Positions 1 to 64,000 of a DNA stretch of 64,000 nucleotides are shown here, piece after piece. The notes beneath the pieces were generated by a model. The model had not been told where the DNA came from, ran no database searches, and saw only the letters and a program-made list of their open reading frames with translations. The stretch is from Paludibacteraceae bacterium (GTDB lineage Bacteria > Bacteroidota > Bacteroidia > Bacteroidales > Paludibacteraceae), in NCBI GenBank assembly GCA_017450435.1, contig JAFSTO010000056.1:186001-250000 (forward strand), read 5' to 3'. A program made the translations under genes and the position numbers. Position 1 is the stretch's first letter. Every line of letters begins with the position of its first letter.

Positions 1-520
1 GTCGTATCTGGTCGAAGAGCTCGCGGTAATGGCCTTTGCGGTTCTTTACTACAGGCGCGAGGATTAGCACTTTCTTTCCCTCGTAACGCTCTGTGATAAG
101 TTTCAGTATCTGGTCGTCGGTGTAATGCACCATCTCTTCGCCTGTCTCATACGAGTAGGCTCTGCCGGCTCTGGCGAACAGCAGACGCAGGTAGTCATAC
201 ACCTCGGTTACCGTGCCTACGGTGGAGCGCGGGTTGCGTGACGTGGTTTTTTGGTCGATACTGATGACAGGGGAGAGACCGGTAATCTTATCCACGTCAG
301 GGCGCTGCATGTTCTGCATGAACCCGCGAGCGTAGGAAGAGAACGTGTCTATATACCGGCGCTGACCCTCGGCGAAGATTGTGTCGAAGGCGAGGCTGGA
401 CTTGCCGCTGCCGGACAAACCGGTGATGACGGTCAGGCTGCCGCGGGGAATACGTACAGACACGTTGCGCAGGTTGTTAACCCGCGAACCCGTTACTTCT
501 ATCCAATCGGTGAATGACAT
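1..520 (-). CDS. uvrA: Excinuclease ABC subunit A, N-terminal part (cut by window edge)
   Basis: UvrA is the damage-recognition ATPase of nucleotide excision repair; it loads UvrB onto lesions in the cytoplasm. The reverse complement read from the ATG at 520 gives 173 codons. It opens with [20 protein letters not shown], then the first Walker A motif GLSGSGKSS near residue 35, then the UvrA-typical [20 protein letters not shown] and [20 protein letters not shown]. The remainder lies before base 1. A TAATTTTG promoter box sits about 20 bp upstream of the ATG, overlapped by a long inverted repeat. Identity is secure. Bacteroidota can carry more than one uvrA paralogue and I cannot say which this is. 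Confidence 0.93.
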
Positions 521-542
521 CGTGTGAAACGGAATTAGACTA

Positions 543-574
543 CAAAATTACTGCTTTTTTTCGGATTATGCAAG
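543..574 (-). promoter_or_regulatory. Predicted uvrA promoter
   Basis: On the minus strand a TAATTTTG box (543-550) follows CTTG (571-574) with a 20-nt spacer, matching the Bacteroidota -7/-33 pattern. The expected start falls between the box and the uvrA ATG at 520. Confidence 0.7.
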
Positions 575-594
575 TATTCAGTGCATAATCCGAA
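560..594. promoter_or_regulatory. 13-bp-arm inverted repeat over the uvrA promoter
   Basis: Arms TTCGGATTATGCA (560-572) and TGCATAATCCGAA (582-594) are perfect complements separated by 9 nt. The left arm overlaps the predicted -33 element of uvrA, so an operator is more likely than a terminator; no T-tract follows the hairpin on either strand. Confidence 0.5.
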
Positions 595-696
595 CAAGTG
601 ACCAAGTGACCAGGTACCAGGTACAACGTGCCGCCCAAGTGTCGGAATATACCGTACAAGTGTCGTTTGAACGCCTTTTGAACGTCTTTTGAATAT
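595..696. repeat. Degenerate short tandem repeats
   Basis: 595-630 holds 7-8 bp units of the kind aagtgacc/aggtacc. 664-696 holds three 11-bp units related to ttttgaacgtc. Nothing here looks coding. The same aagtacc/aagtgacc words recur at 7563-7600 and inside the GH130 gene at 47154-47185. Confidence 0.6.
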
Positions 697-721
697 TTTT
701 TTGCATTTTTTTGCTCAAAAA

Positions 722-753
722 TTTGTTTGTTTCAAAAAAAAGCAGTACCTTTG
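722..753 (+). promoter_or_regulatory. Promoter of tRNA-Arg
   Basis: TTTG at 722-725, a 20-nt spacer and TACCTTTG at 746-753: a full Bacteroidota -33/-7 promoter. Transcription should begin near 758-760, at the first base pair of the leader hairpin. Confidence 0.8.
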
Positions 754-757
754 CAGC

Positions 758-825
758 CGCTTTTGAAACGAAGAGTTAGGTGGTTCCCGTTTTGGGAATA
801 AGGAGGGGCTCCTGGTTTCAAAGCG
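758..825 (+). other. Structured 5' leader of the tRNA-Arg transcript
   Basis: CGCTTTTGAAAC (758-769) pairs with GTTTCAAAGCG (815-825) with one bulged T. Inside are two hairpins, TTCCC/GGGAA (784-788/794-798) and AGGAG/CTCCT (801-805/809-813). The whole leader folds into a closed branched structure ending 3 nt before the tRNA. It may guide 5' processing or be an independent small RNA. Confidence 0.5.
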
Positions 826-828
826 TTC

Positions 829-902
829 GGCTCGTTAGCTCAACTGAATAGAGCATCTGACTACGGATCAGAAGGTTGCAGGTTTGAATCCTGCACGAGT
901 CA
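829..902 (+). tRNA. tRNA-Arg (anticodon ACG)
   Basis: Cloverleaf read by eye: acceptor GGCTCGT/ACGAGTC with one G-U pair, anticodon stem TCTGA/TCAGA around CTACGGA (861-867, anticodon ACG at 863-865), T arm GCAGG/CCTGC with loop TTTGAAT, discriminator A. CCA is not encoded. The A34 would be modified to inosine to read CGU/CGC/CGA. Confidence 0.97.
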
Positions 903-904
903 CA

Positions 905-949
905 TAAAAAAACGACATTTGAAAGTTCACTTTCAAGTGTCGTTTTTTT
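905..949. terminator. Bidirectional terminator after tRNA-Arg
   Basis: AAAAAACGACA and TGTCGTTTTTTT flank a TTGAAAG/CTTTCAA inner stem. There is a T-run on the plus side and an A-run on the other, so it can end both the tRNA transcript and the minus-strand operon that stops at 1010. Confidence 0.85.
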
Positions 950-1009
950 GTTTATGTGGGTGCCTTCCCCGGATTTTCTGGTCTCTCTGGATTCTCCGGT
1001 CCTTTCTAT

Positions 1010-1264
1010 TTACTTTTTCCTTCTGAAGATTCTCTTCAGTATCGGGAGGACGAGACCTACGTACTCTAACTTCGGCAGGATAGTGCTGAAGATATTCTTT
1101 ATCCGGTTGACTTTGTTCACCGACTCCTGCCATGAGGCGCTTATCTCGTCGGTCTCTTTGCGTAGGCGGCGTTCCTCTTTCGCTGCTTTGTTCTCCCATT
1201 GCAGGCGAAGCTGCTCTATCTCTTCCAACGAACGGAGTGTTGCGGGGTCAATATTGTTGTTCAT
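1010..1264 (-). CDS. Small hypothetical protein, third gene of YtxH/holin-like operon
   Basis: 84 residues. The first ~55 are charged and helical (EEIEQLRLQWENKAAKEERR), suggesting a coiled coil. A hydrophobic stretch follows near residues 58-77 (NIFSTILPKLEYVGLVLPIL), and the protein ends in KRIFRRKK. It overlaps the upstream holin-like gene by 17 bp, so the two are probably translationally coupled. No recognised domain. The trio of small membrane-associated proteins suggests an envelope or stress role, which is inference only. Confidence 0.7.
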   Translation of the reverse strand: MNNNIDPATLRSLEEIEQLRLQWENKAAKEERRLRKETDEISASWQESVNKVNRIKNIFSTILPKLEYVGLVLPILKRIFRRKK

Positions 1265-1685
1265 TGTTGTTTCTCCTTTCTATTTCTTCGTCGTTGGTTG
1301 TTTTGTCGTTCAGTTTGGAGATTAAAGCCGTCGGGTTAGCCAGTCCGTCCGGTGAGAAGATTATCCCGCTCAGCGCTGCAACGATAGGATTGATGATCAG
1401 TGGTTGCCTGAAGGCGATGACCAAAGCCAGCACCATCAGGAACAGTGCTGCCATTATGAGGCACGCTGCCCACAGCGGTATCCATTTGCTCAGAACAAGT
1501 GCGAGAGCAAAGGTGCCGAAGGCAAAGGCGGCAAACACACCTAAGACAGCCACCAGCACCAGCAGTATCAGCCCGATGATTCGGCTCAGCTTCTCCAGCA
1601 GAGTGAGTAGCAACAGGTCGTAGCGCGTGGAGAGCAGGCGTTTGGCGGAATCAATCAGCCGGCTGTATCTTGACGTGTCAATCAT
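1248..1685 (-). CDS. Phage-holin-family-like (DUF1469-type) membrane protein
   Basis: 145 residues with two or three hydrophobic segments near residues 35-60 (IIGLILLVLVAVLGVFAAFA) and 68-95 (PLWAACLIMAALFLMVLALV), and polar ends. Size and layout fit the Holin-X/DUF1469 superfamily, often found beside YtxH proteins in Bacteroidota. The name reflects fold similarity and does not imply prophage origin; no phage genes are nearby. Its ATG overlaps the YtxH stop by 4 bp (ATGA), showing one operon. Function unknown. Confidence 0.75.
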   Translation of the reverse strand: MIDTSRYSRLIDSAKRLLSTRYDLLLLTLLEKLSRIIGLILLVLVAVLGVFAAFAFGTFALALVLSKWIPLWAACLIMAALFLMVLALVIAFRQPLIINPIVAALSGIIFSPDGLANPTALISKLNDKTTNDEEIERRNNNEQQY

Positions 1686-1942
1686 GCCTTAACTTCGCTT
1701 ATTCCTTCTTCCACTGCAGCCTCTATCTCGGCGTCGTTGAACCAGTCTTTAACGCGGGCGATGACCTTACGATAGAGAACTTCCAGCTCTTCTTTGTTGA
1801 GTTTGGCACCTTTCTCCAATGCGATAGCTTTGATTTGTGCACGCATCTCTTCTCCTGTCTTAGGAGCAAGCAGAAGGGCTGCTACGCCTCCTGCTATAAC
1901 GCCGCCCAAGAACGCGGCGCATACTTTTCCAAAATCTGCCAT
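1682..1942 (-). CDS. YtxH domain-containing protein
   Basis: 86 residues. A Gly/Ala-rich membrane segment lies at about 8-25 (AAFLGGVIAGGVAALLLAPK), followed at once by TGEEMRAQIK, the usual YtxH signature of a transmembrane helix ending in LLAPKSGxExR. The rest is a charged helix. YtxH proteins are small membrane-anchored, stress-linked proteins of unknown mechanism. It heads the operon with the holin-like and hypothetical genes. Confidence 0.85.
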   Translation of the reverse strand: MADFGKVCAAFLGGVIAGGVAALLLAPKTGEEMRAQIKAIALEKGAKLNKEELEVLYRKVIARVKDWFNDAEIEAAVEEGISEVKA

Positions 1943-2050
1943 AGTTGTATTAGTTTAATGGGTTAATGGTTAAACGGTTTAGAGGGTGTGGTTTGGAGTT
2001 TAAACGGGTTCTTGTCCGGGTGCGGCTGTTGTGATAGTGTTACTCGTCAC

Positions 2051-2461
2051 TTACAGCATCTCAAGGGCAAGGTCTTCTTTACGGGTCATCTCGGCGTGCG
2101 CATCCGGGGTCTTGTCCTCCTGCCCCGTCAGGTGCAGTACGCCGTGAATCAACACCCGATATAACTCATTCTCAAAAGTCGTGCCAATCTGCTCGGCATT
2201 ACTGCGAACGGTGTCTAACGAGATAAAAATGTCACCCGACAAGACATGTTCGCTGCTGTAGTCAAAAGTGATGACATCGGTGTAGTAGTCGTGCCCGAGA
2301 AACTGTCGGTTGACCTCCAGTTCGCGTTCGTCGGAGCAGAATATATAGTTGATTTTCCCCACAGCGAAACCGTAGCTCGCTGCCACTGCACCAATCCATC
2401 GTTGCAGATGAGTCTTGTCCAAAACCAGCATCTCCACCCCGTCGGTCTGTAGTGTTATCAT
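2051..2461 (-). CDS. ybeY: Endoribonuclease YbeY, 16S rRNA 3' maturation and ribosome quality control
   Basis: 136 residues, in the normal size range. YbeY is a Zn-dependent single-strand RNase. The metal-binding signature is seen as HGVLHLTGQED near residues 108-118. HDYYTDVITFDY around residue 56 matches the conserved region upstream of it. The usual third histidine position reads QED, a form I believe is common in Bacteroidota homologues. The start at 2461 gives MITLQTDGVEMLVL; an internal Met at codon 11 is an alternative. Confidence 0.92.
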   Translation of the reverse strand: MITLQTDGVEMLVLDKTHLQRWIGAVAASYGFAVGKINYIFCSDERELEVNRQFLGHDYYTDVITFDYSSEHVLSGDIFISLDTVRSNAEQIGTTFENELYRVLIHGVLHLTGQEDKTPDAHAEMTRKEDLALEML

Positions 2462-2518
2462 AATTCCAAAAGTTCTATGTTCTCATAAAATTCCGGTCCT
2501 CTAAATCCTCTACCCCCT

Positions 2519-3751
2519 TTAGTGAAAGAACAGATACGCCAGCAGTATCGATGCGAGAATGCCGCAGAAGTCGGCTATCAGTCCGCAAACCACAGCGTAG
2601 CGTGTGTCTTTGATTTTCACGCTGCCGAAATACACAGCCAGTATATAGAAGGTAGTGTCTGTTGAGCCTTGCACTATCGAGACGAGTCTTCCGACGAACG
2701 AGTCGGCTCCGTACTGTGCCATTGCGTCAATCATCAGTCCGCGTGCTCCGCCGCCTGACAGCGGTCGCATGAACGCAGTGGGCAGTGCAGGCACGAAGTC
2801 GGTGTTCAGCCCGATAGCGGCAAAACACCACCCTAAGCCGCTGACCAACAGGTCCATCGCACCGGAGGCGCGGAACATTCCCACAGCCACTAACATCGCT
2901 ATTAGGTAGGGGATGATGCCCACCGCTGTGGTAAAGCCGTCCTTTGCTCCTTCTATAAAAGCATCGTACACGTTGATTTTCGCAACTACTCCCTGCACTA
3001 CGAACCACACAATGACGCTCAGCAGCAGGATGTACGCCACAATGTTTGACCATTTGGAAAACACCTCTTGCGGCAGTGTGAAAGCCACGGCGATGACGGC
3101 TCCTACTATCAGGCACAATCCGCCGATGACGCCCAGGATGACGGGGTCCCACAAGCGAATCTTCTGCGCCACCGCTACGGAGATGATACCGGCTATGGCG
3201 GCGAAGAACGTGGCAAGCAGGATAGGCAGGAACACGTCGGCTGGGTTGGCGGCACCCATCTGCGCACGGTAAACCATGATGCTGACAGGCACTAAGGTCA
3301 AACCGCTCGTCACCAGCACGAGGAACATTATCATCGGGTTGCTCGCTTTCTCTTTGTCAGGGTTAATCTCCTGCAACTCGCGCATAGCCTGAAGCCCCAT
3401 AGGAGTGGCTGCGTTGTCAATACCGAGCATCGTGGCGGAGAGGTTCATGAACATTGAGCCGAACGACTTGTGACCCTTGGGAACATCGGGAAACAAACGG
3501 CAGAAGAACGGTGACACTACGCGCGACATCTTTTCTACCACGCCGCCTTTCTCGCCAATCTTCATCACGCCCATCCATAGGGCCAATACGCCGGTCAGAC
3601 CTAATGAAATCTCAAAACCGTTCTTCGCCGAGTCGAAAGTGGACAGCATGATACGGTTGAAAATCTCGGTCTCGCCGAAAAAACACATCTGTACAAAGCC
3701 GAACACAACGGCTATCAGTATCAGACCTACCCAGATATAGTTAAGTACCAT
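2519..3751 (-). CDS. Fused SpmA/SpmB-type nucleoside-recognition membrane protein
   Basis: 410 residues with about ten hydrophobic segments. The N-terminal half carries the SpmA-like Gate region (NGFEISLGLTGVLALWMGVM, then NLSATMLGIDNAATPMG). The C-terminal half carries the SpmB-like part (PALPTAFMRPLSGGGARG, VSIVQGSTDTTFYILAVYFG). In Bacillus these are two spore-maturation proteins; in non-sporulating Bacteroidota the fused form is common and its substrate is not established, though transport is suspected. It is transcribed alone from a promoter at 3851-3882. Confidence 0.85.
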   Translation of the reverse strand: MVLNYIWVGLILIAVVFGFVQMCFFGETEIFNRIMLSTFDSAKNGFEISLGLTGVLALWMGVMKIGEKGGVVEKMSRVVSPFFCRLFPDVPKGHKSFGSMFMNLSATMLGIDNAATPMGLQAMRELQEINPDKEKASNPMIMFLVLVTSGLTLVPVSIMVYRAQMGAANPADVFLPILLATFFAAIAGIISVAVAQKIRLWDPVILGVIGGLCLIVGAVIAVAFTLPQEVFSKWSNIVAYILLLSVIVWFVVQGVVAKINVYDAFIEGAKDGFTTAVGIIPYLIAMLVAVGMFRASGAMDLLVSGLGWCFAAIGLNTDFVPALPTAFMRPLSGGGARGLMIDAMAQYGADSFVGRLVSIVQGSTDTTFYILAVYFGSVKIKDTRYAVVCGLIADFCGILASILLAYLFFH

Positions 3752-3850
3752 TTGAGTGATTGTTTATTGTCATCAGCTGCCGGCTGTCTGCTGTCAGCCG
3801 TGGCTGCTGTTGTGATTGATTGCCATCAGCCGATGACTGATAGTTGACTG

Positions 3851-3882
3851 CAAAATTACACATTTTCCGACACATATACAAG
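3851..3882 (-). promoter_or_regulatory. Promoter of the SpmAB-like gene
   Basis: On the minus strand TAATTTTG (3851-3858) lies 20 nt from CTTG (3879-3882). It gives a leader of about 95 nt before the ATG at 3751. Confidence 0.6.
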
Positions 3883-3909
3883 AATTGTCGCTTTTTTTTA
3901 CGTAAACTG

Positions 3910-3940
3910 TTGGCTTGTTCGTTTTTTTGTAGTATCTTTG
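3910..3940 (+). promoter_or_regulatory. Promoter of the M16 peptidase gene
   Basis: TTG at 3910-3912, a 20-nt spacer and TATCTTTG at 3933-3940. A 5' UTR of about 130 nt follows, containing agagacggtg and hairpin-forming sequence near 3969-4012. Confidence 0.65.
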
Positions 3941-4074
3941 TAAAGCGGTTGGCGTTTCCGACCACGGTAGAGACGGTGTTACCCGGCATCTCTCAACAAT
4001 AAGAGAGACGCTCAAAAAGAACATCTCTGACTTGGCGTGCATGGTAAATAATAACATACTCAAACAATACAATA

Positions 4075-6972
4075 ATGAAAAAATTACTTATTATCATTCT
4101 TACTGTCCTGTCTTTCTCTCTGCAAGCGAAGGAGTATCATTACCAAACTGTAGAGGGCGATCCTCTGAAGGCTCGTATCTACACCCTTGACAACGGTCTT
4201 ACTGTCTATCTCACGCAGAACAAAGAGAAGCCGGAGATACAGACCTACGTGGCTGTGCGTGCCGGTAGTCAGAACGACCCGTTGGAGTCAACCGGACTGG
4301 CACATTATCTTGAGCACATCATGTTCAAAGGCACCAAGCAATACGGCACCTCCGACTACGCCCGTGAGTTGCCTAACCTGCGGGCTATTGACTCGCTCTA
4401 TGAGGTTTACGGTCACACCACCGACGCTGCCGAGCGCAAACTCATCTACCACCTGATTGACTCGTTCTCGTACGAGAGTTCGAAGATTGCTATCGCCAAC
4501 GAGTTCGACAAACTTGTCAGCGGCATAGGTGCCACCGGCGTCAATGCCTACACCTCCACCGAGATGACTTGCTACCATGAGGTCATCCCCGCCGGTGAAC
4601 TGACACGCTGGGCGATGATTGAGTCCGACCGTTTTCAGAACCTTGTCATCCGCGGTTTTCACACCGAGTTGGAGGCTGTGTATGAGGAGTTTAATATGAA
4701 CTCCACTCGCGACAACCGCAAGGTGTTCCTCGCCCTTGACCAAGCCCTCTTCCCTGATATCCCCTATCGCCAGCACACCACGCTCGGCACGCAGGAGCAT
4801 CTGAAGAACCCTTCGTTGATTAACATCCGCCGGTTCTACGACACTTATTACCGCCCGAACAACTGCGCTGTCTGCCTCTCCGGTGACTTCGAGTTCGACC
4901 ACGCTATCGAGGTTATCGACACTTGGTTCGGCTCGTGGGAGCCTAAGCCCGTTCCTGTTTTCCACCGCCCTGTGCAGCGCGACCTGACCGCTCCCAAGGA
5001 CACTACCGTCTATGGCAACGAGGCACCGCAGGTGTGGCTCGGCTGGAAACTGCCGGACATCAGGCACGACGATATCGACGCACTGGAGATAATGGCAGAG
5101 GTGCTGCAGAACGGCAAGTGCGGACTGCTCGACACGGATGTCAATCAGAAGCAACTGCTGCTCTATGGAGCAAGCGGCATCAACACGGGCAATGACTACT
5201 CGATGTTCCTCATGCTCGGTGCGCCTAAGGAGAAGCAAGACCTTGCCGAGGTACGCCGCATTCTGCTCGCCGAGGCCGACAAGCTCAAGCGCGGCGACTT
5301 CTCAGAAGACATGCTCGCGGCTATCATCAAGAACATGAAACGCAACGAACTGATTGGGCTGCAGTCCAACAATAACCGCGTGAACAAATTCATTACCGCA
5401 CATATCTATCAGATACCATATTCCGATATTGTTTCAGAGCTTGACCGCAAGTCGCGTATCACCAAGGCGGATATCGTGCGCGTGGCTAATACCTACCTCA
5501 CCGACGGATATGTGTGCATCAACAAGGTGCAGGGCGAGGACGCCAACCCGCCAAAGGTGGAAAAACCCGCTATCACACCTATCGAGATGAACCGCGAGAA
5601 GAGTTCCGACTTCTACAACCGCCTGATGGCAATGCCTGCCGAGCAGCTGAAGCCGCAATATCTGGACATGCAGAACGACCTCACTGTATCAACTCTTCCG
5701 AAGGGCGTGGAGCTGCTCTATCGCCGCAACACCGAGAACGAGCTCGGCTCTCTCTCTTTTGTTATTCGCAAGGGCAGCGACCAGGATGCCGTTCTTGACC
5801 TCTCGGAGGCGGTGCTCGATTATCTTGGCACCGGTTCCCTCTCTGTTGACGGCTATCAGGCGAAGCTCTACGCCGATGCGGCTGAGGCATGGCTCTCGGT
5901 GGGCGCCAACGAGACCTCTGTCGGTGTGTATGGCTTGCAGGAGACGCTCGCCGACGCATTGCGGCTCGTGGAAGACCATGTGCTAACGGCACAGCCCGAT
6001 GACAACGTCTATGCCGAGGTGGTGAGCGACATCATCCGTTCGCACGAGGATGCCAAGAGCAACCAGCGCTCATGCTTCTCACGCCTCACCTCATACGGCG
6101 AGTACGGCTGCAAAGAGGTCAAACGCAGCACGCTCACACCTAAGCAGATGAAGAAACTCAACGCCGCTAAGGTGCTGCAACGCCTGCGCGACATGATGCC
6201 GGCCGTGGAGAGAGTGGAGTATTACGGTCCGCTATCGGAGACCGAACTGCGAGGGCTGCTCGCTTCGTCGCAGCTGTTGGCAATGGCAGACCCCGATGCA
6301 CGCAAGGAGCCGCAAAGAGTAGTGCAACAGCGGGTGAACAAACCCGAGGTACTGGTGGCGCCATACGTGGCCAACAACGCCTACCTCTACGCTTACGCCG
6401 ACTGGGGAGAGGTGTATAACCCCAAGGACCTCGCGCTCATCCGACTCTTCAATGAATATTTCGACGGCTCGATGGGCGGCATCGTCTTCCAAGAGATGCG
6501 CGAGTCACGCGCTCTATGCTACGGCTCATCGGCAGGATACTCCACGCCGGCGTACAAGGGCGACGACAACTCTTTCTATATATATGTGCTCACGCAGACC
6601 GACAAGCTGGCGGACTGCATCGAGACCTTCGACAGTATATGCAACCACATGCCCCTCTCCGAGGCAGCGTTCAGCAATGCCAAGACCTCGTTGCTACGCC
6701 AGATAGAACGCCGTCGTTATGTGCGCTCGGCTCCAATCAGCGCTTATCTCTCGTTCAAGCAGCTCGGTTGGGACCACGATATGTGGGAGGACATCTACCG
6801 CGAGGCACAGACGCTAACACTCGACGACGTGCTGCGTTTCCAAAAAGAGCACATAGCAGGACGTACGTTCAAGTATATGGTGCTTGCCAACCCCGACGAC
6901 CTCGACTTCAATTACCTCAAGACTTTAGGCAAACTAAAACGCCTAAAGACAAAGGATATCTTTGTGTATTAA
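4075..6972 (+). CDS. Secreted M16 family zinc metallopeptidase (pitrilysin/insulinase type)
   Basis: 965 residues, the usual length for a two-lobed M16 peptidase. A signal peptide (MKKLLIIILTVLSFSLQA) directs export to the periplasm. The inverted zinc motif HxxEH is seen as HYLEH at residues 77-81, followed by MFKGTKQYG; the distal zinc-ligand glutamate region is ELEAVYEEFNMN near residue 205. The C-terminal lobe (GSLSFVIRKGSD, then FNEYFDGSMGGIVFQEMRES) lacks HxxEH, as expected for the inactive half. Such enzymes degrade peptides in the periplasm. Gene alone on its strand with its own promoter. Confidence 0.93.
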   Translation: MKKLLIIILTVLSFSLQAKEYHYQTVEGDPLKARIYTLDNGLTVYLTQNKEKPEIQTYVAVRAGSQNDPLESTGLAHYLEHIMFKGTKQYGTSDYARELPNLRAIDSLYEVYGHTTDAAERKLIYHLIDSFSYESSKIAIANEFDKLVSGIGATGVNAYTSTEMTCYHEVIPAGELTRWAMIESDRFQNLVIRGFHTELEAVYEEFNMNSTRDNRKVFLALDQALFPDIPYRQHTTLGTQEHLKNPSLINIRRFYDTYYRPNNCAVCLSGDFEFDHAIEVIDTWFGSWEPKPVPVFHRPVQRDLTAPKDTTVYGNEAPQVWLGWKLPDIRHDDIDALEIMAEVLQNGKCGLLDTDVNQKQLLLYGASGINTGNDYSMFLMLGAPKEKQDLAEVRRILLAEADKLKRGDFSEDMLAAIIKNMKRNELIGLQSNNNRVNKFITAHIYQIPYSDIVSELDRKSRITKADIVRVANTYLTDGYVCINKVQGEDANPPKVEKPAITPIEMNREKSSDFYNRLMAMPAEQLKPQYLDMQNDLTVSTLPKGVELLYRRNTENELGSLSFVIRKGSDQDAVLDLSEAVLDYLGTGSLSVDGYQAKLYADAAEAWLSVGANETSVGVYGLQETLADALRLVEDHVLTAQPDDNVYAEVVSDIIRSHEDAKSNQRSCFSRLTSYGEYGCKEVKRSTLTPKQMKKLNAAKVLQRLRDMMPAVERVEYYGPLSETELRGLLASSQLLAMADPDARKEPQRVVQQRVNKPEVLVAPYVANNAYLYAYADWGEVYNPKDLALIRLFNEYFDGSMGGIVFQEMRESRALCYGSSAGYSTPAYKGDDNSFYIYVLTQTDKLADCIETFDSICNHMPLSEAAFSNAKTSLLRQIERRRYVRSAPISAYLSFKQLGWDHDMWEDIYREAQTLTLDDVLRFQKEHIAGRTFKYMVLANPDDLDFNYLKTLGKLKRLKTKDIFVY

Positions 6973-7053
6973 AAAACTATAAAATATCATATTAGTAAGC
7001 TTGTAAAATGGCATGTTATTATACGAGTAAACTATATAAACCAATACAAAACT

Positions 7054-7206
7054 ATGGCAACAACACACACGGATTATGAACTGAATGTTATTTCTCCGTC
7101 AGAACTGAAGGACTATATGACTCTGGAGGAAATGCATGAACGTTTAGTTAAGAGCATCAACGATGCTTTTGCCAAAAGAGAAAAAAAATATGAGGGTGGT
7201 AATTAA
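7054..7206 (+). CDS. Small protein (50 aa), first member of a gene pair; antitoxin-like in position
   Basis: Translation from the ATG at 7054 gives 50 residues beginning MATTHTDYELNVISPSELKD and containing YMTLEEMHERLVKSINDAF, then a Lys-rich end. It overlaps the next ORF by 17 bp (ATG at 7190), the tight coupling typical of toxin-antitoxin or similar two-gene modules. I do not recognise a named family. Transfer is plausible because it sits at the start of an accessory stretch. Confidence 0.6.
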   Translation: MATTHTDYELNVISPSELKDYMTLEEMHERLVKSINDAFAKREKKYEGGN

Positions 7207-7504
7207 AGGCCGGGTTTTTCGTACCATTCGGAGCTTTTATTTGGTTGCAATAGAAAAGCATCCTACGTTAGATATGGCTACCGTACTAAAAAAAGAAAAG
7301 CGTCTTTACGACTCTTTGCAGTCTCTTGGTGACACTTATTTTCTCTATAACACGCCGCGATATATTAAAGAGTGGCAGGGTAAAGGATATTTGGACTTTA
7401 TTTGCGAGGATTTTCATTTTGCTTTTAAGCTTTCCGTCCTTCCCTCCTGAGAAGAGGTTATTTCCGTTGAAGATGCGCGCCACAGCTTACTTTTTCACGA
7501 TTGA
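7190..7504 (+). pseudogene. Second gene of the pair, interrupted by an in-frame TGA
   Basis: From the ATG at 7190 the frame runs 86 codons (MRVVIKGRVFRTIRSFYLVA ... FAFKLSVLPS) and meets TGA at 7448-7450. The same frame then continues for 17 sense codons, EEVISVEDARHSLLFHD, to a second TGA at 7502-7504. Reading the first TGA as GGA would give LPSGEEVISVEDARHS, a natural turn and strand. The intact product would be 104 residues. This looks like one point mutation in an otherwise intact gene. Small-toxin-like in size and context, but no family is assigned. Confidence 0.55.
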
Positions 7505-7562
7505 GTGTATAAAGGAATATTCTCGTGTAAATCATCACTTCGCCTACGTGTGGAGACTTGAG

Positions 7563-7635
7563 CAAGTACCAAGTGACTATATACCAAGTGACAATGTACC
7601 GCCCATGTGTAGAGACGGTATTTTTTACCGTCTCT
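7563..7635. repeat. Degenerate aagtacc repeats capped by a dispersed hairpin
   Basis: 7563-7600 holds aagtacc/aagtgac units. 7611-7635 is AGAGACGGTA, TTTTT, TACCGTCTCT, preceded by gcccatgtgt. The 25-nt hairpin is identical to 23426-23450, and a variant is at 25298-25320. It could act as a terminator for the upstream gene pair. Confidence 0.7.
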
Positions 7636-7747
7636 CCCATGCAAAGAGCGTGTCACCCGATGCAATATGCCGCGAATGTAACGGCTTCGTGGCAATTTTT
7701 CCACATATTCCGTCAGATAATACCACTACGTTAGGAAAAATAGCAGT

Positions 7748-8038
7748 ACCTTTGCAGCGTGAAATAGTGTCTGCTGCTAATCTTCCCGTTTGCAAACCGG
7801 TCCTCCACGTTCCGCACACTGTTTCAATCACCTTTTTGACAACACGTACCGCTTATGTTTGTTGTAACTATGATTTATTGTAAATCAACACCTTGCGAAT
7901 ACCCCCCCCATGCGGTGCTTGCGCAATATTCGCAGACGACTGACGCAGGATTAACATCTTGCGCAGGGTGCTACGTGTGTTGCCCGACATAGTTTTTTAT
8001 ACGCTTATTCTGCATTCGTGCAGAGTAAGCGTATTTTT
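7748..8038 (+). ncRNA. Candidate structured non-coding RNA
   Basis: A TACCTTTG promoter-like box (7748-7755; no good -33) precedes about 280 nt without a convincing ORF. Visible structure: palindrome GTTTGCAAAC (about 7789-7798); hairpin TGATTTA-ttg-TAAATCA (7871-7887); TGCGAATA/TATTCGCA (7894-7901/7927-7934) closing a C-rich loop; and a possible closing pairing of the 5' atagtgtc (about 7766) with gacatagt just before the terminator. It ends in a strong terminator. It does not match the tmRNA, SRP or RNase P landmarks I know. A 6S-like RNA is possible but unproven. Confidence 0.4.
7999..8038 (+). terminator. Strong intrinsic terminator
   Basis: ATACGCTTATTCTGCA pairs with TGCAGAGTAAGCGTAT (one G-U) around a TTCG tetraloop at 7999-8034, followed by T5. 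No ORF ends just upstream, which supports a non-coding transcript. Confidence 0.85.
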
Positions 8039-8041
8039 GTG

Positions 8042-8070
8042 TACACCTCGCTCTTTGATATATTGGATTA
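8042..8070. repeat. Left direct repeat flanking the MNT gene
   Basis: tacacctcgctctttg followed by atatattggatta. It matches 8591-8620 (same 16-nt core, then gagatataggatta). Both copies come directly after a terminator T-run. Confidence 0.65.
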
Positions 8071-8098
8071 CCGCTGATGAATAAAAAATCAGAACAGA

Positions 8099-8130
8099 TT
8101 TGTGTATTTCGTAAAAATACATTATCTTTG
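8099..8130 (+). promoter_or_regulatory. Promoter of the MNT gene
   Basis: TTTG at 8099-8102, a 20-nt spacer and TATCTTTG at 8123-8130; about 55 nt of leader before the ATG at 8192. Confidence 0.75.
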
Positions 8131-8191
8131 CATTGCGAAACAAAATATACGAAGAATGGTTGATAGGGTTAATATTTGTTGTTCTTAAACT

Positions 8192-8488
8192 ATGGATAAA
8201 AAGCAAGCTATAGATATAGTTAGAGCATATAAAGAGGCAATAATGCCAATGTATAAGAATGCTAAGGTGTATCTTTACGGTTCGTATAGTAAAGGTAATG
8301 CGAGGCAAGATAGCGATATAGATGTAGCTGTTATTGTTCCGCACATCACCGGCAATTGGTTTTCTGTCGTTCCCCCGTTATGGACGTGCGCGCGTCGAGT
8401 GAACTCACTTATCGAACCGGTTATAATGGAGGAAAATGAGCAATCACCCTTGTATGAGGATATAATTAAAACCGGTATTGCTATTTAA
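8192..8488 (+). CDS. MNT-type nucleotidyltransferase domain protein, without partner
   Basis: 98 residues forming a minimal nucleotidyltransferase. The signature GSYSKGNARQDSDIDVAVIV begins near residue 30 and contains GS and the metal-binding DxD (DID). MNT proteins usually pair with a HEPN protein as antitoxins, AMPylating the HEPN toxin; no HEPN ORF lies next to it. It has its own promoter and terminator and is bracketed by 29-30 bp direct repeats, so it behaves as a single-gene cassette. It is AT-richer than the housekeeping genes nearby. Confidence 0.85.
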   Translation: MDKKQAIDIVRAYKEAIMPMYKNAKVYLYGSYSKGNARQDSDIDVAVIVPHITGNWFSVVPPLWTCARRVNSLIEPVIMEENEQSPLYEDIIKTGIAI

Positions 8489-8545
8489 TTTTTAGTGCGA
8501 TGATGTAATAGGTTTTCTTACTAATCATCCATATTTCTTTCTACC

Positions 8546-8584
8546 AAGCGGTAATCCAATTATTAGCGGATTACCGCTTTTTTG
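8546..8584 (+). terminator. Terminator after the MNT gene
   Basis: AAGCGGTAATCC (8546-8557) pairs perfectly with GGATTACCGCTT (8567-8578), followed by a T6 run. The stem word ggattaccgct also occurs just after the left direct repeat (8066-8076). Confidence 0.85.
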
Positions 8585-8590
8585 TGTTAA

Positions 8591-8620
8591 TACACCTCGC
8601 TCTTTGGAGATATAGGATTA
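8591..8620. repeat. Right direct repeat flanking the MNT gene
   Basis: Second copy of the 8042-8070 repeat, again directly behind a terminator T-run (ttttttgtgttaa). It precedes the large surface-protein gene. Confidence 0.65.
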
Positions 8621-8703
8621 TATGTCGTCTCTCCACAAAGAAAAGTGTTACATTACAAAGCAGGTACCAATAATATCGTATAATCAATAAAAATCAAATA
8701 ACT

Positions 8704-11700
8704 ATGAAAAACAATGTTCTCTTTAATTCCTCAACCTTCCTTCCTCGAGCACGTTATTTGTGCCTCTTCATCCTCGCTTTCGTCCTCGGCATCAGTCAGA
8801 TGTGGGGAGCAGCGGACTATGACTCATCTGATTGGGATTCTGAAGCAGTTTCTAGTGTGCTTGGCACACATGGAAGTATAACTATCTCAGGTTCGTTAGG
8901 TTCAGCAGGAAACGTTTCTGGTCACTATTATTTGCCAATTTCTACCAACCTAAAAAATAGTGATGATCCTTGGAATGGATATTTAGGAATTGCATCTACA
9001 AACCAGATTGACTCAGTAGAAATTCTTTATTGCCCGAATGGTAAGAATCAAACATCTATTGCTTGGGCGGCATGGGGAGAAGATGTAACTCCGAATCAAT
9101 ATACATTGGGTCATGGCGTGACTTCTGGCACAACATCTTCTAAAGCATGGGATAACAGAGTATGGGAAAAAATCAATTTATCTGCTATTAGTGCTTATAC
9201 TGTATATTTTAGCCGTTCTATTCGTGAATTTAGAGAAATCGGAGGAGCGTCCAATATAAGTAATTTTGGCGCTGGTCAAACAATAAATGTATTGGGCATT
9301 CGCGTTTGGCTCCATCCTTCCACTCCAGCCACCACCTACACCGTCACATACAAAGCTAACGGCAGCGGTGAGAGCGACGAAGTTGATGACGAAGCAACGG
9401 AGATTGCCGACAATATGTTCACCTATTCAGGCAAGGCCTTCACGGGATGGAACACCGAGGATGACGGCACAGGCGATCCCTATGAGCCGGGTGATGAAGT
9501 AGAGGAAGACCTCACCCTCTATGCACAATGGTCGGACATCTACACCGTCACTTACGATAAGAACGGCGGTACGGGTTCCATGGATGCTACCGAGAACGAA
9601 ATCGTAGCCTGCACCTTCACCGCTCCTTCTGGCAAGGGCTTCAAAGAGTGGAACACCGCCGCTAACGGCAAGGGTACAACATACGCCGTCGGTGCTACTG
9701 TCACTGCTGACCTCGCACTCTACGCCATCTGGCAGAACGTGCCCACAACTGTATTTGATTGGACTGCTGCTAATTCATCAGACATCGGATCGGACAATAC
9801 AGATTTGAGCAATGCCACTTACGGTACTCTAACAACAGGAACTTCGGTTGCCGGTCGTATGTTTAGCACAAATACGATTGCAAAGAATGCCTCTGGGTAT
9901 AAACTCGGGAATAACGATGTTTGTATTGAGATACAAGGTACATCTGATTTTGTGGAAGGTGACACTGTTATTATCGTAGGAAAGAATGGAGGAAGTGGTG
10001 ACAGATGTTTTGCTGTTGCGCCTTCAACAACGACTAATGCTGTGGCTGATACCGTGCTGACCAGTACTATAAGTTCACAAACGGACAATTCGATATATAA
10101 AGTCGTTATTACATCTACTCTGGAAGGTGCGAAACTTAGGGTATTCCGTAAAGCAGGAAGTACGATGTATTGCAAATCCATCAAGGTTCGCCGTCCTGCT
10201 GCAAAGGATATTGTTTCAACAGTCAACACTCTGACCGGTGTCAAGCTTAATGGTACGGATATATCATCTTCTGACCTCAGCACCCTCACAAGCACCCACT
10301 CCGTTGCTCTGGCTGATGCCTTGGCTGAAGCGCCGACCATCACTTTCAACAAACACACCGTCATCACTTACGATGACGCCTCCACAAAGGTGACCGATAC
10401 TCCTATTGCTGTTGAGGCATCTGTTGTCGGCGGCAACTGGTCGGCAAGCACCACTATCGATGCCGTCACATATACCGTCACCGCAGTCAAACTTGTGGCA
10501 CGTACCGTTACTTACAAGGACGGCACAACCACCATCGGCACTGAGATTGTCGCAGATGGCACCAAAGCTACGGCTTCTGAGATATCCACTGCCAAAGAGC
10601 TTTACACTTTCGATGGCTGGTACAACGATGCTGAACTAACTTCAGCCTTTGATCTCGCTTCAACCAACATCACTGCTGATAAGACTCTCTATGGCAAATG
10701 GTCGAAAGCCTATGCGCAGAACGTTGATATAGAAGATTATGCCATGAACACAAGCACCGACCTTGCCACATTCAAGGCATGGTTTACCGGCAAAGGATAT
10801 GCCTATGCCAACCTTAATGGCATGGACAATACCACGACCAATAACGGTGCCTATGCCGGTGTGAAGACCAAGAGTGCTGACGCGTGGTTCAAGTTCAATG
10901 TTCCTGCCAACAAGCGTGTTACCGTCAAACTGGGCTACATGGCAGCTGCCGCAGAGATGTACATCAACGGCACCAAGAACGAAACACAAACTCTGACCGG
11001 TGGTTCTACCTCAGACGGAAACGACAACTATGTGGATTATTCTTACGACATCACTGTCGAGTCGCAGTTCCAACTGAAGATGACAACCGGTAGCACCTGT
11101 GTTCTCAAGGCCGTTACCATAGGTGATATTCCTGCAGTCAGCGACGATGCTACTCTCTCTGACCTCAAGGTCGGCGGAACTACCATCACAGGCTTCAGTC
11201 CGAGCGTCACTTCATACTACGTGGAGATGCCTTATGGCACCGCCAAAGCCGATCTCCCGCTTGTTACCGTCACCACCAACGATGCCGGTGCCGAGGCCGT
11301 TATTCAGGACGCCAAGTATCGTGATGACATGCGTGCCACTATACATGTTACCGCTGCCGACGGCGAGACGGATAAGTTCTATTATGTTTATTTCTCCGTT
11401 GCCTCCAGATACGGCGTTGAGATTATCAAGGCTACCCATACAGGCAAAACAACGGCTACTGTTACCGGCTATATTGGCGGTTCCGTTGACAAGAGCACGC
11501 AGGACAACGGCAAGCTCGGCAGCAACGGGCATTACTTCGGCATCAAGCTTGCGGAAGGCAACTTCAAAGCAGGTGACAAGGTGAAAGTGGTTGCTTCTGT
11601 ATTGAACGGCGGCAACACCGCCACTATGTTCACCGACAAAGGCACAACCGCACTGACATCCGGCACATTCGACACAGGAAGCAAGACCTTTGAATTCACT

Positions 11701-12699
11701 TTGTCGGCAGAGACGGAGTGGGTATATATCTATCGTGCTTCTTCGGCATGTAACCCGAATATTGATTACATCGCTGTTTATCGTGAGATGGACCCGGTTA
11801 TCACAAGTTTCGAGATTGACGGCATAGATGCCTTTGTTATTGACCAGACTGCCAAGACTATCTCCGCTACTGTAGCCGCCGAGTTCGACGTAACAGCTCT
11901 CACGCCTACAATCACGGCATGGGCCAACGGTGGTGCTACGCTCGACAAGACCGGTGCACAGGACTTCTCTTCCGCTGTTACCTACACAGTGACGAGCCTC
12001 TACGATGAATCTGTTACCTACACCGTTAACATCTTCAGGCCTGCCCGCACTATCGATCCCGCCAAGGTAGGCTCCTTCGGAACATTCTGTCCTGACAAGG
12101 CTGTTGTTGCTTTCCGTGGTGTTACGTTCTACGAACTCGCAGGCGGTCTCGGAGAGACAGGCCACCCGACGATGCTTATCTTCAACGAGGTTGAACACCT
12201 GATAGCCGGCATGCCGTATCTCTTCGTTTCAGAAAGCACTTCGCTTGATGTTGTTTATGAGGGTGACGCTGTTGCTACTGCAGGTAATTACAATGGTTTC
12301 TATGGCACTTTGGAGCCTATTGTTGCGGCGCCTGTCAACGATTTGACCAACAACTTTATGATGGTGGGCGGCGTAGTGAAGAAATGCGGTGCGAACTGTT
12401 CGCTTGCTGCCGGACGAGGATATTTCAAGATGGAAGAAGTGACATGTCGTGCTACCAAAGAAGAATGTTATGAACTGCCGGGAGCAAGCGGAACGCCGAA
12501 TTCTGCTCCTAACCGACGTCATGTGGCACTGAATAACGCAAGTGCCAATCAGGCAACCGGACTCGAATATCTCACCGAGGATGGTGTGACCGGCAAAGCT
12601 GTCGAAGGCTGCTTCGATGTTCTTGGCCGCAAAGTGGCAGAGCCGCAACAGAACGGTGTGTATATCCTCAACGGCAAGAAAGTCGTAATAGTGAAATAA
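8704..12699 (+). CDS. Large secreted InlB-B-repeat (Listeria-Bacteroides repeat) surface protein
   Basis: 1331 residues. An N-terminal signal (YLCLFILAFVLGISQMWGA) exports it. Three Flg_new/InlB-B repeats of about 65 residues are visible at about 212-276, 278-343 and 598-665, each with TVTY...GKxFxxWN...LTLYAxW. Cadherin/IPT-like and discoidin-like beta regions follow. The C-terminal region from about 1115 (SFGTFCPDKAVVAF...) resembles a domain also present in the 38614 protein. The end (CFDVLGRKVAEPQQNG, VYILNGKKVVIVK) looks like a type IX sorting domain. Residues about 35-205 and 350-500 are encoded by visibly AT-richer DNA than the repeats, suggesting mosaic assembly. Likely an adhesin or glycan-binding surface protein. 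Confidence 0.85.
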   Translation: MKNNVLFNSSTFLPRARYLCLFILAFVLGISQMWGAADYDSSDWDSEAVSSVLGTHGSITISGSLGSAGNVSGHYYLPISTNLKNSDDPWNGYLGIASTNQIDSVEILYCPNGKNQTSIAWAAWGEDVTPNQYTLGHGVTSGTTSSKAWDNRVWEKINLSAISAYTVYFSRSIREFREIGGASNISNFGAGQTINVLGIRVWLHPSTPATTYTVTYKANGSGESDEVDDEATEIADNMFTYSGKAFTGWNTEDDGTGDPYEPGDEVEEDLTLYAQWSDIYTVTYDKNGGTGSMDATENEIVACTFTAPSGKGFKEWNTAANGKGTTYAVGATVTADLALYAIWQNVPTTVFDWTAANSSDIGSDNTDLSNATYGTLTTGTSVAGRMFSTNTIAKNASGYKLGNNDVCIEIQGTSDFVEGDTVIIVGKNGGSGDRCFAVAPSTTTNAVADTVLTSTISSQTDNSIYKVVITSTLEGAKLRVFRKAGSTMYCKSIKVRRPAAKDIVSTVNTLTGVKLNGTDISSSDLSTLTSTHSVALADALAEAPTITFNKHTVITYDDASTKVTDTPIAVEASVVGGNWSASTTIDAVTYTVTAVKLVARTVTYKDGTTTIGTEIVADGTKATASEISTAKELYTFDGWYNDAELTSAFDLASTNITADKTLYGKWSKAYAQNVDIEDYAMNTSTDLATFKAWFTGKGYAYANLNGMDNTTTNNGAYAGVKTKSADAWFKFNVPANKRVTVKLGYMAAAAEMYINGTKNETQTLTGGSTSDGNDNYVDYSYDITVESQFQLKMTTGSTCVLKAVTIGDIPAVSDDATLSDLKVGGTTITGFSPSVTSYYVEMPYGTAKADLPLVTVTTNDAGAEAVIQDAKYRDDMRATIHVTAADGETDKFYYVYFSVASRYGVEIIKATHTGKTTATVTGYIGGSVDKSTQDNGKLGSNGHYFGIKLAEGNFKAGDKVKVVASVLNGGNTATMFTDKGTTALTSGTFDTGSKTFEFTLSAETEWVYIYRASSACNPNIDYIAVYREMDPVITSFEIDGIDAFVIDQTAKTISATVAAEFDVTALTPTITAWANGGATLDKTGAQDFSSAVTYTVTSLYDESVTYTVNIFRPARTIDPAKVGSFGTFCPDKAVVAFRGVTFYELAGGLGETGHPTMLIFNEVEHLIAGMPYLFVSESTSLDVVYEGDAVATAGNYNGFYGTLEPIVAAPVNDLTNNFMMVGGVVKKCGANCSLAAGRGYFKMEEVTCRATKEECYELPGASGTPNSAPNRRHVALNNASANQATGLEYLTEDGVTGKAVEGCFDVLGRKVAEPQQNGVYILNGKKVVIVK

Positions 12700-12717
12700 A
12701 CGATAATAATGAAAACT

Positions 12718-12749
12718 GGCAAAATAGTAAACTATAATACTATTTTGCC
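12718..12749. other. Hairpin between surface-protein gene and small ORF
   Basis: GGCAAAATAGTA and TACTATTTTGCC form a 12-bp stem with an 8-nt loop. No T-run follows, so it could protect the 3' end of the long mRNA rather than terminate it, and may let the small ORF at 12783 be co-transcribed. Confidence 0.5.
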
Positions 12750-12782
12750 GGTAATATATACCGAACTTAATACACAACAACT

Positions 12783-12905
12783 ATGAAAAAGGAACAGTAT
12801 ATTATTCCTGTGAGTGAAGAGACGTTGCTGCTCTGCGGCAGCGTGATGCAAGCTGCCAGCCCGGGTGTGGACTATGACCCGGGAGATGACATGAGCGGTG
12901 ACTAA
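12783..12905 (+). CDS. Small acidic-tailed protein (40 aa)
   Basis: ATG at 12783 gives MKKEQYIIPVSEETLLLCGS, then VMQAASPGVDYDPGDDMSGD and stop. The layout is a basic MKK start, a short 'YIIPVSE' block, a hydrophobic/Cys segment, then a Gly/Asp-rich tail. It recalls many short Bacteroidales ORFs that begin MKKxYxxP and end acidic. A second example occurs at 40358 after another secreted-protein gene. Function unknown; precursor peptide or small secreted protein are possibilities. Confidence 0.6.
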   Translation: MKKEQYIIPVSEETLLLCGSVMQAASPGVDYDPGDDMSGD

Positions 12906-13009
12906 CCATCATCCCGAAAGTCCGGTTATCCTCGGCTAATATTCCTTTCAGTGGGTAACATAGGTGCCGGTCGGTAGGTCTGCAGTTTTTTGCAACACGT
13001 CTGCAGCAA

Positions 13010-13059
13010 TAGCCGGCACCGGTGTGGTCAGCCCGCTGATTGTTTTAAGGAACAAGGAG
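13010..13059. repeat. Direct repeat, left of the AAA ATPase gene
   Basis: A 50-bp block containing gtgtggtcagcccgctgatt, matching 14466-14515 except for GGCACC versus GGTGCC near its start. Similarity fades over a further ~20 bp of aaggag/gcaaag words. Both copies are followed by 12-bp-stem terminators of unrelated sequence. Confidence 0.8.
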
Positions 13060-13074
13060 GAAAGAGCAAAGAAA

Positions 13075-13109
13075 AGAGGGTGTGTCAAAACCGACACACC
13101 CTCTTTTTT
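13075..13109. terminator. Terminator between the small ORF and AAA ATPase
   Basis: AGAGGGTGTGTC (13075-13086) pairs perfectly with GACACACCCTCT (13093-13104), then a T-run. It can serve the plus-strand surface-protein transcript and, less strongly, the minus-strand ATPase. Confidence 0.85.
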
Positions 13110-13193
13110 ATTCGTCTAAGACGAGTTAAAGTAATAGTCAGAGGCACTTTTAAAAACGAGCTTTTCGCTAATTTTTGGAAGTACACGTTATTT

Positions 13194-14333
13194 TTAGAAC
13201 GAAGAATATCGCAGCCATAAGGCAAAGAACTTCTCATACACCTCATAACTGCCGTCGTCCCTGCGGTAAAGCAGTTCTTTGTCGAGCATAGTAAGCATTG
13301 CACTCCTGACGGTGCTATATGCGCCGAGTCCGTACTTCCGGAGAAAGGCTGTACTACCGGGCTCACTTACAGTACCTTCTTTGGCTACTGCACGCAACAC
13401 TTGCAGTTGTCGATTGCTTATCAGTCGGCAATAAGTCTGATATGACGGCATCTCTTCCTGCAATACCTGGTTAAGAGTGGATAAGATAGTGTTATAATCA
13501 ATCTGTTCCACACCGCTCTGGTAGAGACGGTTAAGCATGCTCTGCATGTTCCATGTGTAGCCGTCCATAAGGCTGTATAGCTCGTGGAAGGTATCTTCGC
13601 TGATTCGCTGACCATGAGCCGCCATGTGTGCGGAGGCAAACTGATAATACGCTGCCTCGTCAATAGCACCGATATGCATCATCTGTGTGCTACGATAGAA
13701 CGGCCGTTTGGCGGAGGCGAATATCTCGGTCATAAGATGTTTCTTGCTACCCGCGAAGATAAATCGTACATTATGAAGTTGCTGTATATATGTACGCAAC
13801 AGAGCTTCCATCTTTACATCAGTATATTCAGCTATCGTCTGAAACTCATCCAATGCCACATAGCAGGGGGTCGAAGCTTTCTCTAAATAGGAGAAAATCT
13901 GTTGTAATGTCCACTCCTCGCGTTGCGGCTGTATATCTATCATACATTGTGGCATTCCGCTTATAGGGTCTGTTGTGAACACGGGACGGAGCGCACTGAA
14001 TAGGCGTGTTATCTCCGACCACACTTGTTCCGAGAACGGAGTGATACGCTCGGTTAGCACGGCCTGAGCCAGGAGCTTGGTGAAATCTTGCAGACTTGAG
14101 GTGCTGTATAGGTCAACATAAAAACACTGCACTTCGGTTTTGTCAAGCGACTGAAAAAGATGGTGAATAAGCCCTGTTTTACCTATACGGCGCGGACTGA
14201 TGAGTGTAACATTTCTTCCGTTATGCAGCGCATCGGTTAACTCCTTTGTCTCTTTCTGACGGTCACAAAAATATTCAGGTCCCATATATGAGACAACTGA
14301 AAACGGGTTAAAAACTTGCCTCTCTCTTTTCAT
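13194..14333 (-). CDS. ATPase_2-type AAA ATPase with C-terminal winged helix
   Basis: 379 residues. It starts MKRERQVFNPFSVVSYMGPE and has Walker A SPRRIGKTGLI near residue 46 and Walker B CYVALDEFQTI near residue 155. The C-terminal ~80 residues (LQVLRAVAKEGTVSEPGSTA, then KYGLGAYSTVRSAMLTMLDK) look like a winged helix. It resembles the 'archaeal ATPase' family (PF01637) that is abundant, poorly understood and variably located in Bacteroidota. It has its own promoter, iterated repeats in the 5' UTR, and 50-bp direct repeats on both sides, so it appears to be a self-contained cassette. Confidence 0.88.
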   Translation of the reverse strand: MKRERQVFNPFSVVSYMGPEYFCDRQKETKELTDALHNGRNVTLISPRRIGKTGLIHHLFQSLDKTEVQCFYVDLYSTSSLQDFTKLLAQAVLTERITPFSEQVWSEITRLFSALRPVFTTDPISGMPQCMIDIQPQREEWTLQQIFSYLEKASTPCYVALDEFQTIAEYTDVKMEALLRTYIQQLHNVRFIFAGSKKHLMTEIFASAKRPFYRSTQMMHIGAIDEAAYYQFASAHMAAHGQRISEDTFHELYSLMDGYTWNMQSMLNRLYQSGVEQIDYNTILSTLNQVLQEEMPSYQTYCRLISNRQLQVLRAVAKEGTVSEPGSTAFLRKYGLGAYSTVRSAMLTMLDKELLYRRDDGSYEVYEKFFALWLRYSSF

Positions 14334-14358
14334 AACGCCTTGGTTTTAGTTGTTTTGC

Positions 14359-14437
14359 TTGTGACGAAATTTTCGTCACGAATTTTTCGTCACGAATTTT
14401 TCGCCACAAAGATACTTAAAAATAACAACACTACAAA
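14359..14437 (-). promoter_or_regulatory. Promoter and iterated palindromic repeats in the leader of the AAA ATPase
   Basis: Minus-strand promoter: TATCTTTG at 14407-14414 and TTTG at 14434-14437, spacer 19. Between the expected start and the ATG (14333) lie three copies of ttcgtcac/ttcgccac in 14 bp steps (14370-14406). The segment 14361-14379 is a palindrome, GTGACGAA-att-TTCGTCAC. The position downstream of the start point suggests autoregulation. Confidence 0.6.
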
Positions 14438-14465
14438 GGAAAAAATAAAAAAACGTTCGCTTTAG

Positions 14466-14515
14466 TAGCCGGTGCCGGTGTGGTCAGCCCGCTGATTGTT
14501 TTAAGGAACAAGGAG
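14466..14515. repeat. Direct repeat, right of the AAA ATPase gene
   Basis: Second copy of 13010-13059 in the same orientation. The two copies bracket 1.4 kb holding the ATPase gene and its promoter. Confidence 0.8.
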
Positions 14516-14561
14516 CAAGGAGCAAAGAGCAAGGAGTAAAGAGCAAGGAGTAAGGAACAAA
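14511..14561. repeat. Heptanucleotide tandem repeat
   Basis: About seven 7-bp units alternating gcaagga, gcaaaga and gtaagga. The reverse complement of these words encodes the signal-peptide core of the protein at 31055. Confidence 0.75.
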
Positions 14562-14565
14562 AGAA

Positions 14566-14598
14566 AGAGATGTGCCTGTCAAGGCACATCTCTTGTTT
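14566..14598. terminator. Terminator-like hairpin
   Basis: AGAGATGTGCCT (14566-14577) pairs perfectly with AGGCACATCTCT (14582-14593). The T-run is weak (TTGTTT). No other gene-like content is seen between 14598 and 14716. Confidence 0.65.
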
Positions 14599-14716
14599 CG
14601 GCTTTTCTGAGCGACTGCTTTCTGAGGCTCTGTCGCTATGCCGCTGTCGTTTGTTCTTTGTTCTAATACGGTTAACTATTAGAATCTTTTTCCTATCAGG
14701 GTCTCGGTGAAACCCC

Positions 14717-14875
14717 TTAATTTTTCATAGCGTTGTAGCTTTCTATCGTCTTCGACTGTATGATGACTGTCGTGTCGCCGCGTTGTACGCTGCTTGAGGT
14801 CGTCGTTATGGTGCGGGTGACGTTGCAGCTACTCAATGCCAACGCTATCGCTATCGGGAGAATAAGGTAACGCAT
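14717..14875 (-). CDS. Small lipoprotein (52 aa)
   Basis: The reverse complement from the ATG at 14875 gives a signal peptide MRYLILPIAIALALSSC with a lipobox (LSS-C) at residue 17, then a Thr/Ser-rich mature part, NVTRTITTTSSSVQRGDTTV, ending YNAMKN. It would be exported and lipidated. It lies 12 nt after the stop of the gene at 14888-15205 and is probably in one transcript with it. No family recognised; the Thr repeats resemble the short variable lipoproteins common in Bacteroidales. Confidence 0.7.
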   Translation of the reverse strand: MRYLILPIAIALALSSCNVTRTITTTSSSVQRGDTTVIIQSKTIESYNAMKN

Positions 14876-14887
14876 GGTTGTGCTGTA

Positions 14888-15205
14888 TTACTCGCCGTTT
14901 AGTTTCTCATACTCCTTCGCGAAGATGAACCCCCTGAGGGTGCTGTACTTCTTCTGAGCCTTGAACTGCTCGGTGTACTCTTGCAGCTTCTCGGCGTCTG
15001 CCATCACTGCATCTACTGCCAAGCGGGCGGCTTTGAACTTCTCTATCAGCGAGCGTTGCTTATCACCGATAGGTCCGTCGTAAGGATTGCAGAGTTTGCC
15101 GGTGTACATCGCTTTGTTACGGCGGTTCTGACGAACATACATGTCTGAGTGGTTGCACACTTTGCCGCGAAGGCCGGAGATAATCTCAATTGGAATGACT
15201 TTCAT
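14888..15205 (-). CDS. Conserved Bacteroidales hypothetical protein
   Basis: 105 residues: MKVIPIEIISGLRGKVCNHS, then NPYDGPIGDKQRSLIEKFKA, a helical middle, and TLRGFIFAKEYEKLNGE at the end. The pattern 'no signal peptide, GPxxxxQ, C-terminal TLRxFI' is one I have seen in small Bacteroidales hypothetical proteins, but I know no function. It is followed by the 52-aa lipoprotein gene on the same strand. Confidence 0.75.
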   Translation of the reverse strand: MKVIPIEIISGLRGKVCNHSDMYVRQNRRNKAMYTGKLCNPYDGPIGDKQRSLIEKFKAARLAVDAVMADAEKLQEYTEQFKAQKKYSTLRGFIFAKEYEKLNGE

Positions 15206-15243
15206 AGTTTCAAATGGGTTTTAATTGTTTTACGAGATGGATT

Positions 15244-15309
15244 AGAGTGTCTAGAGTGTCTAGAGTGCTTAGAGTGTCTAAAGTGTCTAGAGTATCTAAA
15301 GTATCTAGT
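15244..15309. repeat. 9-bp tandem repeat (agagtgtct family)
   Basis: About seven units of agagtgtct with single-base variants. Lies directly upstream of the minus-strand gene at 15205. Open frames through it are repeat-encoded and are not reported as genes. Confidence 0.85.
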
Positions 15310-15463
15310 TTGTTGTTTGCTCCTGTGGAGCAGATGCTGCGCAGCCGGTCTCGGTCAGGCTGACGTCATGTCCGTTCCGAAAACCGATGCAAAATTACTG
15401 CTTTTAGGATAAACACCCAAAACTCTTAGGGTGAAATCACATTGTAGTGCCGCTTTTTGTCCC

Positions 15464-15580
15464 GATACCCGATTTCCTCCGATACCCGACGTCCTCCGAT
15501 ACCCGATTTTCTCCGATAGCTCCGATAGCTCCGATAGCTCCGATTATATCCGATTATATCCGATAGCTCCTATAGCTCCG
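15464..15580. repeat. 9- and 17-bp tandem repeats (gatagctcc / gatacccgatttcctcc families)
   Basis: Three ~17-bp units (gatacccgatttcctcc type) run into about eight 9-bp units (gatagctcc, gattatatcc). The stretch 15310-15606 shows no other gene. Confidence 0.85.
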
Positions 15581-15606
15581 AGCTTAATTCTCCTCCCGTC
15601 TCAACG

Positions 15607-15636
15607 AAAAAAGGATGACCATAACCGGTCATCCTT
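15607..15636 (-). terminator. Terminator of the Cys-rich lipoprotein gene
   Basis: AAGGATGACC (15611-15620) pairs with GGTCATCCTT (15627-15636). On the minus strand a T6 run follows. It lies about 30 nt after the stop at 15665. Confidence 0.85.
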
Positions 15637-15664
15637 CTCTCGTTGTGTAGGTTGCTTCTGTTGC

Positions 15665-15985
15665 TTACTCAGCCGCCTCAGCTGCTTTCTTGCAGCACTC
15701 GCCTTCAGCTTTTTTGCAACCTTCTTTCTTGCAGCAGCCTTCTTTCTTGCAGCATTTGGTGCTGTCGGCGGCGCAGCACTTAGCGCTGTCACCTGCGCAG
15801 CATTTAGCGCTGTCACCTTGCATGTGGCAGCAGCCCTCGTGCTTCTTGCAGCACTCGCCTTCTGCTTTCTTCTCACAGCATTCTACTTGTGCAGCTTCTG
15901 CGTTCTCTTCAGCTGCTTTGTCGGCTTTCTTTGCGCAGGAAACACTCATCAGGGCTACCAGCGCTACGATAAAGAGTTTTTTCAT
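15665..15985 (-). CDS. Cysteine-rich lipoprotein with repeated CC pairs
   Basis: 106 residues. Signal MKKLFIVALVALMSVSC with lipobox Cys at residue 17. The mature part has 17 further cysteines, nearly all as CC dipeptides in Lys/Glu-rich repeats (ECCKKHEGCCHMQGDSAKCC, AADSTKCCKKEGCCKKEGC). Two histidines and a Met are mixed in. Vicinal cysteines suggest thiolate metal binding or redox buffering at the envelope, by analogy with metallothionein-like proteins; this is inference. It is flanked on both sides by 9-bp tandem repeats and has its own terminator. Confidence 0.8.
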   Translation of the reverse strand: MKKLFIVALVALMSVSCAKKADKAAEENAEAAQVECCEKKAEGECCKKHEGCCHMQGDSAKCCAGDSAKCCAADSTKCCKKEGCCKKEGCKKAEGECCKKAAEAAE

Positions 15986-16012
15986 TTTGTTAAAAGTTTA
16001 AGTTGGTTATTT

Positions 16013-16117
16013 TTGCTAGTCTCACTAGTCTCACTAGTCTCACTAGTTTCTATAGTCTCTATAGATTCTATAGTCTCTATAGATTCTCTAGTCTCATTAG
16101 TCTCTCTATTTTATATA
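16013..16117. repeat. 9-bp tandem repeat (tagtctcac / tagtctcta family)
   Basis: About eleven 9-bp units, running into the last codons of the MATE gene (stop at 16106). A sister tract lies at the other end of that gene (17503-17560). Confidence 0.85.
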
Positions 16118-17494
16118 GTTTCTCTCTCTGTTTCTTTCGATGTGCAGTTGGCGGAAGATGCGCAGTTGTCTTATCAGCAGCCATGTTGCCAGTGCTGCAG
16201 AGAGGGTGTCCGACACCGGCGTTGACCACCACACGCCGTCTAACCCCCATATACCACCGTCTATTGTCGGAATGATAGGCAGTAGAAGCGTCAGCGGAAT
16301 GAGGAAAAGCACCTGGCGTGTGAGCGAGAGGAGAATGGCTTTTTTTGCCATGCCGAGCGAGGTGAAGAAGTTGCCCGCCACCATCTGAAAGCCCACGAGG
16401 AAGAACGCCGATATGATTATTCTCATCGCGTGGGTTGAAGTCTCTATCAGTGCCTCGTCGTGGGTGAAGATTTTCACCATTCCTTCCGGCCACAACTCGC
16501 CTAACACAAACACTGTGGCGGTGACGCAGGTGGCTGCCAAAGCGGTGAGACGGAACACCTGCATCACGCGGTCGAAATGCTTGGCGCCGTAGTTATATCC
16601 GGCTATAGGCTGCATTCCTTGGTTCAGACCCATCACAATCATGCAGAAGACGAAGGTGTAGCGGTTGATGACGCCGAAGGCGGCTATCGCCATGTCGCCG
16701 CCGTAGCGACTCAGCTGGTTGTTCATTATCACCACTACCAGGCAGTGAGCGAGGTTCATCAGAAAAGGTGACAAGCCGATAGCTACTATGCCGGCGGCAA
16801 TCTTCGTGTCCACGTGCCATATACCGCGCCGGAAATGCAGCACCTCCTGTCTGTCGAAGAAGTTGGTCAGTTGCCACCCCACTGCCGCACATTGCGACAG
16901 CACTGTTGCTAATGCAGCACCGCGAACGCCCATGTCGAAGGTGAAGATAAACAGCGGGTCTAACACCGTGTTCAGCACCACTGCTCCTATCGTTGCGGAC
17001 ATGGCTTTGTAGGGGTGACCGGATGAGCGCAACACGTTGTTCAGACCGAAGTAGATATGTGTAGGAATATTGCCCAGCAGAATGATATACATATAGTCGT
17101 GCGCCAATGGCAGAGTGTCGTCTGATGCACCAAAGGCGCGAAGGATAGGGTCAAGAAACACAAGCCCGACAGCCATCACCAACACCGACAACAGCACGTT
17201 CAGCATAATCACGTTGCCCAGCACCTTGCCGGCTGACTCGTGGTCGCGCTCGCCTAACTTGATTGCCACCAACGCACCGGCACCTACGCCCACCAACGAG
17301 CCGAAGGCAGCACATATATCCATAAATGGCTTGGCAATAGTAAGACCTGCCAATGCAAGCGATCCGACACCATGACCAATGAAAATTGAGTCCACAATGT
17401 TATATAGCGACGACGCTGTCATCGCTATGATAGCCGGCAGGGCGTACTTGAAAAGCAACGCACTAACTTTCTGTGTGCCTAATTCGTCGGTCAT
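16106..17494 (-). CDS. MATE family multidrug/Na+ efflux transporter
   Basis: 462 residues with about twelve hydrophobic helices, the normal MATE length. MATE-typical motifs: ALPAIIAMTASSLYNIVDSI at residues 14-33, then GHGVGSLALAGLTIAKP, and in the second half INRYTFVFCMIVMGLNQGMQ and PIAGYNYGAKHFDRV. It would export cationic compounds or dyes in exchange for Na+ or H+ at the inner membrane; the substrate cannot be predicted. It lies downstream of mrp on the same strand, 55 nt away, with a 9-bp repeat tract between. The C-terminal ~15 residues (LHIERNRERNYIK) run into the next repeat tract. Confidence 0.93.
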   Translation of the reverse strand: MTDELGTQKVSALLFKYALPAIIAMTASSLYNIVDSIFIGHGVGSLALAGLTIAKPFMDICAAFGSLVGVGAGALVAIKLGERDHESAGKVLGNVIMLNVLLSVLVMAVGLVFLDPILRAFGASDDTLPLAHDYMYIILLGNIPTHIYFGLNNVLRSSGHPYKAMSATIGAVVLNTVLDPLFIFTFDMGVRGAALATVLSQCAAVGWQLTNFFDRQEVLHFRRGIWHVDTKIAAGIVAIGLSPFLMNLAHCLVVVIMNNQLSRYGGDMAIAAFGVINRYTFVFCMIVMGLNQGMQPIAGYNYGAKHFDRVMQVFRLTALAATCVTATVFVLGELWPEGMVKIFTHDEALIETSTHAMRIIISAFFLVGFQMVAGNFFTSLGMAKKAILLSLTRQVLFLIPLTLLLPIIPTIDGGIWGLDGVWWSTPVSDTLSAALATWLLIRQLRIFRQLHIERNRERNYIK

Positions 17495-17502
17495 ATTTCC
17501 GG

Positions 17503-17560
17503 TCTCACTAGTCTACTAGTCTACTAGTCTACTAGTCTCTCTATTCTCTCTAGTCTTTTA
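17503..17560. repeat. 9-bp tandem repeat between mrp and the MATE gene
   Basis: ctagtctac/ctagtctct units, about six. The tract overlaps the last codons of mrp (stop at 17550) and the leader of the MATE gene. Confidence 0.85.
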
Positions 17561-18590
17561 GTTTCTCTGCGATTTTTCTGTATTGTTCTGCGGCGGGGTG
17601 TCCTTGCAGCAGAGCTACGGGCTTACCATTGTCTGCGCCTTCGCGAACCGACTGTACCAGCGGTATCTGTCCGAGCAGGGGTACATTGAGCTCCTCGGCT
17701 AACGCTTTGCCACCGTCCTTGCCGAAGATATAATACTTGTTCTCAGGTAGTTCTGCCGGCGTGAACCACGACATATTCTCTATGATGCCTAATACCGGTA
17801 CGTCAATCTTGTCGTTGCGGAACATATCCACCCCTCTGCGGGCATCAATCAGCGCTACGGGTTGCGGTGTTGTAACTACTATGGCTCCGCTCAACTTCAG
17901 TGTCTGAACGATGGTCAGATGTATATCTGAGGTGCCTGGCGGCAGGTCAATAAGCAGGTAGTCCAGTTCGCCCCATAGAGCGTCGTTTACTAACTGTTTT
18001 ATAGCGTTCGATGCCATTGCACCGCGCCACACTATAGCGTTGTCTGCACTCACAAAGAAACCTATTGACAGCATCTTTACGCCGTATTGCTCCGCCGGCA
18101 CTATCAGTTGTCTCCCGCCTACCTCTTCCGCCACGGGCTGGTAACCCTCTATGCCGAACATTCGGGGCTGCGAAGGACCGAAGATGTCTGCGTCTAACAG
18201 ACCTACCCGGTAGCCTGCTACTGCCAGACTGACGGCGATGTTGGATGTCACGGTGGACTTGCCTACGCCGCCTTTGCCTGAACTGACGGCGATGATGTGG
18301 TGAAAGATATTCGGACTCTGCCATGTCTCTTCCGGGGCAACTGCCGAGGGAGTCTTCTCGTGTATCACAACCTCGGCATCGCGGTTGACGTACGTCTTGA
18401 TGGCTGCCTCCGCTGCCTTTAGAAGCGACTTACGGAACGGGTCGTTGTCTTTTTTGAAGATGATGGAAAAACTCACCCTGTAGCCTTGTATGCGAATGTC
18501 GTCTTCTACCATGCCGGCACTGACGATATCCTCTCCCGTACCCGGGTAACGTACTTGGCGTAGGGCGGTGATTATTTCGTTTGGTGACAT
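17550..18590 (-). CDS. mrp: Mrp/NBP35-type Fe-S cluster carrier ATPase
   Basis: 346 residues. The N-terminal ~95 residues form a MIP18/DUF59 domain (ALRQVRYPGTGEDIVSAGMV). The P-loop domain starts near residue 96 with the deviant Walker A SSGKGGVGKSTVTSN, then LLDADIFGPSQPRMFG and LIDLPPGTSDIHLTIVQ. It would carry or insert Fe-S clusters in the cytosol. The C-terminal CxxC found in many Mrp proteins is absent (the region reads ENMSWFTPAELPENKYYIFG), which I believe is usual for Bacteroidota. Third gene of the ricT-gldH-trmB-mrp-MATE strand. Confidence 0.93.
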   Translation of the reverse strand: MSPNEIITALRQVRYPGTGEDIVSAGMVEDDIRIQGYRVSFSIIFKKDNDPFRKSLLKAAEAAIKTYVNRDAEVVIHEKTPSAVAPEETWQSPNIFHHIIAVSSGKGGVGKSTVTSNIAVSLAVAGYRVGLLDADIFGPSQPRMFGIEGYQPVAEEVGGRQLIVPAEQYGVKMLSIGFFVSADNAIVWRGAMASNAIKQLVNDALWGELDYLLIDLPPGTSDIHLTIVQTLKLSGAIVVTTPQPVALIDARRGVDMFRNDKIDVPVLGIIENMSWFTPAELPENKYYIFGKDGGKALAEELNVPLLGQIPLVQSVREGADNGKPVALLQGHPAAEQYRKIAEKLKD

Positions 18591-18705
18591 ATTTTGTTTT
18601 TTTATTTCCCGTAGATAACACGGATTATTAAACGAATTGAAGGGGGAGGGAGTGTCTGAAAATGTGCTGTCTGTAAATGAATCTGATAAGATTGTGGCAG
18701 CATTA

Positions 18706-19500
18706 TCATTTCTTTTCTCTCCCGTATGAGCGGTACTCGTCCGGCTCTATCTCCACGTCCGGCTCTATCAGTGCTTTTCCTCGTGGAAGTGAGAAACGGA
18801 GGTACTTGATTGTCAGTCCGCGGTCGAGCCACATCTGCTCGTAGTAAGTGCGGATATCAAGGTCCGGCAACTGCCGGCTGCCGGCTGATGTCTCGTTGCT
18901 GCAAGCAGACAGTATCCCGTATAGGTCGTCCGTAGCGACAAGCGGAACGATGCTGTTAGCGCGGAGTAGCTCTAAGGTATAGGTATATAGGAAACGGGAG
19001 TCGGTCTTTAGGTGGATAAGTCCGTCCTCGCGAAGAATAAGACGGTAACGGTCAAGAAAACCACTATGTGTCAGGCGTTTGGTGGGTTTCTTCATCTGCG
19101 GGTCTGAGAACGTGAGCCATATCTCTGACACCTCGTCCTCGCAGAAGAACTGCGTTATCATCTCTATGTTAGTGCGCAGAAAAGCGGCGTTATTGATACC
19201 CTGTTCGTTAGCCTGCTTTGCCCCCGTCCACATACGGGCGCCTTTGATGTCAACGCCGATGAAGTTCTTCTCAGGATAACGGCGGGCTAACCCTACCGTG
19301 TATTCGCCTTTGCCGCAACCCAGCTCAAGAACGATAGGGTTGCTGTTGCCGAACACGGTGTGCCATTTACCCGCAAACTGCTCCTGCTTGAGCAGGGGCA
19401 GTCGCCGAAAATCTTTCTCTTCTATGTCTCGTGCAGGACACTCGTACACGTTGCTCAGCGTACGCATCTCTGCAAACTTCTGCAGCTTGCCTTTACCCAT
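18706..19500 (-). CDS. trmB: tRNA (guanine-46-N7)-methyltransferase
   Basis: 264 residues. SAM-binding motif I is [20 protein letters not shown] near residue 57. [19 protein letters not shown] follows, and the substrate motif is [20 protein letters not shown] near residue 130, equivalent to the FPDPWPKKRH region of E. coli TrmB. It makes m7G46 in the tRNA variable loop. It starts 6 nt after the gldH stop in the same operon. Confidence 0.95.
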
Positions 19501-19506
19501 GTGGTG

Positions 19507-19980
19507 TTATTTGTTTTGTTCCTCTATTGTCACTCCTACAGCCTCCACTCCTGTCAGCGTGTCGCATCGCATGCCGTGACTGATGTAGATATGCATTGTG
19601 TCTGCCGGTGGAAGGGTGGTGTTGCTTAGCCACAAGCATGACATGTTCTTCAGTCTTCCGAACCCGCTACCAAGCCACTCACCGCGGTGGTCGGCAAGGT
19701 AGTATTCAAGGGTGTCGCGCTGCACAAATACCGAGTCGGCATATAGGTCGGCAAACAGCCAGATGTTCTGAAACGGATACTGCTCGTTGTGGCGGATATC
19801 AATAGCAATGATGTACGGCGAGACACTGTCTGTAGGACAGATATCGTATTTGAGAACACTGTCAGCATGCCAGCCGTCGCACGGCACGTTCTCATAGTGA
19901 GAATACATGACCCCTCGGGTGCAGGAGCATAGTATGCTGAGGAGCGCAATTGTAATTATGTATGATGCTTGGCGTCTCAT
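19507..19980 (-). CDS. gldH: Gliding-motility-type lipoprotein GldH
   Basis: 157 residues from the ATG at 19980, chosen because it overlaps the upstream stop as ATGA and gives a proper lipoprotein signal, MRRQASYIITIALLSILCSC (lipid Cys near residue 20); a longer frame reading MARRQRR... is possible but lacks this. Downstream, YSHYENVPCDGWHADSVLKY and HNEQYPFQNIWLFADLY fit GldH. GldH is an inner- or periplasm-facing lipoprotein linked to gliding and type IX secretion, often kept in non-gliding Bacteroidales. This agrees with the sorting-domain-like C-termini of several proteins here. Confidence 0.9.
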   Translation of the reverse strand: MRRQASYIITIALLSILCSCTRGVMYSHYENVPCDGWHADSVLKYDICPTDSVSPYIIAIDIRHNEQYPFQNIWLFADLYADSVFVQRDTLEYYLADHRGEWLGSGFGRLKNMSCLWLSNTTLPPADTMHIYISHGMRCDTLTGVEAVGVTIEEQNK

Positions 19981-21248
19981 CGTCTTCTTCTGTTGGTAAA
20001 GCCGTCGCTGTCGCCTTGCCACGCCGGTCGGGCCACTTGTGGCCGTGGAGGGCGGCCGGTCTTTTGCTCTTTTACTTCGTTGCCGTTAGGTCGCGACGGG
20101 CGCTCAGCGTTATCGGCGTTACGGTTGTCTCTGCTTCTCTGTTTGTCGCCGCGTTGCTCCTGCTGGTCGCGACGACGTTTCTTGTCAAAACGCGTGAGCG
20201 AGTCGCCGGCATCGCCGCTTTGATAACTGATATCCACAGCCTTGACCGACGTCTGTTCGCCGCCGAGACCGGCGGGTTTGATGCCTTTCTCGTTTTGCGC
20301 AATGACCTCACGTGCCTGCTCGATGGTGAGGGTCTCTAAGTTGGCAGGAACGTGCTGGTCGGTGGAGTAAGTGATTTTCTCTGCCAACGGGTCGGCGGAG
20401 AAGAAGTAATAGTCGCCGGTTATGGTTTGCAGCACTGTGGAGCGTGGCGGCAACTTGGCTGTCGCCTCCTCATAGGTGTCCGTCTCGTAGTTGAGGCAGC
20501 ACTTGAGTTTGGCGCACTGACCGGCCAGCTTCTGAGGAGTGAGCGATATGTTCTGTATTCTGGCAGCGCCTGTTCCTACCGAGTGGAAGTTAGTCATCCA
20601 TGTGGAGCAACACAGCTCTCTGCCGCACGGACCGGTGCCGCCGATGCGTCCGGCTTCCTGCCTTGCACCTATCTGCTTCATCTCGATGCGCACGCGGAAC
20701 GTCTCGGCATACACCTTGATGAGCTGACGGAAATCAACGCGACCGTCGGCGATGTAGTAGAAGATAGCCTTGGTGCCGTCGCCTTGATACTCCACGTCAC
20801 CTACCTTCATCTCCAATCCCAGCGACTTGACTATCTGGCGGGCACGAATCATCGTCTCGTGTTCTTTGGCTTTGGCCTCCTCTAACTTGCGCAGGTCGTT
20901 CTCGGTGGCTATACGGAAGATGTCGTGTATGGTGTAGCGACTCAGGTCGATGTGGTATTTCTGCATCTGCTTGGCTACCAGCTTGCCGGTGAGTGTCACC
21001 TCGCCTATGTCATGCCCGGGAGCGGCATCTACAGCTACCATCGTGCCTTTCTCTAACGGCAGTTTGGCGGTGTTGCGGTAGAACCCTTTGCGCGTGTTCT
21101 TAAACTGCACCTCCACAAGGTCGCTGTCGTTGATGTCGGTAGGCAGGTCGGCAAGCCAGTCGGTGACAGGAAGCATGTGATGCGAGTTGCGATGACAACC
21201 GCGGGGAACTATCGCACTCGAGCCGTTATTTAGTGTGAAATCAGTCAT
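19977..21248 (-). CDS. PSP1-domain protein, RicT/YaaT family, with long basic tail
   Basis: 423 residues. The PSP1 core is seen at about 50-300: VEYQGDGTKAIFYYIADGRV, then GGTGPCGRELCCSTWMTNFH and QKLAGQCAKLKCCLNYETDT. The cysteines (CGRELCC, CAKLKCC) match those that bind Fe-S clusters in Bacillus RicT, part of the Y-complex affecting RNase Y and mRNA processing. The last ~80 residues are low-complexity and rich in Arg, Lys, Asn and Gln (RFDKKRRRDQQEQRGDKQRS), a likely RNA-binding tail. Its stop overlaps the gldH start. Role in Bacteroidota unproven. Confidence 0.88.
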   Translation of the reverse strand: MTDFTLNNGSSAIVPRGCHRNSHHMLPVTDWLADLPTDINDSDLVEVQFKNTRKGFYRNTAKLPLEKGTMVAVDAAPGHDIGEVTLTGKLVAKQMQKYHIDLSRYTIHDIFRIATENDLRKLEEAKAKEHETMIRARQIVKSLGLEMKVGDVEYQGDGTKAIFYYIADGRVDFRQLIKVYAETFRVRIEMKQIGARQEAGRIGGTGPCGRELCCSTWMTNFHSVGTGAARIQNISLTPQKLAGQCAKLKCCLNYETDTYEEATAKLPPRSTVLQTITGDYYFFSADPLAEKITYSTDQHVPANLETLTIEQAREVIAQNEKGIKPAGLGGEQTSVKAVDISYQSGDAGDSLTRFDKKRRRDQQEQRGDKQRSRDNRNADNAERPSRPNGNEVKEQKTGRPPRPQVARPAWQGDSDGFTNRRRR

Positions 21249-21309
21249 TTGTTTATCAGTTAATCTATTATTGTTCTTCTTCTCCTGCTTGCCGTCAATT
21301 GTTCGGTGT

Positions 21310-22509
21310 TTATTTAATCAGCACAATCAGTTTCAGGCAAAGGTCGAAGAATATCATTTTCGGGTTTCCGTTCTGCTCTATCTGTCGTCGGGCGGTGCTC
21401 AACTCGCTAATCAGCCCCTCCACGTTGCCGTTGTGGATGTATGGTGCGAACCTCTCCGAGAAGGCTGTTTCGTCGTGGGTCTGGTAGTTAAGTTCCGGCA
21501 TGCCGTAGTTGCGGATGTAGTTCTCTCGTACTTGTTCGATGGCATAGTCCAAAAAAGCCTTCTGTCCTTCCCGTCCCACGGCTATCACCGAGCGGTGCTG
21601 TATGGGTTTGTTGTTCTCGTCGCGCAGACTCTCGTCGTCGTAGTTAAGCTCGGTGCTCCAGCGCTTGAGGACGAGTAGCGAACCGTAGTCTTTCTTGTGC
21701 CCCACCATCCAAGCCTTGCGCAGGATGAGCTTCCACCAGTCGAACATCTCGTTGCGTAGTTTGTTGCTCTGCATGTTCTTCAGGGCGTGGGTGAAACTGC
21801 CGCCGGCAAGGTGGGCTATGTCAAGTGCTGTGGTGCTGGCCAGCTCGGGAAAACGCTCGCTCAGCGCAAGGGCAATCTCGTCTTCGCTCAGCCTGCCTAT
21901 GTTCACTGTCTGTACACGGGAGAGAATAGTGGGCAGCAGTTGCTCAGGCTGCTCACTGACAAGGATAAAAAGCGTGTCCTGAGGAGGCTCTTCTATTATC
22001 TTCAGCAACTTATTGGCGCACACCGCATTCATCTTCTCCGGCTGCCAGATAATCATCACCTTCTTGCCGCCGGAGAATGCCTTGAGCGACAGCTTGCGCA
22101 TTATCTCTGACGACTCTTTCTCGTATATCATTCCCTGCTTGCCGTCGGATCCGATTTTCTCATACCAGTCATCAATGTCAAAATACGGGTTCTCATGCAG
22201 CATCTCTCGCCACTCTGCGGCATAATCGTCGGCAACCGGAGGTTCGGTGCCTTTCTTTATCACGGGGTAGGCAAAGTGTAGGTCAGGGTGCTGCAAACGG
22301 CCCCACTGCAGGCAGTTAGAACACTGACCGCAGCTGTCAGACTCGCGGTGAGAACATGCCAGATACTGAGCCAATGCTACTGCAAGAGGCAACTTGCCAA
22401 CACCCGACGGACCGGAAAAGAGCAGAGCATGAGGCAACTTGTTATCGCGAACAAGCTTCCTCAGGTGCTGCTTCACCTCTTCCTGACCTATTACGTCTTT
22501 GAACTGCAT
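21310..22509 (-). CDS. holB: DNA polymerase III delta' subunit (clamp loader)
   Basis: 399 residues from the ATG at 22509 (MQFKDVIGQEEVKQHLRKLV). The longer frame from 22527 is rejected because a TACCTTTG promoter box ends at 22529, leaving no room for a transcript start. Walker A-like LLFSGPSGVGKLPLA (Lys followed by Leu rather than Thr/Ser), a zinc module CGQCSNCLQWG, and the SRC-like region LPTILSRVQTVNIGRLSEDE mark a clamp-loader AAA+ subunit. It acts with DnaX and HolA to load the beta clamp. The altered P-loop end fits the non-hydrolysing delta' role. Confidence 0.9.
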   Translation of the reverse strand: MQFKDVIGQEEVKQHLRKLVRDNKLPHALLFSGPSGVGKLPLAVALAQYLACSHRESDSCGQCSNCLQWGRLQHPDLHFAYPVIKKGTEPPVADDYAAEWREMLHENPYFDIDDWYEKIGSDGKQGMIYEKESSEIMRKLSLKAFSGGKKVMIIWQPEKMNAVCANKLLKIIEEPPQDTLFILVSEQPEQLLPTILSRVQTVNIGRLSEDEIALALSERFPELASTTALDIAHLAGGSFTHALKNMQSNKLRNEMFDWWKLILRKAWMVGHKKDYGSLLVLKRWSTELNYDDESLRDENNKPIQHRSVIAVGREGQKAFLDYAIEQVRENYIRNYGMPELNYQTHDETAFSERFAPYIHNGNVEGLISELSTARRQIEQNGNPKMIFFDLCLKLIVLIK

Positions 22510-22528
22510 TTTACACCAATTTATCATG

Positions 22529-22536
22529 CAAAGGTA
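22529..22536 (-). promoter_or_regulatory. Promoter -7 element of holB
   Basis: Minus-strand TACCTTTG (22529-22536); no clear -33. It decides the holB start at 22509. Confidence 0.6.
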
Positions 22537-22596
22537 CTAAAAAAACGCTGAATAATAAAATTTTTGTATTAAAAACGTGCTGATACTTACGGATTA

Positions 22597-22628
22597 TTTG
22601 CGTATTTGAAATAAAAGTTGTAATTTTG
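22597..22628 (+). promoter_or_regulatory. Promoter of rpsP
   Basis: TTTG (22597-22600), 20 nt, TAATTTTG (22621-22628), about 50 nt before the rpsP ATG at 22686. Confidence 0.8.
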
Positions 22629-22685
22629 CAGCCGGTTTTCGTGTAAAACCGCTATTGTTTAACTTATAACATATTTTTTACCGAA

Positions 22686-23240
22686 ATGGCAACAAAGATT
22701 CGTTTGGCTCGTCATGGTCACAAAGACTACGCTTACTACCACATCGTAGTAGCTGACAGCCGCTCGCCACGTGATGGCAAATTTATCGAACGCATCGGTT
22801 CTTACAACCCGAACACAAACCCTGCTACCGTAGATCTTCGTTTTGACCGCGCAATGTACTGGCTCGGCGTAGGTGCACAGCCTACCGACACTGTACGTAA
22901 CATCCTCTCCGGCGAGGGTGTGCTTCTGATGAAGCACCTGCTCGGAGGTGTTAAGAAAGGCGCTTTCGACGAGGCTGAGGCTGAGAAGCGTTTCGCAGCA
23001 TGGAAAGCAGAGAAAGATGCTAAGAACGGTCGTATCTCACAGCTTGAGCGTGAGAAGAAACTTGAGGCTGCTAAGGCTCTCCTCGCTCAGGAGGTGGAGC
23101 AAAACAAAGCTAAGGCTAAAGAGCTTGCTGAGAAACGCAAAGCTGCTGCTGAGGCTGAGGCACAGGCTGCGCTCGAGGCTGCTAAAGAGGCAGAGGCCGC
23201 TGAGGCTGAAGCTAAAGGTGAAGAGGCTGCCGCTGAATAA
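22686..23240 (+). CDS. rpsP: 30S ribosomal protein S16 with long charged C-terminal extension
   Basis: 184 residues. The first ~80 are canonical S16: [58 protein letters not shown]. From residue ~105 an Ala/Glu/Lys-rich helical extension doubles the protein ([17 protein letters not shown] ... [20 protein letters not shown]). Such extensions are common in Bacteroidota S16; role unknown. Own promoter and strong terminator. Confidence 0.97.
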
Positions 23241-23285
23241 GCGAGGCGCTGACGCAGACTTTAGCAAGACGAACGACAACGTTCT

Positions 23286-23325
23286 AAAAAAAGCTGTTTG
23301 ACGAATTCGTTAAACAGCTTTTTTA
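23286..23325 (+). terminator. Terminator of rpsP
   Basis: AAAAAAGCTGTTT and AAACAGCTTTTTT flank acgaattcgt, giving a long AT-ended stem with a T6 run; usable in both directions. Confidence 0.9.
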
Positions 23326-23346
23326 GTATCTCTTCCTTTTCCCGTC

Positions 23347-23450
23347 CACGTGTCTCGACCTTGTTTTGCCCACGTGTTCCGACCTTGTTTTGCCCACGTG
23401 TCCCGACCTTGTTTTGCCCACGTGTAGAGACGGTATTTTTTACCGTCTCT
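23347..23450. repeat. Three 24-bp tandem repeats capped by the dispersed hairpin
   Basis: Three units of cacgtgtcccgaccttgttt plus tgcc (23347-23418), then cacgtgt and the 25-nt hairpin AGAGACGGTA/TACCGTCTCT (23426-23450). It sits between the convergent rpsP and sufB genes and could terminate both. Open frames reading VGTRGQNK repeats are repeat artefacts. Related tract at 25250-25320. Confidence 0.85.
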
Positions 23451-23498
23451 AAGAATCGCCACCCGTCTTTCAAGACCACTTCCTGTCTCTTGATACCG

Positions 23499-24968
23499 CT
23501 ATCCTACTGCGCCCTCAAGACTGACTTGCAGCAGTTTCTGTGCCTCAACCGCAAACTCCATCGGCAGTTTCTGCAGCACCTCTTTGGCGTAGCCGTTGAC
23601 TATCAGTCCTACGGCGTCCTCCTCGCTGATACCGCGTTGACGGCAATAGAAGAGTTGGTCTTCGGAAATCTTCGAGGTCGTTGCCTCATGCTCCACGGTG
23701 GCTGTCGGGTTCTCAATCTGCATGTCGGGAAAAGTGTGGGCGCCGCACAGCGACCCCATCAGCAGCGAGTCGCACTGCGAGTAGTTGCGTGCGCCGTCTG
23801 CACCGGGCAGTACCTTCACCAGACCGCGGTAAGAGTTCTCTGACCGTCCGGCGGAGATTCCTTTGGAGATGATGCGCGAACGAGTGTTCCTGCCTATATG
23901 AATCATCTTTGTGCCTGTGTCGGCCTGCTGGTAGTTGTTGGTGACCGCCACCGAGTAAAACTCTGCGGACGAACCGTCGCCGCGTAATATACACGACGGG
24001 TATTTCCACGTGATGGCGGAGCCGGTCTCCACCTGTGTCCAACTCAGACGGGCATTACGGTGACACAGACCGCGTTTGGTGACGAAATTATAAATACCGC
24101 CCTTACCTTCTTTGTCACCGGGATACCAGTTTTGCACCGTCGAGTACTTGACCTCGGCGTTGTCGTGCACCACTATCTCTACTATGGCGGCATGCAGCTG
24201 GTTCTCATCACGCATCGGGGCTGTGCAACCCTCAAGGTAACTCATGTAGGCACCCTCGTCTGCTATGAGTAAGGTACGTTCAAACTGACCGGTACCCATT
24301 GCGTTGATGCGGAAATATGTGCTCAGTTCCATCGGACAACGCACGCCTTTGGGCACATACACAAACGAGCCGTCAGAGAACACGGCGGAGTTGAGAGCCG
24401 CGTAGAAGTTGTCAGAGGGGGGAACAACTGAACCTAAGTATTTCTTTACCAAATCCGGATACTCGCGTACTGCTTCAGATATAGAGCAGAAGATGATGCC
24501 TAACTTACTCAGGCTCTCTCTGAACGTTGTCTTGACCGACACGCTGTCCATCACGGCGTCCACCGCCATCGTGCCTGTTTCTTGCCGGGCACTGCCAATG
24601 CCGCTTAATGCGGCACGCTCCTCTAACGGGATTCCAAGTTTGTCAAAGGTTTTCATCAGCTCGGGGTCAATCTCTTGAGGCTGACCATCTCCTTTCGACG
24701 ACTTGCTTCGCGGCGCAGCGTAGTAGGATATGCTTTGAAAGTCAATCTCCGGAATACGCAGATGCGCCCATGTCGGAACCTTCATCTGCTGCCAGCGGCG
24801 GTAGGCCTTCAAACGAAAGTCAAGCAACCAATCAGGCTCGCCTTTCTTTTGAGAGATAAGGCGAACAACATCCTCGTTCAAACCGCGTTCTATAATGTCG
24901 GTTTGAATGTCGGTGGTGAAACCGTACTCATAATCTTTGGAAACAATATCGTTGAGCTGTGCGTCCAT
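23499..24968 (-). CDS. sufB: Fe-S cluster assembly scaffold SufB
   Basis: 489 residues, typical for SufB. Conserved blocks: [80 protein letters not shown] and [20 protein letters not shown]. It forms the SufBC2D scaffold with SufC and SufD. No sufC, sufD or sufS follows downstream: rpsP is convergent within 260 bp. Upstream on the same strand is tRNA-Cys. The separated sufB is noted in the findings. Confidence 0.95.
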
Positions 24969-25015
24969 ATATATGTGCCTTCCTATTTATTATACCGGTT
25001 GACGGCTGAACTTAT

Positions 25016-25041
25016 AAAAAAAGCCGCCTTTCGGGCGGCTC
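25016..25041 (-). terminator. Terminator of tRNA-Cys
   Basis: GCCGCC-tttcg-GGCGGC hairpin with a T7 run on the minus strand, directly after the tRNA-Cys 3' end. Confidence 0.9.
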
Positions 25042-25048
25042 ATTCAGG

Positions 25049-25120
25049 AGGTACCTTGCGGAGTCGAACCGCACTAACCGGTTTTGCAGACCGGGGACTA
25101 AACCGCTCATCCAAGGTACC
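25049..25120 (-). tRNA. tRNA-Cys (anticodon GCA)
   Basis: The minus strand gives acceptor GGTACCT/AGGTACC, anticodon stem CCGGT/ACCGG with loop CTGCAAA (anticodon GCA), T arm GCGG/CCGC with TTCGACT, and discriminator U73 as expected for tRNA-Cys. CCA is not encoded. Promoter at 25177-25208. Confidence 0.97.
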
Positions 25121-25176
25121 GTGTCTTTGGTTATCTGCTTCCAGCATTCAGCTGTCGCTTGTTAGCAAAGCGGCTG

Positions 25177-25208
25177 CAAAGGTACGACATTTTTTTTAAT
25201 TGTGCAAG
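25177..25208 (-). promoter_or_regulatory. Promoter of tRNA-Cys
   Basis: Minus strand TACCTTTG (25177-25184) with CTTG (25205-25208), spacer 20. Confidence 0.7.
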
Positions 25209-25249
25209 TTTTTGTGTAAAAATATAATAAAAAATGCAAAAATATGTCC

Positions 25250-25320
25250 TGACCTTGTTTCGCCCAAGAGTATTCCGACCTTGTTTCGCCCACGGGTAGA
25301 GACGGTGTTTTTTTACCGTT
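25250..25320. repeat. Copy of the gaccttgtttcgccc repeat with hairpin cap
   Basis: Two ~26-bp units of gaccttgtttcgcccaagag type, then gggtagagacggtg, a T-run and accgtt (imperfect hairpin 25298-25320). It abuts the stop codon of the malY-like gene, where it may act as terminator. Confidence 0.75.
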
Positions 25321-26615
25321 TACACGAACTTTTCAAGCCGCCGTAATGCCTCAATGATATTCTCCTTTGATGTAGCGAGGTTGATGCGGATAAACCCGTC
25401 TGCTCCATACATATCCGACGGGTTAAACAGCACCTGCTGCTCGCGTGCCAGGCGGTCGCACAACTCTTCTGCAGACCGCGGTGCTTTCTTGTCGTTGCTG
25501 CTGCCAACGGGATTCTGCAGCCATCCGCGTACATCCACCCAAGCCAGGTATGTTCCTTCCATCAGAGTAACGTGCAACCCCGGGTGATGCGCTCCGACAT
25601 GCTCGCAAAGCAGCAGATAGTTGTTATGCAACACCTGCTGTAGTTCATCTAACCACGCCTCGCTCTCGTTGTACGCCGCCATGAGGGCCGTCATGCCAAA
25701 CGGACTGATATCGCACACCTCGTGTATGTTGATAGCCTTATCTATACGTGAACGGATATCGGCATCGGGCACGTAGATATTCGCGCACTGAAGACCGGCT
25801 ATATTAAATGCTTTCGAGGCTGAGGTACATACGCAGTATCCCAAATCCGGCTCCGCCACCGTCGCAAATGGTGTATAGCGTTGTCCGGGGAAGGTGAATT
25901 CGCAGTGTATCTCGTCTGAAATAACGAATATGTTGTTCTGCCGGCATATATGAGCCACAGCCGACAGTTCGTCTCTCGTCCACACGCGTCCTGTCGGGTT
26001 ATGAGGGTTACATAGCAGTAGCACATCGGCATCTGCAGCCAGACGCTCAAACAACTCCATGTCAATAGTGAAGTGTAATGAGGGCTCTGTGTCTGCCACC
26101 GTTGTTTCTGCCAGCGGACACGACACTAACTCGCACCCTGTGTTACTGATTGACGAGAAGAAGCAGTTATACGCCGGCGTAAAGGTGATAACACGCAGCG
26201 GAACGCTATGTCCGTCTAAGGCAGAATGAGTTTCTCTCTTGCGGTCAGACAATGCGCGGAGGGTGGCAGATATAGCTGGCACCACACCGATGGTGTATAT
26301 CAGCTGTTCGCGAGTTATGCCGTTCCAGCCGTGTCGGCGACTGAACCATGATGATATAGCATCGTAATATGCTTGAGGCACGTACTGATAGCCGAACACG
26401 CCGTGCTGCAGCCTACGCTCCAATGCCGCAATGATAGGGGGAGCCGCCTTGAAGTCCATATCTGCCACCCACATAGGCAGAAACGTTTGTGCAGAAACGC
26501 ACGGTCTCTCCTGATTTTCCGGTCTTTCCTGATTCTCCGGCATCATATAACTGCGCACGTGGTCAGAGTCCCATTTGTAGCAATCGCTGCCGCGACGATC
26601 AACATATTCTATCAT
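25320..26615 (-). CDS. MalY/PatB-type PLP aminotransferase / C-S lyase
   Basis: 431 residues from the ATG at 26615 (MIEYVDRRGSDCYKWDSDHV); frames starting further upstream overlap the previous gene. The MalY signature LPMWVADMDFKAAPPIIAAL is near residue 45. The PLP region NPHNPTGRVWTRDEL is followed by ISDEIHCEFTFPG, with the Schiff-base lysine in TSASKAFNIAGLQ. It would cleave cystathionine or cysteine conjugates, giving homocysteine, pyruvate and ammonia. Between DHVRSYM and LPMWVADMDF is an extra stretch holding two copies of ENQERP, encoded by a short tandem repeat (26513-26540). It follows the phosphopantetheinyl transferase gene by 10 nt. Confidence 0.88.
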   Translation of the reverse strand: MIEYVDRRGSDCYKWDSDHVRSYMMPENQERPENQERPCVSAQTFLPMWVADMDFKAAPPIIAALERRLQHGVFGYQYVPQAYYDAISSWFSRRHGWNGITREQLIYTIGVVPAISATLRALSDRKRETHSALDGHSVPLRVITFTPAYNCFFSSISNTGCELVSCPLAETTVADTEPSLHFTIDMELFERLAADADVLLLCNPHNPTGRVWTRDELSAVAHICRQNNIFVISDEIHCEFTFPGQRYTPFATVAEPDLGYCVCTSASKAFNIAGLQCANIYVPDADIRSRIDKAINIHEVCDISPFGMTALMAAYNESEAWLDELQQVLHNNYLLLCEHVGAHHPGLHVTLMEGTYLAWVDVRGWLQNPVGSSNDKKAPRSAEELCDRLAREQQVLFNPSDMYGADGFIRINLATSKENIIEALRRLEKFV

Positions 26616-26625
26616 AGTATTGTTT

Positions 26626-27309
26626 TTATGCATTCTGTTCTGCAACTGACAGTATTACCCCCGTCTCCGGGTAAGCGGTTGTGGTCAGCTTAACGTTGTC
26701 TGTGATATTTATAAGCACGTCTTTCATATCGCTGTTGATACCCGTGCCGAGCATCTTCAGATATGCTTCTTTTTGTGTCCAAAGCGTGATAAATCGCTCT
26801 GTAGTTGCCGGCGACAAATGCCGATTGGCATCAACAGCATGCCCGAAAATACAGGCTTGCTCGGCATTATTCATGGTGTAGCGCACCAACTCCTCCGTGA
26901 CGTGTCGTTCTACTGTTTCCACGTCAATGCCGACAGGTCGCTCGGATAAGGCTACTGCAATGGCACGCGAACAATGAGACAAGGAAAAATGCAGTTGTCC
27001 GTCGTTCTCCAACAGCCGCCTCTGCATCTCACTTAGCCTTGTTTCCGGCAACTCTGACAACAGACTTTGTATAACAGCCGGTTCGTAATAAGGTTTGCCG
27101 TGCTCGCTCACCTGCCAGGCCGGAAGACTGATGCCCAGCAGCTCCTCAAGCATACGGAAACTCTTGACGCAGTCATATTGCCGGCGCTCGCTCTTATAAC
27201 GCAGTGCTTCGGCACGACGCTCCTCCGGTATTTGCGGCAGAAACTCATGCAGGGAGATTGCTATGGCAGCATCACTCTGACGGCTTGTGTCGAAAAACGA
27301 TATTAACAT
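26626..27309 (-). CDS. 4'-phosphopantetheinyl transferase, Sfp type
   Basis: 227 residues. Family motifs: LHFSLSHCSRAIAVALSERP, GIDVETVERH (Mg-binding D/E) near residue 125, and FITLWTQKEAYLKMLGTGI near residue 168 (WxxKEAxxK). It moves the 4'-phosphopantetheine arm from CoA to acyl or peptidyl carrier proteins; no partner carrier protein is nearby. The promoter box TACCTTTG ends only 4 nt before the ATG, so the mRNA is probably leaderless. It forms an operon with the malY-like gene. Confidence 0.92.
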   Translation of the reverse strand: MLISFFDTSRQSDAAIAISLHEFLPQIPEERRAEALRYKSERRQYDCVKSFRMLEELLGISLPAWQVSEHGKPYYEPAVIQSLLSELPETRLSEMQRRLLENDGQLHFSLSHCSRAIAVALSERPVGIDVETVERHVTEELVRYTMNNAEQACIFGHAVDANRHLSPATTERFITLWTQKEAYLKMLGTGINSDMKDVLINITDNVKLTTTAYPETGVILSVAEQNA

Positions 27310-27313
27310 ACTG

Positions 27314-27345
27314 CAAAGGTAGTGTTTTTATGTTGTCTGAACAAT
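27314..27345 (-). promoter_or_regulatory. Promoter giving a probably leaderless mRNA
   Basis: Minus strand TACCTTTG (27314-27321) with ATTG (27342-27345), spacer 20. The ATG begins at 27309, about where transcription should start. Confidence 0.6.
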
Positions 27346-27381
27346 AATTTGCAATCTTTGTTTTTCATTTTGCAGAATTAT

Positions 27382-27412
27382 TTTGCTGTTTCGTCAAAAT
27401 TTAGTAACTTTG
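27382..27412 (+). promoter_or_regulatory. Promoter of fructose-bisphosphate aldolase
   Basis: TTTG (27382-27385), 19 nt, TAACTTTG (27405-27412); about 65-nt leader. Confidence 0.75.
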
Positions 27413-27485
27413 CGGTGAAATGGGGTTTACGCTCACATTATTTATACACGGACATATCAAATATTATCACTAATATATTATAATT

Positions 27486-28490
27486 ATGGTATCTTACAAA
27501 GAATTAGGGCTTGTTAACACCCGTGAGATGTTTAAGAAAGCCATCAACGGCGGATATGCTATTCCTGCCTTTAACTTCAACAACATGGAGCAGCTTCAGG
27601 CTATCATCAAAGCTGCGGCTGAGACCAAGTCACCGGTTATCCTTCAGGTTTCGAAAGGTGCCCGTAACTACGCTAACCAGACTCTCTTGCGCTATATGGC
27701 ACAAGGTGCTGTGGAGTATGCAAAAGAGCTCGGTTGGAAGCATCCTGAGATATGCTTACACCTTGACCATGGTGATAGCTTCGAGCTCTGCAAGAGCTGT
27801 GTGGACTTTGGTTTCTCCAGCGTGATGATTGATGCCAGTTCGCTGCCATACGAGGAGAACATCGCTCTTACCAAGAAAGTAGTTGACTACGCTCACCAGT
27901 ACGACGTTACCGTTGAGGCAGAGCTTGGTGTTCTTGCCGGTGTGGAAGACGAGGTACAGGCAGAAGAGAGCCACTATACACGTCCTGAAGAGGTTATTGA
28001 CTTCGCTACGCGCACAGGCTGCGACTCACTTGCTATCTCTATCGGCACCAGCCACGGAGCTTACAAGTTCAAACCTGAGCAGTGCACACGTGACCCCAAG
28101 ACCGGTCGCCTCGTGCCTCCTCCATTGGCTTTCGACGTTCTCGACGCTATCATGGAGAAACTGCCGGGATTCCCCATCGTTCTGCACGGATCGTCAAGCG
28201 TTCCGCAGGAGTATGTGGATATCATCAATGCCAACGGCGGCAAGTTGCCTGACGCTGTAGGTATCCCGGAGGAGCAACTGCGCAAGGCTGCTAAGTCTGC
28301 TGTCTGCAAAATCAATATCGACTCTGACTCACGTCTCGCCTTCACCGCTGCTGTTCGCAAGGTGTTCGCTGAGAAACCGGGTGAGTTCGACCCGCGCAAG
28401 TACTGCGGACCTGCACGAGACCTTATGGAGGAGCTCTACAAGCACAAGATTATCAACGTGCTCGGCTCTGACGGCAAGGCAGCGGATTAA
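27486..28490 (+). CDS. fba: Class II fructose-1,6-bisphosphate aldolase
   Basis: 334 residues. Class II zinc aldolase features: AIPAFNFNNMEQLQAIIKAA, CLHLDHGDSFE (the HxDH motif near residue 92 supplying the catalytic Asp and a Zn ligand), VEAELGVLAG, DSLAISIGTSHGAYKF and PIVLHGSSSVPQE with further Zn-binding His, and KINIDSDSRLAF. It splits fructose bisphosphate to DHAP and glyceraldehyde-3-phosphate. Own promoter and terminator; not linked to the PULs by operon. Confidence 0.95.
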   Translation: MVSYKELGLVNTREMFKKAINGGYAIPAFNFNNMEQLQAIIKAAAETKSPVILQVSKGARNYANQTLLRYMAQGAVEYAKELGWKHPEICLHLDHGDSFELCKSCVDFGFSSVMIDASSLPYEENIALTKKVVDYAHQYDVTVEAELGVLAGVEDEVQAEESHYTRPEEVIDFATRTGCDSLAISIGTSHGAYKFKPEQCTRDPKTGRLVPPPLAFDVLDAIMEKLPGFPIVLHGSSSVPQEYVDIINANGGKLPDAVGIPEEQLRKAAKSAVCKINIDSDSRLAFTAAVRKVFAEKPGEFDPRKYCGPARDLMEELYKHKIINVLGSDGKAAD

Positions 28491-28501
28491 GACTGAGCAA
28501 C

Positions 28502-28541
28502 AAAAAAAACGCCGAATACGAAAGTATCCGGCGTTTTTTTT
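28502..28541. terminator. Terminator of fructose-bisphosphate aldolase
   Basis: AAAAAAAACGCCGAATAC-gaaa-GTATCCGGCGTTTTTTTT; near-perfect stem with T8, bidirectional. Confidence 0.9.
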
Positions 28542-28544
28542 GTT

Positions 28545-28590
28545 GCAAGACCGCTGAAAAGGCTGCCAAGAGAAGGAGAGAACGTTTCAT
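28545..28590 (-). pseudogene. Truncated 5' end of a secreted-protein gene
   Basis: On the minus strand a good promoter (TAACTTTG 28651-28658, CTTG 28679-28682, spacer 20) is followed at 28590 by ATG and codons for MKRSLLLLAAFSAVLQQ, a typical signal peptide. The frame then runs straight into the aldolase terminator. It looks like the head of a deleted gene. A functional short peptide cannot be excluded. The rest of 28591-28754 is AT-rich with nothing else seen. Confidence 0.4.
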
Positions 28591-28754
28591 GGTATATCGG
28601 ATTGGTTGTTATAGAAATAAACTAATAGGTTTTTATCTATTTACACATGGCAAAGTTATAAAAAAACTTATATTCACGCAAGAAAATATTAAAAAAATAA
28701 AGAAGAAACGAAAAAATACCGCATATAACTAAATATAAAAATCAACAAGGACGT

Positions 28755-28784
28755 TTTGTATTTAATATTTTTTGTGTAACTTTG
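28755..28784 (+). promoter_or_regulatory. Promoter of the AraC-type regulator gene
   Basis: TTTG (28755-28758), 18 nt, TAACTTTG (28777-28784); about 25-nt leader. Confidence 0.65.
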
Positions 28785-28812
28785 CAAAAAAATACCATAA
28801 TCACATTTCACT

Positions 28813-29691
28813 ATGCCTGTTTTGCATGAGATAGCTCCCCTTGGTGAGAACGACTTTATGTATCTTGCCGACCGACATAAACGTTCGTTTGATTACCCTT
28901 TGCATTGTCATGACGTGTTTGAACTTAACTTCGTAGAACACGCGGAAGGTAGTGTACGCGTTGTCGGGGATAGCAGTGAGGTGGTCGGTGACTATGACCT
29001 TGTACTTATTACTTCCCCCAACTTAGAGCATGCATGGCTGCAGGGAAACTGTGTGTCAAATGATATACATGAAATAACGATACAATTCCGACTAAATACA
29101 ACCAGTGGAAAAGGTGTGTTCGAAACGAATGCTTATCAGCCGATTAAAAAACTGTTTCAAAGGGCACAAAAAGGACTCGTCTTTCCGCTTCAGACAATCA
29201 TGCTGCTCTATCCTCGGCTCATACGACTATCTTCCATTAAAGAGGGCTTTTATGCTGCGCATGAGTTGATAGCCTTGCTGTATGAATTATCAAAGAGCGA
29301 AGGAGCACGCGAGTTGTCAAGCAACGCATTTGCAAGAGTGGAGGCCGATAGCGAAAGCAGACGGGTAAAAAAAGTAAAGTCGTTTATCAACGAGCATTAT
29401 ATTGAGGAATTGCGACTTGATGACCTGAGTGCCATGGTTAATATGGCACCTACGGCATTCTCACGTTTTTTCAAACTCAGGACGGGCAAGACGCTTGCTG
29501 AATATATTGTGGATGTGAGGCTTGGACATGCTGCACGTTTGCTGGTAGATACTTCTGAGCCGATTAGCGAGGTGTGTTTTGAGTGCGGATTTAATACGCT
29601 GAGTAATTTCAATCGTCTATTCCGAAAGCGTAAAGGCTGTTCGCCAACGGAGTTCAGAGAGAAATATGTCAAGACAAAGGTGATTATCTGA
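28813..29691 (+). CDS. AraC family transcriptional regulator of the mannan PUL
   Basis: 292 residues. The N-terminal cupin-like sensor has the HxH/E region (HCHDVFELNFVEHAEGSVRV near residue 35). The C-terminal double helix-turn-helix is at about 195-290: IEELRLDDLSAMVNMAPTAF, SRFFKLRTGKTLAEYIVDVR, and the second unit PISEVCFECGFNTLSNFNRL with FRKRKGCSPTEFREK. It is cytoplasmic, and probably senses a sugar and activates the downstream operon, whose promoter lacks a -33 element. Hybrid two-component or SusR-type regulators are more usual for PULs, though AraC types are known. Confidence 0.9.
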   Translation: MPVLHEIAPLGENDFMYLADRHKRSFDYPLHCHDVFELNFVEHAEGSVRVVGDSSEVVGDYDLVLITSPNLEHAWLQGNCVSNDIHEITIQFRLNTTSGKGVFETNAYQPIKKLFQRAQKGLVFPLQTIMLLYPRLIRLSSIKEGFYAAHELIALLYELSKSEGARELSSNAFARVEADSESRRVKKVKSFINEHYIEELRLDDLSAMVNMAPTAFSRFFKLRTGKTLAEYIVDVRLGHAARLLVDTSEPISEVCFECGFNTLSNFNRLFRKRKGCSPTEFREKYVKTKVII

Positions 29692-29813
29692 CAAATAAGT
29701 TGACTTTCCATGGATAATACGGATTCCTTTTTTATGGATGAAACAGATGCATCCGCCATAATCTGCAGATAAATCTATCAAATCCGTGAGTGGCGTTTCA
29801 GGCTGTTTCAAGA

Positions 29814-29896
29814 AATAGTGTGCATTATTTTCTTGCTGCGGTGTCAGTGAATGTTAAAATAGTGTCAACCATTCCGGAGTTATAGTTGTAATTTTG
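29814..29896 (+). promoter_or_regulatory. PUL promoter with possible AraC-type operator repeats
   Basis: TAATTTTG (29889-29896) lies about 23 nt before the GH26 ATG, with no TTTG at -33. Upstream are two direct repeats, aatagtgtgcattatt (29814-29829) and aatagtgtcaaccatt (29858-29873), 44 bp apart, about four helical turns; the nearer one reaches the -33 region. This is the expected layout for an AraC-activated promoter. Confidence 0.5.
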
Positions 29897-29918
29897 CAGC
29901 TGTAACTTTTTTTATACC

Positions 29919-31025
29919 ATGAAGCACCTAATCTCTTTTCTTTTTTTGTGTTTTTTTACCGTCAGTTGTGTTCAGGCAGAGACGCCTGAAGATGTGCCGC
30001 CAACAGTGTACAACCTATGTAATGAGTCGGCTACTCAGGAGACGGTGCAACTTTGGAAAGCGCTGTGTTCGGAGTATGGTACACGTGCCTTGAGTGGCGT
30101 GGTGGCTAACGTGGATTGGAATACGCGCGAGGCGGAGAACGTGTTTAAGTGGACCGGCAGGTATCCGGCACTGAATGTGTTTGATTTCATCAATATCCAT
30201 GCTTCGAAGGATGTTAATAAGCAAGGCTGGCTCGACTATAGCAATCTGACTCCCGTCACTGACTGGTATAATGCCGGTGGCATCGTGGGTTGTATGTGGC
30301 ATTGGCAGGTTCCTGCCAATAACGGAACCAACTACACTTGTTCACCCGGAACTCAGCCGGGCGAGACCTCTTTTGACCCTGAGAAGGTGAACGACCCTTC
30401 TTCCGATGAATACAAGCGTATGATTCACGATATAGACCAAGTGGCCGGTTATTTGAAGAAGATGCAGAAAAGGGGTATCCCTGTTATCTGGCGGCCGCTT
30501 CATGAAGCTGCCGGTAACTCCACTGAGTTCAGCGGTGGCGGCGCATGGTTCTGGTGGGGTGCCAAAGGACCTGAGGCATACAAAGCACTGTGGCGATTTA
30601 TGTATGACAGAATGGTCAATTTTCACAAACTTAACAACCTTATTTGGGTGTGGAATTCCCAAATCAACGACCCTGAATGGTACCCCGGTGACGATGTGGT
30701 GGACGTTGTCGGTAGAGATAACTATTATGCACTACAGTATCCGCTCGCTAAAGAGTTCCGCTATTTGCAGACAACATATCCAAACAAACTGATTACTCTT
30801 GCCGAGTGTGGCAATGGCGACGAGGTGGAGATGTCGCCGTGGACTAAAATATGGACAGAAGGCGGACATTGGAGTTGGTTTATGACATGGTATGACTATA
30901 ACTACAATGCAGGCACTTCCGATGAGCATCAGTTTGCAGGGGAGAAATGGTGGAAAGATGCTTTTGATAGCGGACTCGTTATCGACCGTGAGGAAATGAA
31001 AAAACTGTTAGAAGTGACAAAGTGA
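29919..31025 (+). CDS. GH26 endo-beta-1,4-mannanase, surface lipoprotein
   Basis: 368 residues with a lipoprotein signal (MKHLISFLFLCFFTVSC, lipid Cys 17). It is a single GH26 domain. The acid/base Glu is E196 in IWRPLHEAAG and the nucleophile is E296 in ITLAECGNGDE. Aromatic subsite residues lie in GGAWFWWGAKGPEAYKALWR. It hydrolyses internal beta-1,4-mannosidic bonds of gluco- or galactomannan. First gene of the PUL operon and a lipoprotein, so probably the outer-surface enzyme that generates oligosaccharides for SusC/D. The acid/base and nucleophile are 100 residues apart, normal for GH26. Confidence 0.93.
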   Translation: MKHLISFLFLCFFTVSCVQAETPEDVPPTVYNLCNESATQETVQLWKALCSEYGTRALSGVVANVDWNTREAENVFKWTGRYPALNVFDFINIHASKDVNKQGWLDYSNLTPVTDWYNAGGIVGCMWHWQVPANNGTNYTCSPGTQPGETSFDPEKVNDPSSDEYKRMIHDIDQVAGYLKKMQKRGIPVIWRPLHEAAGNSTEFSGGGAWFWWGAKGPEAYKALWRFMYDRMVNFHKLNNLIWVWNSQINDPEWYPGDDVVDVVGRDNYYALQYPLAKEFRYLQTTYPNKLITLAECGNGDEVEMSPWTKIWTEGGHWSWFMTWYDYNYNAGTSDEHQFAGEKWWKDAFDSGLVIDREEMKKLLEVTK

Positions 31026-31054
31026 CAAAGTACAACGTACAAATTTATAGAAAT

Positions 31055-32212
31055 ATGCGCCAATATAGATACATAATTACCGTTCTCCTTGTTCTTTGCT
31101 CCTTGTTCTTTGTTCCTGCGAAAGCCGTTGAGCGAACCATTTTGTTAGGACCGAAGACCATCGGCAAGGCGTGGCGCGACAACATACTGATTGAGCCGCG
31201 TCATTTTGCCAATGCCAAAGCAGGTGATGTGTTGACTGTATATAACGACCGAGCGAAAGGTATGGCACAAGCGGCTTTCCAGCACCCCAAGACATGGCAG
31301 GGTGTGGCACCCGAATACGGCTGTTTCGGTTTTGCCGGTCCTTTCCGCATGACGCTCTCCGACTCCATATTAAATATCGCGCGTACGCACGGAATCATCC
31401 TCGGCGGTCACGACTACCGCATCTTGCGGGTCACACTCTCCGAAGCGGCGGATTATACTGAGACAATCGTGTGGGAAGGTCCGGCGGTAACGATGAAAAC
31501 CGACTGGTCTGCCTCGGCGGAGATCCCCGGACGATGCTTCGAGAGCCTGCAAGAAGGGGACGGCTTGCGCCTTCATGTCAGCAAGGTTCAAGAGGGTGCA
31601 GCTGCCAAACTGATGGACTTTACATGGAATGCCCTCGCTCCGTCTGTAGATGGCATGCCGGTAGGAGAAGACGGGGTCACGTGGTTTATCTATGACCGCG
31701 CACCGCTCTTGAAACTGCAACTGGCAGGCTATGGTGCGCAGACGGCAATGCGTGTAGGCGGCAAGGGATATAGGCTCGAAAAGATAGGTATTGTCCGACA
31801 GACCGGTGAAGTGAGCGAGGATCTCACGGATGTCCAGCGTGCCCCACGTGAGTACGTCCTTCAGCAGGGTGAACTCTTTCGCGGAGAGAAGGTTTTTCCG
31901 GCAGACTGGAGCGGAAACATCTCCCTGACAGCCGCACCTTTCCAAAACTGCACAGAGAACGATGTGCTGGTCATTTCCTATACCTTGGATTACGAGGTAC
32001 AAGCGGCCGGCGTAAAAGCCCAATTATCCATCCGCAACTCCCGCTGGCAGGAAATAACAGGAGCAAAAGAACCTGTCTGGTATCCGCTTGACGGAACAGA
32101 TGTGGTCTATATGTTCGACCCCGTGGCGCTTGACCAAGTCAAGACCCGCGGACTCATCGTTACAGGCGTAGGATTTACCTTAACCAAAATAGAACTAATA
32201 TCCGCTCAATAA
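31055..32212 (+). CDS. Secreted protein made of three 'WxG' beta-modules, probable glycan-binding protein
   Basis: 385 residues from the ATG at 31055 (MRQYRYIITVLLVLCSLFFV); a GTG at 31022 overlapping the GH26 stop is less likely. The signal core is encoded by a ctccttgttctttg repeat. Three modules of ~110-125 residues follow (about 26-131, 134-252, 263-385). Each opens with a short strand such as ILLGPKTIGKAW or TIVWEGPAVTMKTDW, has a 'FAxAxAGDxLxV' core (HFANAKAGDVLTVYNDRAKG), and closes with 'LIVTGVGFTLTKIEL'-type strands. The same module recurs in the proteins at 37300, 38614 and 43940. No catalytic residues seen. Confidence 0.75.
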   Translation: MRQYRYIITVLLVLCSLFFVPAKAVERTILLGPKTIGKAWRDNILIEPRHFANAKAGDVLTVYNDRAKGMAQAAFQHPKTWQGVAPEYGCFGFAGPFRMTLSDSILNIARTHGIILGGHDYRILRVTLSEAADYTETIVWEGPAVTMKTDWSASAEIPGRCFESLQEGDGLRLHVSKVQEGAAAKLMDFTWNALAPSVDGMPVGEDGVTWFIYDRAPLLKLQLAGYGAQTAMRVGGKGYRLEKIGIVRQTGEVSEDLTDVQRAPREYVLQQGELFRGEKVFPADWSGNISLTAAPFQNCTENDVLVISYTLDYEVQAAGVKAQLSIRNSRWQEITGAKEPVWYPLDGTDVVYMFDPVALDQVKTRGLIVTGVGFTLTKIELISAQ

Positions 32213-32213
32213 T

Positions 32214-35200
32214 ATGAAAAACAACTCCTTCGTACATCGTACAGGGCTCCTTCGTATAGCCTTTGTCCTTTGTACTTTGTTCCTTAGTACCTTATTAACG
32301 GCCCAGACGACTGTCACAGGTGTGGTGATGGATGGCACGAATAACGAAACGGCTATAGGGGCTTCTGTCATTGTGGTTGGCACTACAGTCGGTACAGTTA
32401 CCGATTTTGACGGCAGGTTCTCATTGGACGTTCCTGATGGCAAGTTTATCCTCCAAATCTCTATGGTGGGTTATAAGACCCAAGTGGTGAATATCAAAGG
32501 CAAGACCTCGGTGGAAGTGACGCTTATGGAGGATGCGCAGGTGATGGACGAAGTGGTGGTCGTCGGATATGGCGTGATGAAGAAACGCGACCTCTCAGGC
32601 TCAGTCAGCCAAATCAAATCCGAGGATATCATGCAGGGCGGCAGGATGAACGTAGCGGAGAGTCTGGAGGGTAAGATTGCCGGCGTTGATGTAAAGGCCT
32701 CCGATGGGGCACCCGGTTCGGGCGTCAGTATCACCGTGCGCGGTGCCAACTCGTTTACCACCAGCTCGCAGCCACTCTATATAGTGGATGGTATTCCTTT
32801 CGGAACGGACCCGAATGGTGTACCGGCTTCAGGTGCTAACGACGGGCAGAATACTTCGCAGAATCCCCTCTCGATGATTAATCCCAATGATATTGAGAAA
32901 ATAGAGGTGCTCAAGGACGCTTCGGCTACCGCTATCTACGGTTCGCGAGGAGCGAATGGAGTAGTTATCATCACTACCCGCAAAGGGCAGGAAGGCAGAC
33001 CGCGCGTAGAACTGAATATCAAAGGTTCGGTACAGCAGATAGGCCGTCGGGTTGAAATGCTGGATGCTTATCATTACGCGCTCTATCAGAATGAAGCAGC
33101 TGCTAACAGCCGTCTCTACGAGGGCGGAACGCAGCGCGACCCCTATCGCGGCGAGTGGGATTATCCTTATGTAGGCTCGGGCTATGTCTATACTCAGGGA
33201 AAGTACAACCCCTCGCCGGAAGATTTCCTCAACCCCGGTCTTCGTACCGATCAGTACGGCAACGTGGATGAAGTAGCCGGAGCCGATTGGCAGCAGCAGA
33301 TATATCAAACCGGCTGGTCGCAGGAATATAATGCCTCTGTCTCCGGCGGAACGGACAAAGGCTACTACGCTTTCTCCGGCTCCTATGCCGACCAGACAGG
33401 TATCATTAAGAATACCGGCTATCGTCGCTACGGATTATCTATCAACACTGCATGGCATATCACCAAATGGCTGGAGATCGGTACCTCGCAGCATTTCACC
33501 AATGCAACCACCGATTTCCAACGCACCAACTCCGAGAACACCGGTATCATCCGCTCCTCACTTATCTTCCCGCCTACCTACGGCCCGCATGCCCAGACCG
33601 AGCAACTGGACGAACTGAACTGGTTAGCGGCGAATCCCGTCAATTATGTAAACGGTGCAAAGGACGAACTCAAGCAGATATCGTGGTTCTCGTCCTCCTT
33701 CGTGGAGTTCACTATCCAGCCGTGGCTCAAACTGAGGCAGAACCTCGGTCTGGGCTATAACGACGGACACCGCTCTACATATTACGACCGCCATACGCAG
33801 GAAGGCAAATCGCCCTATAACGGCAAAGCGGGCAAAGCGTCCTCTATCTGGAAATCGCTGACCTCCGAAACACTGCTTACTTTTGATCATAAGTTCAACG
33901 AGAAACACTCCATCAACGCAGTGCTCGGTGTCACCTTCGAGCGCGGATGGGGAGAGAATGAGTCCATGACTGCTACTAATTTTCCGAACGACATCACCAA
34001 GGATGCGAACATGGCGTTGGCATTGGACAAGGCGGTTCTTCAAAGCAGCAAGACCATTCAGTCGCTTGAGTCTTACCTTGCCCGCGTCAACTATACCCTT
34101 ATGGGACGCTACCTCTTCACCGCTTCCGCGCGTGTTGACGGCTCCTCTTCGTTCGCAACCAAACATAAGTGGGCACCATTCTTCTCAGGTGTGTTTGCGT
34201 GGCGCATGATAGATGAGGAGTGGATGCTTTCACAGCAGGTCATCTCCAACTGGAAATGGCGCGTCTCGTTCGGCGAAACGGGAAACCAGGCTATCGGTGC
34301 CTACCGTACCCTCACTGTTTTTGATGCCGCTAACTATCCCTATTCAGGCACCCTTGAGTCAGGCGAAGCGATGATTGATTGGCGCGGACCTACCAACCCT
34401 GACCTCCGTTGGGAGACAACCGACCAAGCGGACGCCGGTCTGGATATAGGCTTCGTGAATAACCGCGTCAATCTTACCCTCGATTATTATTGGAAGAAGA
34501 CGCGCGACCTGCTCCAGAACGTTACTATCCCCTCTTCCTCCGGCTTCAGCCAGATGATGATTAACTCCGGGTGGGTTATCAATCAAGGTTTCGAATTTAC
34601 GCTCTCAGCTGTGGCTATCGACATGCGAGACTGGAGATGGCAACTGGATGCCAACCTCTCTCTCAACCGCAACCGGATAGGCGGTCTAAAGGGCGACCAG
34701 TACGCTACTGCTCTCTGGTCTAAGGCAGACCAGGTCTTTCTTCAGCGCAACGGCTGTCCTATCGGTACGCTCTATGGCTACAAGGAAGAGGGTATAGACC
34801 CGACTACGGGCGAAATCATCTATGCCGATATGGACGGTAATGGCTCTATCACCGAAGCCGACCGTACTATCATTGGCAACACGAATCCGGATTTCACCTA
34901 TTCGCTTACTTCGCGCCTTTCGTGGAAAGGACTCTCCCTCAATTTCATGCTGCAGGGCTCGCAGGGTAACGACATCTTCAACTATAACCTCACGGATATC
35001 ACAATGTCCAATATCGGTAATATCACTAAGACGGCTTATGACGGCCGCTGGACGCCACAGACGGCTAATACCGCCACATGGCCCAAAGCCACTGCCGGAT
35101 ATACCCGCACATGGCTTGTCTCCGACCGCTATGTAGAGGACGGCTCGTTCCTCAAAATCAAATATATCACCCTCTCGTATGATTGGAATAATCCGGCGAA

Positions 35201-35378
35201 ATGGCTCCAGAAGATTAACTTCAACTTCACCGTCAACAATGTCTATACTTTCACGCGCTACTCGTGGTTTGAACCCGATGTCAATGCCGCCGGCAACAAC
35301 CCTGCCTGCCCGGGCGTTGACTCTTATTCGTATCCTTCTGCACGAACCTATAGTCTCGGTATTAACTTCGTATTCTGA
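32214..35378 (+). CDS. SusC/RagA-type TonB-dependent outer membrane transporter
   Basis: 1054 residues. The signal peptide core (IAFVLCTLFLSTLLTAQ) is encoded by ctttgta-type heptamers. A carboxypeptidase-D-like domain (TTVTGVVMDGTNNETAIGAS) spans about 30-115, then a TonB box (DEVVVVGYG), plug domain (VAESLEGKIAGVDVKASDGA, KIEVLKDASATAIYGSRGAN) and a 22-strand barrel ending in ARTYSLGINFVF. It imports mannan oligosaccharides across the outer membrane using TonB energy, paired with the adjacent SusD. The start follows the previous stop by one base. Confidence 0.96.
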   Translation: MKNNSFVHRTGLLRIAFVLCTLFLSTLLTAQTTVTGVVMDGTNNETAIGASVIVVGTTVGTVTDFDGRFSLDVPDGKFILQISMVGYKTQVVNIKGKTSVEVTLMEDAQVMDEVVVVGYGVMKKRDLSGSVSQIKSEDIMQGGRMNVAESLEGKIAGVDVKASDGAPGSGVSITVRGANSFTTSSQPLYIVDGIPFGTDPNGVPASGANDGQNTSQNPLSMINPNDIEKIEVLKDASATAIYGSRGANGVVIITTRKGQEGRPRVELNIKGSVQQIGRRVEMLDAYHYALYQNEAAANSRLYEGGTQRDPYRGEWDYPYVGSGYVYTQGKYNPSPEDFLNPGLRTDQYGNVDEVAGADWQQQIYQTGWSQEYNASVSGGTDKGYYAFSGSYADQTGIIKNTGYRRYGLSINTAWHITKWLEIGTSQHFTNATTDFQRTNSENTGIIRSSLIFPPTYGPHAQTEQLDELNWLAANPVNYVNGAKDELKQISWFSSSFVEFTIQPWLKLRQNLGLGYNDGHRSTYYDRHTQEGKSPYNGKAGKASSIWKSLTSETLLTFDHKFNEKHSINAVLGVTFERGWGENESMTATNFPNDITKDANMALALDKAVLQSSKTIQSLESYLARVNYTLMGRYLFTASARVDGSSSFATKHKWAPFFSGVFAWRMIDEEWMLSQQVISNWKWRVSFGETGNQAIGAYRTLTVFDAANYPYSGTLESGEAMIDWRGPTNPDLRWETTDQADAGLDIGFVNNRVNLTLDYYWKKTRDLLQNVTIPSSSGFSQMMINSGWVINQGFEFTLSAVAIDMRDWRWQLDANLSLNRNRIGGLKGDQYATALWSKADQVFLQRNGCPIGTLYGYKEEGIDPTTGEIIYADMDGNGSITEADRTIIGNTNPDFTYSLTSRLSWKGLSLNFMLQGSQGNDIFNYNLTDITMSNIGNITKTAYDGRWTPQTANTATWPKATAGYTRTWLVSDRYVEDGSFLKIKYITLSYDWNNPAKWLQKINFNFTVNNVYTFTRYSWFEPDVNAAGNNPACPGVDSYSYPSARTYSLGINFVF

Positions 35379-35395
35379 TGAAAGGAGAAATAGTT

Positions 35396-37177
35396 ATGAA
35401 AAAGATTAATAAATACTTGCATTCTTTCGTACATAAATCGTACATCGTACTTTTTTCCTTCGTACTTCTCTCCTCCTGCTCATGGATAGAAGAAAACCCT
35501 GACTCACTTATCACGCCGGCACAGCTTGGAGATAGTGAACAAGCTTGTGACCAACTTGTCACCGGTGTTTATTCCAAGTGGATTTATGACATGTTCTGCT
35601 GGGGCTATTTTCCGCGTATGCTGGAGTTTGATGCCGACTACATATCCGGTCCTGACTGGCTCTTTGGTACGTTCGGAGCCGGTAACTTTCAAGGCGAACC
35701 CGATCTCACCGACGCGCTATGGAAAGGCTGCTACGGACTTATCGGACGTGCCAATACGGCTGAACGATATATCTCAGAAATGAAGAATATCTCATCTGCT
35801 TATAAGAACAACGCCTTGGGAGAACTGCGTTTTCAGAAGGCTTTTGCCTATTTTCTCCTTGTTCGCGCCTACGGTCCGATACCTATCCAAAATGAACAAA
35901 TGGTAAATGAACAAATGGTAAATGAACTGAGTAATCCTCGTCAAGAGGTTACGAAGGTTTATGACCACATCATTGGTTTGCTCGAACCCGCTACCCGTAT
36001 GCTCTATAAGAACACCGACGAAGCTTACCGTCCCGGACATGTCTCCGCCGGCTCGGCTGCCGGACTGCTCGCCAAGGTCTATGCCACCGAAGCGGCATAC
36101 GCCATGCCTGCCGGAACAGAACTTATTGTCCGTACGGGTGCTCCCTATACAACGGTTAATGGCAACAAACGCTACGCACCGCTGCAAACCCTTACCTTTA
36201 CCAAACAAGCGGTTCCCGGATATGAGTCGCTTGACCCTCTCCAGCTTTACCGGCAGGCTGCTGATTGGGCGGAAGAACTACTTGGCGGCACTTATGGCAC
36301 TTATGAACTGTCCGACTATTCCGTCCTCTGGACCAAAGCCAACGCTACCGCCTCTGAGTTCCTTTTCTCCATCGGCACGGTCTCCGGCGATGCGACCTAT
36401 AAGACCTCCGTCCACACCCAGTATGAGGGCTATATGACAGCGACCGGCTCGGACTTCATCCAGTCGGGTGGTTGGACAGGCTGCACACGTCACTGGTATG
36501 ACCTCTTCGACCATGACGACTATCGTATCACCAAAGGTGTCCGCCATCGCTGGCGTAACTACACCCAGCGTGAGTCCAACTCCGGCTTCTATTACCCCTA
36601 CGATGATGAATACACCATCATGGCTACGGGGCGCAACCTCGCCGGCGACTGGGTCAAAGACCCATCAGGCATCTTCGCCGACGGCGTGAACTACTACTAT
36701 TCCACCGACGCACAATGCCTCGCCTTCACCACCAAATACGAAGACGTGACGGACAACGCCATTGATAACGCCGATGCCAATTGGCCCTTCCTGCGCCTCG
36801 CGGATGTCATTCTCGTCTATGCCGAAGCGCTTAACGAACTGGGCAAACCGGGTGATGCCATCACTCAACTCAATAAGATACGCGCTCGCTCTAATGCCTC
36901 GCGTGCGTCCATGGGAGGAACCAATGCCCTCTCTACCCAGACCCTCCGCCGTTCGGCAATCATCGAGGAACGAGCCAAAGAGCTTGCGTGCGAAGCAGAC
37001 CGCCGATGGGATCTCCTTCGTTGGGGCATCTACCTCGATGCTATGAATGCTATCGGCGGCACGGATGACTCCGGCGTCAATAAGTCACGCACAGCACGTA
37101 ACCTCCTTTTTCCTCTGCCCGTGCAGGAACTCAATACCAACGCCGCCATTACCGCCAACAACCCCGGCTGGCAGTAA
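35396..37177 (+). CDS. SusD/RagB-type surface glycan-binding lipoprotein
   Basis: 593 residues from the ATG at 35396 (aaaggaga lies about 10 nt upstream; the frame from 35378 adds MKGEIV). Lipoprotein signal ends IVLFSFVLLSSC. SusD features: SLITPAQLGDSEQACDQLV, LGELRFQKAFAYFLLVRAYG with TPR-like helices, and the C-terminal block LRLADVILVYAEALNELGKP ... EERAKELACEADRRWDLLRW. It caps SusC and presents oligosaccharides. At residues ~165-177 a repeat-encoded insertion, NEQMVNEQMVNE, comes from two aaatgaacaaatggt units. Confidence 0.95.
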   Translation: MKKINKYLHSFVHKSYIVLFSFVLLSSCSWIEENPDSLITPAQLGDSEQACDQLVTGVYSKWIYDMFCWGYFPRMLEFDADYISGPDWLFGTFGAGNFQGEPDLTDALWKGCYGLIGRANTAERYISEMKNISSAYKNNALGELRFQKAFAYFLLVRAYGPIPIQNEQMVNEQMVNELSNPRQEVTKVYDHIIGLLEPATRMLYKNTDEAYRPGHVSAGSAAGLLAKVYATEAAYAMPAGTELIVRTGAPYTTVNGNKRYAPLQTLTFTKQAVPGYESLDPLQLYRQAADWAEELLGGTYGTYELSDYSVLWTKANATASEFLFSIGTVSGDATYKTSVHTQYEGYMTATGSDFIQSGGWTGCTRHWYDLFDHDDYRITKGVRHRWRNYTQRESNSGFYYPYDDEYTIMATGRNLAGDWVKDPSGIFADGVNYYYSTDAQCLAFTTKYEDVTDNAIDNADANWPFLRLADVILVYAEALNELGKPGDAITQLNKIRARSNASRASMGGTNALSTQTLRRSAIIEERAKELACEADRRWDLLRWGIYLDAMNAIGGTDDSGVNKSRTARNLLFPLPVQELNTNAAITANNPGWQ

Positions 37178-37299
37178 ATAAAAACGTTTACCGGCAATCC
37201 CGACTAACAGTAATATCGTCTGTGCATTGCGCATTGATGCGCAATAAAAATATTTCTTTAATTGCGTCGGATATTATCCGACAAATAAAAAACATCATT

Positions 37300-38586
37300 A
37301 TGAAAAAATTTCTTACTCTCATCGTAGCTCTTGCTGCAACATTCACTCTTTCAGCCAAAGAGACAACCGTCTGGACAGGCAACGAACCCATCTCATGGAA
37401 CCCCGAAGTCTATGATGGCAACCAGTATGAAACACCTGATGGCACGTTCACAGGGCTCCAATCCGGCTATACCATCAAAGTCTCTGTCACCCCAGGCATT
37501 GACGAACCCCAGTATGTCATGACCTACAAAGCCGGGGATTCGTGGGACTGGACAGACCTCACTACGACCATTGAAAACGGAACAATGACATACACTGTCG
37601 CTTCCGCCCAAATAGCTACCGAGATTGCCGAGAGAGGTCTTATCTTCCGTGGACAGGGCTATAACATCACCGCCATCATCGTGGATGACAATACTCCCGA
37701 TACGCCGGAGCCTGTAACTCCGTCACTCAACGAGAAAACGCTCTGGACAGGTGACTCGGCTATCTCATGGAACCCCGAAGCATATCCCGGAGGACAGTTC
37801 GAAACGGAAGCAACACTCTTTGCCGGACTCAAGAAAGATGACACTATTCGTGTCTATATCGCCGAGGCAATTGATGGAGCACAGTTCGCACTCACCTACA
37901 AAGCCGGTGACGCATGGAATTGGACAGACCTTACAATTTCGGTAGAGAACAGCGTGATGACCTATGTTGTAGAGTCAGAGACAATAGCTGCCGAGATTGC
38001 CGAGCGGGGGCTTATAGTTCGCGGTCAAGGGTACCACATCGTCCGTATCGCTCTATGTGCTTATCAGTCAGATGAAGAACAGCCCGTTGAGCCTGCTGCC
38101 GAATATACGGATACGGAAGTCTGGACCGGCAACACAGCAATCTCATGGAATGCGGAGGAATACCCGGGTGAACAATTCGACACCTACACTGTGCTGCAAG
38201 ACATGTTCGCAGGGCTTGCTAAAGATGACAGCATAAAGGTCTATTATTCCGAGGCAATTGAAGGTGCACAGTTCGCTCTTACCTATAAAGCCGGAGATGA
38301 ATGGGCGTGGACTGACCTTACTATTACACAACATGATGGCTTCTTTGCGTATAAGGTGGCTTCCGATGAGATTGCACAAGACATTGCTGACCACGGACTC
38401 GTTATCCGAGGACAAGGCTATCACGCTACAGCTATTGTTATAGGCAAACCCGAAAACACACCTTCTGCTATCAATACCATTGAATCCGACAAGATTGGCG
38501 GAGCTCAGAAGATTCTTCGCAACGGACAGCTCTTTATAGTGAATAAAGGTGTTATTTACAATGTACAAGGCCAAGTGATTCAATAA
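37300..38586 (+). CDS. Secreted protein with three 'WTG' modules and a short C-terminal tail motif
   Basis: 428 residues from the ATG at 37300 (MKKFLTLIVALAATFTLSAK). Three very similar modules lie at about 20-132, 144-258 and 270-386. Each begins TVWTGNEPISWNPE-like, has FAGLxxDDxIxVY, then QFALTYKAGDxWxWTDLTI, and ends LIVRGQGYHxTAIVI. The close similarity of the three suggests recent internal duplication. The last ~30 residues hold the tail GQLFIVNKGVIYNVQG, also found in the proteins at 38614 and 43940. Likely a surface glycan-binding protein of the mannan PUL, in the position often held by SGBP genes after SusD. Confidence 0.75.
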   Translation: MKKFLTLIVALAATFTLSAKETTVWTGNEPISWNPEVYDGNQYETPDGTFTGLQSGYTIKVSVTPGIDEPQYVMTYKAGDSWDWTDLTTTIENGTMTYTVASAQIATEIAERGLIFRGQGYNITAIIVDDNTPDTPEPVTPSLNEKTLWTGDSAISWNPEAYPGGQFETEATLFAGLKKDDTIRVYIAEAIDGAQFALTYKAGDAWNWTDLTISVENSVMTYVVESETIAAEIAERGLIVRGQGYHIVRIALCAYQSDEEQPVEPAAEYTDTEVWTGNTAISWNAEEYPGEQFDTYTVLQDMFAGLAKDDSIKVYYSEAIEGAQFALTYKAGDEWAWTDLTITQHDGFFAYKVASDEIAQDIADHGLVIRGQGYHATAIVIGKPENTPSAINTIESDKIGGAQKILRNGQLFIVNKGVIYNVQGQVIQ

Positions 38587-38613
38587 TTAACTAACCGGTA
38601 AATTGATACAATT

Positions 38614-40344
38614 ATGAGAAAACTATTTAGTATTTTATGTGCCTCGCTTGTCGCATTGGCGATGCAGGCTACGGTGATTACAAAGAATTATGATTTATCT
38701 GGTGCTTCTGCTTATGGTACGGCTACTGTTTCCGGAGGATCAATTACCGGAGCAGCAGAATGGAACGGTTTACAAGCATGGGCTTGGACGGAAGGTATTT
38801 CCGCTTATGACCAGATAGTGATTGCACTGGAAGATCATGCTCAGACAGTGCTGTTCAAAGTAATCTATACGGACGAATATTCTATGCAAGTAGAGCTACC
38901 GACCGGAACTAACACGGAAGTCATTAACTTGGATCCTGTGCAAAATATCGTAAAGGGAATACAAGTCTTGAACTGGAGTAGCGAGAGTGGTATTGACATC
39001 ACAATAACCGATTTGTTTTTCCGCGGAGCTATCGGCAATAAGAAAAATGTTACCTTATGGAGTGGAAGCAAAGCATTTGATAACTTCGATTGGGCAAATC
39101 GTTTGTTAATAAACGCAGAAGATTTTGCAGACTTGCATGTAGGAGATATATTGGAAGTCTATTATTCTACAAATGCCGAATCTTATCACCAATTTGATAT
39201 AAAAACCAATTATGATAACAACTATCCCTCTTTTGCTCCCGTGCAGATTAATTTAGGTGGTTCTAATGAAGACGGAGTGTCGCGTTTCTATATTGCTGAT
39301 GCTACAGACCTGAGCAATATCGCTTCTCAAGGAGGTTTGTATCTCAATGGTAAATATATCACCTTTACCAAGGTGAGTGTTATCAAACATGAAGTTCTTT
39401 GGACTGGAACTACAGACGCTGGAAACTGGAGTGGATACCAAGAAATCTCTTCCTCTAAACTTTCAGATTTGAAAGTAGGCAATATTATTTGTGTGCGTAT
39501 TACTGACCTTACGATAGATGGAGAGTCGCAAGTGGCATTGTGGTACAACAATGGTTCATGGACAGAATTCTCCCCGAGTGTTAACTATTATTTCCAAGAT
39601 GGCGATGAGGCTCCGATGGATGTCGAGTTCCCTGTGACCTATAAGATGGAGAAACAACTGCGAGGCAAGAATCTGCTTGTGCGTGGAAAGAACTACACTA
39701 TGACCGACATCTATGTCAAAGAGGGTACGCCGGTCAATACTATTGCTGAGTATCTCACTGTTACTGATGCGGGAATGGCTACATATATGCTTCCATTCAA
39801 TGTACCGGCTCTGCCTGATGGGGTGCAAGCTTATACGCTTACAAACGATGGCTCTAATGTCATTACGGCTACACCTGCATATTCGCTTGCTGCCGACAAG
39901 CCCGTGCTGATAATTGCAGAGCCGGGTGAGTATGAGTTTATCAGCGAGAGCGACGCTTCCGGAGATATATCCGGCAAAGCGGGAACTTTCACCAACGGCA
40001 ATCTTATCGGAACATACTCCACTATTGCCAATATTCCTACAAGTACTGCATCCGTTAATAATTATGTTTTGCAGAAGAAAGCAGGTGTTGTCGGTTTCTA
40101 TCGTGTAGAGTCTGACGGTTGTTCTATTACACCGTATCACGCATATCTCTCCTGTGGGTACAACACTAATCCGGGAACTCCGGCAGGAGCGCCAATGAGA
40201 ATTGTACTTAGAACAGATGCGGCGACACAGCTGGATGTGTTGCATGATGGTGATAAACAAGTTGGCAAATATTTTCGTGACGGGCAAATCATTATCATAC
40301 GTGATGGCAAAATCTATAATATGCTTGGAGCGTTAATCAATTAA
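38614..40344 (+). CDS. Secreted multi-module protein, probable glycan-binding protein
   Basis: 576 residues; signal MRKLFSILCASLVALAMQA. A divergent first module (~20-143) is followed by two clear copies of the PUL module: VTLWSGSKAFDNFDWANRLL (~146-258) and VLWTGTTDAGNWSGYQEI (~261-373). A different domain at ~376-540 (YLTVTDAGMATYMLPFNVPA ... HAYLSCGYNTNPGTPAGAPM) resembles the C-terminal region of the large protein at 8704. It ends in GQIIIIRDGKIYNMLG plus 4 residues. No enzyme motif seen; role in binding or presenting mannan is inferred from position. Confidence 0.72.
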   Translation: MRKLFSILCASLVALAMQATVITKNYDLSGASAYGTATVSGGSITGAAEWNGLQAWAWTEGISAYDQIVIALEDHAQTVLFKVIYTDEYSMQVELPTGTNTEVINLDPVQNIVKGIQVLNWSSESGIDITITDLFFRGAIGNKKNVTLWSGSKAFDNFDWANRLLINAEDFADLHVGDILEVYYSTNAESYHQFDIKTNYDNNYPSFAPVQINLGGSNEDGVSRFYIADATDLSNIASQGGLYLNGKYITFTKVSVIKHEVLWTGTTDAGNWSGYQEISSSKLSDLKVGNIICVRITDLTIDGESQVALWYNNGSWTEFSPSVNYYFQDGDEAPMDVEFPVTYKMEKQLRGKNLLVRGKNYTMTDIYVKEGTPVNTIAEYLTVTDAGMATYMLPFNVPALPDGVQAYTLTNDGSNVITATPAYSLAADKPVLIIAEPGEYEFISESDASGDISGKAGTFTNGNLIGTYSTIANIPTSTASVNNYVLQKKAGVVGFYRVESDGCSITPYHAYLSCGYNTNPGTPAGAPMRIVLRTDAATQLDVLHDGDKQVGKYFRDGQIIIIRDGKIYNMLGALIN

Positions 40345-40357
40345 AAAAACAGACAGT

Positions 40358-40492
40358 ATGAAGAAGATATATAATCATCCGTCAACCGATGTGTTGCAGA
40401 CAATCTCAACCTACGCTATCCTATCTACCAGCTCCGAACCGACCCTTCCAGAGTTTGAAGGCGGTTCTGCGGAACCCGGAGAAGGTTTGTAA
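40358..40492 (+). CDS. Small acidic-tailed protein (44 aa)
   Basis: ATG at 40358, 13 nt after the previous stop: MKKIYNHPSTDVLQTISTYA, then a Ser/Thr-rich middle and EFEGGSAEPGEGL. It has the same layout as the 40-aa ORF at 12783 (basic MKK start, P/T block, acidic Gly-rich end), and both follow a large secreted-protein gene. Function unknown. Likely translated, given its spacing inside the operon. Confidence 0.55.
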   Translation: MKKIYNHPSTDVLQTISTYAILSTSSEPTLPEFEGGSAEPGEGL

Positions 40493-40569
40493 TTGTTGTA
40501 TGTTAATCTCCGTTGAAGCAACGGGACGAAGTGGTCACCTTCGCGAAGAATTTAGAAAAAGATTTTGAT

Positions 40570-42849
40570 ATGAGCAAACGATTTTATTATATCTTGTGCC
40601 TTCTGATGGCTTCCGCCGTGGCTTATTCCGAGGTGTTAAAGCTTGAGACGCCTCATAATCAACTCGTTTTGCAGGCGAACCAAGGTCAGCCATTGAAGCT
40701 ATTGTACTACGGCGAGAAACTTTGGTCAAATGAAACAATCAATGACCAAATGGTAAAAGATTTGGCTTTGCCAACGTTTGGCGACATCGACCATATCCAT
40801 CTGCCGGCGCTTCTCGTCCAACACGCTGATGGTGACCAGTCGCTACAATTGCGAGTACAGTCTGTGGAGCATACCTCAGCCGCCAATTATCAATTATCAA
40901 TTATCAATTTAAAGGATGTTCTTCAGCCTTTCACCGTGCGCCTGTTCTACCGTGCATGGCGGAATACAGATATCATTGAGACTTGGTACGAAATCTCTCA
41001 TGCAGAGAAGAAACCTGTTCGTCTTCAGCGTTTCGATAGCGGCGTGCTTCATTTTGTTGGTGAAAACCCGCACCTCGTTCACCTCCACGGCGATTGGGCG
41101 GCTGAGGCCGTGCCGACCATTGAACCTCTCACGCGCGGCGTGAAATCTATCCGTAACACAGATGGCGCACGCAACGCACATCTGGATGCACCTGAACTGA
41201 TGATTGCGCTGGACGGACAGCCTGAGGAGAACCATGGACGAGTCATTGGTGCAGCACTATGTTGGTCAGGTAACTTCGAACTCCGCGTGGCGGCTACCAA
41301 CAACGATGGTTACACCCTCTTCGCAGGTATCGACCCGCAGGCGTCGGAGTATGTGTTGGAAAGTACAAACGGACAAACTACAAAGGACAAAGGTGTTTTC
41401 ACCACGCCGCACCTCGCTCTCTCTTTCTCTAACGAAGGTATGGGTGGTGTCTCCCGCGCCTTCCATCGCTGGGCTCGCACCGACGGAATGCTTCATAACG
41501 GCAATGCGACACGTGACATCCTCCTCAACTCGTGGGAGGGTATTTATTTCGACATCACCGAGGAACGCATCCTTGCCATGATGAACGACATAGCCACCTT
41601 CGGCGGCGAACTCTTTGTCATGGACGACGGCTGGTTCGGCGGCAAATACCAGCGCAACAGCGACAATGCCGCCCTCGGCGACTGGGTAGTTGATACCCGC
41701 AAACTGCCCAACGGACTGAAGGCACTCACCGACGCCGCACACGAACGCGGAATAAAGTTTGGTATATGGATAGAACCCGAAGCTACCAACACCCTGTCCG
41801 AACTCTATGAGAAGCACCCTGATTGGGTGCTACAGGAGCGCGGACGAGAACTCAAACTTGGACGAGGCGGCACCCAATTGGTGCTGGATATGACTAACCC
41901 AAAGGTGCAGGATTATGTATTCTCTATTGTAGATGATTTACTTACTAAACACCCTGAAATATCCTACATCAAATGGGATGCCAATGCCTCTATCCAGAAT
42001 TATGGTTCACCCTATTTGGAGCAGATAGCAAAGCGGTCTAACAGTGCATACGGTCTCGGTTCCAACCTCTATGTGGACTACCATCTGGGGCTGGTCAAGA
42101 CGCTCGAACGCATCCGCGCCAAGTACCCCGAGGTAGTCATCCAGAACTGTGCCTCGGGCGGCGGACGCGCTAACTATGGCCTCATGCCCTATTTCGACGA
42201 GTTTTGGGTGTCGGACAACAACGATGCTCTGCAGCGCGTCTATATCCAATGGGGTACGTCATATTTCTTCCCATCCAACGCTATGGCGCAGCATATAGGC
42301 GGCAGTCCCTACCTCATGACCGGCCGCACGACACCGATTAAGTTCCGTTGCGATGTGGCGATGTCCGGTCGTCTCGGCATGGAGCTCCAGCCGGCGCACA
42401 TGACCGATGAGGAACGCGCACAATGTACCGTCGCTTTCCACGACTACAAAGAGATGCGCGAACTCATCCAGCTCGGCAATCTTTACCGTCTGGTATCTCC
42501 GTATCAACCCGTACCGGTAGTGGAACGACAGCAGGTGGCATCCCTCATGTACGTTTCGGACAATAAGGACCACGCTGTACTCTTCGCCTACGGACTATCA
42601 TCGTTCATGAAGCAGTCGAGCCGTCGCATCCGTCTCTCAGGCTTGGACCCGGACCGCACCTACACGCTCCATGAGAAGAACATCCGCGTAGCGTACCACC
42701 ATGACCGCAATGCTTGGGGAGAAGGCGAGCCTTGCGAGTTAGACGGCAAGTCTTTCACCGGCGCCTACCTCATGTCCGTCGGACTGGAGATTCCCCTCTC
42801 TACGGAATATAACATCGATTACCCCTCCCGCATCTTTGAGTTGAAATGA
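40570..42849 (+). CDS. GH36 alpha-galactosidase
   Basis: 759 residues from the ATG at 40570 (MSKRFYYILCLLMASAVAYS, a signal peptide); a TTG at 40513 is less likely. The N-terminal beta-sandwich is followed by the catalytic barrel: FVMDDGWFGG, GIKFGIWIEPEATN, nucleophile D470 in YIKWDANASIQN, and acid/base D549 in WVSDNNDALQR. GH36 removes alpha-1,6-galactose side chains from galactomannan oligosaccharides, probably in the periplasm. Repeat-derived insertions are visible: INDQMVKD near residue 57 and a ttatcaa tract encoding NYQLSIINL near 110. Confidence 0.94.
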   Translation: MSKRFYYILCLLMASAVAYSEVLKLETPHNQLVLQANQGQPLKLLYYGEKLWSNETINDQMVKDLALPTFGDIDHIHLPALLVQHADGDQSLQLRVQSVEHTSAANYQLSIINLKDVLQPFTVRLFYRAWRNTDIIETWYEISHAEKKPVRLQRFDSGVLHFVGENPHLVHLHGDWAAEAVPTIEPLTRGVKSIRNTDGARNAHLDAPELMIALDGQPEENHGRVIGAALCWSGNFELRVAATNNDGYTLFAGIDPQASEYVLESTNGQTTKDKGVFTTPHLALSFSNEGMGGVSRAFHRWARTDGMLHNGNATRDILLNSWEGIYFDITEERILAMMNDIATFGGELFVMDDGWFGGKYQRNSDNAALGDWVVDTRKLPNGLKALTDAAHERGIKFGIWIEPEATNTLSELYEKHPDWVLQERGRELKLGRGGTQLVLDMTNPKVQDYVFSIVDDLLTKHPEISYIKWDANASIQNYGSPYLEQIAKRSNSAYGLGSNLYVDYHLGLVKTLERIRAKYPEVVIQNCASGGGRANYGLMPYFDEFWVSDNNDALQRVYIQWGTSYFFPSNAMAQHIGGSPYLMTGRTTPIKFRCDVAMSGRLGMELQPAHMTDEERAQCTVAFHDYKEMRELIQLGNLYRLVSPYQPVPVVERQQVASLMYVSDNKDHAVLFAYGLSSFMKQSSRRIRLSGLDPDRTYTLHEKNIRVAYHHDRNAWGEGEPCELDGKSFTGAYLMSVGLEIPLSTEYNIDYPSRIFELK

Positions 42850-42888
42850 CTCAATAACTAAATAAATGTAAAAATGGTAAATGTTAAA

Positions 42889-43926
42889 ATGGTAAATAAA
42901 GCATTATTGCTTCTGTTGGCATGCGCCCTCTGCGCGTGCCAACAGAAAAGCAAAATGCTTTTTGGTCATCAGGACGATGTTGTCTATAGCTCTGACTGGC
43001 AACGGCTTGCAGACAGCACCTACGCCGACACCCGCTCCTGCATACATGACCTCACGGGTGAATGGCCTGACCTTATCGGCTTTGATATCGGAGGTATCGA
43101 ACTGAACCACTCCCGCAACCTCGACTCGGTGCCGTTCTCCCGCATGATAGAGGAGTGTGCCCGTCAGTTTGAGCGCGGCGGCAAAGTGACGCTCTCTTGG
43201 CACGCCCGCAATCCCCTCACGGGCGGTAACTCGTGGGACACCACGCCTTGCCTTGCGCAAGTCGTCGATTCCTCTACTGCCGTGCATGACACCATGCAGG
43301 TGTGGATAGAACGCGCCGCGGCTTTCGTGGCGCAGATTGCTGCTCTGCAAACACAACCGGACCAGCTAATTGTACGTCTCTGGCACGAGCAGAGCGGCAA
43401 CTGGTTCTGGTGGGGGCGCGAAGCCGGCTCTGCAGAGGACTATATCGCCCTTTGGCGTTGGACACGTACCGTCATGGATAAGCAATTATCCCTTTGTACA
43501 TCCCTTTATGCCTATTCACCCGATAAACTGACGCTCTATGAAGATACGCCCGAAGGTGCGTACCGCGAGACCGCAGAGTGGTACCCTGGCGACGAATACG
43601 TGGACATCATCGGCACCGACTGCTATCACCACGGAGGCGCAGAAGGCACAGAGGACTATCTCTATCGTGCCCACCGCCAGTTAGACGCTGCGGCAAGGCT
43701 GGCAAAGAAACACGGCAAACGCTTCGCCTTTACAGAGACAGGATGTGAGTCTCTCCGTTGCCCTAATTGGTACACCTCTGTGCTTCTGCCGCTACTGCGC
43801 GAATACCCGGACATCGAATATGTCCTCGTCTGGCGCAATGCGTGGGATATACCCACACATTATTTCCTCCCGCAACCCAATACCTCTGAGGCTGACGATT
43901 TCAAGGCCTTTATGAAACAAATGTAA
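42889..43926 (+). CDS. GH26 beta-mannanase / mannobiohydrolase-like lipoprotein
   Basis: 345 residues from the ATG at 42889 (MVNKALLLLLACALCACQQK, lipid Cys near 17); an ATG at 42874 would add repeat-encoded MVNVK. MLFGHQDDVVYS after the signal is typical of Bacteroidales GH26 enzymes such as the BoMan26A type, in which exo-release of mannobiose is known. Acid/base is E167 in RLWHEQSGNWFWWG and nucleophile E283 in FAFTETGCESLR. It probably produces mannobiose for the epimerase/GH130 steps. The exact exo mode is inference. Confidence 0.9.
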   Translation: MVNKALLLLLACALCACQQKSKMLFGHQDDVVYSSDWQRLADSTYADTRSCIHDLTGEWPDLIGFDIGGIELNHSRNLDSVPFSRMIEECARQFERGGKVTLSWHARNPLTGGNSWDTTPCLAQVVDSSTAVHDTMQVWIERAAAFVAQIAALQTQPDQLIVRLWHEQSGNWFWWGREAGSAEDYIALWRWTRTVMDKQLSLCTSLYAYSPDKLTLYEDTPEGAYRETAEWYPGDEYVDIIGTDCYHHGGAEGTEDYLYRAHRQLDAAARLAKKHGKRFAFTETGCESLRCPNWYTSVLLPLLREYPDIEYVLVWRNAWDIPTHYFLPQPNTSEADDFKAFMKQM

Positions 43927-43939
43927 TAATCCGTTAGCA

Positions 43940-46096
43940 ATGAGAAAAATCCTTTGTACATTGTACCTTGTCGCTTTGTCCATTTGTATGGCTTCGGCGA
44001 CGGAGACAACCCTCCACTCCGAGACCTTTGTCTGTGCCGATGACTGGTCCACCTATGTCACCATTGACAAGTCCCTTCTGGCAGGCGCTACCGCCGGAGA
44101 CGCTGTCAACGTCTATGTCACAGCTATTGCGGACATCGACTATCCACAGGTCTTTCTGCAGTACGTAGATGCCTCGTGGCAGTGGCTCGATTTCACCGAC
44201 CCGCATGACTTTCAGTTGGCAGGTAAAGAGGCACCCCTTACCGCCTCTATCACCCTTACGCAGGCGATGCTCGATCTCGTTGCTGCAGGCCGACAACTGG
44301 TGGTCAAGGGTGCGGGCTATACCGCTTCCAAGATCACCCTCACCCATACCCCTGCTGAAGCAGGAACCAACCAATCCATCTGGTCCGGTGAGAAAAATTT
44401 TGGTGCTGCTTGGGGCGAGTGGGAGACTATTCCTGCCGCCAAGTTCGCTTCTGCCGAAGAAGGACAACTCCTTCGTGTGCGTTTCAAAGACCTTCGCGCC
44501 GGCGCACAACTCAAGGTCGGACGCTCCGACTGGGAGACGATGGACGACACGGAGATAGTCTCCCTCTCCGGGCGCTATCAGGATTTTACGATTACGGCAA
44601 CCATGCTCGCCGAACTCAAAGCCAACGGCACGATTATCTCCGGCCTGGGTTTCACTATGACAGAAGTGCTGCTGCTCAATCCCGCTTCGCTAAAGACCCT
44701 CAACCTCTCCGTGCCCGTGACCGACAACTGGGTCTTCAGCGCCCGTCCGACGATCACCATCCAAGCCGAGAACCCTTATGCCGAAGATGTGACTGCCTCT
44801 GTGGAGGTGGAGATAACCACCGACCAAATGGCACCCGTCACCACCCTCACCGCTTCCGCGGAGATAGCTGCAAACGGTTCGCAGGATATAACGCTTACTA
44901 CAGCCACCGATCTTGCTCCGGGCTTCTATAAAGCCACCTGCATCGTCAACGACGACCTCGCCCGTGCCTTCGTCTTCGGTATTAACCCCGCGGCGATTGT
45001 CTCTGCGCCGGACAAGCAAGCGGACTTCGCTACCTATTGGGCTGCAGCCAAGACCCAACTGGAGGCCGTCAACATGTCTGCTACCCTCACGGAGATAACC
45101 TCCAAATCCACTGCTGCACGCAAGGTCTATCTTGTGGAGATGAACTCTATCCCGGATGGACTGACCGGCGAACCTGTTGTTATTCGTGGCTACTATGCTG
45201 AGCCGCAGGACGGCAAGAAACATCCCGTCATCATGCACTATGCCGGCTACGACTCCGGCTACCGCCCCGGCGGACAGGACGTCAAACCCTATTGCCCTTC
45301 CGGGGATGCCGAACCCGGCTACGCCGAGTTCTTCCTCTCCACCCGCGGACAAAACATCAACAACCGCCTCTCCTCCGAGCGTGAACCGGACGGCAAGGGC
45401 GATTTCACCAATACCTATGGCGACTGGTTCGCTTTCCATTTCGGCGACAAGGATAGCTATTACTACCGCGGTGCGTTCATGGACTGCGTGCAGGCTATCC
45501 GATTCATGGCTTCCCGTCCTACCTCGGACATGACGAACCTCTTTGCCGAGGGGCAGAGTCAGGGCGGCGCGTTCACTTACGCGGCTGCGGCTCTCTCGGG
45601 CTACACCTTCCGCGCTATAGCACCGGGCATCGCCTTTATGGGCGATTATCCCGACTACTTCAATATCGTTAACTGGCCGGCTTATGTGGCGCGTGAGAAC
45701 CAAGGCTCCATGACTGATGCGGAGCTCTTTGCCTTCCTCTCGTATTTTGATACTAAGAACCTCGCTACCGCTATCGCCTGTCCCGTCATTGCCTGTATCG
45801 GTCTGCAGGACGACGTCTGCCCGCCGCATACCAATATAGCGCCGTACAACAACCTTCTTTCCACGGACAAGCAGCTCTTCTTTAATCCCGAATTAGGACA
45901 CCAGGCTGCCGCTACATGGTACACCGATTTCATGGCGTTCTTTGCCGCACGCATCCAATCATCCGCTACCGCTATTGACCAAATGGGAAATGGGAAAATA
46001 GGTAAATGTGGAAATGAGAAAATAATCTCGGATGGACAATTATTCATAATTCGTAATAACAATAAATACAATGCAAATGGAACTTTGGTCAAATAA
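43940..46096 (+). CDS. Carbohydrate acetyl esterase (AXE1/CE7 type) with two N-terminal 'WSG' modules
   Basis: 718 residues. The signal core (ILCTLYLVALSICMASA) is encoded by ctttgta-like heptamers. Two copies of the PUL module occupy ~25-137 and ~141-250 (second opens SIWSGEKNFGAAWGEW). A linker beta domain follows, then the alpha/beta-hydrolase domain from ~370: catalytic Ser540 in AEGQSQGGAF, Asp624 in GLQDDVCPP and His654 in LGHQAA, in CE7 order. It should remove O-acetyl groups from acetylated gluco/galactomannan. The C-terminal tail is GQLFIIRNNNKYNANG. Modules fused to an enzyme support a carbohydrate-binding role for them. Confidence 0.88.
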   Translation: MRKILCTLYLVALSICMASATETTLHSETFVCADDWSTYVTIDKSLLAGATAGDAVNVYVTAIADIDYPQVFLQYVDASWQWLDFTDPHDFQLAGKEAPLTASITLTQAMLDLVAAGRQLVVKGAGYTASKITLTHTPAEAGTNQSIWSGEKNFGAAWGEWETIPAAKFASAEEGQLLRVRFKDLRAGAQLKVGRSDWETMDDTEIVSLSGRYQDFTITATMLAELKANGTIISGLGFTMTEVLLLNPASLKTLNLSVPVTDNWVFSARPTITIQAENPYAEDVTASVEVEITTDQMAPVTTLTASAEIAANGSQDITLTTATDLAPGFYKATCIVNDDLARAFVFGINPAAIVSAPDKQADFATYWAAAKTQLEAVNMSATLTEITSKSTAARKVYLVEMNSIPDGLTGEPVVIRGYYAEPQDGKKHPVIMHYAGYDSGYRPGGQDVKPYCPSGDAEPGYAEFFLSTRGQNINNRLSSEREPDGKGDFTNTYGDWFAFHFGDKDSYYYRGAFMDCVQAIRFMASRPTSDMTNLFAEGQSQGGAFTYAAAALSGYTFRAIAPGIAFMGDYPDYFNIVNWPAYVARENQGSMTDAELFAFLSYFDTKNLATAIACPVIACIGLQDDVCPPHTNIAPYNNLLSTDKQLFFNPELGHQAAATWYTDFMAFFAARIQSSATAIDQMGNGKIGKCGNEKIISDGQLFIIRNNNKYNANGTLVK

Positions 46097-47366
46097 AGTA
46101 TCGCAACTCCGCGCTGCACATGAAGCGCTTTTGACACGCAAAAACGAACCCATCACCATTGATAATTGGCTAAATGGTCAAATAAATGACCAAATGGTAA
46201 ATGATAAAATGGTAAATGGTATTTATACTAAGTATAAATATCCGATTCTCACGGCGGAGCACACGCCGCTGGAGTGGCGGTACGACTTCAACGAGCAGGA
46301 CAATCCCTACTTGATGCAACGCATTATGATGAACGCGGTGCTCAATGCCGGTGCGATTCTCTTTGAGGGCAAATACACCGTCGTGGCACGTGTGGAAGGT
46401 GCAGACCGCAAGTCATTCTTCGCCGTAGCCCAGTCCCCTAACGGGATAGACAACTGGCGCTTCTGGTCCGAACCTGTCACTATGCCGGACGGCAACAACG
46501 CTCCTGCTACCAATGTTTACGACATGCGGCTCACGCGCCACGAGGACGGCTGGATATACGGAATCTTCTGCGTGGAGCGTCATGACGAGACCAAACCTTT
46601 CGACACCTCTGCGGCTACGGCGGCGGCAGGCATAGCCCGCACCAAGGACCTTGTACATTGGGAGCGGCTCGATGACCTCAAATCACTTTGCCAGCAGCGC
46701 AATGTCGTCCTCCATCCGGAGTTTATCCGCACGCAAATGGTAAATGGTAAATGTGTAAATGGTAAATGGTATGCTCTCTATACCCGTCCGCAGGACGGTT
46801 TTATCGAGACCGGCAAAGGTGGGGGAATAGGCTGGACACTCACCCCTGATATTACCCATGCCGAGGTGCGCAACGAGCGTATTATCTTTGGTCGTCAGTA
46901 CCACACGGTCTATGAGGTTAAGAATGGCGAGGGACCTGCGCCCATCAAGACAGCCAAGGGATGGCTCCACCTCGCTCATGGTGTACGCGCAACGGCGAGC
47001 GGACTACGATATGTGCTCTATATGTATATGACTGCGCTCGACGACCCTACGCGGGTTATCGCACGCCCGGGTGGATGGTTCCTTGTGCCCGAAGGTAGTG
47101 AGTACATCGGCGATGTAATGAACGTAGCCTTCTCCAACGGCTGGATCGTGGAGCAAGTACCAAGTGACCAAGTACCAAGTTCCAAGGATTGCCGCCGTGT
47201 CTTTATCTATTATGCTTCGGCGGACACCCGCCTGCATGTGGCTACTACTACCGTGGACAAGCTCCTCGACTACTGTCTCAATACCCCGGAGGATGGCTTG
47301 ACGACCTCCGCCTCCGTAGAGAAAATCAATGCCCTCGTCGCAAAAAATGCCTCAATGTCTAAATAA
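46077..47366 (+). CDS. GH130 beta-1,4-mannosyl-glucose phosphorylase
   Basis: 429 residues, cytoplasmic (no signal). The start at 46077 overlaps the esterase stop by 20 bp; ATG 46071 is the alternative. GH130 motifs: NAVLNAGAILFEGKYTVVAR, VEGADRKSFFAVAQSPNGID, YTRPQDGFIETGKGGGIGW and LHLAHGVRATASGLRY. This pattern fits the GH130_1 group (4-O-beta-mannosyl-glucose phosphorylase), which yields mannose-1-phosphate and glucose. It works with the epimerase at 50616. Three repeat-encoded inserts are visible: INDQMVNDKMVNG near 30-45, MVNGKCVNGKW near 222, and QVPSDQVPSSKD near 360. Confidence 0.92.
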   Translation: MELWSNKVSQLRAAHEALLTRKNEPITIDNWLNGQINDQMVNDKMVNGIYTKYKYPILTAEHTPLEWRYDFNEQDNPYLMQRIMMNAVLNAGAILFEGKYTVVARVEGADRKSFFAVAQSPNGIDNWRFWSEPVTMPDGNNAPATNVYDMRLTRHEDGWIYGIFCVERHDETKPFDTSAATAAAGIARTKDLVHWERLDDLKSLCQQRNVVLHPEFIRTQMVNGKCVNGKWYALYTRPQDGFIETGKGGGIGWTLTPDITHAEVRNERIIFGRQYHTVYEVKNGEGPAPIKTAKGWLHLAHGVRATASGLRYVLYMYMTALDDPTRVIARPGGWFLVPEGSEYIGDVMNVAFSNGWIVEQVPSDQVPSSKDCRRVFIYYASADTRLHVATTTVDKLLDYCLNTPEDGLTTSASVEKINALVAKNASMSK

Positions 47367-47374
47367 ATGACCCA

Positions 47375-48787
47375 ATGGTAAATGACCAAATCGTAAATAA
47401 CAAGTGGCTTCGCCACGTAGGCTACGGTTTCGGCGACATGTCATCGTCGATGTTCTGGAAGGTGTTTTCTTACTACCTGCCGTTCTTCTATAGTAATATC
47501 TTCGGCCTTTCGCTCAAGGATGCAGGTATTATTTTGCTTGTCACACGCATCTGGGACGCCGTCTCTGACCCGATGATGGGGATTATAGCCGATCGTACGC
47601 AGACGCGGTGGGGCAAATACCGTCCGTACCTGCTCTTTGTTGCGCCGCTGTTCTCTATCGCCGGCATACTTTTATTCACCACGCCCGATTGGGGGTATAG
47701 CGCCAAGCTTATTTGGGCGTACGCCACCTATATACTCATGATGACCGTCTATACGGGCATCAACGTGCCCTATGGTGCGATGCTCGGAGTGATGACTGCC
47801 GACTCGCAGGAGAAAACAGTCTATTCGTCCTTCCGTATGTTCTTTGCTTACGGCGGCTCGTTCCTCGCGCTCTTCCTCTGGGAGCCGCTCTGCAACACAC
47901 TCGGCGGCTATAACAGTCCGCAGGGCTGGTTCTGGGCGATGGTAGTCATTGCGGCTGCCTGTTTCGTCCTTTTTATCTGCTGTTTCCTGCTGACGAAAGA
48001 GGAACTGAAGACCGTCTCCACTGTCTCTGTCGGCTCGGATTTCAAGGCACTATTGAGCAACAAACCCTGGTGGATACTCATTGGTGCCGCCCTTTGCTTT
48101 AATCTGTTCTGTACCGTCCGCGGTGCTACCGTAGCCTACTATTTCGCCGACATCATCCCTGCCGGAGCGCAACTGGCTATCGGTCGATGGTCGTTCTTGT
48201 TTTACGCCGGCTTGTTCCTTGCTGTAGGCGAGGTCTCTAATATGATAGGTGTCGCACTCTGCGTGCCTGTCGCTGCGCGGTTCGGCAAGAAAACAACGTT
48301 TATTACTGTCAATATCGCATTGTGTGTACTCTCGGTGTTGTTCTTCTTTATTCCTGTTTCGCAGACCGGCTTCTGGCTCATGCTCCTCGCTCAGGTGCTT
48401 ATCTCTATGCTCACGGGCGTGATGTCGCCTCTTGTATGGTCGATGTACGCCGATGTGTCCGACTTTGCCGAGCAGAAATACAAAACAGCTTCGACGGGAC
48501 TGATCTTCTCCTCGTCCTCCATGGCGCAAAAGTTTGGCGGTGCGATCGGCGGTTCGGCTGCCCTGTGGCTCCTTGCCGCTTGCGGATATATTAGCAATCA
48601 GCCTTCAGCCATCAGCACCCAGCCTGAGTCGGCATTGCTCTGCCTCCGATGCCTGATGTCCTTCATTCCGGCAGCGGTGAGTGTCATAGCTGTCCTCGTG
48701 GTATCGTTCTATCCGCTGACGACATCACGCATGAAAGAGATCGATGCCCAACTACAAATACAACGACAAAACACCAATGGTAAATGA
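47375..48787 (+). CDS. GPH-family MFS sugar:cation symporter (probable mannobiose transporter)
   Basis: 470 residues with about twelve membrane helices. Opening WLRHVGYGFGDMSSSMFWKV and DAVSDPMMGIIADRTQTRWG are typical of the glycoside-pentoside-hexuronide family, as is ISMLTGVMSPLVWSMYADVS. It would carry the disaccharide across the inner membrane for GH130. The first residues, MVNDQIVNN, come from an aaatggt repeat. The stop TGA overlaps the ancestral start of the epimerase gene by 11 bp, in the copy at 48777. Confidence 0.93.
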   Translation: MVNDQIVNNKWLRHVGYGFGDMSSSMFWKVFSYYLPFFYSNIFGLSLKDAGIILLVTRIWDAVSDPMMGIIADRTQTRWGKYRPYLLFVAPLFSIAGILLFTTPDWGYSAKLIWAYATYILMMTVYTGINVPYGAMLGVMTADSQEKTVYSSFRMFFAYGGSFLALFLWEPLCNTLGGYNSPQGWFWAMVVIAAACFVLFICCFLLTKEELKTVSTVSVGSDFKALLSNKPWWILIGAALCFNLFCTVRGATVAYYFADIIPAGAQLAIGRWSFLFYAGLFLAVGEVSNMIGVALCVPVAARFGKKTTFITVNIALCVLSVLFFFIPVSQTGFWLMLLAQVLISMLTGVMSPLVWSMYADVSDFAEQKYKTASTGLIFSSSSMAQKFGGAIGGSAALWLLAACGYISNQPSAISTQPESALLCLRCLMSFIPAAVSVIAVLVVSFYPLTTSRMKEIDAQLQIQRQNTNGK

Positions 48788-48810
48788 ACAAATAAATCTT
48801 CGCTCAGAAG
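48776..48810. repeat. Left copy of the 35-bp duplication around the DUF4143 gene
   Basis: aatggtaaatgaacaaataa followed by atcttcgctcagaag, identical to 50615-50649. The right copy is the beginning of the epimerase gene, so the left copy marks where that gene originally began. Confidence 0.92.
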
Positions 48811-48815
48811 AATAG
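48777..48815 (+). pseudogene. Truncated duplicate of the epimerase gene start
   Basis: The ATG at 48777 reads MVNEQINLRSEE and stops at TAG 48813-48815. The first eleven residues equal the epimerase N-terminus at 50616 and diverge exactly where the 35-bp duplication ends. It overlaps the transporter stop as the original gene would have. Confidence 0.85.
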
Positions 48816-48866
48816 AGGTTTGTAGCGTCCCATCTGTGGAAATTACATGACGAATTGCAAGAAACA

Positions 48867-48898
48867 TTTGCAGATATCATTTGTTTTTTGTACCTTTG
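48867..48898 (+). promoter_or_regulatory. Promoter of the DUF4143 ATPase gene
   Basis: TTTG (48867-48870), 20 nt, TACCTTTG (48891-48898): a full-strength Bacteroidota promoter carried inside the insertion. Confidence 0.8.
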
Positions 48899-48904
48899 CA
48901 GCTG

Positions 48905-48981
48905 AAAATGTGATTTTACGCTATATTTATAGCCCGAAAATGTGATTTTATACTACAAAAAACTACCTAAAAATGTGATTA
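48905..48981 (+). promoter_or_regulatory. Three iterated aaaatgtgatt repeats in the ATPase leader
   Basis: aaaatgtgatt occurs at 48905, 48937 and 48970, i.e. every 32-33 bp (three helical turns), between the predicted transcription start and the ATG at 48987. Likely a site for autoregulation or for a specific binding protein. Confidence 0.65.
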
Positions 48982-48986
48982 AAACC

Positions 48987-50333
48987 ATGCAGCTGCTTGA
49001 TAGAAAGATAGATATATACCTCTCTAAGTGGAAAAGCAATCCGGAGAGAAAACCTTTGATTGTAAAAGGTGCTCGGCAGATAGGAAAAACAGAATCCATC
49101 AGAGCGTTTGGAAGGAGGAACTATGAATCTGTCATAGAGATAAATTTTGTACTTCAAAAGAAATTCAGAGCTATTTTTGACAATGGATATGATGTGGCTT
49201 CCATCATCAAGAATATCTCACTATTGGAGCCGTCATGGCAATTCATCCCCGGCAATACATTGCTTTTCTTTGACGAGTTGCAGAAATGTCCCGATTGCGC
49301 CACTTCGCTCAAGTCCTTTTGTCAGGACAAGCGTTACGATGTCATTTGTTCAGGCTCGCTGATGGGTATCTACTACGAAGAAATAGAATCGAATGCCGTA
49401 GGATATAAGGAGGATTATGAGATGCACTCGATGGACTTCGAGGAATTTCTTTGGGCAAAGGGTTATTCGCCGGAGCAGATAGAGGAGCTATACGGACACA
49501 TGTCCACCTTGCAGCCTTTTTCGCAAATAGAGATGGACACAATGACCGCTCTTTTTTTGGACTACATGACTCTCGGCGGCATGCCGGAAGTGGTGAGGAT
49601 GTATATTGACAATGGGCATTTTGAGGGCACACTCCGATTGCAACGACAGCTGCTCAAAGACTATGAAGAGGATATAACGAAATACGCAAGCCAAACCGAC
49701 AAAGCAAAAGTGCTGGCTGTATATAGCCACATATCCGCCTTTCTTGCTAAGGAGAACAAGAAATTCCAGATTTCCAAGATTGCCAAAGGAGCCAGAAACA
49801 GAGAATATATAGGTGCTGTTGAGTGGCTGAAACAAGCCGGAGTGGTGAATGTCTGTTATTGTTTGAACAACGCAGAGTTGCCACTGAAAGGCAATTATAA
49901 TCCGGATTACTACAAGATTTATTATCACGACACCGGGCTGCTGATTGCATCTCTTGACGAGGAGGCGCAAGAAGATATGCGTGCGAACAAGAATTTTGGC
50001 ACGTATAAAGGGGCTATATACGAAAATATAGTGGGAGAGATGTTGCGCAAGTCGGGTTATGAGCAGTTGTATTTTTACAAGCATGATAACCCGGCGATAG
50101 AGATGGACTTTTTCGTCCGTGATGCAGATTCGTTGGTTCCGGTAGAAGTGAAAGCCAAGGATGGAGCCACTGCTTCACTCAATAACCTCATCAAGTGGGA
50201 ATCGTTCCCGGATGTAAAATACGGTATCAAATTCGGCTATAAAAACATCGGGTGGAATGGTCAGTTCTACACGTTCCCATATTTTCTTTCCTTTCTGCTA
50301 AGGCGTTTTCTCAAAGACAGGAAAGAGAGGTAA
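48987..50333 (+). CDS. AAA_14/DUF4143-type ATPase inserted in the PUL
   Basis: 448 residues from the ATG at 48987 (MQLLDRKIDIYLSKWKSNPE); the longer frame starts before the leader repeats. Walker A is VKGARQIGKTESI near residue 27 and Walker B is LLFFDELQKCPD near 92. MEEFL-type HSMDFEEFLWAKGYSPEQIE and the C-terminal DUF4143 nuclease-like block (YENIVGEMLRKSGYEQLYFY, AIEMDFFVRDADSLVPVEVK, resembling the E/D-xK core) are seen. This family is very numerous in Bacteroidota and of unknown function. It has nothing to do with mannan use and sits between flanking 35-bp duplications. Confidence 0.92.
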   Translation: MQLLDRKIDIYLSKWKSNPERKPLIVKGARQIGKTESIRAFGRRNYESVIEINFVLQKKFRAIFDNGYDVASIIKNISLLEPSWQFIPGNTLLFFDELQKCPDCATSLKSFCQDKRYDVICSGSLMGIYYEEIESNAVGYKEDYEMHSMDFEEFLWAKGYSPEQIEELYGHMSTLQPFSQIEMDTMTALFLDYMTLGGMPEVVRMYIDNGHFEGTLRLQRQLLKDYEEDITKYASQTDKAKVLAVYSHISAFLAKENKKFQISKIAKGARNREYIGAVEWLKQAGVVNVCYCLNNAELPLKGNYNPDYYKIYYHDTGLLIASLDEEAQEDMRANKNFGTYKGAIYENIVGEMLRKSGYEQLYFYKHDNPAIEMDFFVRDADSLVPVEVKAKDGATASLNNLIKWESFPDVKYGIKFGYKNIGWNGQFYTFPYFLSFLLRRFLKDRKER

Positions 50334-50390
50334 ACGAGGGCCCATGTTGTTGGTTATCCAATTAGAGCGTCAGTTCATCATTAGGGCTTC

Positions 50391-50468
50391 GCCCGCATCA
50401 TTTATAAAATCCGTCCCAACTGTCTAAAAATCCGTCCCATCTGTGGGAGCTTATCGCCCGCATCATTT
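50391..50468. repeat. Repeats at the right end of the insertion
   Basis: cgcccgcatcattt occurs at 50391 and 50455. cgtcccatctgtgg at 50433-50446 repeats a word from the left end of the insertion (48826-48839). Otherwise 50334-50548 has no gene. Confidence 0.6.
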
Positions 50469-50524
50469 CCCGCTTAGTGTCACAAATAAGCAAAAAAGTA
50501 TAAGTGTATATCACTTATTTTTTG

Positions 50525-50532
50525 TATCTTTG
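50525..50532 (+). promoter_or_regulatory. Promoter-like -7 element feeding the epimerase gene
   Basis: TATCTTTG at 50525-50532, no TTTG at -33. It could restore transcription of the epimerase gene separated from its operon. Confidence 0.45.
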
Positions 50533-50548
50533 CACCGCTATTTTATCC

Positions 50549-50630
50549 AACGCACAAATGGTAAATGGTAAATGTCCAAATGGTAAATGGTAAATGGTAA
50601 ATGGTAAATGTCCAAATGGTAAATGAACAA
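50549..50630. repeat. aaatggt heptamer tract at the epimerase start
   Basis: About nine aaatggt/aaatgtcc units in tandem, longer than at any other site in the window. Several in-frame ATGs arise from it. Confidence 0.85.
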
Positions 50631-50649
50631 ATAAATCTTCGCTCAGAAG
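50615..50649. repeat. Right copy of the 35-bp duplication
   Basis: Identical to 48776-48810; it contains the start codon and first 11 codons of the epimerase gene. Confidence 0.92.
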
Positions 50650-51791
50650 CTCAGTCTCTGCTCGAAACCAATATCCTGCGTTTTTGGCAGGAACGGATGG
50701 TGGACTACCAGCAGGGTGGATTCTACGGACGTATAGACGGATATAATGTACTGCATCCGGATGCAGAGAAAGGAGCTGTTCTCAATGCGCGTATACTATG
50801 GACGTTTTCTGCGGCTGCGCGTGTGTTGCATAATACACCTTACCGCATACTGGCTGCGAGAGCTTATGACTACCTCGTGCAGCGGTTTGTGGACCGCGAA
50901 CAAGGTGGTGTCTATTGGTCGCTCAATGCCGATGGTACCCCGCTGGACACCAAGAAGCAGACCTATGCTATCGCTTTTGCTATATACGGTCTGACGGAGT
51001 ACTATCGCGCTACCCAAGATAGTGAAGCCCTCAATGCCGCTATCCATCTCTTTGACGACATCGAGACGCACGCCTTCCAATCGTACATGGTAAATGACCA
51101 AATGGTAAATGGCTATGTGGAGGCTCTCACCCGCGACTGGCAGCCGATAGCTGACATGCGTCTCTCCGAAAAAGACGAGAACGGTGTCTTCACCATGAAC
51201 ACCCATCTCCATGTGCTCGAAGCATATACTAATCTCTACCGCGTCTGGCGCGAACCGCGGGTAGAGCGCCAACTCCGTACACTCATCGATATCTTTGCCA
51301 ACCGTATTTTTGATCCCGCAACCGGTCACTTGATGCTTTTCTTTGACGAGAGTTGGCAACCATCCAACACCCATACTTCTCCCGGACATGATATAGAAGC
51401 GGCATGGCTGCTGCATGAGGCATTGGAGGTGTTAGGTGATGAGGTTCTGCTGAATCAAACACTGCCGATCATTCATTCATTGGCGCAAGCAGCGGAAGAG
51501 GGCATTATGGATGAAAAAGAATGGTGGTGTTTTGCTGAGGCGGTGGTGGGATATCTCGACCAATGGAAACTGTATCAAGGAGAAAAACCTATAGAAAGTA
51601 ATATCAATCTTGAATTGGCAGAAACAGCATTTCACTATATCCAAACCCATTTGATGGACCGTGAGAATGGCGAATGGTTCTGGTCTGTCCTGCCGGACGG
51701 CACTCCCGATCGCTCGCACGACAAAGCGGGATTTTGGAAGTGTCCGTACCATAACTCACGTATGTGTTTAGAGATTCTGCAGCGCCAATAA
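50616..51791 (+). CDS. Cellobiose/mannobiose 2-epimerase (AGE family)
   Basis: 391 residues from the ATG at 50616, taken as the original start because it is the one inside the 35-bp duplication that overlaps the transporter stop; upstream ATGs come from repeats. Family motifs: QQGGFYGRIDGYNVLHPDAE, KGAVLNARILWTFSAAARVL, KKQTYAIAFAIYGLTEYYRA, HTSPGHDIEAAWLLHEALEV, and HDKAGFWKCPYHNSRMCLEI with catalytic histidines. It converts beta-1,4-mannobiose to mannosyl-glucose in the cytoplasm, the substrate of GH130. A QMVNGY insert from the aaatggt repeat is seen near residue 165. Confidence 0.92.
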   Translation: MVNEQINLRSEAQSLLETNILRFWQERMVDYQQGGFYGRIDGYNVLHPDAEKGAVLNARILWTFSAAARVLHNTPYRILAARAYDYLVQRFVDREQGGVYWSLNADGTPLDTKKQTYAIAFAIYGLTEYYRATQDSEALNAAIHLFDDIETHAFQSYMVNDQMVNGYVEALTRDWQPIADMRLSEKDENGVFTMNTHLHVLEAYTNLYRVWREPRVERQLRTLIDIFANRIFDPATGHLMLFFDESWQPSNTHTSPGHDIEAAWLLHEALEVLGDEVLLNQTLPIIHSLAQAAEEGIMDEKEWWCFAEAVVGYLDQWKLYQGEKPIESNINLELAETAFHYIQTHLMDRENGEWFWSVLPDGTPDRSHDKAGFWKCPYHNSRMCLEILQRQ

Positions 51792-51813
51792 GAAATCACT
51801 CTTCACTTACCGC

Positions 51814-53895
51814 TTATCCCCTTATTTTTTTTATCTTTATTGCCGTTCCGCCGCAAGGCTTGAGCCGCAGAGTGAGACAATCATTGGCAGTAACTTTCTG
51901 CTCGTGAATATCCACTGCGTACGGGTTGGTCTTCCAGTCGGTGCTGTCTGCGTCTGCGTAGATGGTAGCGGTGTACTCGGTGTCGGCGTCGAGAAATGTG
52001 AGAGGCAGTGTCAACTCACGCTCGTTTTCGTCAGTGATGGCGCCTATATACCAGCTGTCAGTATCCTGGCGGTCCTGACGGGCGGTGACCACATAGTCGC
52101 CAATCTTGGCGTCAATAACCACTGAACGCTCCCAGTCGCATGGCACATCTTCAATGAAACGGAAGGCAGCTTGGTGCTGCATGTAACTCTCCGGCATGTC
52201 TGATGCCATCTGAAGCGGCGAGTAGATAGTAACGAAGAGTGCGAGTTGTCTTGCCAGTGTAGAGTGTACTCTTGTTTGCGGATGAATAGGATTGCTGAAG
52301 TCGAAGGTGCCGGGTGTGAAGTCCACCGGTCCTGCCATGCATCGTGTGAAGGGTAATATGCACAGGTGCTCAGCCGGCGAACCGCCGTCGGTGGACCAGG
52401 CGTCCCACTCTTGTCCACGCACTCCCTCACCGGTCATCAGGTTAGGGTAGGTGCGCTGCAGTCCGGTAGGCATCACACATTCGTGATTGTCAATGCAGAC
52501 GTGGTGAGCGGCGGCACACTCAATGACCTTACGCATGTGGCGGACACCGTACTGCGACTTATGCCACTCCTTGCCCTCAAGCTTCGAGTGGACATAGCCG
52601 GTCTTGACGTTATGGATACCATGACGGTCATAGTACTCAAAGGCTTGCTCCATCTCTGACTCGTAGTGGGTGATATTGCCGCCGGTCTCGTGATGACCTA
52701 TTATCTGTACGCCTTTTTCTGCAGCGTAGCGCGACAGGTAATCCATATCAAAGTCCGGTGTGGGTGTGGTGAACGAGGCGAGGTTGGATGTCCAGTCGCC
52801 GTCCCAACCTTCGTTCCAGCCCTCGGCAAGTACACCTCCTATATGATGCTCGGCAGCGAAGTCGATGTATCGTTGCATGTTGGCAGTGGTGGCGCCGTGG
52901 TTAGGCGAGAGACCTTTGACCTTTCCTTCATTGTCAAGCAGTCGGTAGCACCACGTGTAGTGGTCGAGGTGGATAGCCCACCAGATGCCGATGAACTTCA
53001 TTGGCTTAATCCACGAGGTGTCCTCTATGCGACAAGGCTCGTTGAGGTTGAGCATCATACGTGAAGCTGCGAGGTCGGTGATATTGTCGGCAATCAGCAC
53101 CATACGCCATGGTGATACCGTTGAACCATAACTGCCATAGACGCGCACACCGTTGCTCCACGGCGTGAGGTAGGTATGGAGTGATACCGCTTCGCTACGG
53201 GAGGTGAGGCTTTTTTCCTCTAACCGGCTAACGTAGAAGTTCTGTCCGGCGTAGTCCGTCAGGTTAGCCTCGTGCAGCATGCCGTAGCTGCCGTCAGCGA
53301 ACTCCAATGTCATAGGAGAGCAGAGAGTGTCCCGCTTTTCTGACAACGGCGAGGCTGTCCATAGTCCTTCGTAATACGGAGTGTTCCAAGGTATAGACCA
53401 ACCGACGGGGTCAGATGCGAAGTTATACTCAGTCATCTCATCCATGATACGCAATTCGCCTCCGTCTCCCGGCAGCTCGTAGCGGAAAGCTATTCCATCG
53501 TTAAACGCGCGGAAACGGATGACCATTCTCTCGCCGGAGGCGCCTGTCAGACTCACACAAAGCTCGTTATGCAGGTCACGGATAAAACGCTCCTCGCCCC
53601 ATGCTGTTTCCCACGTTGTGTCAGCGCTTGCTCTCGTTACGTTTTCTATTCTGAAGTCGCGGGACAGGTCGGCACCTTCGAGCTTCAGACCAAGCTCAGA
53701 GGACAAAATATAAGGCTTACCATCACGAGTGACACTATAGAGTGGCGCTCCGTCAGGACTGAGAGAGAAACGGATAACCGTTCTGCCATCAGGCGAAGAC
53801 AGGTCAGTAGTGCGATGACAGGAAGGCATTATGAAAGAGAATGAGACTAAAAATAACAGCCATTTGAGTCTCGAATGTAGAATAGAGCGTTTCAT
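51814..53895 (-). CDS. GH97 alpha-glucosidase, SusB-like inverting type
   Basis: 693 residues; lipoprotein-like signal ending LVSFSFIMPSC. The N-terminal beta-sandwich (SPDGRTVIRFSLSPDG) is followed by the catalytic barrel and a C-terminal domain. Putative catalytic glutamates are E403 (HHETGG), E472 (DNHECVMPTG) and E496 (VRGQEWDAW). Their spacing of 69 and 24 equals that I recall for SusB E439/E508/E532. The position holding the nucleophile Asp in retaining GH97 galactosidases reads VKTGYV, the inverting form. It should release glucose from alpha-glucan oligosaccharides, and ends the minus-strand arm of the second PUL. Confidence 0.92.
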   Translation of the reverse strand: MKRSILHSRLKWLLFLVSFSFIMPSCHRTTDLSSPDGRTVIRFSLSPDGAPLYSVTRDGKPYILSSELGLKLEGADLSRDFRIENVTRASADTTWETAWGEERFIRDLHNELCVSLTGASGERMVIRFRAFNDGIAFRYELPGDGGELRIMDEMTEYNFASDPVGWSIPWNTPYYEGLWTASPLSEKRDTLCSPMTLEFADGSYGMLHEANLTDYAGQNFYVSRLEEKSLTSRSEAVSLHTYLTPWSNGVRVYGSYGSTVSPWRMVLIADNITDLAASRMMLNLNEPCRIEDTSWIKPMKFIGIWWAIHLDHYTWCYRLLDNEGKVKGLSPNHGATTANMQRYIDFAAEHHIGGVLAEGWNEGWDGDWTSNLASFTTPTPDFDMDYLSRYAAEKGVQIIGHHETGGNITHYESEMEQAFEYYDRHGIHNVKTGYVHSKLEGKEWHKSQYGVRHMRKVIECAAAHHVCIDNHECVMPTGLQRTYPNLMTGEGVRGQEWDAWSTDGGSPAEHLCILPFTRCMAGPVDFTPGTFDFSNPIHPQTRVHSTLARQLALFVTIYSPLQMASDMPESYMQHQAAFRFIEDVPCDWERSVVIDAKIGDYVVTARQDRQDTDSWYIGAITDENERELTLPLTFLDADTEYTATIYADADSTDWKTNPYAVDIHEQKVTANDCLTLRLKPCGGTAIKIKKIRG

Positions 53896-54047
53896 TTTTT
53901 TAATGTTGATATACTTATATTATTACTGACCGGTATGGTGGTGTGTATAGTGTTATCCTGTTCCGGTAGAGACAACGTGGTTCCGGCGAACAACGTGAAG
54001 TCGGGTGCCGGAAGTTCTTGTCGAGCGTCTCTCATGGCTGCTATCAC
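53892..54047 (-). CDS. Possible small protein (51 aa) coupled to SusD and GH97
   Basis: A frame with GTG at 54047 (GTGA overlap with the SusD stop) or ATG at 54035 runs to TGA at 53892, overlapping the GH97 ATG as ATGA. Product from ATG: MRDARQELPAPDFTLFAGTT, then LSLPEQDNTIHTTIPVSNN and ISISTLKK (47 aa). It fills the whole gap between two PUL genes with coupling overlaps at both ends. No family recognised, no signal peptide. Could be chance. Confidence 0.4.
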   Translation of the reverse strand: MIAAMRDARQELPAPDFTLFAGTTLSLPEQDNTIHTTIPVSNNISISTLKK

Positions 54048-55918
54048 AGCGTCGGGTAGCCGGCGGATTGTTGTATGTTATGATTGCGTTCCAGTTCGAG
54101 TTGTGGTATGGGTTGCACGTAGCTCTCCTGACCTTTCCATGTTATAGGTCCGTGTCGTGTGCTCTTGTAATAAGCCGCTTCCTGCGGTCCTATCTGATAT
54201 CGTCTCACGTCCAGCCACCATTGGCCTTCGCCAAACAACTCTGCCCACCTCTCGTAGCGTATCACATCACCGGCAAGCGGGTCGTTGTCATCTGCGGTCT
54301 TGGTGCGTTGTGTGAGCGAGGTGTAGTCGTACGGACAGGGGGAATCAGGCGCGTAGCCGTAGGCGCGGCGGTGGACTTTGTTTACATACTCGAGTGCGGT
54401 GGCAGGAGCATCCTCGGCGAGCAGTTCTGCGTAAAGGAGATAAAGGTCTGCCAAACGGATGATATAGAAGTTGCAATCCGATGACTCGTTCCTGCCGTAT
54501 GGTGCAGCACCCATCTCCACGCCGCGGATGTTGGTGTATTTGCGGTGCTGCCATGCTATAATGTCCGGCCTGTTATTCACTTCAGTGGAGCGGTCATACC
54601 ACGTGGTGCGTCCCTGTGCGTCAATGTAACCATCCACGTATGGCTGACCGGCGCACAACTTGAGGCGCGGATCCACCTTCGTCGGATCGTTTTTCAGCAT
54701 TAGGGCATCTGCGACATAGTTCTGTTCTGCGAGAATATACGGGTAGTTGTTGATGCTTCGTGGTGAGTTGAAGTCATACGAGGTGTTAAGTGTCCTTCGT
54801 GGAACGGTGTCACCGTAGAAGTTGTGAAAACCGAAACGGGCTATGTTGCGGTCATGTACAAAGTTATTGCCCCACTGCGATGATTTCTTTGTTGTTATGA
54901 CGTCGTACTCAAGCGTGAGCGGGTCGGTTTGGTCTTCTCTGCCTTTGCGAAAACGTATGTCAAGGTCAACGTACCACGGTGCATATACCATCGGCATGCC
55001 GGAACCGGTGGTGAAATTTTCCCACGGACCATCCTGTGTGTAGTTGCTCGTCATTGTCAGTTCGTACAGTGACTCGCTGTTATGTTCGTTTAGTTCGTTG
55101 CCAAAGAACATGTCGTTATAGATGTCTGTGCTGACAAGGCTCTTGCCGCTATTGGCAAAGATGTCTTCAAAAAGCTCTTTTGCTGCAGTTTTGTTTTCAG
55201 GGAAGATATATAAGCTTTGCATATACACTTTGGCAAGCAGTCCCTTGGCTGCCCACTCGGTAGCACGGTATGTCTCGTTGTGGTCTTTGAGCAGAGTGCA
55301 AGCCTCCTGCAAATCGCGGATGATGAACGCCCATGTCTCTGTAACTGTAGCGCGGCTTAGTTTCAGTTCCTCTACATCGCTGATTACTCTGTCGATGATT
55401 GGAAATCCCCAAGCGTCTTTGTCAATCTCGAAGAATATCTGCGCGTGCCAGTATGCTAAAGCCCGATTGAAGAGTGCTTGACCGCGCATGTAGTCGAGCG
55501 TGGCTTGTTCGGCAGTGGAGGCACTGCTGTTTCTGTATTTTTCTATTGCATCTATTGCCTGTGTTGACAGACGAATCCATTTGCAGAGGTCGGTGTAGGT
55601 GGTGGTTATATATCTTGAGTCAATAGAGGTATAGTTATCCATTGAAGTGGCACGCTCGTCGTAAGAACCGTATGTGTCTGTGGTATGGTCATACAGCCAC
55701 ACACCCATCGGAAACCAGTAGAAGGCGTAGGTGCCGATAGCATGACTTTGAGCGTAGGCTGATGTCAGCACAAGGTCAACCTGCTCAAGGGTGGCAGGGA
55801 AGTTTTGCGGGTTAAGAGTCTGAGGGTTCTCTATATTGAAGAAGTCCTTGCACGAGCCGAGTAGAACTGCCGACACAACAAGGTATAAGGCAATATGTGT
55901 ATGATATCTCTGTTTCAT
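54044..55918 (-). CDS. SusD/RagB-type lipoprotein of the second PUL
   Basis: 624 residues. Lipoprotein signal ends LVVSAVLLGSC. SusD blocks: NIENPQTLNPQNFPATLEQV, YMRGQALFNRALAYWHAQIF, IIRLADLYLLYAELLAEDAP and a C-terminal RYERWAELFGEGQWWLDVRR. It binds alpha-glucan at the cell surface as lid of the SusC transporter encoded 5 nt upstream. The family is certain; the alpha-glucan specificity is inferred from the GH87 and GH97 neighbours. Confidence 0.95.
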   Translation of the reverse strand: MKQRYHTHIALYLVVSAVLLGSCKDFFNIENPQTLNPQNFPATLEQVDLVLTSAYAQSHAIGTYAFYWFPMGVWLYDHTTDTYGSYDERATSMDNYTSIDSRYITTTYTDLCKWIRLSTQAIDAIEKYRNSSASTAEQATLDYMRGQALFNRALAYWHAQIFFEIDKDAWGFPIIDRVISDVEELKLSRATVTETWAFIIRDLQEACTLLKDHNETYRATEWAAKGLLAKVYMQSLYIFPENKTAAKELFEDIFANSGKSLVSTDIYNDMFFGNELNEHNSESLYELTMTSNYTQDGPWENFTTGSGMPMVYAPWYVDLDIRFRKGREDQTDPLTLEYDVITTKKSSQWGNNFVHDRNIARFGFHNFYGDTVPRRTLNTSYDFNSPRSINNYPYILAEQNYVADALMLKNDPTKVDPRLKLCAGQPYVDGYIDAQGRTTWYDRSTEVNNRPDIIAWQHRKYTNIRGVEMGAAPYGRNESSDCNFYIIRLADLYLLYAELLAEDAPATALEYVNKVHRRAYGYAPDSPCPYDYTSLTQRTKTADDNDPLAGDVIRYERWAELFGEGQWWLDVRRYQIGPQEAAYYKSTRHGPITWKGQESYVQPIPQLELERNHNIQQSAGYPTL

Positions 55919-55923
55919 AGCTG

Positions 55924-58900
55924 TTAGAATGTTACGTCCAAACCAAAGGAGAAGAGCCGTGAGGGGATGTATCGGTTGATGTTATCCACGTTATACATCA
56001 GTGCGTCGCCGCCTATTTCGGGGTCCATTCCCGAATAGCGTGTTATGGTAAAGAGGTTCTGTGCGCTGAAGTATATGCGCAGTTTCTCCATATACGCTTT
56101 GCGTGAGTAGCGCTGCGGCAGGGTGTAGCCGACTGAGAGGTTCTTCAGTTTGAAATAGTCGCCTCGTTCTACAAGGAATGCACTGACTCTTGAGTAGTTT
56201 TTGTTAGCCGCTCCGTCGCCTATCATACTGCCTGACTCGTTCAGGTATCCGACTCGTGGCAGGTCGGTGACTGTGGTGTTATCCTTGCCAAAGCATGATG
56301 TGGTGAAGATGGTGGCTGTAGTGTTGTCGGACGAGAAGGTGTGAGTATAAGGCTTGACCAGATTCATTATGTCAAAGCCGAATGCCCCGTTGAAGACCGC
56401 CGCTATGTCTATCCCTTTCCACCCGAAAGATATATTGAGTCCCATCACAGCCTTCGGCCAAGGGTTACCGATGTACTTACGCGAGGCTGCGGTGACGCGC
56501 CCTAATCCGTTGTCGTCGTAGATAAGGTCACCTACTCCCGTGTTGGGCTGTTGATAATAGATGCCTATCTCCTTGCCCTCGGCATTGAGCGGTTGGCCGT
56601 TGTCGGCGAAACCGTAGGGGTGTGTGGGGTTCTGTTCGCGCCATTTATCCAGGGCGTATCGGTTATATTCGTCCACCTCTGATTGGCTTGAGAATATCCC
56701 TTTTACTCCGTATCCGTAGAAAAGCGACATGGGGTTGCCGTCTTCTGTGCGTGCAATGAGTGACCACGAGTTATCCACTCCCCGGTCAATAATCGAGGCT
56801 CCGGGCACGTTACCTATACGCTTGACTCTGTTTTGGTTGAACGAGAGGTTGATTCCTATGCCGTAAGAGAAGTCGCCCCGCCTCTCTTTCCACTCTACTG
56901 ACACCTCATGACCTTTGTTTTCTACCAGTCCGGCGTTGAACATGACGCTCACTGTGTTGCCGGGGTCGTCTGACGAGAAATAATAACTCATGCCTGACGT
57001 CAGCGGTAGTGCCCCGCGATACAACATGTCGCGCGTCTGACGATTGTAGTAGTCGTAGGTCAGGGTGAGTCGGTTGCTGAAGAACCCGAGGTCAAGACCG
57101 ATATCCCACTGGTTTACCTCCTCCCACTTCAGGTCTTCATTGCCCAATACAGCTACCCATGCGCCTGTTTGTTGTGTGGATGTGTTGTCAAAAGCGTGAC
57201 TGATGCCGGAGAGCGAGTAGGTGGACATATACATGTACTGCGCTATATTGTCGTTGCCGAGTATTCCCCAAGAGGCACGCAGCTTGGCATTGTCCCACCA
57301 GTCACCTACGTTTTCTTTCATGAAAGCCTCCTCAGAGAGCCTCCAGCCGGCGTTGACCGAAGGGAAAAATCCCCAGCGGTGTTTCTTGACAAAACGGTCG
57401 GAGGCATCGGCTCGGAAGTTAGCGGTGATAAGGTAACGTCCATTATAGTCGTAGTTGAGTCGTGCAAAAGCCGCGCCGCGCCGTTCCATAGGAATGCCGT
57501 CGGAGGCGTCTTTCGTCGGACCGGTTGAGGCTAACGCTATCGATTGGGCAATGGGAATGGCGAAGTTATACGATGTAACGGAAAGGTTATATCCGTCATA
57601 TCGCCACCATTCGGTGCCTACCATTGCCTTCAGACTATGTCCTGCCCACGAGCCTTCATAGGTGAGCACGCTGTTGAACATCAGCCGAAGCGCCGTGCCG
57701 GCATAGGAGTTGAGTTGTCCGCCGGGGACACCTACCTGCACAGGACCGAAATCCTTGTACTCGGTGAACCGGTTTTGACTCCAAGCCGACACATTGGCGG
57801 CGCCGGTGGTGCGCCATGTGAAGCCGTGGGTGAAGTCAATGTTCAGGTAGGCTTGAGCGTTAAGGTTGTAGTTGTCGTCATGGAAGACATGAAAGGCGTC
57901 TTCCAAACCGGCGAAGTTCGGCCCGCTGCCGACAAGTATCGGAGTCGGAGCGTAATTGCCGTCTTGGTCTTTAACCTCAGCTACAGGGACGGTGCGAAAC
58001 GGAATAGTGTGGTTATAAATAGAAGAATTGGTGGCGGGATTGGTCTTAGTCATGCTGCCGTAGATACTCTCGCCGAGTGACACGTGTTTGCTGATTTTAT
58101 GGTCGATATTGGCGCGTAAAGAGAAGCGTTGTGCACGTGTGTCCATGTATGTACCTTTCTCGTCCATGTAGCCGAACGACAGGAAGAACTTTGTTTTTTC
58201 TGCAGCCTGCGAAACGGAGATGTTATACTCTTGTTCGATGCCTGTTCCGAACATGACGTCCATCCAGTCGGTGTTTGGCAGGTCGCTTGCCGCCGTCACG
58301 CCGAGTATATCAAGCGTAGAGCCTGTTCCCCAAGCGTCGCGTGCACGAATCCAGTCCTCTGTGCCAAGCAGACGGATGTTGCCGGTTATGTTGCGCCAGC
58401 CGACACGGGCGTTAAGATTGACTTGTGTCTTTTCCGCCTTGCCTTTCTTTGTGGTGATAAGAATAACTCCGCCTGCTGCCCGCGAACCGTAGATAGCAGC
58501 CGAACCGGCATCCTTGAGAATCTCTATCGACTCCACGTCGCGCATGTTGAAGTTGAATCCTGCATCTTGTGCCACTCCGTCCACCACGTACAACGGCGCC
58601 ATCCCGTTGATGCTTCCCGCCCCTCGGATGAGTATGTCTGCCGCTTCTCCCGGGCTGCCGGAGCCTTTGGTGACGGTAACACCGGCGGCTAAACCGGATA
58701 AGGATTCGGCAAGAGACTTGGCGGAGAAGTCCTGTATCTCCTCGGTACTGACGGACGAGATGGAACCCGTTACGTCACTTCTGCGCTGTGTACCGTAGCC
58801 TACCACAACTACGTCTTCCAGTACTTCGCTGTCCTCCTCAAGAGAGAAGTTGCAGACGGTGGTACCGGAGGTTACTTTCGCTGTCATGGAGCGATATCCG

Positions 58901-59124
58901 ACGTAAGAAACGGCGATAACAGCCCCGTCCGGCACGTCAATACTGAAGTATCCGTCATAGTCGGTGACTGTTCCGTTTGATGTTCCTTGCTGTACGATGG
59001 TGGCACCGATGACCGGCTCACCGGCAGGGTCGGTGACGCGGCCTCGTATCGGACGGGCTAAGGCAATGGTTGTAAAAAGAAGAAGCGGCAGAAAAATAGC
59101 ACGTAAAAAAAACGGATTCTTCAT
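55924..59124 (-). CDS. SusC/RagA-type TonB-dependent transporter of the second PUL
   Basis: 1066 residues. Signal MKNPFFLRAIFLPLLLFTTIALA, carboxypeptidase-like domain (IRGRVTDPAGEPVIGATIVQ), TonB box region LEDVVVVGYGTQRR, plug (SLAESLSGLAAGVTVTKGSG, SIEILKDAGSAAIYGSRAAG) and a beta-barrel ending in SRLFSFGLDVTF. It imports oligosaccharides captured by the adjacent SusD. It lies 146 nt after the secreted-protein gene at 59271, with a hairpin between them. Confidence 0.96.
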   Translation of the reverse strand: MKNPFFLRAIFLPLLLFTTIALARPIRGRVTDPAGEPVIGATIVQQGTSNGTVTDYDGYFSIDVPDGAVIAVSYVGYRSMTAKVTSGTTVCNFSLEEDSEVLEDVVVVGYGTQRRSDVTGSISSVSTEEIQDFSAKSLAESLSGLAAGVTVTKGSGSPGEAADILIRGAGSINGMAPLYVVDGVAQDAGFNFNMRDVESIEILKDAGSAAIYGSRAAGGVILITTKKGKAEKTQVNLNARVGWRNITGNIRLLGTEDWIRARDAWGTGSTLDILGVTAASDLPNTDWMDVMFGTGIEQEYNISVSQAAEKTKFFLSFGYMDEKGTYMDTRAQRFSLRANIDHKISKHVSLGESIYGSMTKTNPATNSSIYNHTIPFRTVPVAEVKDQDGNYAPTPILVGSGPNFAGLEDAFHVFHDDNYNLNAQAYLNIDFTHGFTWRTTGAANVSAWSQNRFTEYKDFGPVQVGVPGGQLNSYAGTALRLMFNSVLTYEGSWAGHSLKAMVGTEWWRYDGYNLSVTSYNFAIPIAQSIALASTGPTKDASDGIPMERRGAAFARLNYDYNGRYLITANFRADASDRFVKKHRWGFFPSVNAGWRLSEEAFMKENVGDWWDNAKLRASWGILGNDNIAQYMYMSTYSLSGISHAFDNTSTQQTGAWVAVLGNEDLKWEEVNQWDIGLDLGFFSNRLTLTYDYYNRQTRDMLYRGALPLTSGMSYYFSSDDPGNTVSVMFNAGLVENKGHEVSVEWKERRGDFSYGIGINLSFNQNRVKRIGNVPGASIIDRGVDNSWSLIARTEDGNPMSLFYGYGVKGIFSSQSEVDEYNRYALDKWREQNPTHPYGFADNGQPLNAEGKEIGIYYQQPNTGVGDLIYDDNGLGRVTAASRKYIGNPWPKAVMGLNISFGWKGIDIAAVFNGAFGFDIMNLVKPYTHTFSSDNTTATIFTTSCFGKDNTTVTDLPRVGYLNESGSMIGDGAANKNYSRVSAFLVERGDYFKLKNLSVGYTLPQRYSRKAYMEKLRIYFSAQNLFTITRYSGMDPEIGGDALMYNVDNINRYIPSRLFSFGLDVTF

Positions 59125-59223
59125 GGCGGGAGTTTAGTTGGTACATCATTTGTTGCCAAATAGCACTTTTAAGTGGCTAAATGGAACAGGTCTTTGTTAA
59201 GTCAATGTGGCAAGATAGAAAAT

Positions 59224-59252
59224 CAGCAGGTCGGTTAGTGACCGGCCTGCTG
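59224..59252 (-). terminator. Hairpin between the leader gene and susC of the second PUL
   Basis: CAGCAGGTCGGT and ACCGGCCTGCTG form a strong stem with one mismatch. On the minus strand it is followed by ATTTTC, a weak T-tract, so it may attenuate read-through into susC and make the upstream gene more abundant. Confidence 0.55.
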
Positions 59253-59270
59253 AGACAAAGGGAAGGTTTT

Positions 59271-60071
59271 TTATTTGCTTAACACTATTTTCTCGCTTAC
59301 GCGTTTGCCGTTGTCGTATATTGATGTGCGGATAAATACGCCCTCAGCGGGAACTTCGCTCAAGCGTGCACCGAGCACATTGTAATATTCGACTGCTACC
59401 GGTTTAATGTCAGCGGAAACGACGTCTTCAACTCCTGTGCTGAGGATACAAGGAGCGGCATATCCTGTTACGTTCTGGTTGAACATGTTGCCACCCTCGT
59501 ATTCGTCCCAATACAGGTCTTCACTCGTTTTGTTGCCGGTGTAGGGGGCAAAAGTGAAGAGGCAGTCGGCGCCATCAGCTTGGGTGGTGTTAACTTCGTT
59601 TACGTCCCACATCCACCAACCTGCACCCGGGTTGTCGGATGTGAATTCAAATACGAAAATCTGACCATAGACATACACTATGCTATCCTTCATAATAGCT
59701 TTGGACGGGTCAACCATCACTTGCTTGAAGTTGCAGGTCATGCCGTAGATATTGCCGTTGATTTGTTTGAGGCGGCGGAAGTCCTGATGGGTGTCGCCGT
59801 AGTTGGTCCAGTTGTTGAAGGCAATACTGCGCGATGCACCCTCGGCTGTGGCAGGAGCTTTAACATAATCCTCTAACCACGTTCCGGTGATGTCAATTGC
59901 GAAAACGAATGTCTCGTCCACCTCCATATCGTTGGAGGCTGCGAACTGTCCGCTTGCACAGTCGTACTTAACGATGTAGCGGCCGTCAGTACCAATCGGA
60001 TTGTTGAGTGTGTAAGCACTCGCACACAGAGCCACCATGCAGGCTGCTAAAAGAGAAGAGATTTTTTTCAT
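59271..60071 (-). CDS. Secreted hypothetical protein with sorting-type C-terminus
   Basis: 266 residues. Signal MKKISSLLAACMVALCASAY. The body is beta-rich with many aromatics (GAGWWMWDVNEVNTTQADG, SRSIAFNNWTNYGDTHQDF). The last ~45 residues (VEYYNVLGARLSEVPAEG, VFIRTSIYDNGKRVSEKIVL) match the layout of type IX sorting domains. No named domain. First gene of the minus-strand arm with a perfect promoter; a surface alpha-glucan-binding role is plausible from position only. Confidence 0.75.
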   Translation of the reverse strand: MKKISSLLAACMVALCASAYTLNNPIGTDGRYIVKYDCASGQFAASNDMEVDETFVFAIDITGTWLEDYVKAPATAEGASRSIAFNNWTNYGDTHQDFRRLKQINGNIYGMTCNFKQVMVDPSKAIMKDSIVYVYGQIFVFEFTSDNPGAGWWMWDVNEVNTTQADGADCLFTFAPYTGNKTSEDLYWDEYEGGNMFNQNVTGYAAPCILSTGVEDVVSADIKPVAVEYYNVLGARLSEVPAEGVFIRTSIYDNGKRVSEKIVLSK

Positions 60072-60120
60072 AGTTGTAAATGATTTAGGTTAATAGTATG
60101 TTTTGTCGAAATTGGTGCTG

Positions 60121-60152
60121 CAAAGTTAATACAAAAAAAACGCTTTGTCAAA
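60121..60152 (-). promoter_or_regulatory. Promoter of the minus-strand arm of the second PUL
   Basis: Minus strand TAACTTTG (60121-60128) and TTTG (60149-60152), spacer 20. The 156 bp between this and the divergent promoter at 60309 are AT-rich and available for regulator binding; no distinct operator recognised. Confidence 0.8.
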
Positions 60153-60308
60153 CAATCAATGACGAATATAGATTTTTTGCGCTTTTAATTATTGGTATTA
60201 TGTTGACGTTTAAATGATTTTTAAATAATAGCAGAAAAGAAAATATAGATGGAATAGAAGAAATATTCTCTATATTCCTTTGGAAACAGAACATAAATAA
60301 CCGTCAGA

Positions 60309-60340
60309 TTTGGCAATGTTGGAAAAAAGAATTATCTTTG
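60309..60340 (+). promoter_or_regulatory. Promoter of the GH87-like gene
   Basis: TTTG (60309-60312), 20 nt, TATCTTTG (60333-60340). It rules out upstream start codons and sets the CDS start at 60358. Confidence 0.8.
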
Positions 60341-60357
60341 TGAAATCAAACCCCAAA

Positions 60358-62382
60358 ATGAGTAAATATATGTCTATATTTTTGTCAAGAAGGCCGGCGG
60401 TTGTGGTGCTGCTTGTAATGTGCTGTGAGGCAGTCTGTGGTCAGTCATACCCGTTTGGCGAGGATGCATTGCAGCGAGGTTGGTACAGCAGACCTTACAC
60501 TCGTTATGAAGCAGAGGTTAATCAGTGTCGTTCAAATGGTGTGTTTCTCCCCTTGTCAGAGGACCAGCGTACACTGCAGAGCGAGGCTACGCATCAGCAG
60601 GCGGTTCAACTGTTGAACGCAGGCGATTATGTAGAGTGGACAACCGGCTCATCGGGGAAGGGACTGACTATACGCTTCTCCTTGCCGGACAGCTCGGAGG
60701 GTACAGGCACGGAAGGCAGTTTTGTGGTGCGTAACACAGATGGAAACAGGGAGTTATTTGCGCAATCATTTACGCTCTCTTCATACCACGCATGGCAATA
60801 CACGGCAAGCGGAGCTAATTACCCTGACAACACTCCGGGGGCAGGCAAGCTGACCCGTATGAAGTTCGATGAAACGCATTTTCTTCTGCAGGCTGAAGTG
60901 ACGGCAGGTTCGACGATAAGAATAGAAAGAGCAGATAACAGTGACAAAGCTTATACTATTGACTTTATCGAGCTGGAACCCGTACCTGAGCCTAAAACCG
61001 CCGCAGATATAGCCGCGCTTGGAGTGGTGAGAGTATATAATCCTTCGTCAGATGGTGACGTGGGCAGTTTTATCAACAACAACGGCGGGCAGACACTTTT
61101 TATCCCTGCCGGGCGTTATGAAACAGACAAGAGGATATATCTTAATACAGAAGGCACAAAAGTGATTGGCGCCGGAGAGTGGTACACCGAGATTTTTTTT
61201 ACCGCTTCGTCTGACAATGGTTCCACATATAGTCATCGCGGTTTTGAGGGAAGCCGGAACAACCTGCTGGTTGAGGGACTATATTTGAATACCGTTAACA
61301 ACAAACGTTACTATCAGAACAATGACAGCAAGCAGGTTGGCAAGGGTTTTCAAGGCGGTTTCGGTACGGGCTCCGTTATCCGTCACTGTTGGGTTGAGCA
61401 CTTCGAGTGTGGTGCGTGGATAGCTGATTACTCCGGTAATAACAGCCGGCAACTGACGGTGGAGTATTGTCGTTTTCGCAACAACTACGCCGATGGCATC
61501 AATTTGTGCAAAGGTTCTACCGCTCATGTGGTCAGGTACTGCTCGTTCAGGAACAACGGCGATGACGATATGGCATCGTGGTCAACGGGAAACTTGTGCT
61601 CCGGCAACGTGTTCGAGTACTGCACTGCAGAGAACAACTGGCGTGCTTCGTCGTTAGGATTCTTCGGCGGTCAGAACCAGACTGCTCACCATATAGCTGT
61701 TTATGACGCATTGGAGAGTGGTGTACGTGCCACATGCGACTTCGCAGGAACGGGGTTCAAGACCACAGGCAGGATTCTCCTTCATGATATCAGTATTGTT
61801 CACTGCGGCTGCCCAAGCGGTACAAGAGGAACGGCGGGCGATTTCTGGGGAAATATGGCGGGAGCAATGGCGCTCACCGCCACAGCCAACTATGACCTGA
61901 ACAACGTAGAAATATATGATATAGATATCGTTGACAGTCGCACTCACGCTGTGTGGCTGCGTGGCGCTAACGGCCGTAAAATCAATAATCTTGTACTGGA
62001 GCGCGTGAGTGTTAGTGGCGCTGCCGGATACGGCGTCTATTATAGCGGAGCGCAAGGCACGGCACGCTATTGTATGCTTTCGTTTGAGAACTGTAGCAGC
62101 GGTGAACAGTCGGCACACATGCCCACTTTCGTGATTACCGAGCAGTGCAGCGGCGATGATTTGAAGGTGGTGGGACAGGGCGTTGAGACATTTTCCGCTA
62201 TTGCAGTGAATGGCGGGGTGGTGGTAAGTTGTGTGGATATGTGTCCTATAAGTGTGTTTGACCCCGCGGGCAGAAAACAAGGAGAGTATATGTGTGGAGC
62301 AAACACGTTCATCCCGCTTGATTCAGGCGTGTACATGATTCGTACCGGCTCAGGGCAAACGCTGAAAACAATTGCCTTTTGA
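60358..62382 (+). CDS. GH87-like alpha-1,3-glucanase (mycodextranase/mutanase) with CBM6-like domain
   Basis: 674 residues from the ATG at 60358 (MSKYMSIFLSRRPAVVVLLV, a signal). Residues ~28-195 form a CBM6-like domain (YTRYEAEVNQCRSNGV ... TIDFIELEPVPEPK). Residues ~200-600 form a right-handed beta-helix. The GH87 catalytic pattern is seen as YADGINLCKG (D379) and NNGDDDMASWS (D402, D403), with C-rich helix turns between. The C-terminus (VFDPAGRKQGEYMCG ... DSGVYMIRTGSGQTLK) looks like a type IX sorting domain, so the enzyme is probably surface-attached or released. Pectate-lyase-like helices are the alternative; the DGxN...GDDxxAxWS pattern favours GH87. Confidence 0.8.
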   Translation: MSKYMSIFLSRRPAVVVLLVMCCEAVCGQSYPFGEDALQRGWYSRPYTRYEAEVNQCRSNGVFLPLSEDQRTLQSEATHQQAVQLLNAGDYVEWTTGSSGKGLTIRFSLPDSSEGTGTEGSFVVRNTDGNRELFAQSFTLSSYHAWQYTASGANYPDNTPGAGKLTRMKFDETHFLLQAEVTAGSTIRIERADNSDKAYTIDFIELEPVPEPKTAADIAALGVVRVYNPSSDGDVGSFINNNGGQTLFIPAGRYETDKRIYLNTEGTKVIGAGEWYTEIFFTASSDNGSTYSHRGFEGSRNNLLVEGLYLNTVNNKRYYQNNDSKQVGKGFQGGFGTGSVIRHCWVEHFECGAWIADYSGNNSRQLTVEYCRFRNNYADGINLCKGSTAHVVRYCSFRNNGDDDMASWSTGNLCSGNVFEYCTAENNWRASSLGFFGGQNQTAHHIAVYDALESGVRATCDFAGTGFKTTGRILLHDISIVHCGCPSGTRGTAGDFWGNMAGAMALTATANYDLNNVEIYDIDIVDSRTHAVWLRGANGRKINNLVLERVSVSGAAGYGVYYSGAQGTARYCMLSFENCSSGEQSAHMPTFVITEQCSGDDLKVVGQGVETFSAIAVNGGVVVSCVDMCPISVFDPAGRKQGEYMCGANTFIPLDSGVYMIRTGSGQTLKTIAF

Positions 62383-62424
62383 AAGCTTCAATAAAAAAGA
62401 CCTTAAAACTAATTATTCATAACC

Positions 62425-63999
62425 ATGATGAAGACAAGAATAGTATTGCTATTGTCAGCATTGTCAGTGTGCGTCATGTTGCGTTTAGAAGACAACTTGT
62501 TGTCGCTTGGAAAGTTAGATTCGCTTGACGCTTATCTTGAAAGACGTGCGGAGTACGATATGCGCAAGGAGCTAAGAATGGACAGTCTGAAGCAGACAGC
62601 AATGACGCAGTATCAGTTATATGAGCTTCTTACGGAAGAGTATGCTTCGTATGAGTTCGACTCGGCATTACTCTACGTGAACAAACTTATTGATGAGGCG
62701 GTGCGCTCTGCTGACGCAAACAAGATAACCCGTGCGTATGTAAAGAAGAGTTTTGTGTATTTGTCTGCGGGTCTGTTCAAGGAAAGTGCCGACCTCTTGG
62801 AGTCAATCAATGTCAGCTCATCTGATGTCTCTACCCGAATAATGTACTACACCACCTATGCGCGTTTGCTTTACGACTTGGCGGACTATAATCATTCAGA
62901 ACTGTATCATTCGTACGTGGTCAAAGGTAATACTCTCACGGATAGTGCGCTGATGTTTCTTTCTCCTCTTGACACATCCCGTTATTGGTATGCAGAGGCA
63001 GTGAGAGATATGAAAACAGAAAACTACAGCCGTGCCTTGGAACGCTTCCGTTTTCAGCTGCTTGCATCTGATATCACTGAGCATGAGAAGGCAATAACGT
63101 TTTCTTCTATGGGGTATATTTATCATGTACTGGGAATGAGTGAAGAGAGCCTATGTTATAACACTCTTGCAGCAATAAGCGATATTCGCAACTCGACGAA
63201 AGAGGCCGTGGCACTGCGTAATGTGGCTTTGCATGTTTTTCGCGATGGTGATACTCAAACGGCAATGAGGTATATCAGATACGCGTTGGACGATGCGCAG
63301 TTTTATAATGCCCGGCACCGCCAGCTTGAGATAAGCCAGATTCTGCCCATCATCGAAAGTTCTTTCATGGAGCAACAGGAAGAGCAACACAAAAGCATGA
63401 CGCGGCAAACAGTAGTGACTTATGTACTGATTCTCGTATTACTCATTGCTATTGTTGTTATAGTTAACCGTGTTCGGGCGGCAAGAAGGGCAAGCCGCAC
63501 AATAGAGAAAATCAACTTGCGTCTGAGAGAGGCGAATAAGATAAGAGAGGAGTATATCAGCACCCTTTTGTGTGCGCAGACGGAGAGCATCAACAAACTC
63601 GAACAGTATCAGCGCTGGGTGAAGAAAAGGGCTCAGGAGCGTCGGACGGATGAATTGCAGACCGTGCCGACGGGCTTCAATGTGACTAAGTCAAGAACAG
63701 AGTTCTATAAGCAGTTCGACGAGATGTTTCTGCAGGTGTTCCCTGATTTTGTCAGTTGTTTTAATGCGTTGCTCCGCCCCGATGAACAGATTATTCCCGA
63801 CAAGCGTGAGTTGCTCAACACTGACCTGCGTATCTTCGCACTCATCCGGCTCGGAGTAACCGATAACGAAAAGATTGCCCAAGTGCTTGATTATTCAGTC
63901 AATACTATTTACACTTACAAGACGCGTGTGAAGAACCGGAGCGACATGCCGACAGAAGAGTTCAATCGCCGTGTCATGTCCATTCCTGCCATTTCTTAA
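62425..63999 (+). CDS. TPR sensor with membrane segment and cytoplasmic LuxR-type HTH (DUF6377 type)
   Basis: 524 residues. N-terminal signal or anchor, then LDSLDAYLERRAEYDMRKEL and RMDSLKQTAMTQYQLYELLT, the opening typical of Bacteroidota DUF6377 regulators. TPR-like helices span ~60-320. A transmembrane helix lies at ~332-352 (TVVTYVLILVLLIAIVVIVN), then a coiled coil and a C-terminal helix-turn-helix: LRIFALIRLGVTDNEKIAQV, LDYSVNTIYTYKTRVKNRS. The layout suggests a periplasmic sensor acting directly on DNA. It lies 42 nt after the GH87-like gene, so it probably controls this PUL. Confidence 0.88.
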   Translation: MMKTRIVLLLSALSVCVMLRLEDNLLSLGKLDSLDAYLERRAEYDMRKELRMDSLKQTAMTQYQLYELLTEEYASYEFDSALLYVNKLIDEAVRSADANKITRAYVKKSFVYLSAGLFKESADLLESINVSSSDVSTRIMYYTTYARLLYDLADYNHSELYHSYVVKGNTLTDSALMFLSPLDTSRYWYAEAVRDMKTENYSRALERFRFQLLASDITEHEKAITFSSMGYIYHVLGMSEESLCYNTLAAISDIRNSTKEAVALRNVALHVFRDGDTQTAMRYIRYALDDAQFYNARHRQLEISQILPIIESSFMEQQEEQHKSMTRQTVVTYVLILVLLIAIVVIVNRVRAARRASRTIEKINLRLREANKIREEYISTLLCAQTESINKLEQYQRWVKKRAQERRTDELQTVPTGFNVTKSRTEFYKQFDEMFLQVFPDFVSCFNALLRPDEQIIPDKRELLNTDLRIFALIRLGVTDNEKIAQVLDYSVNTIYTYKTRVKNRSDMPTEEFNRRVMSIPAIS

Positions 64000-64000
64000 A

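Follow-up and report, generated by a model that had tools for sequence, protein, structure and literature searches.

A lone PDC-S01-type ATPase gene in a Paludibacteraceae genome was inserted, with a probability that we put at about two in three, where a transporter stop overlapped an epimerase start, by transposase-free copying-in accompanied by target duplication. The event is recorded in a duplicated junction and in empty sites in relatives, and like scars mark numerous genes of the DUF4143, PF01637, Fic and AlbA_2 families; from these observations we infer the copying mechanism. The locus has the following features within the window, the whole 64,000-nucleotide stretch of DNA that was analysed.

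47375..48787, + strand: intact GPH/MFS_2 sugar transporter gene (PF13347, 2.4e-94; TIGR00792)
48776..48810, + strand: left 35-bp repeat copy, a relic of the epimerase start, reading MVNEQINLRSEE and then a stop (repeat finder)
48826..48839, + strand: left copy of the inner 14-bp repeat CGTCCCATCTGTGG (repeat finder)
48867..48898, + strand: ATPase promoter-like sequence, TTTG, 20 bp, TACCTTTG (sequence; promoter pattern scan)
48902..48980, + strand: three phased direct repeats, CTGAAAATGTGATT and variants, starting at 48902, 48934 and 48967 (repeat finder)
48987..50333, + strand: AAA_14-DUF4143 ATPase gene, ATG at 48987, 448 aa (Pfam; PADLOC PDC-S01)
50433..50446, + strand: right copy of the inner 14-bp repeat CGTCCCATCTGTGG (repeat finder)
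50508..50534, + strand: another promoter-like stretch, which now precedes the epimerase and over 27 bp matches the ATPase promoter at 89% (repeat finder)
50556..50614, + strand: GGTAAATG/TCCAAATG repeat run, the right end of the insert (repeat finder)
50615..50649, + strand: right 35-bp repeat copy, the epimerase start (repeat finder)
50616..51791, + strand: intact AGE/cellobiose 2-epimerase-like gene (PF07221)

The two 35-bp direct repeats, AATGGTAAATGAACAAATAAATCTTCGCTCAGAAG, are 100% identical and 1839 bp apart in the repeat finder, and the ATPase is the only gene assigned between them. The transporter stop (48787) overlaps the left copy and the right copy begins the epimerase, exactly as the initial annotation had read this junction. 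Chance is no plausible source of an exact 35-mer: a score of 20 was reached in only 9 of 1063 mismatched pairs of DUF4143 upstream and downstream flanks, pooled over the two gene sets described below. Of the 35 bp, the first 11 (AATGGTAAATG) extend the GGTAAATG run within the right end of the insert as well and could belong to those repeats, so the target duplication proposed initially is real but unambiguous for 24 of the 35 bp. No transposase or integrase was found between the copies among the genes and domain matches, the unit gave no domain match to a DDE transposase, and none of the 8 inverted pairs found (length at least 14) joins its two ends. Both exact genomic copies of the inner repeat CGTCCCATCTGTGG are at this locus, with one more copy carrying a mismatch, and the locus may therefore record more than one event. 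The sequence at 48867..48898 is named promoter-like after what we take to be the relevant consensus.

Comparison with relatives supports an insertion. The uninterrupted transporter-epimerase junction, which the initial annotation had suggested looking for, was found without an ATPase match in five relatives of the genus (L010, L012, L013, L014 and L016), with transporters 58-92% identical and the two genes overlapping or adjacent (a gap of about 75 bp in L014). These five pairs, and the left copy as a dead fragment of the epimerase start, make it very hard to believe that the ATPase was ancestral at the site and lost in relatives, with the 35-bp repeat a coincidence or a local duplication; no support for that history was found. 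Six orthologs of the ATPase (L080-L085, 83-85%) are flanked by sequence unlike that of the window, and DNA homology with them is limited to a stretch that starts in the promoter region and ends close to the stop. At another site, that of L141, 10 loci were taken for the neighbour orthologs, the L141 locus included, and 9/9 orthologous loci examined had no ATPase match within 1.5 kb.

Direct repeats also flank other DUF4143 genes, where a search for them had likewise been proposed. Of the two outcomes that the initial annotation had named as refuting it, no empty site in relatives and no duplications beside other DUF4143 genes, neither occurred. In the genus (set 1), 148 profile hits gave 116 unique proteins of at least 350 aa, 114 of them with 300 bp on both sides, and a repeat was counted at a score of at least 20. 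Repeats were present at 31/114 genes versus 5/212 control genes (11/225 before other AAA ATPases were excluded; p=2e-8) and 9/564 mismatched flank pairs. A second sample (set 2; 110 loci, 101 genes, with 7 other AAA genes excluded from the controls) gave 14/101 versus 1/160 controls and 0/499 mismatched pairs, the pooled control rate being 6/372. The repeat is absent at about three quarters of the set 1 genes and at 87/101 in set 2, and none of 7 plasmid records scored at least 20. In single-contig genomes, where 20 of 27 matches in six genomes were used (some also belonging to set 2), 3/20 genes scored: one is a relative of L260, and the remaining two, L407 (127 bp) and L410 (342 bp), are internally inverted in part of their structure and are at most candidate target copies.

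Over the 45 cases the repeats range from 28 to 181 bp with no fixed length, and 8 are exact. Several duplicate the last or first codons of a neighbouring gene: the right copy is the end of the upstream gene at L184 (75 bp), L198 (43 bp, exact), L205 (78 bp) and L141 (63 bp), and at L171 the start of the downstream gene is copied, as in the window. Because ORF starts were taken as the first possible, a repeat lying over a start is measured short; L260 scored 43 bp versus about 159 bp by blastn. An assembly artefact was rejected, since many repeats are imperfect and their lengths differ, and since a single-contig genome (L412) carries the L260 case again, both copies included, at 99% identity over 3.5 kb. 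Promoter consensus was likewise rejected as the source of the repeats in view of the mismatched pairs (9/564, 0/499 and 5/398, the last from the Fic/AlbA_2 survey), but the weak promoter-type cases L033, L080 and L097 and the AlbA_2 case L375 may still be of this kind. Movement of mRNA copies was considered for units that start near a transcription start (L103, L104, L169) and set aside, as other units among those listed, that of the window included, contain promoter-like sequence.

At L184 (4/4) and L205 (6/6), all 10 codon differences between the coding duplicates are synonymous. A fresh duplication decaying neutrally would not be expected to show this, and the pattern speaks for allelic replacement or for a donor with homology. 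It favours capture assisted by homology, in which the incoming DNA carried a diverged allele of the neighbour or dispersed GGTAAATG repeats, homologous to the target, and was joined by homology on one side only or entered as a circle through a single crossover; the duplication would then be the homologous stretch. The GGTAAATG repeats, present at the window's right junction as well as scattered through the genome and genus, are consistent with such a route. However, 8/45 repeats are exact, donors with the gene already beside the same target would be needed at many unrelated loci, and the portion CTTCGCTCAGAAG of the window repeat is epimerase sequence, not GGTAAATG repeat; we consider this capture unlikely.

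Scars of the same kind occur at lone genes of other families. Among Fic and AlbA_2 lone genes (27 of 30 and 24 of 30 used), repeats were found at 9/51 (Fic 4/27, AlbA_2 5/24), and the 1.5-kb flanks of the scarred loci contained no ATPases of the families studied here. The DUF4143 rate shows no significant excess over this (p=0.24), and PF01637-type ATPases (28 of 30 used) exceed it with repeats at 14/28 (p=0.004). The PF01637 set is the unbiased test, the rate of 6/13 for 'other AAA ATPases' being biased by eight seed proteins chosen after repeats had been seen beside them. For PF09820, only L382-L387 of 13 loci were analysed, and 1 of 5 usable genes has a repeat, too few genes for a comparison. 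The window itself holds a second lone ATPase with a longer repeat:

13194..14333, - strand: lone ATPase gene of PF01637/AAA_14 type, flanked by a 63-bp direct repeat
14466..14528: 63-bp repeat copy upstream of this ATPase
13010..13072: 63-bp repeat copy downstream of this ATPase

Since unrelated kinds of lone gene in related gut bacteria share the scar, single genes seem to be added one by one without a transposase of their own. The proposal that DUF4143 ATPases move as single-gene cassettes is thus supported as to single-gene movement (31/114 and 14/101) and not as a peculiarity of DUF4143; mobility as a family property explaining their copy number finds no support, given the Fic and AlbA_2 rates, which are not significantly lower, and the higher PF01637 rate.

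Three phased direct repeats with a period of 31-32 bp, a feature that the initial annotation missed, lie beside the promoter in most DUF4143 ATPases surveyed. The array sequence is subfamily-specific and, within the subfamily of the window, conserved across phyla; in PF01637 ATPases the spacing is 51-52 bp. The spacing in whole helical turns next to a promoter is that of a phased operator array, and the array is probably an autoregulatory operator to which the ATPase would bind for its own regulation. Of 69 arrays, 37 start after the -7 box, 27 lie before it and 5 have no promoter match. A role in RNA or coding is disfavoured: 27/69 arrays precede the promoter, and neither of the most frequent periods, 32 and 31, is divisible by three. 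Among the set 2 controls, 12 genes have an array score of at least 24, 7 of them with a period of 31-32; five of these seven are divergent neighbours sharing a DUF4143 upstream region and two (L205, L226) are not.

The array could instead be the left end, and the 3' end of the gene the right end, of a unit mobilised by the ATPase itself, whose PD-(D/E)XK domain would nick the target at variable distance. The TnsB-site arrays of Tn7 are a parallel for a phased array as an element end. Self-mobility would account for the enrichment of repeats at ATPases (DUF4143 31/114 and 14/101; PF01637 above Fic/AlbA_2), for the position of the array inside the unit and to the right of the left copy in 25/28 repeat-flanked DUF4143 genes with an array (-2 to 371 bp), and for the co-divergence of repeat sequence and protein (44/47 versus 7/168). 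However, the DUF4143 excess over Fic/AlbA_2 is not significant, repeat length is variable, no conserved element ends were seen by eye at repeat-flanked DUF4143 genes, the right end included, and no inverted pair links the ends. Transposition by the ATPase as the cause of the scars was dropped after the Fic/AlbA_2 control, since lone genes of these kinds bear like scars without such an ATPase within 1.5 kb, and we regard it as quite improbable.

Template switching or the fill-in of a long stagger, both general and transposase-free, fits better than ATPase transposition. Copying would have left the chromosome at the transporter/epimerase overlap, run through incoming DNA carrying the lone ATPase gene with its promoter-like sequence and operator-like array, and resumed slightly behind the departure point, doubling 24-35 bp of target; the return at the right junction was perhaps aided by the GGTAAATG repeats. 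Because these 24-35 bp would be duplicated at joining, transporter and epimerase would both stay intact, the epimerase apparently acquiring a promoter of its own, and selection would retain events that spare both neighbours. A long staggered break that was filled in would give the identical product. Either process would produce a duplication of arbitrary length around any cargo, with no need of a transposase or element ends. No direct trace of template switching was seen: any junction microhomology would merge with the maximal repeat and so escape scoring, and the inner ends of the flanking repeats, as listed, show no motif by eye. The initial annotation had offered a transposase-less insertion or a template switch; no transposase lies between the copies, and the lengths of 28-181 bp without ends visible by eye favour the template-switch-like alternative over transposition.

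The ATPase of the window matches PF13173 (AAA_14, 1.3e-23) and PF13635 (DUF4143, 1.3e-30), both above the Pfam cut-offs, and carries Walker A, Walker B and a PD-(D/E)XK-like D374..E387xK389; G28, G33, K34, D96, E97, D374, E387 and K389 are invariant across ten sequences. In a PDB profile search its sole significant match was Midasin (residues 14-67), and PHROGs returned one weak match to an unknown family. The PADLOC profile PDLC04786 of PDC-S01 matches residues 4-440 (9.3e-152), and the gene, lone between sugar-utilisation genes, fits a single-gene system; by this match it is a candidate phage-defence gene. The ATPase at L077 matches PDC-S27 (2e-199). In the parts of PMC12988326 that deal with them, both PDCs are described as an ATPase fused to PD-(D/E)XK, PDC-S01 is reported as the fourth commonest 'defence system' across prokaryotes, and PDCs are nominated via 'guilt-by-embedding', with validation pending for most. 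Should such genes land singly at numerous sites, their embedding would say little for a part in defence. Tentatively, and less likely than not, these gut bacteria might share a general route, free of transposases, by which whole single genes are copied into the chromosome with a restart tens of bases behind the point of entry; the variable-length target duplications left behind would preserve both neighbours and their promoters. PDC-S01 and PDC-S27 ATPases would be its commonest passengers or its drivers, perhaps guided by their own phased arrays, and their 'embedding' inside defence loci might reflect mobility rather than immunity. The scars are a readable record of single-gene acquisition, which is usually inferred only from patchy distribution, and the phased arrays are a concrete candidate ligand for the ATPase family.

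Among known systems, insertion sequences and transposons differ from the unit, which showed no transposase, no terminal inverted repeats (length at least 14) and no fixed-length duplication. IS1549 and IS1634 resemble it in their long direct repeats of variable length; the relevant portion of PMC2266710 gives target duplications of arbitrary length, 8-514 bp, and no mechanistic model proposed by 2008. Both are insertion sequences, however, which encode a DDE transposase and are bounded by terminal repeats, whereas the units here carry an AAA ATPase, Fic or AlbA_2 gene and no transposase. PDC-S01 and PDC-S27 are matched at the protein level by the ATPases of the window and L077; insertion scars and phased arrays are absent from the sections on PDCs in PMC12988326, whose main text contains neither 'direct repeat' nor 'target site'. 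Titles and abstract openings of the literature on DUF4143/AAA_14/PF01637 ATPases, the MNS clade and defence candidates name no such scars. Iterons and phased operators likewise consist of short direct repeats at intervals of whole helical turns, next to the gene whose product presumably binds them; the arrays here differ in their spacing of 31-32 bp (51-52 bp in PF01637 ATPases) and in lying beside an AAA-PD-(D/E)XK protein, with no replicon seen. Template-switch or microhomology-mediated insertion and homology-facilitated illegitimate recombination give target duplications of arbitrary length, without element ends and with any cargo, although neither process is known to add whole single genes recurrently. 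The scars resemble template-switch insertion, with an insert lacking visible element ends between target duplications of arbitrary length and with cargo as varied as DUF4143, PF01637, Fic and AlbA_2 genes.

The ATPase gene is the sole gene of a 1839-bp segment, and a repeat search of the window showed that two identical 35-bp sequences bound this segment. This agrees with the initial annotation, which had proposed the insertion of a single DUF4143 ATPase gene between transporter and epimerase genes with duplication of 35 bp of the target. The features of the locus are as follows (window positions).

47375-48787: GPH-type sugar transporter gene, left neighbour of the ATPase segment
48826 and 50433 (starts): 14-bp inner direct repeat, on both sides of the ATPase gene
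48874-48900 and 50508-50534: two similar promoter-like stretches (89% over 27 bp), on both sides of the ATPase gene
48902, 48934 and 48967 (starts): three direct repeats of the window ATPase, directly after the -7 box
48987-50333: ATPase gene
50556-50614: run of GGTAAATG units, right end of the insert
50616-51791: cellobiose-2-epimerase-like gene, right neighbour of the ATPase segment

The right 35-bp copy forms the start of the epimerase gene, of which the left copy is a dead remnant. The repeat's first 11 bp match the GGTAAATG run at the insert's right end as well, so the unambiguous duplication is 24 bp. The inner 14-bp repeat and the paired promoter-like stretches imply that the locus may have been built stepwise, in more than one event. 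Short GGTAAATG/ACCAAATGGTAAATG repeats occur in the window at 35902, 42876, 46196-46211, 46739-46761, 47377, 48779, 50560-50618 and 51089-51104, at start codons and in gene interiors, encoding MVNDQMVNG-like stretches. They are also found at the start of a gene that is PheS-like by eye (L062, one of the L-numbered loci fetched from related genomes), and are dispersed in genome G000 and throughout the genus. Related loci contain other dispersed repeats with 7-8-bp units, of the CTCTTTAA and TTCATAAT types.

The expected empty junction exists in relatives. Epimerase matches were found in 15 of the 40 relatives searched, and in 5 of the 11 relatives' loci fetched (L010, L012, L013, L014, L016) the transporter adjoins the epimerase with no ATPase match. 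All five belong to the same genus, with transporter identities of 58-92%; in L010 (92%), the corresponding sequences are present in single copy at the junction. The remaining six loci have no transporter within the stretch covered, some of them ending at contig ends, and three show a GH130 gene in its place or nothing recognisable.

Direct repeats also lie beside other DUF4143 genes, as had been predicted. When each gene's 500-bp upstream and downstream flanks were compared (ungapped, +1/-2, score of at least 20, simple repeats excluded), 31 of 114 full-length DUF4143 genes of the genus scored (set 1), versus 11/225 other genes in the fetched loci (Fisher 2e-8). The controls fall to 5/212 without other AAA ATPases (Fisher 2.6e-11), and those among them with 80-bp gaps on both sides gave 3/50 (Fisher 0.0015); upstream flanks paired with another gene's downstream flank gave 9/564. 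In set 2, which comprises 101 genes drawn from two further searches, 14 scored, versus 1/160 controls and 0/499 mismatched pairs. Across the 45 cases the repeats are 28-181 bp long, and eight are exact. The 75-bp repeat at L184 consists of the upstream gene's last 24 codons and stop. Copied ends of a neighbouring gene are also seen at L198 (43 bp, exact), L205 (78 bp) and L141 (63 bp; no ATPase match within 1.5 kb at 9/9 orthologous loci examined), and at L171 the repeat is the copied start of the downstream gene, as in the window. At L103, L104 and L169 the repeat is a promoter, and the inserted unit begins near the transcription start. All 10 codon differences between duplicated end and intact gene at L184 (4/4) and L205 (6/6) are synonymous, a misfit to simple decay of a fresh duplication, hinting at later allele replacement of the intact gene or a homologous donor, either of which would account for them. 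All neighbour-overlapping cases, in which some neighbour frames are doubtful, contain 30 synonymous and 24 non-synonymous differences.

In six single-contig genomes, 3/20 DUF4143 genes score (L407, L410 and L412), and none of seven plasmid records does. L412 is related to the draft locus L260, with 99% identity over 3.5 kb, and its repeat was measured here at ~159 bp. Since L412 has both repeat copies in a single-contig genome, the L260 case is no assembly artefact; L412 counts as the same case, not as an independent event. L407 (127 bp, 90%) and L410 (342 bp, 94%), both in genome G188, have flanking direct repeats with internal inverted structure, which are absent from the other G188 loci fetched and may or may not be target copies.

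That such repeats are a speciality of DUF4143 genes, as initially supposed, is unsupported. Among the best-scoring 30 loci per family in one genus, repeats flank 14/30 PF01637-type ATPases (14/28 counting full flanks only), 4/27 Fic (PF02661) and 5/24 AlbA_2 (PF04326) genes, and 5/398 mismatched pairs score; no ATPase of these families lies in the 1.5-kb flanks of any scoring Fic or AlbA_2 locus. The DUF4143 rate does not differ significantly from that of Fic/AlbA_2 (p=0.24), and the PF01637 rate does (p=0.004). Self-transposition by the ATPase was set aside, as these unrelated lone genes are scarred too, and a general single-gene insertion route is preferred because the Fic/AlbA_2 control scores as well. 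What stands is a transposase-free signature of single-gene insertion, common to several gene families of this genus. A 63-bp direct repeat (59/63 identical; span 13010-14528) also encloses a second lone ATPase of the window (PF01637/AAA_14, 379 aa, minus strand, 13194-14333), a scar of the same kind. At four PF01637-type loci (L293, L296, L309, L148), a TTATTTTTGGC(GG/CA)-like sequence lies just before the gene and again 2-6 bp past its stop; rather than a target duplication, this pair may represent a subfamily-specific terminal repeat.

The window ATPase has AAA_14 and DUF4143 domains (profile search). Walker A (G28, G33, K34), Walker B (D96, E97) and a PD-(D/E)XK-like D374..E387xK389 are invariant in ten divergent members. 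Its PADLOC match is PDC-S01 (9.3e-152), which is reported to rank fourth in frequency among defences across all prokaryotes; it was nominated through guilt-by-embedding, and for most PDCs validation is described as pending (PMC12988326). In rumen genomes, 10,358 are counted (PMC13356809). Six orthologs in the genus (83-85% identity) have flanking sequences different from the window's, and DNA homology with them is limited to the promoter region through to near the stop; by eye, two of them, L081 and L085, seem to lie after a similar gene. Records labelled Clostridia, Bacilli, Fibrobacter, Treponema and Akkermansia contain relatives at 53-67%. Most are metagenome bins; Roseburia inulinivorans, Butyrivibrio sp. 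FCS014 and Ruminococcus albus 7 (59%) are among the isolates. In a truncated relative (L088, G006:C9), 32 codons, promoter and array are left; judged by eye, the remainder was lost between a pair of CGACGCAAGTCGTATTTCAAAATTTATAAT-like sequences, so that the array has outlived the gene.

Also left standing is a phased, operator-like array at these ATPases. With free periods of 22-60 bp and a score of at least 24, arrays were found upstream of 80/114 set 1 genes versus 9/212 controls, and in 9/114 downstream flanks of the same genes. The 69 arrays that score at least 25 have periods of 32 bp (59 arrays), 31 bp (7), 33 bp (2) and 34 bp (1). Set 2 gave 55/101 (53/55 at 31-32 bp) versus 12/160 controls; of the seven controls with 31-32-bp arrays, five are divergently oriented neighbours whose upstream region is also that of a DUF4143 gene. 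Phased TGTGA pairs are present in 44/47 relatives at ≥60% identity, 7/168 below it and 1/385 controls. In a distant subfamily (L252-L281) no gene reaches 24 with a 31-32-bp period; two distant members in single-contig genomes (L403, L419) just do. That score and period are reached in 4/9 isolate or plasmid records (Segatella copri, Parabacteroides distasonis, Fusobacterium animalis, Roseburia). Arrays occur at 1/27 Fic and 0/24 AlbA_2 genes, and 7/8 arrays among 30 PF01637 loci (L282-L311) repeat every 51-52 bp, or five helical turns. Relative to the -7 box, 37 of the 69 begin downstream and 27 lie upstream, and 5 lack a promoter match; where flanking repeats are also present, the array lies within the unit in 25/28. 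L144 has its 32-bp-period array in duplicate, one copy upstream of the ATPase and the other right after the stop codon. The spacing of three or five helical turns, the promoter-side position and the co-divergence with the protein suggest a candidate operator, perhaps bound by the ATPase itself. No earlier description of it was found in the portions of the literature searched.

Insertion probably involves copying-in with a backward return, in which copying would depart from the template, traverse the incoming DNA and rejoin behind the departure point, or alternatively the fill-in of a long stagger. These routes are favoured because length and cargo are arbitrary, with no recognisable ends or transposase. 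IS1549/IS1634 provide a precedent for long variable repeats (8-514 bp), which were likewise described as having no mechanistic model (PMC2266710).
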